A stretch of DNA of 64,000 bases. It comes from Tridacna crocea (Eukaryota; Mollusca; Bivalvia; Cardiida; Cardiidae). Shown piece after piece: positions 1-64,000 of the stretch. The position numbers were made by a program, and so were the translations under genes. The stretch spans positions 17,883,501 through 17,947,500 of the forward strand of contig OX031072.1 of assembly GCA_943736015.1 (NCBI GenBank), given 5' to 3'. Each line of letters begins with the position of its first letter. The first letter of the stretch is position 1. A model generated the notes under the pieces. The model saw only the letters and a list, made by a program, of their open reading frames with translations. It did no database searches and had not been told where the DNA came from.

Positions 1-800
1 CACTGGAAATTGAGATCACGTGTAGGCTAAATAATAACGTCAAACAAGTAAGTTCTGCACTTTTTGCCGACGAATATTGTGACACCAAATGTGTTGCTTT
101 AAAATGATAATAATGACGTCGTCATCTCAACTTAAGCTCTATGATCCCTAACTCATCGGTAAATATTGTGTAACATCGACATCTTCGTAAAGGTTTTTTG
201 TCAAGTTTTGGCAGCTTCCTTCTTTTAATATCAGAGTTAGGGGCCGTCGACCTTAAATGAAACGGTTCCGTATCCTCTTTCTTCACACTACTTAAATCAA
301 TGCATAAATTACGAAAAACTAAAAGTCTTGACAAGAATGTGAAAGTTTAGGTTTTTCTTTCGGCTGTTCATCTAAGCTTACGTAAACTTTCAACATACTG
401 ATCGTTTAAGAAGTCAGTTCAGCATGGTATAGAGTAGCTTAGTCCACATTCTCTGATGAGAAATGTTACTTTGTTGCTTTTACCACGTAATTAGTGATAC
501 CGTAATTTGCTATGCGGCCTTACAGATGGTTTAACTGTAGATTTGATTGTAGGACACTGTGATCTTTATTCTTCTATCGTAAACTATGTTAGTAAGGATC
601 ATTATTTTGTTATAACCAACATTTGAGATAGAAATGTATTTTCGGTTTTAAATGCCATCTGTATATATATAGTACAATTTCCATTCAACTGAATAAGGTA
701 GTAATGTCCTTGCATTTAACAGTTGGGTGACACATGAAAGCAGAACATGCTAGTATCAACATGACCCATAAGATGTCTGTGATATGGCATTAAATTACTG
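1..800. other. no gene recognised upstream of the cadherin exons
   Basis: AT-rich non-coding sequence with no exon I can support and no clear repeat. It is presumably intron or upstream sequence of the cadherin gene, because the first visible exon begins in mid-domain. Confidence 0.4.
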
Positions 801-804
801 ATCG

Positions 805-1490
805 AACAACAGAGCCGCTCGAACGGCGGGTATGCTGCTGAAGTAGCTATAAATGTTAACGTGTCAAGAAAAGTCATCACAGGACTCTGGAATCATAGGT
901 TTTACACTGGCAATGCTACTGAAAAGACCCCGGGATCGTCCATTGTCTACTTCTACCGGTTCGAACAGCTATCTGGCGATTATGGAGCGTAGTCAATTAG
1001 CATCTGTGTTGACTTTCAAAATGGCCGTACGCCAGTTTCCTGGAATACGATTCGCAGATGGTTGTGTCACAGAGCACAACTCTTTGAAAGCGGATCTGTC
1101 ATTGTTTTTGCTTGCGGTAATATTGACGACATGAAGATAGCGAGTGGCAACCTTGCTAGTGTCAGATGCAGGAGCGAGATCCTGCACATGATTGACAGGT
1201 GGTATGTAGGTGCTGTTGGAAATGAGTTTCATACATAGACCAAAATGCAGTTCTGGATACAGCAAGGTCAGGAAATATATATATTTAAAGTGAGATAATT
1301 TAAGCCTATTGCTTGGCCCAGTTGCTTGCCTGTCCTGAACTCCACGAGCCTGGCTTGGACATATTTCCACCAGATATGGCAAGAATTCAGCGCAAATCCT
1401 TTAGGCAGCACATCCGAAGCAATCGAGGCAGTACAATGGAGTGATTTGAGTTTGCGGTGGACATAAAGAGTATTTATTATGACCTACAAG
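805..1490 (+). mobile_element. Tc1/mariner-superfamily transposase remnant
   Basis: Decayed coding sequence of a Tc1-like DNA transposon. Reading across frames, the expected landmarks appear in order. Near 925 there is a DRP-type motif after the helix-turn-helix region. Near 1045 is GIRFADGCV, matching the family's G.RFAD. Near 1090 is a SGSVIVFACGN block followed by GNL..R.R.EIL. Near 1240 is a DQNA...DTAR block (family DNA..H.AR). Near 1310 are degraded LPWPA/SPDL residues, and a GGHKEY ending lies near 1465. At least two frameshifts and several stops separate these blocks, so it is dead. It lies upstream of the first visible cadherin exon, probably in an intron. I did not find its terminal repeats. 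Confidence 0.75.
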
Positions 1491-1759
1491 AGATATGAGG
1501 GACAGTTTGTTGAACATTGTACTGTGATACTGCAATCTTGAAATTCATTTTGTGACTCATCGGTTTGATGTTCAGAACGATTTGGTTAAATTTGAACTTA
1601 TCATTACTCCAGTTATTGTTGTTAAGTCTACCTAGTATATTTATGGTTTATTTTCACGTTTTTTCTTCTATTTCAACATTAGAAACGAGACATTGATCAA
1701 AATCTCTTTTTTCCTCATTTGGCGCAGAAAGCTTTTAGACTTTTGTTCATCCATTGCAG

Positions 1760-4700
1760 GAGACCACTTTTGACGTCACTGTCGTTTCTGTGAATGAATT
1801 TTCACCTTACTTTCTCGGTGCGCCATTCAGTGTGATTTTACCCGAGGTAAAACTAACCCGTTTTATATAGATATACTCACCAAATATTATAAACCGCCAG
1901 TTTCTTTTTGCACCACTGTCCAGACAGAGATGTTTCATTTGGTTTTATTTTTTGCAGAATATTCAATTATTGTAAGAACAAATTTCAGAATAAATCTGAA
2001 AAGAAGTTAATGAACTGTTCATATTACAGGAGCTTACTTAAAATTCATTCACTCAAAATCAAATTCTTAAAAACTTCATACCCATTTTCTAAGATAAGGT
2101 GTTTAAATAAAAAATATTTTTCATGTTTTTCTTTTATCGCTGACGAAATGTCAATGAATTAAACTTCTGATTTTAACCTGTTTTGGCTCATAGATTCTGT
2201 TGGTAGAGTCCAGAAATCTTTTCACTACAATAGCGAGGCTAACGTCAAGATATACGTTACAATTACGTTCTATCTACCTGTTTATTGCTCGGTTCCTTCA
2301 GGAATGAAGAGATTTTTGTTGTTTTCATGGAGGTATGAAAAAAAAAAACTTATCACACTGTATGAAAGTGCGAAGCGGTCTTTCGGTGCTTGCATAATAC
2401 ATGTATTTATCAATTACTTCGGTCCTTAATGTTTATGAAGTTTTTGACTCATGTCAGACTGAGAGGACAGCTTGGGCTGACATTGGTCGATATATTTTTA
2501 CATTTGCTAGTTTAAATGATGTTTTATGCCGCGTTCAACATTATTTCAGTCATATCACGGCAACAGCTCACATATTCATGTTTCCTGGCTTTCACCAGTA
2601 CTTGACTATACATGTAGGAGCACATTTGTCTCGGAGCACATTTGTCTTACGTAAGACCAATGCGGTCGCATTTTCTCATACGAGACAAAAGCGACCTCAA
2701 ATGTCTAACCAAAAAATATGTTTGTGTGAGCAATTTGCTCCCGTCAAGTCTTTAAAGGGGCAGGAAAGCACATTTGTCTAATATCATTTTTTTGTGAAAT
2801 ACAAGCACATTTGTCAGATGATGTCTATTTGAATTTTGAATAATTTACATTGTCACTAGCGTTACTTCCCACCAAAACATCGTCATATATAACAAAGTGT
2901 TTCATCTTTCTGAAACGCAAAACGCGAACTGCCATGAACGCACCATATAAGCGAACTGAAGAGAAGCACCAGAAACTCGAACAGCAACAAAGGCACCATA
3001 AACGCAAACTGTAGCGACAACACTAAGAACGCGAACTGCACCGAAGGCCAAATAAACACGAACTGCAGCGACTTCACCCTTTAACGCGAACTGCATCGAA
3101 AGCACCATAAACGCGAACTGCATCGAAGGCACCATAAGCGCGAACTGTAGCGACAGCACCATGAACGCGAACTGCAGCGACAGCACCCTTTAACGCGGAC
3201 TGCAGCGACAGCACCATAAATGCGAACTGCATCGAAAGCCTAGTCATTGTTTTTGTCAATTGTAAGCCTATTAAAGAAATATTTAAGGCTCAGGAATGTG
3301 AAAATTTTATGAGGAGATCTAGTAAATGAAACCTTTATTACTATTACTATTCATTTAGCCTACACAAGTAAAAGTACACTTTTTTCTACTGGCTGAAAGA
3401 ACAGGATCCTTCAAGTACCCCCTCGGCAAGGTACTTTTTTCAAATTGGTAACTAAAGTAAAGGAATAAATAAATGAAGAACTGATAAGAAAAATGAACTA
3501 CTCTTTAAAGCTAGCATGATAATATACCGAATATGAAAGACTGACAGCGGTTTCATAATAGTGTAGACCTCAAACGAAGACACTTTTCAATTAAGGGATT
3601 TTCATACATCTCAAAGTAGGTCTGTTATCGCAGATAATTTTCACATTGTAAATGTGTAAAGACAGACGTACAGCGAGACAGACGAGCAACTAATTTCTAT
3701 AGCTGCCTTTTCGGACAGTCACAATGCACTACACAGACACAGTTTTCCTTTAAAGAAGAATTTTAGTATAGATAGAATGTATAACAAATGTGTTTCGAGT
3801 GTCCTACCTATTGTGTGTATATGAATGTTTACGAGCACATCGGTCACAACTCGTGAGACAAATTCACCGAGACAAATGTGCTCCTACAAGGCTAGGCTCT
3901 GAAATGTGTTGCCCAAGGACACTCCCGTGAAAAGCCCATTGGAGATAGTGAGGATCGAACTTGGGCCTCCAGGGCACGAGTCCTAAGCTTTACCACTGAG
4001 ACACACATGACCCTTTGATATGTTTTGCAGACGCATATAAAACCTTCTTCAGAGAACATTGTTCACGCAATTTAGAGTACGCGTTATCAGTTTTGACTAA
4101 ATAAGTATACCTTTAATATTCTGCTCACAGAAACGTGTTTTTTCCCAGGTTGTGTAACAAAAGCAAAAAGTTTACTTAGCCATTTTTGGCTGGGTTTTAT
4201 GGTTATTTTTCTTCAAATTTGATTACAGAATTCTGCTCTCGGTACAGAAATTTACGATCTTGGTTCTACGGCCGTTGACCTAGATGCTGGAAAATCGCAG
4301 CTTACGTTTGGCATCGCACCTTATATCATTACAGAGGTAAGAATGACAGTAGTAATGTCCAGACAGATGGGCAGATTGTCTGCATCCGTGCAGCTCCTGC
4401 AGCGTCACACATAACTGCCCAAAGACAGTTCACGCGTGACTGCCCACGAAAAATGGGGTATTACTTTGGGAACAATGGGAAATTGGGAAGATGCCCAAAA
4501 CCAATGGCGTCATTCAAGCGTGACTGCCCAAGAACAATGGGGATATTATTCCGGAAAACAAGGACTGGAAATGTTTATGTAGGATGACGTCATACCACGG
4601 TGTCTACGAGGCATGCAATACCCAAAAACAATGGAATCGTGCACGTGTGACAGCCAAAGAACAACGGGGTAGTATTCTAAGGACAATAGGAATATTATTT

Positions 4701-7700
4701 CGAGAATAACAGGGTAGGTTCGATTATATCAACACTCCCGAATGACGTCACGGGATAAGTGTCGTATTGCCTTGAAACAGTGCCGTCATACTACGAGACT
4801 CCCTGCTGCAGTCTCATAACTCATACCACGGATATGTCTGCTGCCAGCCTGGAGCCCTCTCCCATGACTCATACCACGATACGATAGCACCGTTTACCAG
4901 CGGAGATTTTTGCATTCCGTTTAGGATACACGTTTGATCAAATCAAACTTTTGAAAAACATGTATCCAAGACAGATCGAAACGTTGATGTTTGTTTTGAT
5001 ATACAAAAACTTTGAAACACCAACAAGTAGGAACAAATGGTCTACATTATATAATATATAATTATAAAACTTAAGAAGTCGACCTGCGCCGTCCATGCGG
5101 GCTGACATGAGACAAAATATTTTTCAATTTTTGAATTTTCTGCTTGTCAAAGGACTATTACAGCTCATGGTCCAGCCAGTTGTCGACAAAACTTATTTTA
5201 AGGATACGTAATTATACGATGACTAGCTTGGTCTCATTTATCATGGAGATCCTTTCACCCCTTACCACGTAATGACGCCTTTTAACGACCCTGAGGAGGA
5301 AGCCTTTTGAAAACATGGTGGGAAAAGGAGAAAATGCTGGTAACCAGCATTTTCTCCCTTTCCCACATTGTTTTCTACCCTTCCCAAATCCAGTTTAAAG
5401 TTTTGATTCACATTCATTTTGTCGTCTGCAAATGCTCTCAGTTTGGACTAGTCTTAAATTTTGTCGTTTGGTAAAGGGTTAAAATAAACCCCCTTCTGCT
5501 AGAACGTCGCTCATATGAAATTCAGATGCATTTAGTCCTATTTCTAGAGAGTATAGCTTATTAATATCATTCTCTACTATATTACAACAATAAAGTTTGA
5601 CGGTCGACAGTGGGTGAGGATGGATTCTAACAAAAACGGGCGGATACTTTTATCGCAGCAATTGGACTTCGAAAGCCTGAGAGTTAGAGAAAATGCATAC
5701 TTCTTCTTGAATGTTACAGTTACGGTATGTTTATATTCCTTCCTCAGTTTAGGCTTCTTTAAATATTGTGGCAAAAACTTATATTACTCACTTTTATTTC
5801 TCTATAGAGGTAATATTCACTAGGATGTCTTCATTTTCCTTTATATTGCGTAACCCTTTACCCAATAAGGCATTTCTATGATATCTCTAATTGACCCTAA
5901 ATAACAGCAAGGATGAAGCCGTTTCTTATGTGTATATTACACCTTTTGATAACATAGAAAACATTGTGACAAAAGGTGAAATTGCTCGTCACGAGCAATT
6001 TCACCTTTTGCCACAATGTTTTCCAAAGGCGCCTACAAGCAATACGTAGAAACGAATATCTGTGGTAAAGGGTTAACTAATTTTCTTAATATTTAGGCTG
6101 TGAAATGCGACTCACTGGCCAATTGCCGACTCTGCAGACTAGGATCAGACAGCAGTCTGATCTTGGTCCTACAGTGTCCGATATGGATATATTTTTTTCC
6201 CGAAAAGTCAATTTGAAATAGCATTATCCGGTTCTTTTACTATCGGTGTAATAGTTTCATCTGATTTATTTAGCATAATAGTTAAGGGGGGGCGGGGCTA
6301 AGCCCAATAATTTTTGAAAATGATCGTAACTAAAGTATGACTTTTTAGCGCTATGCAACAACCACGAAAAAAACAAAAATTAGTATTTCGAAGTTAACCC
6401 CCCCCGCCTCCTCTCAATCTTGAAATGCTTCCTACGTGCCTGGTCAGTAGCCGAAGCCTCTACATTTCATTGTCTTAGTAAACAGTTTAACTCTTAGGCT
6501 GCTAAGCGTGACTTACTGACTTTTTGCCGACAGTATAGATCAAGATCAGACTGCACGTTTTGTGCAGTCTGATCTTGATCTATACTCTCTGATAAGGAGA
6601 TATATTTCTCTCGAATAAAATACCGTTGCACTAGCAATATTGAGTTTTTATTATCGAATAGAAAATTTTCTCTTAGTTACTTAGCAGGGTAAGTGTTAAT
6701 TCCAGTACAGGTTCTGTCGGTAAATGCGTTTTTTGCTAAAATCGGTTTCGCTTAAACGCGCTCTAATTGTACTTATTTGTATATGAAAGGATGAAGGCGG
6801 GTACATGACGTCAACATCTATCCAAGTGGGAGTGGAAGACACAAATGACCAAGGTATAGAGTTTGTCTATCCCAACTGTAGCAGACCATGCACTGATGTG
6901 AACTACACGGTATTTACGAACGAATCTTACATAGTAAGGATTACATAGATCTAGTAATTTACCAGGTCAAGAAAAAGAAGAAACCCTTTCAAACAGAAAT
7001 CGCTTGCCGACGACAAATCAGATGTAAAGGCTTTTTTTCCTGATAGGGTAGAAAAAACTGTTCGAAAAGGAGCAAGTATTCGTTTCCAGCATTTTCTCTT
7101 CTTCTAAAGTTTCATTAGCTGTCTTTCCCAAGTTCTTTAAAACATTGGATTATTTATCAGAACTCCCAGTAAATCATACACTAATGTTAACTTCATGGTT
7201 TTTAAAAACGAGTATTACGTACCAAGTGTCTTCTTATAATTTTTTGCTGCTAGCAGTCCACGTATCAACGTGTTAAGCATGGGATACTAGAAGAAGTATC
7301 TTATATAGTAAGTATTGTCACTTATTCACCCAACAACATTTTTAAATTATTTCTTACCTTTTTTAATTGACATCCGATGACTTAACATATGGAGGACTTT
7401 TTGAAAGGTTCACTATGTATATCTCTGTAAAAAAGGTTCAACGTGGATTTATTTTGTATCCAGTAAAACAACTCATTACCTGTCTGTGAGAATGCATTCT
7501 AGATTTATACAGTTTCCAATTCGCTAAACTTTTGGCTTTTCCAGAAATTGTGTTACTGTAAAATTCAGTTCTAAGAGTCTTAAAAACGAACCAAGAGTGT
7601 TCAAATACTGGCGCAGGGCAATGATGTAGTAGGTGACCATTCAATGGCTGAAAGTCCCGGCGCAGCATCAGTTCGTAACCAATGAAATAATCCTATTACA

Positions 7701-10433
7701 GTTTATGAGAAACAATTTCATATCTCACCAGGAGTTAGATCTAACGTAATCAAAGAACATGTGGTATCTGGTGATGGATATTGGATAAGTGTGTATCATT
7801 TCAGGGAATTCTAGATGTTTCACCCGTAGAGATTGCATGTCGGGATTTAGACACCCTTAATTCGTCGATAGAATACGTACTGCAATTAGGTATTACTGAT
7901 ATTTTCTACTCGAACATGTGTTGTTTTGCAGTTAGTTGCTCTGCACTAGGCTTCAGCAATGGATTTACGTATTTGTATTATCAGCCCTGTCTGTCTGACT
8001 GTCGCTCTCTCTCTTTGTGTCTGTCTGTCTGTCTGTCTTTTCTCTCTCTCTCTCTCTCTGTTTGGTTGTTTATTCCACTAATATAATGGCCCTTGAAGAC
8101 AGAAAACGCTCATCATTCCGGATGAAAATAGTTCAAAATGTATCATAATCGGAAAATAATTGCTGTAAAAATTACTATGTCACAAAGCAACGCGAGAAGC
8201 TTCGGAAATAAAGTACTGAGAACGGTACTTGAAAACATGCTCGAAGCATCCTAGATAGGACTTGAATTGCAGAAAAAAAAACATCCCCTAAGCATCCTAG
8301 TTAAGACTTGAACTGCAGAAAAACATGCCCTAAGCATCCTAGATAGGACTAGAACTGCAGAAAAACATCCCCTAAGCATCCTAGGTAAGACTTGAACTGC
8401 AGTAAAACATGCCCTAAGCATCCTAGATAGGACTTGAACTACAGTAAAACATGCCCTAAGCATCCTAGATAGGACTTGAACTACAGTAAAACATGCCCTA
8501 AGCATCCTAGATAGGACTTAAAATACATTAAAAATGCTCGAAACATCCTAAATAGGACTCGAACTGCATAAAAAAAATCCCCTAAGCATCCTAGGTAAGA
8601 CTTGAGCTGCAGAAAAACCATGTCCTAAGCATCCAAGACAGGACTTGAACTACAGTCAAAGATGTTCTAAGCATCATAGATAGGACTTGAACCACAGTGA
8701 AACAGGCCCTTAGCATCCTAGATAGGACTTGAACTGCAGAAAAAGCATGCCCAAAGCTTTCTAGATAGGACTTGAACTACAGTATAACATGCCCTAAGCA
8801 TCCAAGGTGGAAAGGAACAATGGATTATTTTGATCCTTGTCTTGCCAAATGAAATCAATGAAATTTTCGAGTCGAAAGGAGGAAAACAGATTTTTTTTCA
8901 AAAGTACTTATGCAGGAAAGATACCTCCTTACCTCCTTATCGGACAGTGTAGATCCAAAGTCAGACTGCAAGTTCTGTGCAGTCTGAGATTAATCTACAC
9001 TGTCTGTAAAAGGTAAAAGGTCAATGGTTTGCAACCTAACGTTTGTATATTTATTAAACCGGAAATTTAGAATGTGACTTGGTGAGTTCTTATAATGCGG
9101 GGGAAAGAAGGTGGTTCACTGAACCATGTTTCTGCTTTACTTGCTCATATAAGTACACAAAAAATTACTTTTATGAATACTTTGACAGCAAATGGTGGTT
9201 TCTTTTCACTTGATGGCGCAACAGGACAGTTAAGAAAGACTGCAGCCTTGTTTAACGATTCCCTTGGATACAACATCAGTCTGTTGGTATGTATTTGTTT
9301 TCGTTTTGATTTGTTTATGCCGAATTTACATTTACCACCATCCCCACAATTTGAGAGGAGCGGGTCGAGCGTGTTGGGCTGTGGTATCGAATCATGTTGA
9401 TCTTAAGGGAACTTAGTGCTGTCGGAATGATCGTAAGGATCATACCAGTATTTTGACGGTCATAAATGTTTTCATCATTACGCCGAATCGAATTTATTAT
9501 TATTGGACGCGTGGTAAAACTTTGACATCGTAATAGAATGCAGTCCAATGTAACAAACCTTAACGTGATGTATCAGACTTTGGTGGTTCATTATAGGTGA
9601 TCTGGATGCACTTGAAAAAAAATTATAAGGCTCCTAATTAGTGTTCTCTTAGGAAGTTTAGAATACTGTCTCAATAGTTTCTTTTGATTAACACTTCACC
9701 GTGGTCTCACCCAGCAGGCCAGATGCCTTCTATTTCATCTCTTCTCCTGTACCTTTTTGCTGCTGACGATACGTAACTATACAAACTACCTATTCAGCGT
9801 CATCTTCATCTCTTGGATGCAGGGCGCGTTTCTCTTTTAAAACCCATGTGGAGAATGAGAGAAAACGGTACATCCAACACTTTCATGCTCTATCTTTCTA
9901 AATATAGGCATAGAAACATTTAAAGAAACAGTGCAGTAACGATTGTGGGAAAAGCTGGTTCCTAATATTTTCTTATTTGCTACAATGTTTTCAAAACTCT
10001 TTTTTCCACAGGGTCTTCGAAACATAGCAAGATCTGGTAAAGTGTTGGACGTAACGTTTCTTTGTAGGCACGAAACTAAGAATTACTATTTGTAGATTAA
10101 AGCAAGAGAAGTTGAAAATCCGGATCATTCAGTTCAAGCAGAGGTCACTGTATTTATCGAAGAACGAAAACCGAGAGGTAACTTTTTTTCCACTCTATAG
10201 GGGTATCTTATTAAACCTTATATGAGTTTTAGACTTGCCATAGTGGAAAACATTAACAGACAACAAATCAATTGTAGCCCAAATATTTGGATTTTTCTTC
10301 GAAAGGGAACAAAACATTTTTGGTAAAGGGATCGAGCAAGTGTGCAAGTAGTTAGTTTTATCCTTTTTAGTGGCTATTTTTTTCAGCAGCCGTAACGATT
10401 GGTTTGTACCTAGATTGGAAATTCGAAGGTAGG

Positions 10434-10468
<35 letters not shown>

Positions 10469-10739
10469 GGGAAGACACAAACAAACACACCAACACCCCT
10501 ACACATAGACAGCCTGACACGCAAACGAAAAGACAAAGAGAGAGGTTAGCTTGATATCCAGATGGATGATGTAAAAGTCAATGATAGAATTTTCTTGTTT
10601 ATTTTATTTTATTTTTCTTTATTCTAGGAATCAAGTCTACAAGTTGCAATAATACTAACTCTTTTTTTCAGAATCAGAACGACGGGAAAAAGCAATGCAG
10701 CATATAACCCGATACTTATCGAACTTTATCCTCTACTGA
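1760..10739 (+). CDS. cadherin-repeat protein, 3' end (8 exons)
   Basis: Cadherin extracellular repeats bind calcium and mediate homophilic adhesion. Exons: 1760-1846, 4229-4336, 5596-5724, 6790-6933, 7805-7889, 9189-9286, 10096-10177, 10672-10739. All junctions are GT-AG and phases agree throughout. The first exon closes one repeat. The next three form a second repeat, with ILPE|NSALGTEI, the AVDLDAG calcium site, GRILLSQQLDFES, and the closing VEDTNDQ linker (family DxNDN). Exons 4-7 form a third, with CRDLD, NSSIEY, GGFFSLDGATGQL and AEVTVFIEE. The last exon adds about 22 residues (ESERREKAMQ...) and a TGA. No membrane segment or cytoplasmic tail follows, so this is either a secreted product or a truncated isoform. 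An AATAAA lies at 10809. The 5' end is not in view and is probably outside the window. Which cadherin subfamily it belongs to cannot be said. Confidence 0.85.
2525..2600 (-). repeat. SINE tail fragment
   Basis: Contains the reverse complement of the widespread 3' SINE segment (CATTATTTCAGTCATATCAC on the + strand). The same block recurs near 16870, 23260, 25690 and 61150. It lies just left of a TIR transposon. Confidence 0.55.
2613..3888. mobile_element. non-autonomous TIR DNA transposon, copy 1
   Basis: Bounded by perfect 22 bp inverted repeats at 2613-2634 and 3867-3888 (left end begins TGTAGGAGCACATTTGTC). The motif AGCACATTTGTC is iterated below the left end near 2636, 2765 and 2804. Related inverse forms sit below the right end near 3786, 3835 and 3855. 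No transposase is present. The interior holds a 27 bp minisatellite. The block at 3405-3580 matches 19140-19320 in copy 2, showing one family. No target-site duplication is obvious, so the superfamily is unassigned. Confidence 0.8.
2920..3240. repeat. 27-28 bp minisatellite, about 11 copies
   Basis: Tandem copies of a unit like GCGAACTGCAGCGACAGCAC plus CATAAAC. Because 27 is divisible by three, the repeat throws long spurious open frames on the - strand. It lies inside the TIR transposon and is absent from the second copy, so it expanded after that copy's insertion or arrived with this lineage. Confidence 0.85.
3897..4015 (-). repeat. tRNA-derived SINE head
   Basis: On the - strand a pol III A-box-like GTCTCAGTGGTAAAGC is followed about 30 bases later by a B-box-like AAGTTCGATCC, the spacing of a tRNA promoter. 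No acceptor-stem pairing or anticodon arm convinced me, so this is a tRNA-derived SINE head rather than a tRNA gene. It abuts the right end of the TIR transposon. Confidence 0.6.
4395..4725. repeat. degenerate tandem repeat in cadherin intron
   Basis: About three diverged copies of a ~115 bp unit built around GACTGCCCAAGAACAATGGG, followed by a statement of TATTATT. No coding potential was seen. Confidence 0.5.
5254..5482 (+). mobile_element. TTAA-type hairpin MITE, family A
   Basis: Family A order: left end CCCNTTACCACACAATCCC, a TTTTGACGCCCCTGAGAAAG stretch, a central palindrome of about 66 bp (arm GAAAACATTGTGGGAAAAGG, centre CTGGTAACCAG), a CAAATTTCAATTTTTCAGTC stretch, then TTTGGTAANGGG and TTAA. 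Terminal CCC/GGG and TTAA flanks match piggyBac-type insertion. This copy has a mutated left TTAA (TTCA) and an intact right one at 5479. It lies in the intron before cadherin exon 3. Confidence 0.8.
5850..6076 (-). mobile_element. TTAA-type hairpin MITE, family B
   Basis: Family B has ends CCCTTTAC[TC]CCATA and its RC, and a central palindrome around GCTCGTCACGAGC. The arms GAAAACATTGTG and AAAAGGTGAAATT are shared in part with family A. This copy is in reverse orientation with TTAA at 6073 and a mutated GTAA on the left. Confidence 0.8.
6085..6285 (+). mobile_element. hairpin MITE, family C, degraded
   Basis: Begins TTTAGGCTGTGAAATGCGAC. It carries the family C palindrome core (CAGTCTGATCTTGG and its partner AGGATCAGACAG), here with a shortened loop. 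The ends are eroded. Confidence 0.55.
6287..6415. other. G-run / C-run pair
   Basis: A G7CGGGG run at 6292 and a C8GCC run at 6401 sit about 105 bp apart, each directly preceded by TTAA. They could pair or form quadruplex or i-motif structures. No gene is seen. Confidence 0.35.
6487..6699 (+). mobile_element. TTAA-type hairpin MITE, family C
   Basis: Flanked by TTAA at 6487-6490 and 6696-6699. Inverted ends are CTCTTAGGCTGCTAAG and CTTAGCAGGGTAAGTG. The centre is a near-perfect palindrome with arms AGATCAAGATCAGACTGCAC around GTTTTG. This is the cleanest family C copy in the window. Confidence 0.8.
7161..7226 (+). pseudogene. degraded partial copy of cadherin exon 4
   Basis: Aligns by eye over about 65 bp with 6874-6939, the end of exon 4 and its splice donor. 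Shared blocks include CACTNATGTNAACT and TTTANNAACGA. It carries an in-frame stop and a one-base indel and has lost the donor consensus, so it cannot act as the exon. It lies just downstream of its parent. Confidence 0.6.
7257..7307 (+). CDS. candidate 51 bp cassette exon of the cadherin gene
   Basis: A good acceptor (TTTTTTGCTGCTAGCAG) and donor (ATA|GTAAGT) enclose 51 bp with one open frame, STYQRVKHGILEEVSYI, phase 0 at both ends. Exons 4 and 5 meet in phase 0, so it could be included without a shift. Its end, VSYI|GTAAGT, resembles the exon 4 end (ESYI|GTAAGG). It may be a second exon-end duplicate that stayed open. No expression evidence exists here. Confidence 0.3.
8010..8062. repeat. 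(CTGT)n and (CT)n microsatellite
   Basis: A short CTGT run followed directly by about ten CT units, 120 bp after cadherin exon 5. Confidence 0.9.
8233..8805. repeat. 42 bp minisatellite, about 13 copies
   Basis: Tandem unit of 42 bp centred on CCTAAGCATCCTAGATAGGA, then CTTGAACTGCAGAAAA. Because 42 is 14 codons, the - strand reads a repeated MLRACFTVVQVLSR-like peptide, which I take as a by-product. On the - strand each unit contains GTTCAAGTCC, a match to the pol III B-box. It lies in the intron after cadherin exon 5. Confidence 0.9.
8925..9035 (-). mobile_element. hairpin MITE core, family C
   Basis: Palindrome TTATCGGACAGTGTAGATCC ... AATCTACACTGTCTG around CAAGTTCTG. Only the central hairpin is clear; the ends are eroded. 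Confidence 0.55.
10439..10466. repeat. (GA)n microsatellite
   Basis: About 13 GA units in the last cadherin intron. Confidence 0.9.
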
Positions 10740-10808
10740 GTCTGTATGTAACTATAAGCCTCACCCATGCTTTCTATTTCAGAAAACATGAATTAAAACT
10801 TGGATCTA

Positions 10809-10814
10809 AATAAA
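10809..10814 (+). terminator. polyadenylation signal of the cadherin transcript
   Basis: AATAAA 70 bases after the TGA of the last exon, at a normal distance for cleavage and polyadenylation of a short 3' UTR. Confidence 0.5.
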
Positions 10815-11175
10815 AGAAAGATACCTATATAAGTACAAACGGTACTCTTTAATGAATTAATTGATTACTCTGCAATGCATTTGCCATGAAAGATCAATGC
10901 GAAACTGGGTTGAACATAAATAGTTGAGCAGTGATCTGCAAAAAGGGGGTTCAGTACATCCATGTGATACATTATACAAAGCAAGTCATCATGATTATAG
11001 TTATTCATTTTGTCTGACATTTGATAGGATATGGCTTTAGAATGGTTCTTCGAAATACATTAACTACAGGCTGACATAGGTCAATACTTTTTGTCGATGC
11101 ATCTCCCACAGTGTACGGTTCAGTTCTGTGAGCATCGGCACACACTGATCCATTACCTTATACACCCAGAGCGAT

Positions 11176-11381
11176 TTAAACCTTTCTCCACGCAACCCCA
11201 AGTTTTAACCACCTTAAGGAAAGGTGCCTATCAAAGTATTATCAGAAAATGTTGGCAACCGGTATTTTCTGCTTTCCCCAGAAGATTTTCTATCTTTCCA
11301 TTGACAAATTCAGTTTTTGAGTCATATTTAACTTGCGAAAACTCCCAATTTGTACAGATCTAAATTCTTGATGTTTGTTAA
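11176..11381 (+). mobile_element. hairpin MITE, family A, old copy
   Basis: TTAA at both ends. The landmarks of family A are present but many bases have changed, including a hairpin centre reading TTGGCAACCGGTATTTTC. An older insertion than most copies here. Confidence 0.6.
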
Positions 11382-11817
11382 AGCATAGTGTCTTTAAAAA
11401 ATATTTTCCCAATTTATGTCATACTTAAACGACCCTGAAGACATAAAGCATAGTGGAAAATGAAAATAAAATGCAGGTTTGCTGCCCGACATTTTTCGTT
11501 CTTGCATGACGTTTTCTTCTATTTCAAATACAAAGTTCCCATTATTTGGGCGAAGGTTTTTTGATAAAAGGTTAGAGTGAGTTCGAAATTAATTGTTGTG
11601 TAAACTATTTCGAATCTGAAGCAAAGCTCATCGGCTATTTTTACCACGATTTTTGAACCACTTGCGCTCTCTCTCTCCCTTTATAGAGAAGGTAAGTCTT
11701 TTTTATCCATTTATTCGTAGCAGTTATAATGATAATGAAGCTTTTGTTTTTTAATCACCAACTTCTCCTCATCGAGTTATTTACCTCCGTTTTATCTCTC
11801 TGGTTTTGTATTGTGGA

Positions 11818-11876
11818 GTCTGTCTGTCTTGTCTGTCTGTCTGTCTGTGTGTATGTGTGTGTCTCTCTCTCTCTCT
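11818..11876. repeat. (TGTC)n/(GT)n/(CT)n compound microsatellite
   Basis: Runs of TGTC, GT and CT in direct succession. Confidence 0.9.
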
Positions 11877-12489
11877 ATGTAAATTAATCAGCATATTGCA
11901 ATCATTTTTACAACCGTGAAATCTGTGAATGTCTTTAGTCATATTCGCTTAAAGATATTCCTCCGCTCTTCTCCTTCTGTCATGAAAAAAGCGGAGCGCA
12001 ACGTAACATCAGTCCTGGCCATCGAAGTCTTAAAATTCCTTATGTCCGCCTTCCCTCATGCTGTTAGTTTGTTTTACAACTGTTTTACACTTCTGTGTTC
12101 AATTTTCTTGTTTTCCATTTCGATTCAGAAGCCGGTCATCTTCAGCTGACAAAGACAAATTTCAACTTGCTTCGTCCAACTTCAAGAGTACATCATACTG
12201 ACGGCATCTTTGGCTTTCTGGTTGTCTCCTCTATATACCTATAACGTGGAAAGATTTTTCTCCTTCAAACGAATTTACAGGCAACTTTTTGATTTAGGAT
12301 TTCCTTTACTTTGTTTTAACATTATGAGCTATTGCTTGTCATCAACAATTTCTCTTTTGTGTCTAAAGGATTTGTTGCAAGACGAAACTATGCATGTAGA
12401 TAAACTGTTTAAACCCCTAGCTAAATAAGTGAAATAAACTTTTCAAATCGTAAAAACACGAAAAGTATGATATAAAACTTACGTTTTCG

Positions 12490-12614
12490 AGACAAAAAAA
12501 TCTCCTTATTGGGCAGTGTTGATCCGAGATCAGACTACACCTTTTTTGTAGTCTGATATTGATATGCACTGTCTGCAGGAGGCCAGTGGGTCGCGCTAAC
12601 AGCCCAGGGGTTAA
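12490..12614 (-). mobile_element. hairpin MITE, family C, partial
   Basis: Palindrome arms CAGTGTTGATCCGAGATCAG and CTGATATTGATATGCACTG around a T-rich loop, ending CCCAGGGG TTAA. The left end is lost. Confidence 0.6.
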
Positions 12615-13198
12615 TGAGTATTCTACATAATACAATACATTAACATTATGACCCTATGATATATTCTTATCCGTGAATTACTGGGATTTTCCAGTGACGA
12701 TAGTGATAGATGATAAATATGCTATCATTACTTGTGGCGATATAGTATTAGAATGTTTGCCGAAACTTCTTTTTCCTATAATGCTCATTTTGTACCATTC
12801 TTGATAATTATTGATGAGACAACGAGAGGTCTCTTTTCATTAGTAGGGAAAGTATGATTAAGCAAACAATATAGAGTTTTTCGAAGAAACACCATAATTG
12901 TAAAACATTTTAAATCTTTTCTCTGCATCCTAAATGATATTAGGAGACGGATTAAAGAATCAAAATGCTTTTGAGAAAATCCTTGTGACATTATTCAGCC
13001 TTGACATTATCAGTAATCGACTTGTCGCTTACATCCTTATTTATTTATTTAAGAAAATTAACACAGATAATTTCTTTTTCTTCACTTGCTTACTATCACA
13101 GTATTTTAAGAAATTTAATATCTCTTTCAATCGCTGTGCAGGTCAGGATCCGACAGTATAATAAGTGGGGTTTAATCCTAAAATGCACTCTTCAATGA

Positions 13199-13560
13199 TT
13201 AAGAAAAAAATGCTAACCTTTTAGAATAAAACATAATTGTGTTTATGAACTTACACAAGTTTTCCAATCGCATAACTGATTCGCAAGTCATAAATTGCTG
13301 GAATTTAATAATGTCTGGCCTTGTGTAGGAATACTTTTTTTTTATGAGTGAAGCTCGACTTGTCTTAAAGAAGGGACATTTTAAAAGGTAATGCATTTCA
13401 TCACCAGTGTCATTTTGGGTACAAAGTTGGCATTTTCTTTCACTTAAATGGTTGTTGTTCAATCTACCTGTTTCAATAGGTAAGTGATGGTTAGAAGGTT
13501 ACAGACGACCAAAGTTTTGCCAAAGTTAGGTAGTCTTTTTTAGTAAAGAAGTGAGATAGT
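13199..13560 (-). mobile_element. LINE reverse-transcriptase C-terminal remnant
   Basis: The - strand frame at 13199-13462 reads ERKCQLCTQNDTGDEMHYLL then KCPFF. This is the CxxC...GDExHxLxxC knuckle found after the reverse transcriptase in jockey/CR1-type non-LTR elements. Upstream, in broken frames, NHHLPIETGR fits the family's R.S.H.L.IE.GR stretch. Only this 3' end was recognised, so it is a 5'-truncated copy, and stops show it is dead. Confidence 0.7.
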
Positions 13561-14100
13561 TTTCAAACTCTACTGTATCCTAAAAAATATGCCATTGTTA
13601 CTACATTTACACGACTTTTGTAGATTGTTATGTCATCGTTGTTGATGTTGATCAATTTAAGACTGAATTTTTTTTCAACATCGTATGTGTATCGTCATTT
13701 ATATATGTAGACTGATTTATCCAAATGTCTGGCCGTCCTATTCCAATGAATATACTACGCAACTTTGATATGGATCATAACATTTCAGATATTTATTTAT
13801 GCTTTGATTTCCTGAAACTAACCTACCCAAATCAACAGCTTTTAACTGGGACAAGTCTCAGATTTTTGTTTGGTAAAGAGTTATTGAAGATTCAGTGTGG
13901 TAAAAAATAGGGGAAAACATGGGAAAAATAATATTTATATAGGTACAATAGACATTTCCTATTTCAGTTTAACAAGCATTTTACTATGCGTATGCCTAGC
14001 TTTGTGCATGTATATGTGTTGATATGTTTATGCCTAGTATAGTATTGTAATTTGTGTTGCAGGGGTTTTGCCAATTTTGCTGAGAGTGTGTTTTCTTTCT
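13561..14100. other. AT-rich stretch, no feature recognised
   Basis: No exon with paired splice sites and no repeat seen elsewhere in the window was found here. Confidence 0.4.
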
Positions 14101-14104
14101 TATT

Positions 14105-15767
14105 TCATGTAGGTCGGGTCCCCGCTTTTTTTCTGGAATGTAGAGTTGCTTGGGAGATTTCCGAAATATGCTATACAGAGAGAGTGAAAGTTTTCAAGAG
14201 ACTCTATAACAATAGGCGTTCTAATATATGAAGATTCGACTCTTATTACACACTTTCTTTTTATAATACTATTTATTAAATGACATTTGTTTTGACAATT
14301 TTGAGGATTTCGTCCGATTTTGTTATTCCTTTCTCACAAAAAGGATTATGAGTGACAAAAAAAAATACTTGGGATCATTTTCACGTCATTGCACCAGATA
14401 AACACTAAAGGTATCCGAATAACAGATTGGTCCTTTTACCTGAACTCCTTTGTTTTTTATCCTTGGTTCCCTTGAGGATGTTGCGATAAATATGACAATG
14501 GTTTATTATGTTTGTGTAAGGCCGGCATGTAATTCAATTCAAATTCTGTTCTTAATCATCAGGAACTACGCATACGTTGATTTGTAAAACAATCTAAGTA
14601 GGTTTACTTGCAATATTATCTCAAGAACTCAGATGTTCAGTGCAAGAAAGCCAAGGATAAAATCCGAGTAATCCTCTTATCAAGACCAATGTAGTGCTGG
14701 AGAATAATCAAGGGAATTAACTGAAGAATGGTCCTTATTAAGTGTTTATCCCGTTCAGTCTTATGTTGATCACTTGTAAAGGTTTTGAATTGTTAAAATC
14801 TGTTACAGAGGGTATTTCCAATCTACTAACTGATCCCGAAAGTTGCATTTTTTTCTGTTCGTTCATTTTTTGTTTTCAAATGTATTACCATGTTATTCTG
14901 GGTTTATTATACATTGGAACTCATTGTTATTATTTGTTCTTGCTGTACGAAATCAAAGCAGTCGGGGAAAATTTCATGACTTCTTTATTGGGGAATCGTT
15001 TTTAGAAGTTTAATGTAGCCTGCATACAAAAGGTTCTGTGAATATGATATCGCCTTAAGATACTACTCTTCTTTTTGTAGGCTACCAAAAGAATGATAAA
15101 ATGGCTTTGTTCTTTTTCACATACTTATGTAATTTATTGTGTCTGGCGGCCATTTTATGTCTACGGAGAATGAACAAGTCGCGTGACAAATAAACCAAAC
15201 TTTTTTTTTAATGTTAAGCTTTTAAATTGAAGATAATCGTATTCGAAGAAAAGAAGGATTATTGAATTTGCAGTAGATATATTCAAGTTTACGTTGGTCG
15301 TCTGTATGTGAAAATATGAGAGCTTAAACATGTGCACAACACCTGCGCGGAGATTTCAGCTGTTTGTTTTTTATCGGTCCTCTCTGTATCCAAAGGCGAC
15401 AAATCAAAAAGTGACATCGCCCTTGGGAACAAAATTTATTTGTACTAATAAAATACATATTTACCAAATTATAACTAAAGTCTCTATCGAAACTTATTTT
15501 TGTGGCTCGGTCGATTGTATCTTGCAACAATGAAATGATCTGAAATAAACAGCAAAAGTAAAGGCCAAAGACTCTTATACAAGATCTTCGTTCATTACCT
15601 CACGCAGCCTATGTTTTGTATCTCACATCTGAACACTATGTCCGATTTCCTGACAAAAGGAGAAATTGCATTTTCTCCATTTTCTGCACTGCATTAAAGT
15701 ATACTATTGTATATCAATATTTATGCAGTAAAATACAATTGAGCCATGCTCTGGCAAAAAACGGTTG

Positions 15768-15809
<42 letters not shown>

Positions 15810-18800
15810 CCTTGAATTTAGACGACCCTACTAGACCCTGATTTAATCTGCAAAAATGTTACGCATGTAAAACGCTAAATAAGTTACAAACATTTTGAAG
15901 AAGAAACTTAGATTACGTTCGACCTACCTACATCCTTACATACTATTAGCAATCAATAATCATCAATCGTTCAAGCCCTTCAACTTACCTGTTTACTATT
16001 ATCTCTGTCCGAAGCTTGCCCTAAACAAACACGATGTGCAGGTGTGATAATAATGTTTGAAGGTATGTACTCTACTTTAATCATCTGTATCATAGTGTTC
16101 AGGAAACCGTCGTTTATACGGGCATCTCGAGGTAGCGGCGGATGATCTGTCACTGGAATGATAATAATGATAAACGTGAGACTATCAGAAATGAGTTTGG
16201 CAATTAAACAGTTATTTTAGCTAACCTTTCATTGTTTTGTGGGCAATCAAAAGGATATGGACCAAATAAGGAACTGAGGGACCGAATTGGATACTAAGGT
16301 CTAGGGCCGACGAACAGAGCATTCCTCGTTTCGTCGACGAGACTATCAGAAATGAGTTTGGGTGATTAAACAGTTATTTCAGCTAACCTTTCATAATTGC
16401 TATATTTACTACTCCATGATAATGAAAAGTCTTACACGGCATATCGTTAATGGTGTTTTCATATATAGTATGTGTTTCTCCTACAGGCAGGTCTACCTTC
16501 AAAGCACTCAGGACCACCAGCTTTTTGACGTAACTGAAAACAGATGAGAAATATTCGAGTCAAGAGCTAGTTTAGTAAACATAGAACATCAACCAATGAT
16601 AACTAGAAATGCCATTTTATGAAAAAGACATAAATTATTTTATGTGTTGACCTAGTGTTCCAGTCTACTATTTCTGCATCCTCGGAGCCTAGGTTTGAAG
16701 CATTAAGTTACTCTCCGTGCATCATCGCTGGAAAAATCGACACTACACGGTAAAACGTCGTTTCTTTATTCATTCATATGGTCTGGAAGTACACTAACAG
16801 CCAATCGAAAGGTCAGTAACATCATGATACTCTTGTAGAAAGAACTTTATGGATAGGTGCAGTAGCCGCGGCTATATTACTGAAATAATGTTGAAAACGG
16901 CGTTAAACACCATACAATCAATCATTCATTCATTAACTATTTTTAGCTAAACTATTAGCTATGATCCAACCAGAGAAAGTACATATCTACCAAGTGAGCT
17001 TACTAGCCAATCAGAGACAATCTGACTCTAAAAGAAGAAGGCCGTAGAAAAGTACCCAGTCAAATCCACCTCCCTCTCCTATCCCCCATTCTGGATCTAC
17101 TTTCATCAAGAATAGACCCGCAGCTGAACTAAGCTGCAAAGTCATCTTGCTGTTTGCAGGTTTGGCATTTGGGAAATACTTTTTTCTTTCCCTTGTTTAG
17201 TATATAGTTTTAAATATGTTCTTTTTCCCTTTTTTCATGCCACCTAGCGTTATCAGAAAATATGTTCTTTTTCTGACTGTATTTCATGCACCCAGCCTTG
17301 TCAGTAGTCTTTTACCTATTATTCTTTATTAGGGAAATAATGTTCTCTTACCCTTGTTTAGTATATTCTTTTGAATATGTTCTTTTTCTTTTGTTTATTA
17401 TATAGTTGTACAGATAAAATGTAATGATGGTCTGGCATTAATACATGTCCATTTCAGCACAATAAAATGTTGCTTTTCATCTACGGACAAACTAATTCAC
17501 ATATCAGTGGCACATGCCGCTCAGCTGTCAGATCGTGCGTACATCCATAAAAAATTTACTCGAGGGACATTACTTCGAATTTCTGCCTACGGATTACATC
17601 ATGTTCATGCACACGGCTTCACTAGAAGAAAATGTCGATCTTTAGGATCACATTTGTCTCGGAGCACATTAACTTTTGTTCTACATAAGACTGATGCTGT
17701 AGCAATGTCTAACAAAAAACATTTTGTGTGACAAATGTTCCGATTGAGTTTTTAGGGGACTGGTAAGCACATTTGTATCATGTTTTTTTTTCTGCAATAC
17801 AAGCACATTTATCACATATTTTTCCACAGCGGAGAAAAAATCTTTGAAGTGTAATCATCAGTAGATTCGATAATCCTTCTTTTTTTATGTAAAATGTTAA
17901 ACCTAAAACCTGCAGTGAAATTATTATAACCCCAACAACAAAGTGGTGGGGGTATATTGGTACCATCATGGTTGTCCATCCGTTCGTCCGTCCGTCCGTT
18001 AGTCTGTCCATAGATACAAATTTGTCGGGAGGAATTCTCCAACATTTTGTAAGGTTTTGAACTCAAATTTACATACAATGTTCCTATGTATATGAAGTCG
18101 TGCATGTGAAATTTTCATGACCATTCTCCGATTCTTTGTGGAGTTATCTCCCCTTGAACATTTTTCAACTTTTACTTTTGTACTAAACCATTCTGCATAT
18201 TCTGACTAAGACCTGTTTTTGTTCCAAGGAGCTGGTGGGGGTATAATCAACTTTATTGATGGCTCTAGTTTATTTCAATTTCTATAGTTAAAAAAAATTT
18301 GAATGGCTAAACCTTAAGGTGAATACTGAAACATACGGAATCCATGCAATTAGTGTCATATGGAATACCGTGCCTCTCATCCTTAGGGCGAGACACGAGA
18401 ATCGGGTGGGACCAGATATTCCGACGAGACACTACGCCAAACATGATACTGTAATACAAGATCTCGCACTGTTGTAGTATCTAATACCATGAGATCCCAT
18501 ACCATGAGACTTCGCAGTAGAATATCGTGTCTCGCTTCGTTTTACGCTGGAATCTCGCATCTCGCTTCGTTACGAGGCCCGGTATTCCTTAATTCTGGCA
18601 TTAATTGGGTTCTTTTGGGAACTCGTGTACGTAGGTGCTTTTTGAGTTAGACTCAATGTAGACAACAAAAAAAAAAAAAAAAAAAAGACAGACACATACA
18701 CACACAATTATGAACATCCACTATAGTAGCAAAATCATTGCTCGCATAGCCGCCATTCAATTTTATTCATATTTTGTTTCACTCACCACGATCAAAAGTA

Positions 18801-21800
18801 AGGTAATTCTAAAGAAAAAAAAATATACGTTTTTCTTCTGCTTGGTTTTGTACCAAAAAGGTGTCGTTGCGTTCCGTTTTGTTTTGTTGCATTTCGTTTT
18901 GGTCCCATTTTATAGGAACCCATATTTATTTTATGAGTAGTTACTGAATAGATGATTATAATTTATTCACGGGCGAACACAAATAAAAATGTATATGAAA
19001 TAAAACTGTAATTATTTTAGAGTATTTTAATGAAACTTATGGCAAGATATGTGTTGGCAGACAAAAACACTTTTAAAGTTAAGTCCATGTGGAAAAAAGG
19101 CCTGTTTATAAAATAAAATTATATTTCCTTCTGAAGGACTTAAAGAAGAAGAACTTTCAAGTACCCCCTCGGCGATGTACTTTTTTTCAAATTGATTACT
19201 AGAACAAAAGAATAAATAATTGAAGAATTGATAGGAAAAATATATTACTCTTTAAAACTAGCATGATAATATATTGAGTATGAAAGACTGACAGCGGTTT
19301 CTTAATCGTGTAGATTTCATATGAAGACACTTTTCGTTTAAGTGTTTTTAGTACACTTCTAATAAGCCTGTTATCGCAGATAATTTTCAGGTTGTAGATA
19401 TGGACAGACAAATGGACAGAGAGACAGACAGGTAACTTCTATTCCTGCCTTTGCGGACAGTTACAATGTAACTAAGCAGAAACAGTTTTTCCTACTGAGT
19501 TGAATTTTAGTGTAGACAGAATCTGAGACAAATGTGCTTCGAGTGACCTTCCCATTGCGGGTCAAACATATATTTGTCTCAATTCCAATTTATCGCAATG
19601 ATGAATGTTTACGAGCACATCGTTCACACCTCGTGAGACAAATGCACCAAGACAAATGTGCTCGTACACAGGTAACGACCCAGTCTAATATTTTCCTTAT
19701 TGTTAAAGAGGTCCAACCAGTCCATTCACTTCTACCTTTTTTTTTTTGCACAACATTTTCCATGGCGTTGTTTCGTTAAAAGTATCTCTCTTCTGAAAAT
19801 TTATTTCAGGGTACAATAATTCAGCCTAGATTAGTGAATACAAGTAAATACCTGTCTGTACACAAGTCCATGACTTTACTACATACATAATGGCACTTAT
19901 TGGGAGGAAGCAGCGTGTTCACAAGAACTATAGAAAACTGCAAGAGAAAATATTTATATATATAAACGTTATATGTACGGTCTAGTAAGCGCAAGTAAAA
20001 AGCGCTAAATATTTCAATTTCGATCAAGATCAGACTGCACGAAACGTATGAATTGATGAATCTGCAATATCATCTCCAGGTAAAGAGTCAGACTGTAAGT
20101 GCAATTTGATTTCAATGAGAAAAATTAGCCTTGTCTGAATTGAAAGCATTTACAGATAACATTTCAAATGCCAGTAAATTGCATTAAAAAGAGAAAACAT
20201 TGTTGGAAAAGAAGAAAATGCTGTTACCCAGCATTTTCTCCTTTTCCAACAATATTTTCTAAAAGGGTCGTTTTAACACGGCATTATGTGGCAAAGGGTG
20301 CAGTCACTTAATACTTTATGAATGTAACACGAGTATAACGTAGCACAGAAAACCTTACACATGTACTCGTAAATACATGTAGTAGATAATCCCAGCTTAT
20401 TTAATCCAACAAGTTGACTAGCACAGACCCGAGTATTAATCTTGAGAGATCCGAATAAACGGACTACACATACAGTATAATGTTTTTAGCATAGAACAAG
20501 AAATATCTTTTTAAAAGATTGACGATGAAGTAATTAGATAACAAATTAGGTTAAGTCGCTAGCAGTTCTATGAGAACACTATATTCTCATTACAAACGGA
20601 TATGATAGTTTACCTCCCTTTTCTGGAAACTAACAAAAGTATCAACAATAATTTCAAGGTAGACATCAATGGAATTTCTGGTCGGTTAAAAATGTGCAAA
20701 AGTATTAAATCTGTATGCATCTGTCTTTATCAGCTGTGAAGAAATTTTATACCATGCTGCACTAGCAGTATATAACGGGTCCACTCCCTAAGCATGTACC
20801 GTTGAAAAAATAAGGAGCACTGGCCCAGGCAGATCTAAGATACCTGTTCATATTTCAGGTTCCATATCTGTACTGGCGAATACTCTTGGTCCCTTGGGTC
20901 AAATGGCTGTAGACTTTCACACGCCAGTTTCTGATCAGCTAGTTGAGGAATTTCTACATTATGGAACTCTTTTCTCATGTTTATACCTAAAAGAGCACGG
21001 CTGAAAGGAAAGTCGGTTAAAATTAGCTGAAAGTGACCATTTTGTTTATAAATTCGGTGCGCTAAGGGTTAAGATTTCTGAAGTGTTATGATTGCCACTG
21101 TTTTTAATACTCAATACATCGATTTTTCAGTCTCGCCTATATTAACCCTTTACTCCATAGATACTCATTTCTACGCATTGCTTGTAGGAGCCTTTGGAAA
21201 ACATTGTTGCAAAAGGTGAAATTGCTCGTCACGAGCAATTTCACCTTTTGCAACAATGTTTTCTATGCTATCAAATGGTGTCATATACACATAAGAAACG
21301 GCTTCATCCTTGCTGTTATTTAGGGTCAATTAGATATACCATAGAAATACCTTATGGGGTAAAGGGTTAACCCTTAGGCTGCTAAGCTCCACTCACAGAC
21401 CGTTTGCGGACAGTTTAGATCAACATCAAACTGCACAGAACGTACAGTCTGATCTTGGATATACACTGTCCGATAAGGCGATACTATTCCCTGATACATA
21501 ACTTTAAAATAGTAATATCTGGGTATCTACTATAGAATTAGAAATTTCGTTTTGATTATTTAACAGGATAAAGATTAATTCTCTACCACACAAAATTAAC
21601 CCATTACCAAACGACAATATTTTAGGCTGGTCCAAATGGAAAGCATTTGCAGACGACAAAATAAAAGTGAGATAAAATTTGAAATTTGTTTTGTGAAGGG
21701 TAGAAAACATTGTGGGAAAAGGAGAAAATGCTGGTTACCAGCATTTTCTCCTTTTCCCTGAATGTTTTCTAAAGGCTTCTTTCTCAGGGGCGTCAACAGT

Positions 21801-22492
21801 AGGGATTGTGTGGTAATGGGTTAAACGATCTTGGAGTGGAAAAAAAAGCTTTTGAAAACTTTGTAGGAACAGCACAAAATGGTTAAGAAACATTTCACCA
21901 TTTGAGCCACATTAAATTGTGGTCTTTCAGTTTGGACAAGACTAAAAGTTTGTCGTCTGGTAAGTGTTGAAAGGGTAATAAGAAACAGTGTTACAAAGGG
22001 GAAAAATATGATTATCGACTCTTTCGCGTTTCCTTATCATTTTTTATAAAGTCCTATTTCTTTAGAATTATGATTGTTTTTTTAAAGAGTAAATTATAGA
22101 AATTACAGACAGTAGATTGTGTTGATAGTGTTGATGAGAATCAGAATCGAGTACAGGAAATTCAATCTGATCTCGGAGAGACACATTACTATTTATATTT
22201 GGAATGTTCTGTAAAATTTTGTCTTTGGACTGGAAGGGTTATACCTGTTCATTTCGTGCGGTGAGAGTCGATTTATTAGTAATATCTCGTTCGCTAGCTT
22301 CCCTACATTCTATTTTACCCGACAGAAAAGAAAAAAGAAAGAGTGAGAGAGAAAGAGGCACAGAGAGAACATGGCAATATTAAAGTGAGTGATAGAAAAG
22401 ACTGAGAGAACGGTCGCCTGATGGACAGACGGACAGACGGTTTGGGACGTACAAACAAACAGACGGGCGACAGACGGGCGGAGAGAAAGACT

Positions 22493-22524
<32 letters not shown>

Positions 22525-22861
22525 TTTGAATAAAAAAGAATCAGAATTAAACATGGTAACAAACAACGAACTTGCACTTTCTTTTTTTTTTTTCGACCTT
22601 GTTTTCAAATGTTTTCTGTAACAATACGCTGCAGTAGAAGACGTGTATTAAGGCAAATCATTTTATTCTCGTAACACTGTAGCAAAAAGAGAAATTGATA
22701 TAGAAAATTATTAAGACGTGTATTAAAATAATTTAAACATTAACTTACATTCCGCTGGCCGCTATGTCAGTATATCCCAAGAAAACGGTACTCTTAAGTT
22801 TGAAATCTCCCAGTGGCACTATCGGTTCAACCGGCACAACCGTGTCCCTGTACCCAGACAT
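14105..22861 (-). CDS. unrecognised multi-exon gene (at least four exon-like blocks)
   Basis: Exon-like blocks in transcript order: 22749-22861 (starts MSGYRDTVVPVEPIVPLGD, donor AT|GTAAGT, 37 codons plus 2 bases), 20844-20986 (FHNVEIPQLADQ...PVQIWNLKYEQ), 19852-19937 (FSIVLVNTLLPPNKC...), 15989-16152 (TDHPPLPRDARINDG...TPAHRVCLGQ, donor CAG|GTAAGT), and perhaps a terminal block 14105-14170. Each has a pyrimidine-rich acceptor, a good donor and a single open frame. The second to third junction agrees in phase (0/0). The first to second and third to fourth do not, so further exons must lie between or a boundary is wrong. An in-frame TAA precedes the first ATG, supporting a true start. I do not recognise the protein. 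A faint resemblance of FHNVEIPQL to ciliary CFAP221 is not enough to name it. Confidence 0.45.
15771..15804. repeat. (CT)n microsatellite
   Basis: About 17 CT units. Confidence 0.95.
16178..16400. repeat. local duplication upstream of an exon
   Basis: A ~58 bp block at 16178-16236 (GAGACTATCAGAAATGAG ... AGCTAACCTTTCAT) recurs at 16340-16396 with few changes. It sits just beyond the acceptor of the exon-like block at 15989-16152. Confidence 0.6.
16620..16940 (+). repeat. SINE, 3' part and CAAT-rich tail
   Basis: The end reads TACTGAAATAATGTTGAAAA then GGCGTTAAACACC and CAATCAATCATTCATTCATT, the tail class common in mollusc SINEs. The 5' promoter part is not clear. Confidence 0.6.
17150..17420. 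repeat. ~170 bp imperfect direct duplication
   Basis: CCCTTGTTTAGTATAT followed by AATATGTTCTTTTTC occurs near 17200 and again near 17360, with a third short echo between. No coding potential. Confidence 0.45.
17926..18265 (+). repeat. dispersed repeat with GGGGGTATA ends
   Basis: Begins with AACCCCAACAACAAAGTGG and GGGGGTATATTGG and a GTCC-rich run. It ends GGAGCTGGTGGGGGTATAAT. A second copy at 29280-29585 shares CATGACCAT, ACTAAACCATTCTGCAT and the same ending. Nested inside TIR transposon copy 2. Confidence 0.7.
18362..18588. mobile_element. MITE-like element with GGAATACC ends
   Basis: Inverted ends GGAATACCGTGCCTC and GAGGCCCGGTATTCC match at 14 of 15 bases. The interior is rich in CGAGACAC and CTCGCTTCGTT blocks. 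No coding potential. Nested inside TIR transposon copy 2. Confidence 0.6.
18668..18686. repeat. poly(A) run
   Basis: About 19 consecutive A. It may mark the end of a retroposed fragment but no body was recognised. Confidence 0.7.
20120..20300 (-). mobile_element. hairpin MITE, family A, eroded ends
   Basis: Clear central palindrome (TTGGAAAAGAAGAAAATGCT and its partner) with reverse-orientation flanks. The terminal TTAA is lost on both sides. Confidence 0.65.
21142..21370 (+). mobile_element. TTAA-type hairpin MITE, family B, whole
   Basis: TTAA at 21142 and 21367. Ends are CCCTTTACTCCATA and TTATGGGGTAAAGGG. The central palindrome is perfect around GCTCGTCACGAGC, with arms GAAAACATTGTTGCAAAAGG. 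Its right TTAA is also the left TTAA of the next element. Confidence 0.9.
21367..21578 (+). mobile_element. TTAA-type hairpin MITE, family C, whole
   Basis: TTAA at 21367 and 21575. Left end CCCTTAGGCTGCTAAG. The central palindrome is imperfect (AGATCAACATCAAACTGCAC with CAGTCTGATCTTGGATATAC). It abuts family B on the left and lies 18 bp from a family A copy on the right. Confidence 0.85.
21596..21824 (-). mobile_element. TTAA-type hairpin MITE, family A, whole
   Basis: TTAA at 21596 and 21821. Both ends read CCCATTACCA inward. Reverse orientation. The arm next to the GCTTCTTTCTCAGGGGCGTC flank carries the variant CCCTGAATG; the same variant lies on the opposite arm in the copy at 27320. Confidence 0.9.
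22417..22524. repeat. (GACA)n microsatellite
   Basis: GACA/GACG runs ending in about eight perfect GACA units. It throws long open frames on both strands, which are spurious. Confidence 0.9.
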
Positions 22862-23212
22862 TCTAGCACATTATAGTCCTGTTTAATATTGCGGAAAATA
22901 CAAAACCCAAATGCAGTGCGGATCTGCAAAAATAGATCTATGAATTGTTTCGTGCCTTACACTGTACTTATATTCTCACTTGAATCATGGCTTGATATTG
23001 ACACCTCGTATGCATCGACGTATAGATTTTTTTTATTTGGGAAAGTTTGTTGATGTGACACAAGTGAGTTCATTGCTTAGTCTAGGTTCGAATTGATAGA
23101 AGTATTCATGGATTTCAGCTTTAGCCGGTAACACTCTCTGTGTTTTCAATTCTATCGTATATCCGTTTGTACCGATTCATCCAGTTCTTATAGGGCTGTA
23201 GATCCGTAATTA

Positions 23213-23500
23213 TTGATTGATTGATTGAATGGCGTTTTACACCGCTTTTGAACATTATTTCAGTCATATCACCGCAATACTTCCAGTGAAGCTCAAGCCC
23301 TGAACATTGGGACCGAGCTTAGGACAGCTGGTCTCAAAGCGATTTTGATCATTCGACTATGGGAGTGATCGGGCCACTCAATTTGCATTTTGTTTGATTT
23401 CTTAGCTGGCTGTACCGGGTCAGCCATAGAAGGAAAGTGCTCCTATCTTACTTTTGCTTTCTCGAAATAAGAAGAAAAAACTAGGGCCTTTTTGTTCCAG
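23213..23500 (-). repeat. SINE in reverse orientation
   Basis: Starts with the reverse tail ATTGATTGATTGATTGAATGG and GCGTTTTACACC, then CATTATTTCAGTCATATCAC. The head is not resolved. It lies in the gap between the divergent unknown gene and RANGRF. Confidence 0.65.
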
Positions 23501-24015
23501 AGGCTGAACTGTGATAATACGCACAAATCAACAGTCTGTCTCGTAGGAAATAAGGTGCATTAGAACCAAAGTATAACACCATTGTAGACAGGTTTTAGAG
23601 CCTACGTCCGTCATTAACTTTTTCTCACGTTTGTTATTTAACTTTTGATAAAACTAGAAAAAATCATGCGACGAAAAATAAGTTGGGTTTATAGCTAAGA
23701 ATTTATTACATGTAGGCTATGTAACAACAGAAATTACGGAAAAAAACTTTATCAACAATGTTTTAAATGTTGGCCTTAATGTGACAGCAAATTTTGTAAA
23801 TAAATGGTCCAGAGGGGATAGGTTTTTTAACGATTGCTTTGAAATGAATAAATAAAGAATTGCGGACTTTGTCACCAATATATATCAGATTAAAATCTGT
23901 CTTTCCAGAAAGAGGCATATTTGCAAGTTTCTTCTTGTTATATAACACATTCCTAGAAATCAAGTACCAATGTCCTGCATAACCCGAGATCCATCAATTG
24001 TACGTGGACAGTTCT

Positions 24016-24109
24016 TTCTTGCACGGGAGCAGGTCTTTCCCGCACATGTGCAGGTTTTCTATCTACAGAACAACCTGTTCAGGTGCATGGATAGACCTGC
24101 TCTCGTGCA
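24016..24109. repeat. ~94 bp nested inverted repeat
   Basis: Outer arms TTGCACGGGAGCAGGTCT and AGACCTGCTCTCGTGCAA, inner arms GCACATGTGCAGGTT and AACCTGTTCAGGTGC. The two pairs stack into one long stem with a small loop. Not one of the TTAA families. Confidence 0.75.
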
Positions 24110-24469
24110 ATCCATTTTGTCAAGACAGGTCGTTTTGAAAAAGATAGACTTGGTCCAAAGAAAGGAGCTGGTATGTAAATATACATCTAAAGGTGTGTAC
24201 ACACCAACGACCCGAGGTTCACGGGTGTTGGTTGTGTCATGCTCTGCATGAGTTCTTGGTGAAATAAATGGAGGATTTTTTTTCTGTTTTAAGCGTTCTC
24301 ATTTGAAATTCAACTCGCAAACAAACACTTTTAAAAATTCTTGCTTTGAACATATTCTCGTTGGCAGTTTCTCAGTAAATGTAGGCCCGAGCCCCTCTTT
24401 CAATTTCTATTTTACATCACGGATGAATAACCCGTAATGTGTAACTTGGCGGTTTTGAGGGGTGTGTCG

Positions 24470-24930
24470 TTTCAAGCCAATAAGAAACGTCAGTTGCAGT
24501 TCCAGCAAATCAGAGGGCGAATAGCGCGCATTTTATACATGATGTTGAGACTGGTTGCAGCTTTCATGCAAAAGTCTGAAATTTGGTTACTAATGCTAGG
24601 CGCCGTTGGTCCCTAGCCAAAAACGTCATCTACAGAAACGTGCTATTTTTTTTTACTTTTTCCGCAAATTATGTGTTGTTTTGAGTTTCAATTTAGCTTG
24701 GCATTTTCATGCTAGCTTCCTGGGTTTGCATATTGTGAATTTTTTAAAATAGGCTATTTAAAGTGTTATATTTTATCAGTTTTTTGCCTGTATTGATAAG
24801 TAACTTTAATTTTCATTCACAATCTAAGAAATAGGAAGTCTGTGCTGTTGCATTCAAACTTGTGCTCTTTGTAATTTCAGGTTGATTATTTTGACTGTTT
24901 ACCTGAAAAGTTTGGTGTGACGTCGTGAGT
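24470..24930 (+). promoter_or_regulatory. candidate RANGRF promoter and 5' non-coding exon
   Basis: Holds a CCAAT box (AGCCAATAAG near 24474), a TATA-like TTTTATACAT near 24531, a GC-richer patch, and a full CRE palindrome TGACGTC at 24918. A 44 bp block at 24881-24924 has a good acceptor (TTTGTAATTTCAG) and donor (GTC|GTGAGT) and may be a 5' UTR exon. It does not join the RANGRF frame. Placement only; no start site can be proved. Confidence 0.3.
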
Positions 24931-25681
24931 ACCTACAACATTATACATGGAAACCTTGTGCTGCAGCCTATTAATTAATTTGGTCTATAGAGAAGTTACT
25001 AATTTTTATACAAAAATTATTTCCCTTTTCACAAGGGAATTAATTCTTGAATCATCCACTACTCTGAGTGAAACTCGCTGATGTACCATTGGAGTTTCTT
25101 CGCCACAAGCACTGTACATGAAATTGCGTCTGTATTTTACTATCAAGAGAACCTTTAGCTGATGAAGCTCTTTTACCCGATGACATGTGTTCTTAAAATA
25201 AATATGACGATTTCTTAAAGTGGTTCAAACTGGACGTATCAAGTTAGTCCAGGGACTTCTCTGAAGTTTTCATAATTAAAACGAAATTTGTGATTACCTT
25301 TCTTTTAATAAAAAACGTCAAAAGACATCTTAACTAAACAGTCATAAAAATATTTCAGGTAACACTTTTATTTAACTTCATTATGTGTTAATATTAGAAA
25401 CCCTTATTATGTAGAAGTAGTAGTATGTTTGGACTGTAGTAAAACCCGGATACTAAATGTTCGACACTCGCTTTTTTTCTATTCTTGCAGACGAATAAAT
25501 TGTAGACCTATTCAGACTGAAAGGTTATATGAATATGTTTGAAATGATGTTTTTATTATTTTTGAATGAAAAAAAAAAAAAAAAAAATGGGGAAAAACAG
25601 GCCGGAAAACATAGTAGTGAGAGGAGAAAATGGTTTTAAGCTCTATCTGATGTAAATTTTGTTGTTTGATGAAGAACTTAA

Positions 25682-25724
25682 ATGGCTGTGATATGACTGA
25701 AATAATATTGAAAGCCATGTGATA
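25682..25724 (+). repeat. SINE tail fragment
   Basis: GGCTGTGATATGACTGAAAT followed by AATATTGAAAGCC, the shared SINE 3' segment, just before RANGRF exon 1. Confidence 0.55.
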
Positions 25725-25826
25725 GTACTATTAGATTAATCTGACAGTTATGTACCTTGAGTGTTCTAGCATTCAAAACAATTGAGAGACCAATTATGGC
25801 AATATTTGTAATCCATTGTAACAGAT

Positions 25827-28800
25827 ATGCAATCCGAAAGACAACTTTATGGTGGAGCCTTGTCCGTTGTGCTTCCTGAAACAGCAAGAGATGTAAGGTA
25901 AGACTTGCTCTTTGTGTGTACCAGTATTTTCAGATAACCTTTTATGCATTGCAGCGTACTGTTGATATATTTGACCTCCACTGAAAATGCAGCAGGGATA
26001 TGGTAATAGTAGCTGTCTGTACTTCCATCCCACTTTCTTGTCCAGAGCATAACTCAAAACCTTTATGAGATGTAAACATAAAATTTCAAAGGCAGGTAGA
26101 TCTTATCAAGGAGAAGTGAAATATGCAAGAACCATAACTCTTGATTGCATAATTTAGGAATTATTGCACTTCCTTATTTTTCATACTTAAATTTTGTCCA
26201 GAGCATTATCTTTGTGGTTTTCTTAACTCTTTACAATATTGTAGACTCATCAAAATCCAAGGCATTAGCAGAATGACCTGATAAATGTAGCTTAAAGAGT
26301 TTTGATTGTATTCAAAATGGTAAAAAAACATGAAAGGAAAAAAAAGAACTTGCTGGTTACTCTTTACCACCATACGGCAAAATTTTTGGAATAGGCAAGA
26401 TTGAAAATATTTGCAGACAACTCAAAAATGTAGATTTCTAGTTTTTGAAGTGTTGGAAAGCATTGGAAAAGGAGAGAATGTTGATTATCACCATTTTCTC
26501 CTTTTCGGCAATGTTTCCAAACACGGTCAATTTCTAGGTTGTTGAAAAAGAGTTAAGTGAGTGGAAGTTAAATCTTATTTATGTTAGTATGCAACTCTTG
26601 TAAACTGCAGTTTTTTGTATCATGTATTTTGGGCTGGTGGCCTTTAATTACGAATAAAGAACTTGAACTTGAGAAAGATAGCTTTTTACAGTCATTTGTC
26701 AAATAACATTGTGCCGATGTGCGGAGCCCCACCAGCCCCATCAGTTTAGATGCAGGACTGGAGGGGGAGGGGGGGGGGGGCCCTGTTCTCAAGTCCTGTA
26801 CACTACTACACTACCAACTGAGAAAAGGGGGTTACCAGCATAATCTCCTTTTGCCACAATGTTTTCAAAAGCTATTTTTCTCAAACTTGAGATTGTTTGG
26901 TAAAGAGTATTCAGAGAATGGTCGAAAATAGAAGAGGAATGAATCCTGTTGCAATGACTCATCAGCCCTCGGAAAGAAATTGGCCAAGTCAGAGATGGAA
27001 CCAACAACCTCATGTTCTCAAGTCCAACATGCTACCAACTGAGCTACTGGGACAAGTATTATTTAGACAAATGATTCGTAAAAAAAGATTCATATTCTTG
27101 TAATGTCTTACTTTAAAGAAAACAATGTTTTAGCCTGGTTCAAATTGAAAGCATTTGAAGAGGACAATGGACTGAATTCAAGAATTGAAGTTGGCCTATT
27201 GAAGGGAAGAAAACATTGTAGAAAAAGGAGAATATTTTAGTAACCAGCATTTTCTCTTTTTCCTACAACGTTTTCCAAAGGCTTTTCTATCAGGGTTGTT
27301 AAGGTTAGGAATTGTGTAGTTAACCCATTACCACACAATCCCTACTTTTGACGACCCTGAGAAATAAGACCTTAGAAAACACTGTGGGAAAAGGAGAAAA
27401 TGCTGGTTACCAGCATTTTCTCCTTTTCCCTGAATGTTTTCTGCCCTTCACAAATCCTAATTTCAAATTTTCAGTCACTTTTATTTTGTTGCCTGCAAAT
27501 GCTTTCAGTTTGGACAAGCCTAAGATATTGTCATTGGGTAATGAGTTAAAAGTTACGTAAAAGGTTAAAAGATATCCCAGGGCTGCATAACATTTGTTAT
27601 GTTATGAGACAATTGTTTATGTTTTCCAGTGTTATCCGACAGATACCAGACAACCAGGAGGTGTTTGTCCATCCAAACACAGATCAGAGTTTTATAATAG
27701 AGATTATGGAAATGGCTGATCCACAGCTGCCAGATGAAATGGCTGTAGAGTAAGAGATGCAACTTTTAGTTTTCCTCATTCCACATATTTCACACAAGCA
27801 AATTCATCTCATTTTCTACCTGTAGACAACTGTTGTCCATCTTGCAGCAGATGGCTTTTGGAAACATTATGCCTGAAGAACAATTTAATTTTAACAAGCC
27901 ATTTGATATTTTTCCACTAGTATTTAGGCTTTCAAAAGTGGTGGGGGAGGGTGTATTAAAAGAAAATTTGTTAGAATTAACCCATTACCACACAATCCCT
28001 ACTTTTGATGCCCCTTAGAAAGAAGCCTTTAGAAAACATTGTGGGAAAAGGAGAAAATGCTAGTAACCAGCATTTTCTCCTTTTCCCACAATGTTTTCTA
28101 CCCTTCAGACAACAAATTTCAAATTTTCAGTCACTTTTATTTTGTTGTCTGCGAATGCTTTCGATGTAGACAAACTTAAAATATTGTCATTTGGTAACGA
28201 GTTAAATGTTTAGTCACAGAATGAATTTTGTAAGGCATTAGTTGGAAAAGCATTGAAAGTAAGTGTGAAAAGTACAACAAAAGATTTTTTCAATGATAAT
28301 TCTTTATGAATGATCAAATGAGAGTGTGGACCTTGTTTAACTCTTTACCACATATTCCCGATTGAACAACCCTGAGATAGAAGCCTTTTAAAAACATTGT
28401 GGGAAAAGGAGAAAATGCTGTTAATATTGAACACTTTAATTATTTATTTATGTTCAGACAGTTATTATTTATTCATTTACAGGACACATTTTAAGGACCT
28501 AGCGCAAGCAAACAGTGCTGAAGAAGATTGTCAGATTATTGTTAAAGAACAAATAGCCCAAGAAAACTATGCAATGCAACAGTAAGTGTGCAATATTGTA
28601 TTTCCTATACAGTGCAGTTAAGTTTTGATTAACCCTTTTCTGCACAATGTCAACTCTTTACGAACCTAAGGCCCTGGGAAAGAAGACTTTAGAAACCATC
28701 GTTCGAAAAGCAGAAAACTTTCCCCAAATGTTTTCTACCCTACCAAAGAATAATTGCACCATTTTAGCTACATTGGAAGTTTTGAATCCAAATAGTTTTA

Positions 28801-31172
28801 GTTTAGACAAAGCTAAATTCTGTTGTTAACTTTTTATTGCACAATCCCGACTTTTAATGTCCCTGAGAAAGACAGCTTATGAAATCATTCTGGGAAAAAG
28901 AGAAAATGCTGGTAATCAGCATGTTTTCTACTTTTCCCAATTCAAATTTCAATTTTTGATTTACATTTATTTTGTTGACTGCAAAGGCTTTCAAATTGGA
29001 CTAGTCCAAAGTTTTGTCGTTGAGTAAAAAGTTAATCAGACAAATATTATCAATTCTTTACCAAAGTATCAAAGTAAGAATAAAGTAATACCTTGTTTGT
29101 AAGTTTTTTTTCCTTTCTAAAGACAGGATAATTTTGTACATGAGATATGCTCTGTACCAAAGGATTTTAATGCATCTGTGAAAAAATAAACCCTTGTTTG
29201 CCTGCACACTTCATGTCAGCTGGCATAGACAGAAACCTTTTCTGCTTTTGGTAAATTATCTGCATGTCCAAAGACCAGTATACCTCATTATTATACCTGC
29301 ACAACGAAAGGGGGTATACTGGAATTGGGACGGCTGTCTGTCCGTCCATCTGTCCATAGACACAGATTTGTCCGAAGCAATACACAGGGTTCATATATTC
29401 ATATTTATGAAGTTGTGTATATGCAGTTTTCATGACCATGCTGCAATTTGTTGTTTAATTATCTCTCCTAGAACTTTTTTCAGCTCTTATTACTTTTGTA
29501 CTAAACCATTCTGCATTCTGTGACAAAGACCTGTTTTTGTGACAAGGAGCTGGTGGGGAGTATAATCACGTTTAATGATAGCTCTAGTTCAGTCTGGTGT
29601 TCAACATAATGTTTTTTATTGATCTGTAATTACACAATAATTTGCCTAGGGCCAAGAAAACGATATCTACCCTAAACACTGGTATTTTTTTGTTAGGCTT
29701 TATATAATGCATCATAGCAATGCATTAATCCTTTACAAGCCTTTTAAACCCTTTCCCAAACAATCCCTGATTTTTAACAGGTCAGGAATAGAAGCCTTTT
29801 GAAAACATTGTGGGAAAAGGAGAAAATGCTGGTAACCAGCATTTTCTCCTTTTCCCACAATGTTTTCTACCCTGTCATATAGTAAGATCATCTTTTTAGC
29901 AAATGATAATGTGTCACCTGCAAAATGCTTTGAATTTGGTCTGGTCCAAATTTTGCCATTTGGGAAAGGGTTAAAGCTTAGGAAAGCATTGTTGAAAAAG
30001 AAAATGCTGATAAGCAGCATCGTCTTCTTTTCCCACAATGTTTTCTACCCATTTGAAGGCAAAGGCAAATTTTATTTTTTGAGTCTAATATGTGACTTAG
30101 AAATGCTTTCAACTTAAGACAAATCTAAAATTTTGTTGTGTAGATTTAAATTCCATTTTACTAGAGCGCCATGTTTGATTGCTTTACCAGGGCTGAGAGG
30201 TGCTGGTACCTAAAAGGAGAACAGAGTATATCCAAGTACAATGAAGTTGTGAAGAACAGTGTAGAACTACATATTGGTGTATACAGGGTACCAGAATTTG
30301 ACACAGACATTCTGCTGAGTTTCAATGATCCCATTTATATAGAGTAAGGATTTTTTGTTCGGTAGGGTGTTTTTCTGCTTAACCCATTACCACACAATCC
30401 CTACTTTAGATGCCCCTGAGAAAGAAGCCTTTTGAAAACACTGTGGGAAAAAGAAGAAAATGCTGGTAACCATCATTTTCTCCTTTTCCCAGTGTTTTCT
30501 ACCCTTCCCAGAACAAATTTCAATTTTTCAGTTACATTTATTTGTCATCTGCAAATGCTTTCAATTTGAACCAGTCTAAAATTTTGTCGTGTGGTAAAGA
30601 GTTAACTCTTTACCAAACAACAAAATTTTAGACTGGTCCAAATTTAAAGCATTTGCAGACCACAAATGTGACTAAAGAATTGAAATTTGTTTTAGGAAGG
30701 GAAAAAAACATTGTGAGAAAAGGAGAAAATGCTGGTAACCAGCATTTTCTCCTTTTCTCACAACGTTTTCAAAAGGCTTCTTTCACAGGGGTGTTAAAAG
30801 TCGGGATTGTGTCGTAAAGGGTTAAACCGTAGCCCATATTCACCATCCATTCTCAAGACTGTTCTTTTTGCAATTCTCCAGAATTTTCTAAATTTGAATG
30901 TAATACAGTTTTGATTGGCTTATCTAAATGTTTTAGCTGCAGGAGTGAGGAATTTCTGTGCCCGACTTGTGCGGTATTCAACCTATGCTATTTATGAAAC
31001 AATGTTTCATACATGACATATTTTTTCTTCTTCCTGTAGCACAGCCAGCAGTAGCCATCAAGCCACACCCACATCAGCTGCCAGATGGACCGTGGATGAT
31101 TTCAGAAAAGCGTTGTCTTCTCTTAAAATTATTAGCACAGCTATTTTTGGAGTGGAAAACATGGATGACTAA
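25827..31172 (+). CDS. RANGRF: Ran guanine nucleotide release factor (MOG1 homologue), complete
   Basis: MOG1/RANGRF binds Ran in the nucleus, promotes nucleotide release and supports nuclear protein import; in mammals it also helps traffic a cardiac sodium channel. Exons: 25827-25897, 27630-27749, 28483-28581, 30191-30343, 31040-31172, all GT-AG, phase 2 at every junction. Together they give 191 residues against 186 in human. Recognisable blocks are LYGGALSVVLPETARDVS (residues 7-24; human LFGGAFSAILP), IPDNQEVFVHPNTDQSFIIE (29-48; human [20 protein letters not shown]), KEQIAQEN (85-92), TDILLSFNDP (135-144; human TDLLLTFNQP) and RWTVDDFRKALSSLKI...IFG (163-184; human PWSLGDFEQLVTSLTL...IFG). 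The ATG is chosen because it precedes the first conserved block. No defect is seen. Introns are crowded with hairpin MITEs. Confidence 0.96.
26225..26556 (-). mobile_element. two overlapping old family A MITEs
   Basis: Two starts of the CTCTTTAC type (26228 and 26360). One recognisable hairpin lies at 26455-26520 (GGAAAAGGAGAGAATG and partner), ending GAGTTAA. Heavily mutated. Confidence 0.5.
26600..26680 (+). mobile_element. LINE 3' tail
   Basis: TGTATTTTGGGCTGGTGGCC then AATAAAGAACTTGAACTTGA, a typical 3' UTR end of CR1/L2-like LINEs. A related end in the other orientation lies at 35165-35235. No coding part is present. Confidence 0.5.
26815..26915 (-). mobile_element. half of a family A hairpin MITE
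   Basis: One hairpin arm and one end only (GTTACCAGCATAATCTCCTT ... GATTGTTTGGTAAAGAG). It follows a G-rich run at 26760-26782. Confidence 0.55.
27115..27323 (-). mobile_element. hairpin MITE, family A
   Basis: Reverse orientation, right end TTAA at 27320 shared with the next copy. The hairpin has changed arms (AAAACATTGTAGAAAAAGG). Confidence 0.75.
27320..27549 (+). mobile_element. hairpin MITE, family A, with inverted hairpin
   Basis: TTAA at 27320 and 27546, standard flanks in forward orientation. The centre reads CTGGTTACCAG and the right arm ends CCCTGAATG. Both are the reverse of the arrangement in the copy at 21596 relative to the flanks. It lies 80 bp upstream of RANGRF exon 2. Confidence 0.9.
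27977..28205 (+). mobile_element. hairpin MITE, family A, whole
   Basis: TTAA at 27977 and 28202, full palindrome (centre CTAGTAACCAG). In RANGRF intron 2. Confidence 0.9.
28337..28422 (+). mobile_element. family A MITE, left half only
   Basis: TTAA, left end and left arm run normally to GAGAAAATGCTG, then the match stops at the middle of the palindrome. The break at the hairpin tip suggests failed copying or cleavage there. It lies 60 bp upstream of RANGRF exon 3. Confidence 0.75.
28629..29035 (+). mobile_element. two family A MITEs sharing a TTAA
   Basis: First copy 28629-28829 has lost most of its hairpin core. Second copy 28826-29035 keeps arms GGGAAAAAGAGAAAATGCTG and CAGCATG. The TTAA at 28826 serves both. 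In RANGRF intron 3. Confidence 0.75.
29280..29585 (+). repeat. dispersed repeat with GGGGGTATA ends, copy 2
   Basis: Starts near ACGAAAGGGGGTATACTGG with a GTCC-rich run and ends GGAGCTGGTGGGGAGTATAA. Same family as 17926-18265. In RANGRF intron 3. Confidence 0.7.
29744..29974 (+). mobile_element. hairpin MITE, family A, whole
   Basis: TTAA at 29744 and 29971, full palindrome with centre CTGGTAACCAG. A degraded second copy abuts it to about 30140. Confidence 0.85.
30379..30605 (+). mobile_element. hairpin MITE, family A, whole
   Basis: TTAA at 30379 and 30602. 35 bp after RANGRF exon 4. It shares its right TTAA with an oppositely oriented copy. Confidence 0.85.
30602..30825 (-). mobile_element. 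hairpin MITE, family A, whole
   Basis: TTAA at 30602 and 30822, reverse orientation. With its left neighbour it makes a ~450 bp inverted pair that could fold as one long duplex in the pre-mRNA. Confidence 0.88.
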
Positions 31173-33190
31173 TCCATTGCAGACAGCAAGCTATTCTAAC
31201 ATCATTTGCTTTATTTCTGTGTTAAGAATACTGAAGACCTTCTAATTTTGGAGGTTTAATTAGGCTGTCTGCAACTGCGACAAAATGACAGATTACATTC
31301 GAAATCCCCATTGTGTCTAACAGTTTTCGAATGTTTCTACAACTTTGACCTCAGATTGTAGAGTAATTAAGTTGTAGATCATCAATGAAGATCTGTCAGA
31401 GTAAGCTCAAGTCCTTTAATCAGTGACACACATGACTCGAGAATCTCTAGGGCTATGAATTACAAAGCTATTTTGTTGGATATTGTGTCAGGGTTTGATG
31501 ATGGTCATTGGGACAGTACCCAATACTCTCCTACAAATTAACATATTTTAAATATGATTTGGATGTTTTAGTACACTTTTGAGAAGTTAGAAATCAGGAA
31601 ACTCATACCCTGCCCAGGTGGCACAGTGGTTAGTTTATCAGAATTGTGACTTGGTGGTTTTGATTTCAATACCTCAGGGTTTGACATTAACATTTTTTTT
31701 TTCAACTAGACCAGTGGACCAGTAATTTTAAATTTTTACTAGACCACTTCAGAGTTCTACTAGACCATTGTAGAATGAAGAAAAGTATGAAATAGATCTA
31801 ATTCTATGTTTTTTCCTTGTTAATATACCACAATTGTGAAAAAAGGACCGTGTCATGTTCAGTAATGATCAGTGAATGGCTCTCCGTTAGATTATTTCAA
31901 ATACAATTTTTTCCCAGAGCCTTACCCATTCTGAAAGCAGTATCAGACACCCATTCTAGTCTAACTTAGCCTCAGAATAATAACAGAATATGAGCTTACA
32001 AGGACAAAACCATTGTGATATAATATGTTATCAGATCCTTCAATAGATCTTTAGTTTATTAAACTGTCAGAGAAAACATGACATTTTCCTACGGATCAAA
32101 AAGAAACCAACAGCTCTTATCTCATTGTTCCCACTAGCTTTATATCTGAGGGTATACTTACCCCCTGAGCTATATATATGGGGGCAAGATTTCAAAATTA
32201 GGGGGTACGACAATATTGTTTCCAAATTAGAAGTAATCAATTTAATGATGTTTTGCACCACAGAAGTATATCATATTAAGATATCTGTGGAAATTTACTG
32301 TTTAAAGTCATTAAAAAGCTGAAAAGACAGTCTGAAGTGACTCTTATAGGACAATGTCAAAATGAACATAGTGTTGTGTCATGGGTTTCTGTGCTTTTTG
32401 CATCGAGCATTTTTTCATGTGTGTTAATTTATGGACAGGTTTTTCCACATGATTTGACAAAAAAATATCAATAAGGGTACCAAGTAACTTCAAGACCTGT
32501 CATTTTGCACAAGTAAAGCGGATAATGAATTCATTTACATATCGCTTGTAACCAAAATTTGTTACGTGAATTTCACGTCTATTACATGGTTTACACAACA
32601 ATATTTGCAAGTTTTGTTTCGATCCATTTGTTTTTAACTTTATATTAGGACTTTGCTTCTCCCCGATCATATTTTACTATGAAATGACGCAAGATTGGCA
32701 TTTTCCCCACTCATCTGCTCCGTTGTCTATGTAAACATCTTGGCGATTCATTTTCGGTTGTCAGGAAAATGAAACTACGGTATTCCAAGAAAAAGAGCTA
32801 GACATAGGAAATTCCTGCTTAAAAATCAAATACTCTGACAAACTTATAAAAATCACCTTAATTTTAAGACATATTCTTGACGAAGAAATAGCCTATAGAC
32901 ACCGGTCTACTAAATCTATTTACAGTTCGAGTTGGTTTTTCCAATGAAAATATTGACTACCGCGCATGCGCGATGGGCTTCCTGTAGAAATTGTCCCTAG
33001 ATTGTCGCTTTTTTTTATGTAAGTGATCTTTTCCGAGCTACGGCATGTTAGGTCGATTTTTGTCACTAAGATGAGTAGAGCTAAAGGGCCAGATAAAATT
33101 TTAACCACATATGTATTAGATAGAGATCTGTAGGATCTGACATGAGTTGGTGTTTGAGATAAAAAAAATTATAGAACAAATCTAGAGAAA
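31173..33190. other. RANGRF 3' flank, mostly unique sequence
   Basis: A short SINE-head-like segment lies at 31615-31690 (CCCAGGTGGCACAGTGGTTAG, then a degenerate B-box). No exon was recognised. A RANGRF polyadenylation signal is not clear; the first good AATAAA (33669) is 2.5 kb downstream, behind another MITE. Confidence 0.4.
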
Positions 33191-33193
33191 GTG

Positions 33194-33417
33194 TTAACTC
33201 TTCAAAACAATCCCAGATTTTCATTACTGTGAGAAAGAAGCCTTTTCAAAACATTGTGGGAGAAGGAGAAAACGCAACCAGTAATTTCTCCTTTTCCTCC
33301 TAAATGTTTTCTACCTTTCTAGAACAAATTTCAATTCTTGAGTCTGGTCTATTTTGTTGTATCCAAATGCTTTCAATTTGCACCAGTCTAGAATTTTGTC
33401 ATTTGGTAAAGTGTTAA
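33194..33417 (+). mobile_element. hairpin MITE, family A
   Basis: TTAA at 33194 and 33414. The palindrome core is shortened (GAAAACGCAACCAGTAATTT). Confidence 0.8.
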
Positions 33418-33751
33418 TTGAGCTTTTGGTGAGCTTAATAACATTATTTCTTGAGAATTTAAATAGAATTCTTCTGAAACGCCAATGAATGTCAGGTTCT
33501 TTTTGTCACATAACAATATTTCACAAATCTAAGATGAGAAGATTCTAAACCTATGTAAAACCATCTGTAGATGTACCAGATGACGTCAAAAACGATGTCA
33601 CAGTGACACAATTCTGATATCAAACCTGTATAAGATGTGAAAATTGGTAATGTGTATATTACATTGAAAATAAAGCTGGTATGTGATAAATAGGGTATAT
33701 TATGTGAAACTTGTCCAACTTTTTCCCCTATGCTCCTCCAGACTCAATTGA

Positions 33752-33980
33752 TTAACCCATTACCACACAATCCCTCCTTTTGACACCCTTGAGAAAGAAG
33801 CCTTTAGAAAATATTGTGGGAAAAGGAGAAAATGCTGGTAACCAGCATTTTCTCCTTTTCCCACAATGTTTTCTACCCTTCACAAAACAAATTTCAAATT
33901 TTCAGTCGATTTTATTTTGTCATCTGCAAATGCTTTCAATTTGGACCAGTCTAAAATATTGTCATTTGGTAATGGGTTAA
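33752..33980 (+). mobile_element. hairpin MITE, family A, whole
   Basis: TTAA at 33752 and 33977. Near consensus, with a full palindrome. Probably young. Confidence 0.92.
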
Positions 33981-34219
33981 AGATATTGAAATGTAACTGG
34001 AAAAACCTTTTATCTTTTATGGAAGGTCTGATGTAAGGGGAATGTACCTTTACAAGGCATTGCCTAGCTCTTTTGTAGTACTGGTGAAATTCAGCAGAGA
34101 AAAGAGTAGGTTAGCCTTTGATATAACATTTAAAACACAGTTGCAAGCCTTGTGAAAGTATTCAAACAAATAGTCCAAGGCTTAATTGCTTGAAACCTTT
34201 AACCAAAGAATCTCATGTT

Positions 34220-34443
34220 TTAACTCATTACCAAACAACAAAGTTTTAGGCTTGTCAAAATCGAAAGCATTTGCAGATGACAAAATAAAAGTAACTGCAA
34301 ATTTGTGTTGTGAAAGGTGTAGAAAACATGGTGGGAAATGGAGAAAATACTTGTTACTGGCATTTTCTCCTTTGCCCGCAATGTTTTCTTAAAGCTTCTT
34401 TGTACGGGTCGTCAAATGTAGTGACAGTGTGGTAATAGGTTAA
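34220..34443 (-). mobile_element. hairpin MITE, family A, reverse
   Basis: TTAA at 34220 and 34440. The hairpin centre has diverged (CTTGTTACTGG). A further eroded copy follows directly to about 34600. Confidence 0.8.
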
Positions 34444-35054
34444 TGACTCGGCGAGAGAGAGAGAAGGCTTTCGAAAACAGTGTTGAAAAGGAGGAAATGC
34501 TGTACCAGCATTATCTCCCTTTCCACAATGTTTTCCACCCTTTAATAAAAATAAAAGTTCATTTGAGTGGTACATGTACCTGATTTGTTGTCTGAATATG
34601 CCTACAACCTGGTGTTTAAGGTGTTTGAATTGTTAACTATAAAAATCTGTAATTGATTCAGGAAGCTGTTGTTATTATATTAGTAAAGTAATGTTTCAAG
34701 CATAGTGAAACACTTCAACCAAATATAATATATCCATTTATTTGTTACGAGACTTGTAAAGTTACATGTATGTGATATGTCGTGATGATACTATTTAATA
34801 CAGAATGGTTTATAACCATGATCGGTATAATGATTTTGATGGATAAGTTATTGAGCCATGCTAGGGGATTTAGTATGCCTTGCAATTGATCATATAATCA
34901 TGGATTTATAAAATCCATTTGTACAATAACTGACTGAATCATGTGAAGTAAACTGGTTCTTTGATATACAGAAAATTTACCAAAAGGAAAATGTTTAACA
35001 TTGGTTAGCCTGCACAGAATTTTCAGGCTGACATGGGTGGATACTTTTTGCAGA

Positions 35055-35095
35055 TGCATTAACTCTTTACCAAACAACAAAATTTTAGACAAAAA
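35055..35095 (-). mobile_element. family A MITE end fragment
   Basis: Only the terminal CTCTTTACCAAACAACAAAA and a few following bases remain after a TTAA at 35059. Confidence 0.5.
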
Positions 35096-35164
35096 GGGGT
35101 CGGGATGATTGCAGGCAGCTTTGCCAAGATTGAAAAAAAATATATGTACATAAAGTATTTTGGA

Positions 35165-35235
35165 AATTAGAAAACAATACAATACAGTACAATACTTTAT
35201 TTAATACTAAGGCCATCAGCCCATTGTAGAATAAT
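35165..35235 (-). mobile_element. LINE 3' tail with ATTGT repeats
   Basis: On the - strand it reads GGGCTGATGGCCTTAGTATT then AAATAAAGTATTGT and repeated ATTGT units, a CR1/L2-like LINE terminus. No coding part. Confidence 0.5.
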
Positions 35236-35268
35236 ATGAAATATACATACAGAGAGTGACAAATACAA

Positions 35269-35497
35269 TTGACCCATTACCACCAAATCCCTAATTTTGA
35301 CGCCCCTGAGAAAGAGGTCTTTAGAAAACATTGTGGGAAAAGGAGAAAATGCTGGTAACCAGCATTTTCTCCTTTTCCCACAATGTTTTCGACCCTTCAC
35401 AAAACAAAATTAAAATTTTCAGTCACTTTCATTTTGTCGTCTGCAAATGCTTTCAATTTGGACCAGTCTCAAATATTGTCGTTTGGTAATGGGTTAA
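35269..35497 (+). mobile_element. hairpin MITE, family A, whole
   Basis: Left TTGA (mutated TTAA) at 35269, TTAA at 35494, full palindrome. It lies against the LINE tail. Confidence 0.85.
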
Positions 35498-35714
35498 AAC
35501 TTTAAGAAGATTGATATCACTAAATTACGGGGCTAGAAGATAGTGTAAGATACGTGGGTAGTAGATAGTGTAAGGTTGGATCTATATATGACAAACATTT
35601 AGATGATTGTAATTACAGAATTACAAGGCTAGCAGATAGTGTTGCCAGGGATCGAAATATGAAATCAACAAACAAGTTATGCGCAATTTTCTTGCAGAAC
35701 ATAACATCTGTTGT

Positions 35715-35939
35715 TTAACCCTTTACTCCATAGATACTCAATTCTATGCATTGCTCGTAGGAGCCTTTGGAAAACATTGTGGCAAAAGGTGAAATTGCTC
35801 GTGACGAGCAATTTCACCTTTTGCCACAATGTTTTCTATGCTATCAAAAGGTGTCATATACACATAATAATTTCATCCTTGCTTTAACTCAGGGTCAATT
35901 AGAGATACAATAGAAATGCCTTGTGGGGTAAAAGGTTAA
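35715..35939 (+). mobile_element. TTAA-type hairpin MITE, family B, whole
   Basis: TTAA at 35715 and 35936, perfect central palindrome around GCTCGTGACGAGC. It lies 34 bp beyond the CDA stop codon, inside or just past the CDA 3' UTR. Confidence 0.9.
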
Positions 35940-35971
35940 AAACACAGAAAACGGCACTAGTCAACTTTGAT

Positions 35972-35977
35972 TTTATT
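35972..35977 (-). terminator. polyadenylation signal overlapping the CDA stop codon
   Basis: On the - strand AAAATAAAATC contains AATAAA that includes the TAA stop. If used, the 3' UTR would be only about 20-30 bases and would end before the family B MITE. Confidence 0.35.
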
Positions 35978-38900
35978 TTGATATCCTTTCCTCCTCTAGG
36001 GAAGCTGGTGTAAATGCCATTGGTAGTAAATCCTTGAGACACACCTTTTTATAAGTCATGTCCGGCTTAGTGAGGTACAAGTCAATATCTGCGCCAAACT
36101 GGGAAAGAAAAAAAGATATAAACATTTGGCCAGTGCTCAGTGAAAGGGGTTTAAATTCGTCTGAAAAAGTATTGACTACGGTCAGCCTGGATAGTCTTCG
36201 AAGGCTTACTTGGGTCGAAAATTCTGCGTTTGCTCAATCTTCTTCATGTCAAAGGACCATTCCCCCTCATGATTCCATCAGACTAGATGGATTTTATAAC
36301 TCCATGGTTATTTTATGACTTACATGTAATATTGAAGCTGAAAAAAAAAAAAATCACATCAGATCAGATCAGGGCTCATTTTCATATGAATGTACACTAA
36401 CTACTAAGTACGTTCAAAACTATGCTTGGATCATAATAATACAACAAGAGGGCCGTGATGGCCCTGTATCACTCCACTGGCTTTTTAACCCTTTACCGCC
36501 CACCCGGGTGGGTCAGTGGTGGGTGTGTCAGACTCATGACCTGGTGGTTGTGAGTTTGATACCCAGTTGAGGTGAATTTTCTTTCCGGCACATTTCACCT
36601 CTCAACTCTGCTGAAGCATGTGAGAAAAGTAGTCGGTGGCTTTGGAAAGAAAGTTATGTTAGTACTGGTATAAGAAAGCCAGGAAACACATGTGCATCAC
36701 CAACCGACATGATATGACCTTAGCTGTTAAAGTGGCGTTAAACCTCAATACAACCAATCAGTTTAATCCTTTACCCCACAAATTGAAATGTTCATGACCC
36801 TGAAAAGGAAGGGGTTTGAAAACAATGAACACTGCCAGGAAATACAAGCAGGTTCCAATTCATTGGCAAAAGTGGTAAAGTTCTTGGAGAAAAAAAATGA
36901 TAGAAACCATACTCTGAATTCATTATTCAACTCATGTGAGCATAACTATTAGCATCAAAATGAATCACTTTCCCTAAATACAGAATATTTTCTAACAAAA
37001 AAACTTGGCACCAATCATGTATCAATGAAGTTTTGATAATCAAGGGAGGTAAATAGTAATAAACTTTATCCTTTATGAAAAAGAGTTATTTCCCTTGATT
37101 AATGTTTAGATTGAAGTGACCTATTTTGAACCCCATGTTTAACTTGTGATCCCTGAACTCGAGCCAATTTTGACCCCAGGCTTATAATATGAAGAAACTT
37201 GTTAAAGGTCCATCAGATAAAACTACATGACGAATTCACTAGCCCTAGGCCATGTGGTTTCAGAGAAAAAGATTTTTAAAATTTTTATTTTTTTTAGTTT
37301 TTGATGGAATCGGATTCTTTCCAGAAATTCTAAAGAGGACCATGGCAGGATCATTTCTGTGAAGTTTCATTAAATTTGGATGGTTAGTTTCAAAGAAGAA
37401 GATGCTTGAAATAAAAGTTAACAAAATCACGGACGGACGCACGACGGACACCGGGCCATGACACAAGCCCACTGCCCCTCGTCCAGTGGAGCTAGAAATA
37501 GAGAATAGTAACAAAACTTACTTCTATCAGTACTTGACGACATACCCCACATGGCCCTTTGAAGCTGCCTTTGATATCGCTGCAAAAAGAAAGAAATGAA
37601 ATATGTTGTGTATAACTTTGGGCAAATATTTAAGTAGTTGTACAAAGAAGTTCAGTTTCTGGAGGTCAAAAACCATATGGTTTAGCCAATCAGACGTTGC
37701 GTTTCTTTCAAATTTAGTAAATTATGGAGACCGAGACCAAGAACGTTCTTAAGGCCCTGGTTTCCACAGCAACAGAACTCTGCAAATCGAGATAATTAAC
37801 CATTTAGTGGCCTTCTTTGAGATTTTATTGTGGAACATGCAACATGATTTGCTTTATTTCTTTTCAAGTTTTCTGGATCTTGATTTTCTGTCCAGGTTTA
37901 AATCGTGATCATTTATCATAATGTACTTACGGTTATCATGCATGATGTGTTTTTAGTCACCATAACAACGGTGATTTTGTATCATTCTGTATGAGGTAAG
38001 CTCTAGCAAAAATGGGGTTAACGGTGGCTATTTAGGTGTATTACATCACACCAAATTAGAAAATATATATATCACTAAAATTTATATGAAAAAACAATAC
38101 AAATCATCACCAGTTAAGAATAGAATAAAATTAAGAAAAATAATTTAATGGTATTCCCTTAAAAGGGTACGTAGCTTCTTATGCTAATTTTAGATTTCCC
38201 ACCAAAAATAAGAAAAACATTGTGGGAATCGTATGTGGCTGGCACGTGACTAATGACGCTTAAATTCCATAACATAACAAACATGTATTATTTTCCATAA
38301 TGTCTCCTTCGGACGCTTAGTTTGAAGCTTCGTCTGTATATTTCCGGTATGTAAATGATTGAGTTGCTCATATAAAAATAGACCGTGTTTCCCGACGGAA
38401 AACGAAGAATTGAATTTCACCCATAACTCTGGTTGCCATGGCAACAAAAAGGAAAAGAAAAATACAAAATCTTTAAAAATCTTCTTCTCTAAAAAAAAAA
38501 AAAACAAGAAGGCGTAGAACTTTGATATTTGGTATGTGGCATCTCCTAAGGGACCTCTATCAAGTTTGTTCAAATGATGTCCCTGGGGTCAAAACTGGCC
38601 TTACTACGTGAGTCACAAGTTTGAGCATAGGAACAAAGAAGGAAAACTTTAAAAATCTTCTCCTCTGACAATAAAAAGCGTAGATCTTTGATATTTGGCA
38701 TGTAGCATCTTCTAGTGGACCTCTACTAAGTTTGTTTAAATTATGCCCTGGGGTCAAAACTGGTCCCACCCCGGGGGGTCACAAGTTTAAGCATAGGAAC
38801 AAAGAAGGAAAACTTTAAAAATCTTTTTCTCTGAAACTAGAAAGCGTTGAGCTTTGATATTTGGTCTGTGGCATTCTCCTAGTAGACCTCTACCTAGTTT

Positions 38901-41900
38901 GTTGAAATGATGCCGGGGATCAAAATTGGCCCCGCTCCGTGGGGGGGGGGGGTGTCACAAATTTGAGCATAGGAACAAAGAAGGAAAACTTTAAAAATCT
39001 TCTCCTCTGAAACTAGATGGTGTAGTGCTTTGATAATTGGTCTGTGGCAGCTCCTAGTAGACCTCTACCAAGTTTGTTCAAAGGATGCCCCTGGGGTCAA
39101 AACTGGCCCCACCCAGGGGGACACAAGTTTGAACATAGGAACAAAGAAGGAAAACTTTAAAAATCTTCTCCTCTGAAACTTGAGGGCGTAGAGCTTTGAT
39201 ATTCGGCATGTAGCATCTCCTAGTGGACCTCTACCAAGTGTCTTTTTTACATGATGCCCCGGGGTCAAAACTGGCCCCACCCCAGGGGTTACAAGTTCAA
39301 ACATAGGCAGAAAAAATGAAAACTTCAATATTCTTCTTCTCAAAAATTAAAAGGCAAAGAGCTTTGATATTTGGTATGTAATATCTCTTAGTGGACTTCT
39401 ACCAAGTTCATTCATATAATGCTCCGGGGGTCAAAACTGGTCCTGCCCCGGTGGCCACAAGTTCAAACATACATGTAGGAACAAAGGAAGAACATTTTAA
39501 CATTCTTATTCTCTTAAACTAGAAGCCATAGAGCTTTGACATTTGGCATGTAGCAATTGCTTGTGAACCTCTACCAAGTTTGCTCATATTATGCCCTTGG
39601 GGTCAAAACTGGCCCTGCCCAGGGGGTCACAGGTGTTCGAACATACATGTAGCAACAAAGAAGGAAAATTTTAAAAATCTTCTTTTCTGAAACTTGATGG
39701 TGCAGAGCTTTGATATTTGGTATAGAATCTTCTAGTGGACCTCTACCAAGTTTGGTCATATGATGTCCCTGGAGTCAAAACTGGCCATACCCCGGAGGTC
39801 ACAGGTTGGAACATAGGAACAAAAAAGGAAAACTTTAAATTGTTTTTTCTCTTAAACGGGAAGGTGTAGAGCTTTGATATTTGGTATGTAGCATCTTTGA
39901 GTGGACCTTTACCAAGTTTGTTCCAAGGATGCTGCTTTGGTCAAAATAGGTCAAAATGCTAAATGTGAATTATTGTGATCGCCCTATGTCCGGCATGTGT
40001 GGTCCAGCGTCCATTAACAATTTCTTTAAACATCTTCTTCTCCAAAGCCACTCTCCAATCTTGATGAAACTTGGCAGGGGTGTTCCTTTGGTGAAGCTCT
40101 TCCAAAGTTTTTAAAAGAATTGAATTTCAATCATAAGCTATAGTCTAAGGTGAGCGTTCCAGGCCAATGGCCCTCCTGTTCTCCTTTTGTCCTTTAAGGT
40201 GGCCCTTCAGATTTTGGGATGAAAATTTTACAAAATTACAAAAAAGAGGGCCATTGGCCCAGGAGCTCTCACCTTAGACTATAGCTTTCTATCAAGTTTC
40301 AGAGAAGATTTTTTTTTAAGTTTTCCTTCTTTGTTCCTGTGTTCGAACTTAGGACCCCCGGGGCTGGGCCAGGTTTTACCTCAAGGGCATCATATGAACA
40401 AACTTGGTAGAAGTCCACTAGAAGATGCTATATATACACAAAATATCAAAGCTCTTATGCATTTTAGTTTTTGAGACGAAGAATATTAAAGTTTTCATTC
40501 TTTGTTCCTATGTTGAAACTTGTAACCCCCGGGGCATAATGTGATCAAAATTGGTAGAGGTCCACTAGGAGATGCTACATACCAAATATCAAAGCTCTAC
40601 GCCTTCAAGTTTAAGAGGAGAAGATTTTTAAAGTTTTCCTTCTTTGTTTCTATGCTCAAACTTGTGCCCCCGGGGTAAGGCCAATTTTGACCCCAGGGGC
40701 ATTTCTTGAACAAACTTGGTGGAGGTCCACTAGCAGATGCCACATAAAAAATATCAAAGCTCCATGCCATCTAGTTTCAGAGGAGAAGATTTTAAAAGTT
40801 TTCCTTCTTTGTTTCCTATGCTCAAACTGGTGACCCTCGGGGCTTGGCCAGTTTTGACCCCAGGGGCATCACTTGAACAAACTAGGTAGAGGTCCACTAG
40901 GAAATGCCACAGACCAGGTATCGAAGCTCTACCCTTTCTTATTTCAGAGGAAAGTTTTAAAGTTTTCCTTCTTTGTTCCTATGCTCAAACTTGTGACCTT
41001 CGGGGTGAGGCCAGTTTTGACCCCAGGGGCATCATTTGAACAAACTTGGTAGAGGTCAACAAGGATATGCCACATACCAAATATCAAAGCTCTACGCCTT
41101 CAAATTTTAGAGGAGAAAGATTTTAAAGTTTTTCTTTTTTGTTCCTGTGCTCAAACTTGTGTTCCCCGGGCTGGGGCCAGTTTTGACCCCAGGGGCATTA
41201 TTTGAAAAAAACTTGGTAGAGGTCTACTAGGAGATGCCACATACCAGATATCAAAGCGCTCCGCCTTCTAGTTTCAGAGAAGATATTTAAAGATTTTTTT
41301 TTCATTTTTGTTGCCATAGCAACCAGAGTTACGGGTGGAATTCAATTCTTTGACCAATTTTGGTAGAGCTTCATGCAAGGAATATCCCTGCCGAGTTTTA
41401 TCTAGATTGGCCCAGTGGTTTAGGAGAAGATGTTTAAAGAAATTGTGGACGGACGCCGGTCATAGGGCGATCACAATAGCTTACCATTAGTGCTGTGTGC
41501 TAAGGTGAGCTAAAAAACCATCCATATACTGCCAAAGCCTTTTAATTTTCATTCCTAAAACCTCATTGGTCGAAAACCATCCGACAAAAAGAGAAATAAG
41601 AAATTTACGGCCAACGTCGACACCGACGGGAAATGCTGTCTATTTTTACATGAGCAACCCTTTCATTTATATCCTGGAAATTCACAGACGAAGCTTCAAA
41701 CATAGCATCCGAAAAAATCATTATTGAAAATAGTTACATGTTTGTTATGTTATGGAATTCAAGAAGTTTTATTTGTATAAACTTTTCCGTAGAAAAAATA
41801 AACCTGTGATCGCTAATTCCACTACCAAAGGTGTTTATGTTTCAATTACATTTAGGTCCGTGGAGCCGTTTCGTGTCATCGCAATCCACCTGTTACACCA

Positions 41901-44900
41901 ACACATCGCCAACAGTGGACATCAATCATTCTGTTTTCGTCATGCAACCGACCACTTTGAACACATTTTTTACTCACATAACTACATTACCTTCAAGGTA
42001 ATACAGCCCATATACAAGTTTTCTTATCTTACACACGTTACAGACAAGCAAATACGACGTATATGTTTAAAGCTCTGTTATATTCTGCAAGTTTCTGCGG
42101 AACTATTTTTCGTCCTACATGTACACACCTGTTAAAGAAGCGAATAGGCTTCACCCAAATTTCAGTAAACATCTGCATATAGCATATATTTAAGCAAAAT
42201 ATGAACTTAAGTTCTTCAGATAGACTTATTACATGGCGTTAGATTTCGAGATAAATTCGATTGTACTCGCGTTAAGCTAGACTTACATTTGCTGTCGACT
42301 CGTTTAACACTGAAAATTTGATCTCAAATGCCAACTCACGTCATGTTCCATATATACATTTACTTACTTACCTGACATTAACTTATAAATATAATCTGAA
42401 AACGAAAGAAAAATTGTCAAATGGTTCAAACGTTGTACCAAGAGACGGCGGCAGCTGTAAAGTTCCTGTAGCCCTGACCAACGGCGGCCATAACTGCATT
42501 TCTTTCTGCACAAACACACAGCCCATAGCTGGCATTCTCCACGTTGCACCCTGAAAAGATTTACAATTTACTGATCGTAACCAGCCCATGTCTCACTTAG
42601 GCAATGATCCAGTTTCCTTCATTGAATATTTTCAAAAACTGACACATGTTTAGAGACACAAACGAGAGTTTTATTAAACCATTGAATCAACCATAAAAAT
42701 GATATACAGAAAATTACGTAACCAATGTCAGTTATTACATCTGACTGTTCCTAAATGTGGTTTATCTCATGAATCATAAGTGGGATTTTTATAAATGTAT
42801 TTTTGTGTATATCATTAGATATCTCTAGTTTCTACAGTATTTTATTCATATCATCAGCCAAGTGATTTCATATCACTAGCCATATTATGGTGCTCTCGTA
42901 CGTCTGTCATTGCTTCAGACATGCCGATTTCCATCTTGAGAGCCACTTTTGTATTTAAAGCCGATTTCCACTGTCTTGAATAAAAGAAAAAGGTGAATTC
43001 AAGTATTGTTAAGGTGTAAGGCCAGTTTTCAATCACTTTTTCATGGTAAATTTGTTTCAAGGACTTTCAAGGCAGTCCTTCATTTAAAGTACTTTTCAAG
43101 CAGGCCTGCGCGAACCCCGAATTGTAAGTAAAAATATTTTAAAAAATATCCAGACAATTACCTGTAAATATGTTTCCATCGTGACATAGGATTGCAGCTC
43201 CTACCCGGAAGTTACTATAAGGACAATATGCATTCTGTTTAACATCCATTGCAGCTTGTATTAACTTCTGGTATATAGGATCTGTATCAACAACATCATA
43301 ACGAAAGATACAAGCTACTTTTAGATTTTTTGAGGTTTTTTTTAATTACACAAATGAAAAGAGCAGAGGCCATATCGGTTTTTAACCATGGAACGATGTT
43401 TGAAAGAGGAATACCTTTTTGTTTTAAGCAATACCTGTTCTTCTCCCGTTTTTTTATCTCACCTTGGCACAAAGTGCTCAAAGTGAACCTTTGCGATGAA
43501 TATTTAACTTGACCATATCTCATATGACTTTGAAAATGGGTCATGTCGGATCAAAAGATCAAAAACTAGGTTTCTATGTAAGTTCTCAGTAAAACCTTGT
43601 GTACGCGCTAGCGGCCACAATTCCTATCTAATACTCTCGAAAGTTGGTCTGAATGTTTGTCTTGACGATATCTTTTACATGTCTGAAAATGGGTCAAGTC
43701 TGGGTCACTAAGTCAAACCTAAAAAGAACCTTGTGTAAGGCTCTATAGGCCACATTTTTGGTCCCATACTCTAGAAAGTTTGCCAGAAAATTCGTCTGGA
43801 AGATATCTAAGACGAGTTCGAAAATGGGTCGTATCCAGTCAAAAACTAGGTCACTAGGTGAAGTCTTAGAAAATTGTGTGTTTGCTCTAGATGACAATTT
43901 TTTAGTCAAATACTCTTGAAAGGTTTTGAGAATATTTCGACTTCAAAATATCTTGGAAATGTTTGAAAACGGGTCATGTTGGATGGGAAAAAAAGTCATT
44001 AGGTCAAATCTCATTTAAACCTTGTCTACCATCTAGAGGCCACATTTACGGTTCAATACTCGTTTTACAGAGTGTTTGTTTCGTGTTAAACGAATTTGTA
44101 AATGGGTCAAGTCTGGTGAAAAACTTTATCACTGGGTCAAATCTTAGAAAACCTTGTAAACTCTACAGGCCACAATTTAGAATTGTTGCTCAAGAAACTT
44201 TGTCAAAATATGTGTCTTGAAGACATATTAAATGAGTCCAGAGAAAAACTCGTGTATAAGCTATAGGCCAAGTTCCCAGTCCAATAATTATGAAAGCTTG
44301 TTTGTCATAGCATCTTGAAAGATTAAAAGTGTTTTGTAAAGGCTGAGCTGAGTGACTTCGTGGTAATCATGACCCTCTTGTTTCCCAAAGCAGTCAACTT
44401 CGTCTTAGGTGCACACGTACACTATTGCAATAAAGAAATCAGAATATTGAAAGTAAACAGTTAATGGCAGATGTTAGATTTTGAAAATCAGAAATCGAAA
44501 CTAGATCAATTGACCATTCTCGATTACAGTTATTCGATAATCTCATAACCAGTTATTGGCCGAATTGTCAAACATTATTTCAGTCCCTGCACTGCAAAGA
44601 TCCTTGAGAAATGAAATCATTCAGTCACCGGTTATTATATTTATTTGACAGAAAATAATTGTCTTTTTAGCTCACCTGAGCACCAAGTGCGCACGGTGAG
44701 CTTTTGTGATCGCCCAATGTCCGTCGTCCGTCGTGCGTCGTCCACAATTTCTTTAAACATCTTCTACTCCCAAACCACAAGGCCAATCTTGATGAAATTT
44801 GGCAGGGATTTTCCTTGGATGAAGCTCTACCAAATTTGTACAAGAGATTGAATTCCAGCCATAACTCAGAAACTAGAAGGTGCAGAGCTTTGATATTTGG

Positions 44901-47900
44901 TATGTACCATCTCCTAAACCAAGATTGTTCATATGATGCCCCTGGGGTAAAACCTGGCCCCGCTCCGGGGGTCACAAGTTTGAAACATTGGAACAAAGAA
45001 GGAAAACTTTAAAAATCTTCTTCTCTGAAACTAGAAGGTGCAGAGCTTTGAAATTTAGTATGTAGCATCTCCTATTGGACCTCTACCAAAATTGTTCGTA
45101 TAATGCCCCTTGGGTCAAACTGGCCCCGCCCCGGGGGGGGGAGGGGTTTACAAGTTTGAAACATAGGAACAAAGAAGGAAAACTTTAAAAATCTTCTTCT
45201 CTGAAACTAGACGGTGCAGAGCTTTGACATTTGGAATGTACCATCTCCTAGTGAACCTCTTACCAAGTTTGTCTGTATTATACCCTTGGGGTCAAAACTG
45301 GCTCCGTTCCGAGGGTCACAAGTTTGAAACATAGGAACAAAGAAGGAAAACTTAAAAAATCTTCTTCTCTGAAACTAGACGGTGCAGAGCTTATATATAT
45401 GGTATGTAGTATCTCCTAGTGAACCTCTAACAAGATTTTTCATATGATGCCCCTTGGGTCAAAACTGGCCACACCCCGGGGGTCACAAGTTTGAAACACA
45501 GGAACAAAGAAGGAAAACTTTAAAAATCATTTTCTCTGAAAGTAGAAGGGGCAGGGCTTTGATATTTGGTATGTAGCATCTCCTTGTGAACCTCTACCAA
45601 GATTATTAGTATGATGCCCCTGGGCTCAAAACTGACCCAGTCCCGGGGGGTCACAAGTTTGAAACATACATGTAGGAACAAAGACAGAAAACTTTAAAAA
45701 TCTTCTTATCTGAAACTAGAAGGCGCAGAGCTTTGATATTTGGTATGTAGTATCTCCTAGTGGACCTCTACCAAGATTGTTCGTATGATGCTCTTGGGGT
45801 CAAAACTGGCCCTGCCCCGAAGGTCACAAGTTTGAAACAGGAACAAAGAAGGCAAATTTTAAAAATCTTCTTCTCTGAAACTAGATGGTGCAGAGCTTTG
45901 ATATTTGGTATGTAGCATCTCCTAGTGAACCTCTACCAAGTTTGTCTGTATGATGCCCTTTGGGTCAAAACTGGCCCCGCCCCGAGAGTCACAAGTTTGA
46001 AACATAGGAACAAAGAAGGAAAACTTTAAAAATCATCTTCTCTGAAACTAGAAGGAGCAGAGCTTTGATATTTGGTATGTAGTATCTCCTAGTGGTCCTC
46101 TACCAAGATTGTTCGTATGATGCCCTTGGGGTTAAAGCTTGTCTCGCCCCGGGGCGTCACATGTTTGAGACATAGGAACAAAGAAGGAAAACTTTAAAAA
46201 TCTTCTTCTCTGAAACTAGAAGGTGCAGAGCTTTGTCATGTGGTATGTAGTATCTCCTTGTGGACTTCTACTAGAATTGTTCATATGATGCCCCTAGGGT
46301 CAAACTGGCCCCGCCCCAGGGGTCACAAGTTTGAAACATAGGAACAAGGAAGGAAACCTTTAAAATTCGTCTTCTATGAAACTAGAAGGTGCAGAACTTT
46401 GATATTTATTATGTAGCATCTCTTAGTGAACCTCTACCAAGATTGTTCATATGATCCCCTGGGGTCAAAACTGGCACCGCCCCGGGGGTCACAAGTTTGA
46501 AATATAGGAACAAAGAAGGAAAACTTTAAAAGTCTTCTTCTCTGAAACTAGAAGGTGCAGAGCTTTGATATTTGGTATGTAGTATCTCCTAGTGGACTGC
46601 TACCAAGATTGTTCGTATGATGCCCCTGGGGTCAAAACTAGCCCTGCCCCGAAGGTCACAAGTTTGAAACAAAGGAACAAAGAAGGAAAACTTTAAAAAT
46701 CTTCTTCTCTGAAAGGGTTTTGATGTTTGGTATGTAGTATCTCCTTGTGGACCTCTACCAAGATTGTTCATATGATGCCCCATTGGGTCAAAACTGGCCC
46801 CGCCCCAGGGGGTCACAAATTTGAAACATAGGAACAAAGAAGGAAACCTTCAAAAATCATCTTAGCATCTCTTAGTGGACTTCTACCAAGATTGTTCATA
46901 TGATGCCCCTGGGGTCAAAACTGGCACCGCCCCGGGGGTCACAAGTTTGAAATATAGGAACAAAGAAGGAAAACTTTAAATATCTTCTTCTCTGGTACTA
47001 GAATGTGCAGAGCTTTGATATTTGGTATGTAGTATCTCCTAGTGGACCTCTACCAAGATTGTTCGTATGATGCCCCTGGAGTCAAAACTGGCCCTGCCCC
47101 GTAGGTCACAATTTTGAAACAAAGAAGGAAAACTTTAAAAATCTTCTTATCTGAAACTAGAAGGTGCAGGGTTTTGATGTTTGGTATGTAGTATCTCCTT
47201 GTGGACCTCTACCAAAATTGTTCATATGATGCCCCTTGGGTCAAAACTGGTCCCGCCCCAGGGGGTCACAAATTTGAAACATAGGAACAAAGAATGAAAA
47301 CTTTAAAAATCATCTTAGCATCTCTTAGTGGACCTCTATCAAGATTGTTCATATGATGCTCCTGGGGTCAAAACTGGCACCACCCCGGGGGTCGCCAGTT
47401 TGAAACATAGGAACAAAGAAGGAAAACTTTAAAAATCTTCTTCTCTGAAACTAGAAGATTCAGAGCTTTGATATTTGGTATGTAGTATCTCCTAGTGGAA
47501 AAAAATGACACCATTACTGATGTTGACTATGTCATGAAATGTTACGCCCACTCGTTCAAATTTCATGCATGTTCTTAAAACATCTGTGCCTTGTCAAAAA
47601 TAAAACAAGAGGGCCAAGATGGCCCTGGATCGCTCACCTGAATTTTTGAGATGACCATAGTCTATTTTTTTTTTTAGGTATTCAAACATTGGAACCAAAT
47701 TTATAATTTTGCCAAGCAATTTTCAAAAGGTCACCTGTAAAAATCATTTCGAAATCTGACCATCAGTTTCAAAAAGAAGAGTTTTTAAGAATTCTTCATT
47801 TCTGTATAAGAGCAGGTAGCCCCCATCCATGAGAGCCATGTTTCTTGATGGATCAAAATTTACAAACAAGTTTTGAAAAGGGTCACCCAAGGAACATCTC

Positions 47901-50049
47901 TCTGAAATAATTTCAAAATCTGACCAGGGGTTTCAGAGAAAGAGAATTTTAAAGAATTTCATCATGTCCATATAGTGCAAGTAGCCCCCATTCACAAGAC
48001 CATGTTTCTTGATGGATCAAAATTATATGTACAGCTTTTGGAAAGGGTCCCACAAGGAACATCTCTGTCAAATTATTTTAAAATCTGACCACAGGTTTCA
48101 GAGAAGAAGAATTTTCAAGAATTTCTTCATTTCCATATAGTGCAAGTAGCCCCCATTCACTAGAGCTATGTTTCTTGGCCAATCAAAATTTTGCGAACAA
48201 TTTTAGAAAAGGGTCACCCAAGGAACATCTCTGTGAAATTATTTCAAAATCTGTCCAGCCATTTCAGAGAAGAAGAATTTTCAAGAATTTCTTCATTTCT
48301 ATATAGTGCAAGTAGCCCCCATTCACCACAGCCATGTTTCTTGACCAATCAAAATTTCGCTAACAATTTTTGAAAAGGGTAACCCAAGGAACAAGTCTGT
48401 GAAATTATTTCAAAATCTAACCAGCGGTTTCTGAGAAGAAGAATTTTTAAGAATTTCTTCATTTCTGTATAGTGCAAGAAGCCCCCATTCACCAGAGCCA
48501 TGTTTCTTGACCAATCAAAATTTCACGAACAATTTTTGAAAAGGGTCACCCAAGGAACATCTGTGTGAAATTATTTTAAAATCTGGCCAGCGGTTTCAGA
48601 GAAGAAGAATTTTTAAGAATTTCATCATTTCTGTATAGTGCAAGAAGCCCCCATTCACCAGAGCCATGTTTCTTGACGGATCAAAATTTCGCGAACAATT
48701 TTTGAAAAGGGTCACCCAAGGAACATCTGTGTGAAATTATTTTAAAATCTGGCCTGCGGTTTCAGAGAAGAAGATTTTTACAGAATTTGCTAAAAAATTC
48801 CATTTCGTTGCCATGGCAACCAGAGTTTTTGACGGAATCAAATTCTGTGAACAATTTTTAAAGAGGACCTCCCAAGGAACATTCCAGCCAAGTTTGGTCC
48901 AAATCCGCCCAGCGGTTTAGGAGGAGTTGATGTTTAAAGAATTGTTGACGACGCACGACGCACGACGCACGACGCACGACGGACGACGGACACCGGGTGA
49001 TCCTAAAAGCTCCCCTTGAGCACGTTGTGCTCAGGTGAGCTAAAAAAGTTACAACATTCGCCTGTGAATTTTAACATTCACCAGTAAATTATCGAGGTTG
49101 AAAGATATAGACCACTGTTGGATTGATAAACCACTGAAAATAACCAGACAACAATTGTATCAGTTACCGATGTTATGTTTTTTTTAATCTGGAATAGCCT
49201 GTATCTCTGATGTTGATTTTTTTTTGGGGGGGGGGGGGGGTGGGGATCGAGTTTGGACATAAAATTGACAAGATTTACCAAATCTTCGAAACTTGATCCA
49301 TTGGGTAATTTAAGTCTTTCTGAACAAAACACAAAAGAAAGACAAATCTACCTCATTGTAAGTATTTTTTTCAAAAGTTGAGAGTTGTTTCACGTTGGCC
49401 ATCCAAGTTCAGGGTGCGCGAATTGTTATCTATATCTAATTATCTACCAAGAGGGTCGTCACATTGAACATCCTAGAGTATTTAGAAAGCAATGTAAATA
49501 AACCGTTATTGACAAAAACAGTACTACGGCCAGTTAAACTTTTAACAGATGTTGGGGACAGATTTGAATATTTCTGAGCCATGCAGTCACGCAGACGAAC
49601 CTTATTCTAATCTTTCTGCCACTGGTAAATTTTCTGAAGGTCAAAGGAACGTTCTACCTCATAACTGAGCCTCTTTTCAGACGAAATGTAACCATACTAT
49701 GCGTCAACTTGCTCCGTATAATGCATAGTGATTATACATTAAGCCCCTTTTTGCATAGAACGGTCACATTTTCAAAAGATTTTTCACTCTTTCAGCAACA
49801 AATAAATACACTCATTTTTTTTTCGATGGCTGAAAATGCAGTCTATTAGGATCCAGATATATTTTATCGTATTGGCTTGACGCCAGCTTGACGCCAGCGA
49901 CAGACGGTATAGATCTAAGATCAGACATCTATGGTTTTAGATCATAGATGCCATCCGCAGAAGCCCACGTTTTCGTCAGTTCCATAGAAAGGGTTCAAAT
50001 GTTGATCGACAAGGTAGATGTTTTACTTACCTAACGATGATATTTCCAT
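35973..50049 (-). CDS. CDA: cytidine deaminase, complete
   Basis: Cytosolic zinc enzyme that hydrolytically deaminates cytidine and deoxycytidine to uridine and deoxyuridine in pyrimidine salvage, normally a homotetramer. Coding exons in transcript order: 50031-50049, 43162-43281, 42439-42550, 37522-37579, 35973-36098, all GT-AG with agreeing phases, giving 144 residues (human 146). [11 protein letters not shown] spans residues 26-36. [10 protein letters not shown] (47-56) holds the substrate-binding Asn49 and Glu51. CVCAERNA (58-65) holds zinc ligand Cys60 and catalytic Glu62. PCGVCRQV (93-100) holds zinc ligands Cys94 and Cys97. The ATG has a strong context (AAAACCATGG). It follows an acceptor by 11 bases, so at least one non-coding exon lies further upstream. 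Nothing is broken. Introns 1 and 3 are swollen by repeat arrays. Confidence 0.97.
36446..37497 (+). mobile_element. Helentron/HINE-like element with nested insertions
   Basis: Left end ACAAGAGGGCCGTGATGGCC, right part with GACGGACGCACGACGGACAC and an AGTGGAGCTAGAAA end. The same class of ends recurs at 40246-41513, 43449-44388, 47606-49047 and 55946. Asymmetric ends and central repeats resemble non-autonomous Helentron elements such as the mollusc pearl family (inference). It is interrupted by a TTAA MITE carrying a SINE. It lies in CDA intron 4. Confidence 0.5.
36498..36761 (+). repeat. tRNA-derived SINE with target-site duplication
   Basis: Head with A-box-like GGTCAGTGGTGGGTGTG and B-box-like GTGAGTTTGATACCC; tail GGCGTTAAACCTCAATACAA. 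It is flanked by TTTAACCCTTTACC (36484) and TTTAATCCTTTACC (36762), a 14 bp duplication with one change. The duplicated target is the left end of a TTAA MITE. Confidence 0.8.
38440..39965 (+). repeat. ~170 bp tandem array, about 9 copies
   Basis: Unit marked by GGAACAAAGAAGGAAAACTT, AGAGCTTTGATATTTGG, GTGGACCTCTACCAAGTTTG and GGGGTCAAAACTGGCC. Copy starts fall near 38629, 38796, 38969, 39137, 39307, 39478, 39652 and 39818, a spacing of 166-174 bp. Short open frames in it are spurious. Confidence 0.9.
40246..41513 (+). mobile_element. Helentron/HINE-like element with reverse array
   Basis: Begins AAGAGGGCCATTGGCCCAGG. It carries about six copies of the ~165 bp unit reverse to the left array, and ends TTAGTGCTGTGTGCTAAGGT then GAGCTAAAAA. 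A short hairpin just inside a CTAA-type end is the Helitron/Helentron 3' pattern. A short element in the other orientation (39965-40190) sits head to head with it. Confidence 0.55.
43449..44388 (-). mobile_element. Helentron/HINE-like element, second variant
   Basis: Left end is the hairpin terminus (CTCACCTTGGCACAAAGTGC), right end the CATGACCCTCTTGTTT terminus, so it lies in reverse. The core has about five copies of a ~140 bp unit marked AAAATGGGTCATGTCNGGTC and GGCCACATTTTTGGTC. In CDA intron 1. Confidence 0.55.
44668..47600 (-). mobile_element. Helentron/HINE-like element with ~168 bp array, about 16 copies
   Basis: Left end TTTTTAGCTCACCTGAGCAC is the hairpin terminus, followed by GTGATCGCCCAATGTCCGTC. 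From about 44990 to 47500 runs a tandem array of the same unit as in intron 3, at ~168 bp spacing. A few units are shortened near 46850 and 47320. The right terminus is missing; the next element begins directly. In CDA intron 1. Confidence 0.6.
47606..49047 (+). mobile_element. Helentron/HINE-like element with ~165 bp array
   Basis: Begins AACAAGAGGGCCAAGATGGC. It contains about six copies of a different ~165 bp unit (GTGCAAGTAGCCCCCATTCA, CATGTTTCTTGACCAATCAA, AAGGGTCACCCAAGGAACAT), then GTTGCCATGGCAACCAGAG, a short GACGCAC run at 48948-48985, and the hairpin end GAGCACGTTGTGCTCAGGTG then AGCTAAAAAA. Both termini look whole. Confidence 0.65.
49048..50030. other. CDA intron 1 remainder
   Basis: Holds a run of 13 G at 49227, a degraded copy of a TTTTCTGNANGTCAAAGGNC dispersed repeat near 49630, and a family C-like palindrome at 49900-49965 (GGTATAGATCTAAGATCAGA ... 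GATCATAGATGCC). No exon recognised. Confidence 0.4.
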
Positions 50050-50060
50050 GGTTTTGTATC

Positions 50061-51360
50061 CTGAAATATACCAATTGAAGTGAACAGTAAACCACCTCCA
50101 TTTTAAAATGTTAAAAGCATTCTCAGTAAAGAGGTGGCTTAATGCATCTCAAAACACTATCGACTCATGTCGGCACTATAAGCAGGATGAAATGGGTCGA
50201 AACTTTATGCAGTTCGTCAATTTTCTGCATGTCCAAAGACCTTTTCACCTCAAGATTTAGCAGATTATTAGACAAAATGTTTTTTTATGGAAACCATTGT
50301 GTGACAACTTCCCTTGTATCATGTATCATGAATATGCATCTTGGATCGTGGTGTTCGTGGCTGTAAGGTACTGGTTTGATTCTGAGGACGCAAAATCGTG
50401 AGAGATTAGCATAAGTTGGTAGAACTTGTTTCTCAATCAATGTAAACTGAATATGTTTAAACTAACCTCTCGGTCGATTGTTTTCACACCTTTCCTAGCA
50501 GAGGATTTCATCCACTAGCCTTTCTTAAATGTGGTGTCAGTTTCACAACCTACAACAATAACTTGTACAGTGGATTCATACCACAGATGGATTTGAGACG
50601 GTATTGACTTTAACTTATGATAAATGTGACATCAGCCCTTCAAAGTCAATTGTTATCAGACGATGTCTGATTTTTATTAGTTTTCGTGTCAATCTATTTA
50701 TAGCAGCAGAATTTTTCAAGTCGCATCGCCACAGATTACCGTATTTTCATAAGCATACCACGCGGGCACGTAAAACTCGTACCCCTAACTTTAAATACCT
50801 TTAAATCTGGGAAAAAGCCCAGTTCTGATAGATCTACATTGCTCGCGTCCTAAAGAAGCATTTTATGAAGAGTATCTTCCGCTTACTTTCAATTCATGCC
50901 AAGTGCAAATGGGGTTCGCTTCAACAAGGGAGGAAACTTAATTAGGCGCTTTAAAATCAAAGTTCCACAGGGACTCTACAAGAGTGTACCCGTAAGTTAA
51001 TGAAATAAATTAGATCGAAGGTCCCTGGTATGGCATATCAAATATCAAGGGTGTCTAGTCAACAGTCCGTATCTGAGATAAGTGGAAGTCATGCTGTTTT
51101 ACAAATCAGGACCATACACAGCCTACTTTCCTTATGTCAAGATCACCGATCAACCATATTGATTGGTCAACACATTTTCGTTATCTTAGACTTTTCAAAG
51201 TGTGAACATGCATCAAAAAGGATTTTACACAAACGAAAATAAAATTTAACTTCTTATGATTTATTTTACCATTTTTTTTTTATATGGAAAGACATGGCTG
51301 TCTTGTAATACCGTTCTTTCACAGTTCATTGCAACGACCTGTGTTTGTATAAAAATTGAT
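50061..51360. other. CDA upstream region
   Basis: Must contain or precede the non-coding first exon of CDA, but I cannot place it. A dispersed repeat (CTGCATGTCCAAAGACC type) lies at 50120-50260; related copies lie near 29250, 36160 and 59620. Confidence 0.3.
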
Positions 51361-51364
51361 GCAT

Positions 51365-51545
51365 TTGTCCATATATTGAACCAAAGAGGCATGGTATTGT
51401 TTGGATTTATCAAATTGTTGAACTAAACTATGTTTAACCCATTTATCCATATATTGAACCAAAGAAGCATAGTATTGTTTGGATTCATAAAATTCTGGAA
51501 CCAAACTGTGTTTATATTAATTCATTTGTCCATATATTGAACTTT
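51365..51545. repeat. ~81 bp tandem duplication, 2.2 copies
   Basis: TCCATATATTGAACCAAAGA with TATTGTTTGGAT recurs three times (the last cut short) at about 81 bp spacing. As 81 is 27 codons, the - strand frame stays open; I take this as chance. Confidence 0.75.
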
Positions 51546-52019
51546 TTGGCGGATAAATTTGCTATATGGCAAACCTGCTTAAACTGTCGGATCGTTTCGG
51601 CCGGAACCAAGTACATCATGCGTAACGACGCATGCGCGCTCATATTCAGTTTTGCATGACTTGCGTAGGGACGAACAACACAGATCTACAAATGATACTC
51701 AGCTCTGACTTTGCCATACAAATCATGTTAGATTCCTTTATCGACATTTCGTCAAAACTACAAAAATTGTCATTGTTATGATATGGGACATAAGCATTGC
51801 CATCCTGATAGTACGCTATAATGCACCTGAAAGAGTTACTGTACTTGACCCCTTTTATACTGTATGCATTTCTCTCTGATAGTGGTCTGTACTAGGTAGC
51901 ATAGATTAAACATCTAATAGAAAACTACTACTCGTGTTCCTTTACCCTGCTCCCAGACACTCAAAACAATACAACAAGGTATCAGAAGTTACACTGGAAC
52001 TATATCGATCGAGATAGAT

Positions 52020-52277
52020 TTGTTGATTTTCCAATATACCCGGATTCATAAAAAGTTCTATTTTCACCACCGTAACAAAGTGACAGAAGAATGGGAAATT
52101 AAGGTCAGTTATGGACTTGATGCGAGGGACTTAGCGAACGCATTTAAAAAGTTTCGAGAACACGCAGAGTTTAATATGTTTGGTGGACCATTAGAGAAAG
52201 AGTCAGAGGAAGCCAAGTGTAACTACTTCATGTTGTGGATGGTAGAAAAAGGCAGAGAAATTTTCTCCTCTTTGTAA
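52020..52277 (+). mobile_element. LTR retrotransposon fossil, Gag fragment
   Basis: The fragment resembles the start of Gag in Ty3/gypsy-type elements of invertebrates: the LDARDLANAFKKFREHAEFN then KCNYFMLWMVEKGREIFSS pattern (family ..L..AF..F.QH.EF...GPL.....EEK..YL..W...KGR). No protease, reverse transcriptase or integrase was recognised downstream and no pair of LTRs was identified. An old, incomplete relic; age not estimable from one copy. Confidence 0.6.
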
Positions 52278-53530
52278 CTGAGCCAAGATCAGATGAAAAG
52301 TTTCCTATACCTTTACATACATAATTCTCATAATTCTTACAAGCGAATGCTTAAAGACATGATAATGTGACAAAAATGATATGAATAATTACCTATTTAT
52401 ATTGACGTACAAAAACGATGACTTGAAAATAAACAACATGGCATGCACACACAAAAAAGTTAACAGATTCTGTTTAGATCTACAAACAAAAATCGAAAGC
52501 AATGATAACGGTGATGAATAACATGAATATGAAATAAACACATCTATACACAAAAAATCAAATACACCAATTCTAATACAAATGAATGGAACAAACGTTA
52601 AAACGTTACTTGTTTACTGGATGCTGCAGAATGTCATCTGTAATAAAGAATATAGCTCCGTGGATCTGCTCTTCATTCCAGAGTGTAAGTCTCTTGAAAC
52701 ATACAGAGAACTTTCAAAGCATCATTTTATATTTACTTACCTAAAAAGTTTCTTATACCTTTTGATAACGAAAAGGTACAATAATACTTAGTTAAGCGAT
52801 TAAAAAAAATGTAAAAACATGCTTAATGATGCAACAGTAATCAAGGTAGGTACATACAAATTCAAACCTGGAAATAATGAAAAAAGAACGTACAATAATG
52901 AGGTAAGTATGAAAATGGATTCAGATACGTATAGATATGATATATAACACAACTGTTATAATACAACTGGTGAATTAAAAGGACATGTTATTTCATGACC
53001 CACTCATGTGAACTTTGCCAACTCGGTGGACGTCTGTGCCTCTTTGGTCTTGGATCTTTATCTGCTGCGTCATACTGTCTTGCGATATGTTGCTTGGAGA
53101 AATGCCAGGGTATGCTGAAAATACATTGCATGAGCTATTCATCAGTAATATGTACCCAAACTTGCAATATTAGGAAGATTCGACATTCTTTCCCAACAAT
53201 TTAATTTATTCATTGCGAACAAATTCATTTTTAAGTGTTTATTCCTTTTTCGGCAACAGTGCCTCTAATATTCGAAAATTAAATAGTTCATCGGAATATT
53301 CAAGTCGTATGGTCAAAAACGCTACTTAGCTCCACTCTATTTAGACAGATTCAGCGCCAGTTTACACTAGTTAACACAATTACAGCAGCCACCACAATAT
53401 GACTTTATAAATGTCGGAAAATAATTCAGGGTTATACCAAGCCCTACAAAACAAAGTATTTTTGCAAGATGTAAAATATTTTTCTGTAAAATCATTCACT
53501 TCGTTTTCTGTGCTGCTCACAATCTCAAAA
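52278..53530. other. AT-rich intergenic stretch
   Basis: No exon, tRNA or repeat matching the families in this window was recognised. Confidence 0.4.
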
Positions 53531-53532
53531 GG

Positions 53533-54024
53533 AGCGTATTCCTTTCAACTGTTCTGGCACAATGTTCTGTGCTCTGGAATACGGTTCTGGAATGTGCGAC
53601 AGGAACATTTCAGAAAACAATACACTGTTCCGAAAGTATGTTCTGAATGGAGCATGTTCGGAACAATATTCTAAACCATACCGAAATGAAAGTACATTGG
53701 CATGATGGCTGCTGCAAGAGCTACTGTCTTAGCTGTGTTAGTTGAGCATATGATCAGCTGCAGAGAGAGAGAGTAGAGACGAGTCTACTATGCCCCTATT
53801 TATGGCATTCATATCGTAAAAAAAGGACAATTACAAATTTTGCAATGAAGAATTGTCCCGCTTTCAGCCATCTTGTATCATCTAGCAACCGTTCAGCAGA
53901 TGCGCTTAACCTCAGTTGGATTAGAACAATCAGAACATGTTCTGAAGAACACGGCACTGTGTTCCGAAATACCCCATTGACCCAGAACATGTTCGGAGTG
54001 TTCGAAGTAGCGAAAGGAATACGC
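53533..54024. mobile_element. MITE-like element with GCGTATTCCTTTC ends
   Basis: Inverted ends GGAGCGTATTCCTTTC and GAAAGGAATACGCCCC match at 14 of 16. Just inside are repeated GTTCTGGAA and GAACATGTTC blocks on both sides. A short frame beginning MMAAARATVLA near 53705 may be decayed coding sequence. No clear target duplication. Confidence 0.6.
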
Positions 54025-54657
54025 CCCAGATGACTGAAAAGAGAGAGACAGCAATAAAGAGCGAACTGATCATATCAAATTAGCAAAATGGATGAAATTA
54101 ACTAGCAAGGAAACATATGCTGCACTGTCCCTGTAATTAGTTTTAAACCTAACTGTTGTCAACTCAATAAGTAGTATAGACATTGCCTGTATTATGACTA
54201 TCAAACTGTTTACTTTTGGCTTCTCGTGTTTTACCTGAACAAATTGTCCTACCTAATGTTTTTGGCTTGGCAAGATTGTTCTGTCCGAAACATTGGCTGA
54301 CCAATTTCTCGTACATTACCTCTGAGGCATTTAGTATCTACCAAACCTTCATTCCTTTCACAAGTGATGTAATTTTAGACTTGTCCAAATCGAATAAATT
54401 TTCAAATAATGAATGAAATGTAGACCAAGTTATTGATGATTTGAATCGTTGAGATGGTAAACAACAAATCTTTTTTTATCAAAGTACTGACAGTACTGTA
54501 AAAAACACCAAGCTGACAAACAATTATTTGATGAAAAGTTTTAAACAATAATTGAAACGGGAAAGAATTTCTTGAAACCATATACCACAGATATGTATAA
54601 GTGTTGGGATAATACTGCACAGGTGGTTCTTATTTAGAAACAAGAAGAAAATCCAGT

Positions 54658-55300
54658 TTTTAGCTCAACTGGCCGAAGGTTTATGTCATGGACCGCTGTC
54701 CGTTGTGTGTGCGTCTGTCTGTGCGTGCGTTAACTTTTATTTCAAATGTCTTCTCTGAAACTACCCATCCAATTTTGATGAACTTCATAGAAATGATCCT
54801 GCCGGGTCATTTATAGAATTTCTTGGAAGAATTTGATTCCTTCAAATTCCTCTGGTTGCCATGACAACAAAACTTAATAAATATTGGAATTCTTTGAAAA
54901 ACCTCTTATCTGAAACCATAAGGCCTAGTGCTGCCAAATTTGGCATAATAACTTCATCTAGTAGACCTCTATGAAATTGCTTCAAATTATCTTGGGTCAA
55001 ATTTGGCCAGCCCCGGGGGTTACAAGTTCTACATTGGCTCCTATAGAAAAAACTGTAGAAGTCTCCCTGTACCTAGCCATAAGCTTAGGGCTACCAAATT
55101 TTGCATGTGGCTTTATCTAGCGGGCCCCTATCACGAGTGCCCTGGGGTCAAATGTGGCCCTGCCTCGGGGGTCACAAATTTGACAAAGACACGTATGGAG
55201 AAAACTTTAGAAATCTCCCTCTACTTGGTCATAAAGCCAAGGGCTCAGATCAATTGTTCAGACTTCTTGGAAAAGTTATAATGCTTTTCCATCAATTACT
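54658..55300 (-). mobile_element. Helentron/HINE-like element, third variant
   Basis: Left end TTTTTAGCTCAACTGGCCGA, then a GTCTGTCTGTGCGTGCG run and two or three degenerate ~150 bp units with GGGGTCAAATNTGGCC and GGGGGTCACAA. A 5' end of the same class (AATAGGGCCATAATGGCCCT) lies at 55946. Boundaries uncertain. Confidence 0.45.
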
Positions 55301-55671
55301 TTAATCCAGAAACTCTAAGTGTTTTTTAAGTACCAGTAAAATGAGTTCTAGTAGCCAATCTTATAACTATCAATTACTTTTGCTCATTGACATCACCATT
55401 ATTCTTCAAAATGGGCATAGGTCCTGTGTAATGTGTGTTAAATGAATGTAGGAAACTTCTGGCTGCATATTACAAAGCATATACATGTACCTACTACAGT
55501 TTATGATTAGTGTCTTTGTTAATAAAATGTCACAAAATATTTCGTCAAAGGCAACCCTTGCTGTTCTTTATATGTATTTTGACATGTTTAGTTTGAAAAA
55601 TATAAATGTGTCCTCGATATCAATTTCTTCGTCTGTGTCTATCAAAATTATTTTTTTGGAATGTCATTACG

Positions 55672-55845
55672 CTTTACCACATTATCCCAAGTTTTGACCA
55701 CCTTAACAACGAAAGCTTCTGAAGATACCCTAACAAACCCTACCTGATGAATAACAAAACCCAACATTTAGCTCACATGTAAATTGTGTCTGCATATGCT
55801 TCGAATGTGGACTAGTCCAAAACTTTGTTCTTTTGTAGAGTAAAT
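55672..55845 (+). mobile_element. family A hairpin MITE, strongly eroded
   Basis: TTTACCACATTATCCCAAG and TTTTGACCACCTTAAC at the left, GACTAGTCCAAAACTTTG at the right. The hairpin is gone. Confidence 0.5.
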
Positions 55846-55949
55846 TTGCTTAAATAAATTCTTGATATTACATTTCGTTTAATGTGCCAGAAACACCAAC
55901 ATTTTTAGTGGATAAAATTAAATAAAAAAAGAAAAAGAAAAGAAGCAAT

Positions 55950-56640
55950 AGGGCCATAATGGCCCTTTATCGCTTCACTGGCTTATAAGTAAACTGTTTT
56001 CAGTTGCTGATTTGACAGTCGGAGCTATTATACTTTGAATCGCCGGAGGGATTGGCGATATAAGAGAATGGTTGACTCGACTGAGATATTTGTATTCAAA
56101 TGTCTCAGTCAGCCCCTCAATCATGTCAGATTTAGATGCCTTATTCAACTATGATTAATGTACAGTACTGCACTATATCTTTAATAACACGGATTTAGGC
56201 ACATACATGTATATAAATGAATTGAAATAGTGGGGAGTGTGTGTATAACTTCTAGTTTGTATTCTTGCGCTTATCAGTGTTAAACGTTTAATATAATAAG
56301 GTCACAACAGCTAATATTGATGTTATAAAACTGTAAGTAAAAGCTGTTACGAGTTGCAGTTGGATCAGTTTGCCTTCATCAGACGGATTTCCAAAATTTG
56401 TCGTTTCTCTTATCACCAAGCTTACGCCGACCGATTAAATAAAAACTCTTGTCTAGCCTCGATTGCCATTCTATATCACAAGTACACATAAAGGTAAGGT
56501 AGTGTTGCACAGATATTACACAGTGCTCGAGATAAGTCGATCATATTTCATTTTCACACAACAACCTCTGTGTAGCATTTGATTAGTGTAAAAGGTAAAG
56601 TAACATCCGATTTCCTTATGCATCAGTTAAACACTTATAA
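55950..56640. other. intergenic stretch
   Basis: After the short Helentron-like 5' end at 55946-55990 nothing recognisable is present. Confidence 0.35.
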
Positions 56641-56843
56641 ATGCAGACTACAGTTTTAGACAGGTCCATATTGATAGCATTTGCAGGCGATCAGTTTGGT
56701 TTTCCGAAGGATGGAAGAACATTGCCGGAGAAACAGGATCTTCTCCAATCGCCTAACACAATGTACAGAAAAAGGCCTCCTTCTTCGGAGTTGTAAAAAC
56801 ATTTTACCGAATAAAATTGTTATATGTGCGTGGAGAGTTCGAA

Positions 56844-57072
56844 TTAACCCATTACTACACAATCCCTACTTTCGACGCCCCTGAGAAGGAAGCCTTTTGA
56901 GAACACTGTGGGAAAAGGAGAAAATGCCGGTAACCAGCATTTTCTCCTTTTCCCACAGTGTTTTCTACCCTTCCCAGAACAAATTTCAATTTTTCAGTCA
57001 CCTTTATTTTGTCGTCTGCAAATGCTTTCAATTTGGACCAGTCTAAATTTTTCTCGTGTGGTAAAGAGTTAA
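56844..57072 (+). mobile_element. hairpin MITE, family A, whole
   Basis: TTAA at 56844 and 57069, full palindrome with one arm change (GCCGGTAACCAG). A further decayed reverse copy lies just left (56650-56820). Confidence 0.9.
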
Positions 57073-57709
57073 ACGACCGTCAATTAATTAAGAATAAGAG
57101 CAGTTCTCGAGCAATAACGCGGTCAACAGTTTTATCGTTAAACAAAAAACTGCGTACGAGGAGAAAAATGTTGTTACCACTAATAGATGAGTACAGACGG
57201 TTCATAAAATTTATTTCTGTAGATATTGTCAGTTCAGGACGGCATTGCCCGCAGCAGTCGATTTCATTTGTCGAACAAATTCCATGTTCGTCAATGGATT
57301 AAACAGTGAAAGCCTTCGACAATGAGAATCTTGAGAAAAAGAAGTGTATAGTTGTCACATGATAAATGTGTACGCGGGAAAACATGCTATGACACACAAC
57401 AGGTAAGTATAGATGGTTCATTAATAAACGATCTTAATGAAAATTTTTAGTTCATGTCACCATTTTCTACCGCAGGAGGTTCCTTGCGTTTTTAAAACCA
57501 CTTTGAAAAACATTCAAATTGCTCGTGACAAGCGATATTGCTGTTTAAAATAGGTTTTGTGTATCAAACCTTGGTAAGTAGCAAATACGCTCTCACAATA
57601 ATATTAAAACGTCTGTTTTACATAAGCAATTTCGTTAAAATGATGTCCCTGCCGAAAAAGACATTTTTGAGACAAACATATTAGAGGTATTGTGTTTTGT
57701 ATTTATATG

Positions 57710-57919
57710 TGACTTTTTTGTTATTGGTCCATGGTAAAATTATACAGAAAAAAACCATTTTTCCATGACACAGCATTTCATTACGTAAAAAAATATTATA
57801 AGAGGTCCATAACAGGAGTCTCCTATTTCCAGAACATGGTATTTCAGAACATGGTATTTCATGAAATGAAAACGAATAAAGAAATATACATAAAACCCCT
57901 TTTTTCCATATGTGTGTGT

Positions 57920-57964
<45 letters not shown>

Positions 57965-58260
57965 GGACTATCCAAGAGAAGACATTCATGAAGTTTCATA
58001 AATTTTCGTCAAGGACTTAAAAAGATGTCCATCAGGGCGGACGGATGGGCGAACAGACTGCTATTGGTCCATAATGAAATTATACATGTAGTCCCCTTTT
58101 TCTTCTTGACATGGCATTTCACAAAATGAAAACAGATAAATATTGTCTGTGGCTTTAGATAAACAGTATATTGATGAGGTTTCATAACATTTTGTCCAGT
58201 AGTTAAAGAGATATTGGTAGTAGTATGTCCGCCGGTTTGGATGTTTACAAAGATAACGTA
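57710..58260. repeat. ~335 bp imperfect tandem duplication
   Basis: TATTGGTCCATNNTNAAATT, TGACANNGCATTTC and GAAATGAAAAC recur at 57722 and 58062, each followed by GTTTCATAANNTTTTGTCNA. A (CT)n run of about 20 units lies at 57921-57960 in the first copy. Confidence 0.6.
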
Positions 58261-58439
58261 ATCTGCGGCAATCTTGACCTACTTTCAGCCATCGTTTTAC
58301 GATAAATAGTAACTCATTTGCATATAAGGATGTTATTCTGTTTAGATCAAAGGAATCTTTGGATGACGTATTTTTTATTTTTAGATCAGCGGTTGTTTCT
58401 GTTTTTTTTTTATCAAAAATGAAATGGGTCGGGCGATTT

Positions 58440-58696
58440 GATTCGTGCAGTTAAAGCTAGCTGCAACCAATGAAAATGTGTATCGCGGAAATATCGAAAT
58501 TAAGCTCAATCCGCCAAGGGTGCTTAGAGTAGCGTAGTGGATCGTCACCCTTGGCTTACGAAGATGAGTGTCACTTGAATGACAACGGATATACAAGGGT
58601 CAAAGTTTTGGGAGATAAGTTTTGGCATCCGCTGGCACTAAAATGGCTCAAATCTGTATTTTTCAAATGGAGGATTATCAAATACACAAGCAAAAG
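58440..58696 (+). promoter_or_regulatory. candidate 5' region of the amidohydrolase
   Basis: A CCAAT motif (GCAACCAATG near 58464) precedes a possible first exon ending AAAAG|GTATGT at 58696. An open ATG frame in it (MAQICIFQMEDYQ...) does not join the coding exon, because a stop precedes the start there. It could be a short upstream ORF. Confidence 0.25.
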
Positions 58697-59280
58697 GTAT
58701 GTTTAAATCCTAGTTTCGTGCTCTATTTTCGAAATTATGAGAGTTCAAACTTGCGAACAAAATCTGTGTGGAACTTTCAATTGGTTTTGTCATGATCGTC
58801 TCTTTACCCAGAGGCGACCAGTCAAAAAGTAACATCGCCTTTGGGGAAAGTTATCTGTACTAGTTAGTGCGATAATTTAAGAGAACTGTCAGTGAAAATG
58901 TTAACGATAAAAATATCAAAATAATTCTGTTATTTTCATCTCTTTTTTTTCTTTTGTGCCCATAACTGGCATTCATGGTATCTATAATAAGATTTATTTT
59001 CGGAACATCTTCGTCTACAACCTTGTAAATTCTCTTTTTTCCTGAAATTTACCAGTGAAGCAACAATTGCTAATCATTGAATTTTTACTTACTGCAATCT
59101 TGTGATGTGAATTCGTCCAAAATGGCGAATTTTCTATTTATGTATAACGAGAAACGGATAGAAATATAACAATAATTAATTAAAAAGAAGCACAATGTTT
59201 CAGTGCTTTACTATGATTGTATATTATAATGGGAAATCAGAGGAAATGGAAATGCTTGATTTTTATGTTACATAGATAAA

Positions 59281-62200
59281 ATGATGTCACAAGTGGATAC
59301 AGTAATACGTGGCGGACGTGTGATAGACCCAGGAAATGATGTCGACTCTGTGCTTGATGTGGCGATTAAAGATGGGCGAATATGCATGGTCGGGAGTAAA
59401 TTAAAAATCAAAGCTAAACAAGAATTCGACGCAACGGATTGCCTAGTAACGCCAGGTCTTATCGATGCTCACGTGCACTGCTATCAGTATGCCACACCTC
59501 TTGGTGTTAACCCGGATAAAACGTGTCTTGCACGTGGTGTGACCACTGTAATTGATGCCGGAAGTGCAGGTATTTCCTTCTTTATAACATGTGATATGGG
59601 CCATGTTCTGTAAAAGGGGTTTAATGCATCCGAGAGGAAAAATCCAACCCTTGTTGACAGCCTATCCAGCCTGTGCTGGCTTACTCGGGTTTAGACATGG
59701 TCAGCTTTCTGTGTGTCTAAAGACCAGTCTGCCTCACGCTACAGCCGGTCACAAGTACAACAAGTGGATTTTATGGATCGATAATTATGCGACTGCTTGC
59801 TTGCTATAAAGGAACACGAAGGTAGGTTCAAACCCCTTTTGCTAGAGTATGTCTTATATGTAATATTTTCTTACTTCTTTGTCGTATTTTTACAACTTCT
59901 TTCGTGAATGAAAGAAATATCTCAAATGTCAAGTAGGACCACAAAACTAAATCAAACGTGGCATGAGTACGTTATAGTTTCAGAGAAATTAGTAATCGAC
60001 AGGTTGCAAATTGTTCCAGTCCTATATTCTAATTGTTATATTATATTATATTATAAATACTAGCGGTGTGATAAACAAAGACAAAACATCTAGCAAATCC
60101 AACATTGGCTAGTTGTGGATTCTACATCTATATATATGTTTTGAGAAAAACAAAAACAAGTGCTCATCCAAAATCCTTTACTTGAAGTTTCTTTCTTTTC
60201 GAAATACAATGAAACTTATTCATCTAATTAGCATTAGTTTTGTTATGATAAATAAGTGCATAATGCATTCATGATAAGCAATATGCTTATTTAAAGAAAA
60301 AAGACATTTAAATTTCCATTTTACAGGAGCAAGCACTTTCATGGGACTGAAGAAGTTTATAATTGACAAGTCAAAAACACGAGTGAAATCTCTGCTTCAT
60401 ATTGCGCTTCACGGCTTGGCAGCGTCAGGTTGTGCTGGTGGTGGTAAGTATTGCTTAACTCTTCACAACACGATCCCCAGTTTTAACGACCTTAACAAAA
60501 AAGGCTTTTGAAAACAAAGTGGTAACCAGCATTTTCTCCTTTTCCCACCATGTTTTCTACCTCATGAAATACAAATTTTATCATGTAAACCACATTTTTG
60601 TCATCAAATGCTTGAAATTGGGACCAGTCATATTGTTTTTTTCTTAACTAGAACTTTACTGTATTTGTTGTCACATGCCTTGTCACAACAAATAAGGCAT
60701 CCAGTTTCAGATGATTTTTTTGTTTGTTTATTGTGGCTGTATCCGAATATAGCTGACAGTTAACACGACTATTTATACAACACGTTTAACTTCTAGCTCC
60801 TCTCGTGCCTATACGTTAAGGTAAGAGAATTGACTAAGGATGTGTTGAAATTAATACAAGCTTGTTTAGCAGATAGAGCTTTGGCCTAGGGCAGCCGTCG
60901 GTGGCTCTTTGGTTAACGCTCTGCAGAGTTCTGGATTAAAACAGCCGTCTGTAGATTCTTGAAGCACTGAATAGCTTTGGCCAGGGACAGTCGTCCGTAG
61001 CTCCGTGGTTAAGGCACTAGAATTTTAATCTGGAGATCCCGCAAGTGATTCTCGCTTTCTGTCCTGTGCACGAGGTAATATCACCCTGTTTGGTACAGCA
61101 AAGCAAAAGGGTTTGACACACTGAGAGAAAAGACAGGGATAAATCAGCCGTGGCTGTGATATGATTGAAATAAAAAATCGGCCAACATTTAGCAGTCACA
61201 AAAGGAAAGTTTGAAAATAGCTTTCTTAAGATACGAGTGCGCTGAACAAAAATATATTCATTCTTTCACTATTTTTGAGACTGTTTATATAACATTTTAT
61301 AAGACATACTAGTTCCTCAATTAAGGTTGCCACTAGGGGTTGTGCCACTATTGAACCATATTAATTTTGTAAACCATTCACTTGTGTATTTGTAACAGCG
61401 TCTGGTGGAGAGTCCGACACTCTGGCGGTACTGGACAAGGACACCTGTAGACAATGTATAGAGGAGCACAGGGAGGACATTGTCGGTGTGAAGGTGCGCC
61501 TTCAGTCCTCCGTTTGTTGTAATGGTGAGACAGAGGTAGAGGCTTACAGGTAAGCTCAAGCTATGTGTCAAATCAATTTTGATTAAACAAAGATCATTGT
61601 ATTTGTTGACGGTGTAAATAACAAACGTGATTTGAGTATAGATAATCATACAATCGAGAACTTCACAACTTAGCTGTGGCCTTTTTATTTTTTGGTTGGG
61701 TACAGGTTTTTGTATGTAAAATGTATGCCATCCAAAAAGGTAAAACAGCAATGTTAAGTTTTTTCCAAAAGATAATATGGCTAAGGCAACACCTCGATAC
61801 AAGCGACGTGAATGATTTCTGAAACAAACATCTATAAAATCGAATGACGACCTGGATTTTAGATCTTGAAATCAAATGGCTTTGAGTTCGAATTCTTGCT
61901 TTGCCAAGACCAATCTTGAGCCATGTCAAAAGTAGAAAGCATTTTTCTGTCGTAGATTTATACATGGATAAAAGGGCGAACTGTCCATGATTTCCTGATC
62001 AAAATAAGAACAGTCCCTTGACAATTTTGTTTATAGATATGTCAATAAGAAATACGAGCATAGAATGATTATTGGTTCACATACGTTTAAAGACCATTAT
62101 ATGGGAACATTTCCTCACTGGATGTAGAGCGCATATAGATCTATCTTGATCAAAGACTGTCACGAGGAATCGGTCGCAGTAGGTTGAGAAGAATATTGAG

Positions 62201-63483
62201 CAGAGTATTGGTAAAAGGAAGTTTAGGAACGCATGCTGGGTGCACTTGCCACAGCAATGAATATAGATCTACACACAAAAAGTAAAAAAATACAAACTGA
62301 AACAGATTATGCCGACCGAAAGTTTAAAAAAGAGGGGGGGACACATTTACAGGTCCCTTCGGGGAAACTAAATGGGCGTAAGAGCGGGGTAGGGAGAGCA
62401 TCGGGGATCAAGATTTTGTAATAATTTTGGTAAAAGACCAAATGCCTTTTTGCCCCTAACCATTCGAGGTAGACTCTAGCTCCGCTTTTCTTTCTTTCAC
62501 ACACGCAGAGAAGATTTTTGTTTTGGAAACGAAAAACTTTTGACTTTAAAGGACCTGCAGAGGGCATATTCGAAATAGGTTTAAATGATCTCGCAGAAAG
62601 CTTTTGTTTGAAGAAACTTGAGCAGAGTTGTCTGAATGGTGGTCTATAAACGGATAAATAAAAATGTTGTTATCGGCGGCCAGCTTGGTTGATTTTAGAA
62701 ATGATCGAGCAACGCACAATATGAATAAGTGTGACAAAATTATCTTTCTTGCACTATTTGGGCCAGGAGTCTCTTTTCATGAAAATAAAGACGACATAAA
62801 CAGCGGCCATCATAGTTGATTTCAAAAATTACAAAAATGGTGGAATAGTACACGTAGCAAACAAATCATGACAAAAAAAGCATGGCAGACGAACATGCCT
62901 TAATACTTCATCAATATTTTTTTCCAGAGTGAGACCCTTTGTATTTGCAGGCTTTAATATATTTTTTAACTTATTCAAATAACTTAAGAAACAAGAAACC
63001 TTGTAACCACAAAAAGTCTCGATCTAATCTGGAAAAAGTCTCGACCAAGGTCAACCTGCGCAATCTAAGCAGGTTGACCTAGGCCGAAACTTTGTGTAAT
63101 AGGCATATTTATTGTTTTTTAGAGAACTATTCTGCTTCAAGATTCAGCCAGATTTTAGAAAACAGGTTACCATTTTCTCTGACGAATTGCTTGGTTTAAT
63201 GTAGTACGATGACGCACTAAACCTCCTCTCTCCAGTTTGCCACTCATAATGTTAATCTGATGCATGCAACACCTCTTTTGACTGAAACCATCCTACTTTC
63301 AGACTGCCTTATCAGTTTCTGAGCAATTTAAAGTTCCACTTATATGTTAATCTGCTGCATGCAACACCTCTTTTGACTCAAATCATCTTACTTTCAGACG
63401 TGCCTTGTCAGTTTCTAAACAGTGTAAAGTTCCACTTATGGTACACCATGTGGATTCCCGTATACCTTCACAGACTTATGGAG
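59281..63483 (+). CDS. deacetylase-type metal-dependent amidohydrolase (Atu3266/EF_0837-like), first 4 coding exons
   Basis: Member of the dihydroorotase/dihydropyrimidinase amidohydrolase superfamily: a TIM barrel whose two metals are bridged by a carboxylated lysine and which cleaves amide or ester bonds. Exons: 59281-59569, 60327-60443, 61399-61549, 63398-63483, all GT-AG in agreeing phase (1,1,2,1). The gene runs off the window. VIRGGRVIDP (residues 8-17) and VTPGLIDAHVHCY (56-68) give the HxH pair His64/His66. GVTTVIDAGSAGAS (86-99) and VGVKVRL (164-170), with the likely bridging Lys167, follow. LMVHHVD (199-205) supplies a further metal histidine. It closely recalls bacterial deacetylases of this group; the true substrate in animals is unknown to me. 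The start is a double Met preceded by TAG/ATAAA, possibly an acceptor. About half the usual length is present. Confidence 0.92.
59612..59840. mobile_element. MITE-like element with AAAAGGGGTTT ends
   Basis: Inverted ends AAAAGGGGTTTAAT and TTCAAACCCCTTTT bound 229 bp just after exon 1 of the amidohydrolase. The interior carries TTTCTGTGTGTCTAAAGACC, a relative of the CTGCATGTCCAAAGACC repeat seen near 29250, 36230 and 50230. Confidence 0.6.
60455..60647 (+). mobile_element. hairpin MITE, family A, within amidohydrolase intron 2
   Basis: TTAA at 60455 and 60644. One hairpin arm has been shortened by deletion. It begins only 11 bases after the exon 2 splice donor. Confidence 0.8.
60885..61200 (+). 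repeat. tRNA-derived SINE
   Basis: Two SINE heads in series (CAGCCGTCGGTGGCTCTTTG and CAGTCGTCCGTAGCTCCGTG with GGTTAAGGC A-box-like parts). They are followed by the shared tail GTGGCTGTGATATGATTGAA and an A-rich end. A head duplication or one SINE in another. Confidence 0.55.
61550..63025. other. amidohydrolase intron 3
   Basis: Mostly unique AT-rich sequence with a G-run at 62333. No exon with both splice sites was recognised. Confidence 0.4.
63028..63095. repeat. 68 bp hairpin
   Basis: Arms AAAGTCTCGACCAAGGTCAA and its partner TTGACCTAGGCCGAAACTTT around CCTGCGCAATCTAAGCAGG. Similar design to the family C core, but a different sequence. Confidence 0.65.
63257..63344 (+). pseudogene. dead duplicate of the exon 4 splice acceptor and exon start
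   Basis: An ~88 bp unit is repeated in tandem. The first copy (63257-63344) includes branch region, acceptor CTACTTTCAG and the first ~45 bases of exon 4. The real one follows directly (acceptor CTTACTTTCAG, exon at 63398). The first copy lacks one base (ACTGCC for ACGTGCC), which shifts its frame. Confidence 0.8.
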
Positions 63484-63514
63484 GTAAGTTTTTACCCAGG
63501 GTCCTCTATTAGTC

Positions 63515-63640
63515 ATTTCTTAGGCTGCTAAGGGCAACTCAAGGCCCTTTTGTAGACAGTGAAGATCAAGATCAGACTGCTCAAAAGATGCATTCTGATC
63601 TAAGTTTTAAAGATGATCGCTACAGTTTCATCATTTTTTT
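63515..63640 (+). mobile_element. family C hairpin MITE, partial
   Basis: Left end CTTAGGCTGCTAAGG, arm AGATCAAGATCAGACTGC and partner GCATTCTGATCTAAG. It ends at a run of about 18 T. It lies 30 bp after the exon 4 donor. Confidence 0.65.
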
Positions 63641-63933
63641 TTTTTTTTTTTTCAAAACATTCAGAATTCCATGAAACTTTGTTTGGTGATAGTTTATTAT
63701 CTAATAAAAAAAATAGGAGATAAAGAAGAGGGGGTCACCAGCTTTGCTAAAAATTCTACGAATGTTTCTTTTAGTACGGCAGTTCAGGATGAAATTTCAT
63801 CTATGAAAACTAAGTTTATGTATATTTTATTTTCAAATGACAATAATCATGAGCAAATTTTATCTCATTGTATTGGTAAATGCGACCTGGTAAAGGAGAA
63901 AGAGTTGCGTGTAGACCCTCGTTTTCTGCAAGT

Positions 63934-64000
63934 CTTTACCAAGTGACATAATTTTGGACTAGGCCAAACTGAAAGCATCTGCATCTAAAAGGATGTTTCA
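63934..64000 (-). mobile_element. family A hairpin MITE cut by the window edge
   Basis: TCTTTACCAAGTGACATAAT then TTTTGGACTAGGCCAAACTG and AAAGCATCTGC, the start of a reverse family A copy. Confidence 0.65.

What the first reader, a model, noticed from the sequence alone, without database searches (positions are those of the whole stretch)
21596..27549. Central hairpin of a MITE family inverted between two copies
The A copies at 21596-21824 and 27320-27549 share a rare arm variant, CCCTGAATG in place of CCCACAATG, and the same centre. In the first, placed in its own orientation, the variant lies on the arm next to the GAGAAAGAAGCC flank and the centre reads GGTAACC. In the second it lies on the other arm and the centre reads GGTTACC. 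The whole hairpin of ~66 bp is flipped relative to unchanged flanks. That fits inversion by recombination or template switching between the arms, or a hairpin module that is excised and resealed. The centre also reads GGTTACC in own orientation at 30602.
Basis: seen in the sequence. Interest (0 to 1): 0.72.

Follow-up and report, generated by a model that had tools for sequence, protein, structure and literature searches.

The report
Flipping hairpin inside a repeated element
A mobile repeat present in tens of thousands of copies in this genome carries a near-perfect 67-base hairpin whose middle is turned round in a minority of copies, probably by a known copying error at palindromes, although the pair of copies that drew attention could be partly coincidence.

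Summary
Both copies are TTAA-bounded MITEs with a 67-bp hairpin; on the + strand the hairpins differ at 1 base while their flanks lie in opposite directions. Oriented by flanks, A1 has the TG doublet on the right arm and centre T; A2 has it on the left arm and centre A.

The pair alone is weak evidence: the doublet arm occurs 124 times genome-wide, on either arm, mostly with centre T where I could read it, and sets of 12 unlinked copies contain such a pair in 19% of draws (2% if equally clean).

The family supports flipping. In one exact context centre A occurs 2,842 times against 32,288 T and only 769 C, an excess not seen at arm sites, scattered over flank subfamilies. Without A1/A2, single-arm variants tend to be shared mirror-wise between T- and A-centred copies (p about 0.001, but one marker carries much of it). 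A second hairpin family switches G/C, and two of its copies on different contigs are exact mirror images. Rare variants also recur on both arms.

Best reading: occasional in-place inversion and arm homogenisation by template switching, a known process, at unusual scale. Excision and resealing has no support.

The parts
21596..21824 (+). MITE copy A1 (GAAGGGTA flank on the left), bounded by TTAA
   Evidence: 229 bp, TTAA at both ends
21703..21769 (+). A1 hairpin, 33+1+33 bp, doublet TG on right arm, centre T at 21736
   Evidence: folded with one flanking base each side: -32.5 kcal/mol, z -12.8
27320..27549 (-). MITE copy A2, opposite orientation, bounded by TTAA
27375..27441 (-). A2 hairpin; oriented by flanks: doublet on left arm, centre A at 27408 (T on + strand)
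30602..30825 (+). third copy with minority centre A (hairpin 30704-30770, centre 30737); arms carry paired changes GTGAG/CTCAC
27122..27320 (+). degraded neighbouring copy, also centre A (27242), abutting A2 at its TTAA
21197..21263 (+). family B hairpin (AGCCTTTG left flank), centre C
35770..35836 (+). family B hairpin, same flank orientation, centre G
5957..6023 (-). family B hairpin, opposite orientation; oriented centre G, right arm GTCAC

Best explanation
The 67-bp centre of this TTAA MITE family is a near-perfect palindrome with one unpaired middle base. While such DNA is copied, the growing strand occasionally switches to the complementary strand inside the palindrome and later switches back. 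The stretch between is then written as its reverse complement, in place. In a perfect palindrome the only visible result is that the middle base becomes its complement (T to A here, G to C or back in the second family); if an arm carries a variant inside the switched stretch, the variant moves to the other arm. A switch confined to one arm instead makes both arms alike. A2 and the copy at 30602 most likely carry hairpins whose centre has been inverted this way. Shown: the centre excess, its scatter over subfamilies, modest linkage with arm variants, excess of paired arm changes, mirror-image hairpins in family B. Inferred: the polymerase mechanism, when it acts, and whether the doublet moved with the centre in A2.
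For: (1) Exact whole-genome counts with fixed flank, left arm and inner right arm: centre T 32,288, A 2,842, C 769 (G not counted). A:C is 3.7 at the centre against 59 A<->T changes to 88 transitions at 35 arm A/T sites in 181 sampled copies. (2) 36 of 40 fetched A-centred copies with perfect left arms fall in the three largest flank clusters, all three of which hold A and T; no significant nearest-neighbour clustering (25 of 40 versus 19.7 expected, p=0.2). (3) Linkage in 96 unselected copies without A1/A2, within 22 nt of centre, single-arm variants shared collinear/flipped: T-T pairs 222/180, A-T pairs 61/102, 0 of 3,000 permutations, p=0.001; flank margin 40 or more p=0.0035; control label p=0.78. 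(4) Marker 4 nt from centre: R-T 169, L-T 99, R-A 10, L-A 15, p=0.03, likelihood ratio 14 for flip. (5) Family B: 13 distinct copies seen, centre G 10, C 3, no A or T; the hairpins of L060 (G) and L256 (C) differ at 3 bases in place and at none when one is turned round, and share a paired change seen in no other of the 13; L032 differs from one common form at 4 in place, 1 flipped. (6) Arm homogenisation: paired complementary changes 30 versus 9.8 shuffled (max 21 of 2,000); doublet on both arms in 6 copies with different flanks.
Against: Linkage leans on hairpin position 12; without it p is 0.04-0.13. Marker 31 gives 27 A to 333 T on the left arm, the background ratio, uninformative without right-arm counts. 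The doublet shows no linkage. Centre A does not rise with flank divergence (5, 4, 6 of 41 per tertile of the main cluster) and one cluster is richer in A (8:1 versus 28:38 in a sample drawn equally from A- and T-centred lists, p=0.012), so part of the A class is probably inherited. In the enlarged sample A-A pairs are not more collinear than flipped (31/42), and A-A sharing went against expectation (7/17). In family B the arm marker is not consistently tied to the centre: right-arm T with G 6 and with C 1, left-arm A with G 1 and with C 1; L032 differs from the other common form at 3 in place, 2 flipped.
Confidence: 0.68

Rival explanations
1. Coincidence for this pair: the TG doublet arose independently on opposite arms of A1 and A2, and A2 merely has the minority centre A (8% in the exact context, 16 of 100 unselected copies).
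For: Doublet on right arm with T 41, left with T 20, right with A 9, left with A 5: 75 clearly oriented rows of 88 recovered, A1 and A2 included; single-change forms frequent in the listed near matches; 19% of random 12-copy sets hold a pair as good; A1 and A2 are 88% alike overall, so not recent duplicates.
Against: Only 2.2% of random sets hold one with flipped difference 2 or less; the doublet is rare (124 genome-wide) and both lie within 6 kb.
Confidence: 0.6
2. Local exchange: a hairpin from one copy overwrote the other in direct orientation, because a palindrome can pair with another in either direction.
For: On the + strand the two hairpins agree at 66 of 67 bases, 5.7 kb apart; the flanks beyond the hairpin run in opposite directions.
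Against: Of 42 same-locus pairs of incidental copies the largest flipped advantage is 2, so no general tendency of neighbours to exchange flipped hairpins was seen.
Confidence: 0.12
3. Inherited dimorphism: source elements with centre T and with centre A (or G and C) coexisted and copies simply inherit one or the other.
For: Centre A is as frequent in low- as in high-divergence copies, and one flank cluster is rich in A.
Against: No significant nearest-neighbour clustering of A; the commonest minority base is the complement in both families; arm variants tend to be mirrored. Inheritance of flips made in sources is compatible with the best explanation.
Confidence: 0.25
4. Hairpin module cut out and resealed by a nuclease or transposase, in either direction.
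For: The flip as such, and the exact mirror pair L060/L256 in family B.
Against: No length changes at the hairpin edges in A1/A2; the minority centre is about 8% rather than near one half; the linkage signal is strongest within 22 nt of the centre and weaker over the whole hairpin.
Confidence: 0.03

Closest known systems
Template-switch inversion of inverted-repeat spacers with arm homogenisation (yeast, PMC8604942; rRNA and microRNA hairpins, PMC8794818; abstracts and matched passages seen)
   Same: Perfect inverted repeat arms, spacer replaced by its reverse complement in place, arms made alike, recurrent and (in yeast) reversible.
   Different: Here the spacer is one base, the repeat is a transposon in tens of thousands of copies, and the evidence is statistical, not parent to child. 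In the rRNA study loop inversion alone was enriched, but a stem change together with loop inversion was not.
CMITE elements of Acropora corals (PMC2872659; abstract and matched passages seen)
   Same: TTAA-flanked MITEs whose internal region (75 bp there) is shared across families with different outer parts.
   Different: Here 229 bp with a 67-bp palindromic core; the words palindrom-, hairpin and secondary structure are not in that paper's main text; sequences were not compared.
Flip/flop of parvovirus terminal hairpins (recalled, no call)
   Same: A palindrome found in both orientations relative to fixed flanks.
   Different: Recalled: there it comes from terminal hairpin replication with both orientations common; here it is internal and about 92:8.

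Membership tests
Inverted-repeat spacer inversion by template switching | Centre replaced by reverse complement in excess of point change | tested here: met
   T 32,288, A 2,842, C 769 against arm sites in a sample; family B G 10, C 3 of 13
Inverted-repeat spacer inversion by template switching | Variants inside the switched stretch move to the other arm together with the centre | tested here: inconclusive
   Positive but marker-dependent; mirror hairpins L060/L256 and L032; doublet shows none
Inverted-repeat spacer inversion by template switching | Homogenisation of arms | tested here: met
   30 paired complementary changes versus 9.8 shuffled; 20 versus 7.2 without position 8; shared descent of paired changes not excluded
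Inverted-repeat spacer inversion by template switching | Change seen between parent and offspring or alleles | not testable with these tools
   One assembly, no reads; the tool states it has no relatives held
piggyBac-type TTAA MITE | TTAA target-site duplication | tested here: met
   Both A1 and A2
piggyBac-type TTAA MITE | Terminal inverted repeats | tested here: met
   A1: 14 identical bases TTAACCCATTACCA at both ends; A2 imperfect, 12 of 14
piggyBac-type TTAA MITE | CC[C/T]T terminal motif (as stated in PMC2872659) | tested here: inconclusive
   100-copy flank majority: right end CCCT, left end CTCT; A1 CCCA at both ends
piggyBac-type TTAA MITE | Partner transposase with the same ends | not tested
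CMITE | Internal region shared across families with different flanks | tested here: met
   100 copies with the same core but flanks about 18% from the flank consensus; copies were chosen by the core, so biased
CMITE | Sequence relationship to coral CMITEs | not tested
   No comparison made

The most novel reading that the evidence does not exclude
The flip happens mainly when copies are made (during transposition or the associated repair or replication) rather than slowly afterwards, so that each MITE insertion records whether its palindrome was inverted, and the families form a natural genome-wide reporter of template switching.
Probability: 0.2. Interest if true: 0.65.

Novelty: new member of a known kind. 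Interest (0 to 1): 0.45.

Why it matters
The two studies of palindrome inversion whose passages I saw count tens of events each. A hairpin repeated tens of thousands of times with one asymmetric base, and a second family with a different asymmetric base, gives a large natural data set for how often and how far polymerases switch strands at hairpins in a gigabase genome, and a warning that inverted palindromic cores can mimic subfamilies.

Tried and rejected
A1/A2 as proof of a flip: set aside after the resampling test and the both-arm distribution of the doublet. Marker position 19: its left/right asymmetry is probably an artefact, because selected nearly intact right arms; incidental copies were used afterwards. 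Marker 31: two searches gave the background ratio and cannot decide alone. Age of A-centred copies: no trend. Sharing test on all classes over the whole hairpin: p=0.26, 0.08; the signal sits within 10-22 nt of the centre, and five radii were tried, so p-values are not corrected for that choice. Exact-arm set test: p=0.045, with its A-A cell against expectation (7 collinear, 17 flipped). Mis-orientation as source of the linkage: tested by raising the flank margin; p=0.0018, 0.0035, 0.0065 and 0.05 at margins 30, 40, 50, 60 within 22 nt. Elements with the left flank on both sides would be counted in both T and A patterns; 1 (L147) of the 40 printed A-centred copies. Pfam on 10 of 16 long open frames and Rfam on the window gave nothing relevant; the organism was not identified. 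In one search some rows counted as centre A are column shifts in gapped hairpins: by eye 5 right-arm and 3 left-arm rows are clean.

Rows dropped: hairpins that do not align without gaps over 67 bases, flank margin under 15 or 20, over 12-14 differences, 317 of 452 detected copies kept. In the all-classes sets, A1 stayed in as its copy in L001; the unselected sets exclude both A1 and A2 (checked). Of the 100 listed doublet places plus the window, 88 rows were recovered; the 24 doublet places beyond the listing were not seen. In one search, 37 of 99 doublet arms had no readable mate. The output was cut; it is sorted by likeness to family B, so the 13 copies counted are its head, and weaker B copies may be in the cut part; a gapped copy (L063) and a partial one (L091) were left out.

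Full report
What is there. The window lies in an unnamed 1.05-Gb, 31-contig assembly. It is rich in short TTAA-bounded elements: 12 ungapped, oriented family A hairpins lie in the 64 kb. The core is a 67-bp palindrome, 33+1+33 bases, usual centre T. A1 has centre T and TG for AC on the right arm; A2, once reversed, has the mirror change on the left arm and centre A. As single strands both fold into long hairpins (z -12.8 and -12.6).

Is the pair special? A1 and A2 differ at 6 of 67 hairpin bases in flank register and at 1 when one hairpin is turned round: a flipped advantage of 5. Of 2,961 pairs of unlinked copies, 10 reach 5 or more; of 66 window pairs, one does. Random sets of 12 copies contain such a pair in 19% of 20,000 draws, and one with flipped difference 2 or less in 2.2%. 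The doublet arm occurs 124 times in the genome, of which 100 places were listed. In 75 clearly oriented rows of 88 recovered (A1 and A2 included) it lies on the right arm with T (41), the left with T (20), the right with A (9), the left with A (5): no linkage to the centre. One-step forms CCCTCAATG and CCCAGAATG are frequent in the 100 places listed. The pair therefore cannot carry the claim.

The centre base genome-wide. With flank GGGTA, an exact left arm and an exact inner right arm, the centre is T 32,288, A 2,842 and C 769 times (G was not counted). In 181 sampled copies, 35 A/T arm sites show 88 transitions and 59 A<->T changes; the A excess at the centre is far from this ratio (p about 6e-23; copies are not independent, so only indicative). 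Among 100 unselected copies (A2 included) the centre is T 81, A 16, C 2, G 1. A-centred copies with perfect left arms occur in all three large flank clusters (24, 4 and 8 of the 40 fetched), without significant nearest-neighbour clustering. One cluster is richer in A (8:1 against 28:38 in a sample drawn equally from A- and T-centred lists, p=0.012), and A does not increase with flank divergence in the main cluster. So inversion in source elements or at copy birth probably contributes.

Do arm variants move with the centre? I compared single-arm variants between copies from different loci. If A-centred copies are flipped, they should share variants with T-centred copies mirror-wise, while T-T pairs share in place. 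In 96 unselected copies without A1/A2, within 22 nt of the centre, T-T pairs share 222 in place and 180 mirrored, A-T pairs 61 in place and 102 mirrored; label permutation gives 0 of 3,000 and p=0.001 in a second run. With flank margin 40 or more p=0.0035, 50 or more 0.0065, 60 or more 0.05. A control label, the first right-flank base, gives p=0.63-0.80. Position 12 carries much of this (right arm with T 9, left with T 2, left with A 3, right with A 0 in unselected copies; p=0.33 when all classes are pooled); without it p is 0.04-0.13. Whole-genome counts for a marker four bases from the centre: right-T 169, left-T 99, right-A 10, left-A 15, p=0.03, likelihood ratio 14 in favour of flip. For position 31 only left-arm counts were obtained, T 333 and A 27, the background ratio, uninformative alone. 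An exact-arm data set gave p=0.045, with its A-A cell against expectation.

A second family. Three hairpins in the window (21197-21263, 35770-35836, 5957-6023) belong to another family with the same 33+1+33 design; their arm differences from family A form 5, 4 and 4 complementary pairs, covering 10 of 10, 8 of 8 and 8 of 9 positions. In the 353 kb held, 13 distinct oriented copies were seen with centre G (10) or C (3), none with A or T (the output was cut at weaker matches). Two of them, L060 (centre G) and L256 (centre C), with flanks in the same orientation and on different contigs (loci near C2:46.1 Mb, and C1:27.2 Mb), are exact mirror images over all 67 bases: 3 differences in place, none when turned round; both also carry a paired change that the other 11 lack. 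L032 (centre C) differs from one of the two common forms at 4 in place and 1 turned round, from the other at 3 and 2 (flanks). Against a simple tie of marker and centre: right-arm T goes with G six times and C once, left-arm A with G once and C once; L060 and L256 relative to the common form need one whole flip and one flip of the centre alone.

Arm homogenisation. In unselected copies, complementary changes on both arms number 30, against 9.8 when right arms are shuffled among copies (maximum 21 in 2,000); without position 8, 20 against 7.2. The rare doublet is present on both arms in 6 copies with different flanks (L055, L083, L088, L097, L103, L131), of 62 doublet arms with a readable mate (L088 counted for both its arms); none of the commonest left-arm dinucleotides printed for unselected copies is that doublet. 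Shared descent of paired changes cannot be excluded for the common ones.

Mechanism and what is known. Template switching between inverted-repeat arms is reported to homogenise arms and to invert the spacer, recurrently and reversibly, in yeast (PMC8604942, passages seen), and loop inversions are reported in rRNA and microRNA hairpins (PMC8794818, passages seen). That process predicts the patterns above: complement at the centre, mirrored arm variants, arms made alike, recurrence. Coral CMITEs are TTAA MITEs with an internal region shared across families (PMC2872659, passages seen); no inversion of it is mentioned in those passages. Five searches of the library (listings only, apart from passages of the three papers named) showed in their listed rows no paper on inversion of a hairpin inside a MITE; most subscription journals are not held.

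Verdict. Observation confirmed. The inversion idea holds as a family-level process with moderate confidence, on evidence other than the pair that suggested it; for A1/A2 the shared doublet is more likely independent, while the A centre of A2 probably reflects an inversion. It is a known mutational process in an unusually large natural sample.

Noticed in passing
window 21197-21263, 35770-35836, 5957-6023; L032 880-946; L060 near 1767; L256 near 481: Second hairpin family whose centre is G or C; the hairpins of L060 and L256 are exact mirror images, and L032 is one base from the mirror of a common form.
   Followed up: partly
window 27122-27549, 28629-29035, 30379-30825: Family A elements abut each other at or next to a TTAA, as if new copies insert into the target duplication of old ones.
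   Followed up: no
L051-L053 (G000 C1:57389020-57389365): Three copies of the doublet hairpin in a direct tandem array with a 162-bp period.
   Followed up: no
L147: A copy with the left-type flank on both sides of the hairpin, so its orientation is undefined.
   Followed up: no
100 fetched copies L138-L237: The same hairpin core sits between flanks of at least three distinct clusters, which diverge far more than the core (copies chosen by the core, so biased).
   Followed up: partly
hairpin positions 10-11 genome-wide: The AC to TG doublet recurs on either arm in copies with different flanks, which may itself reflect a multi-base mutation process.
   Followed up: partly
window 59260-59610 +: Weak Pfam match, below the curated cut-off, to amidohydrolases in a 117-codon open frame.
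   Followed up: no
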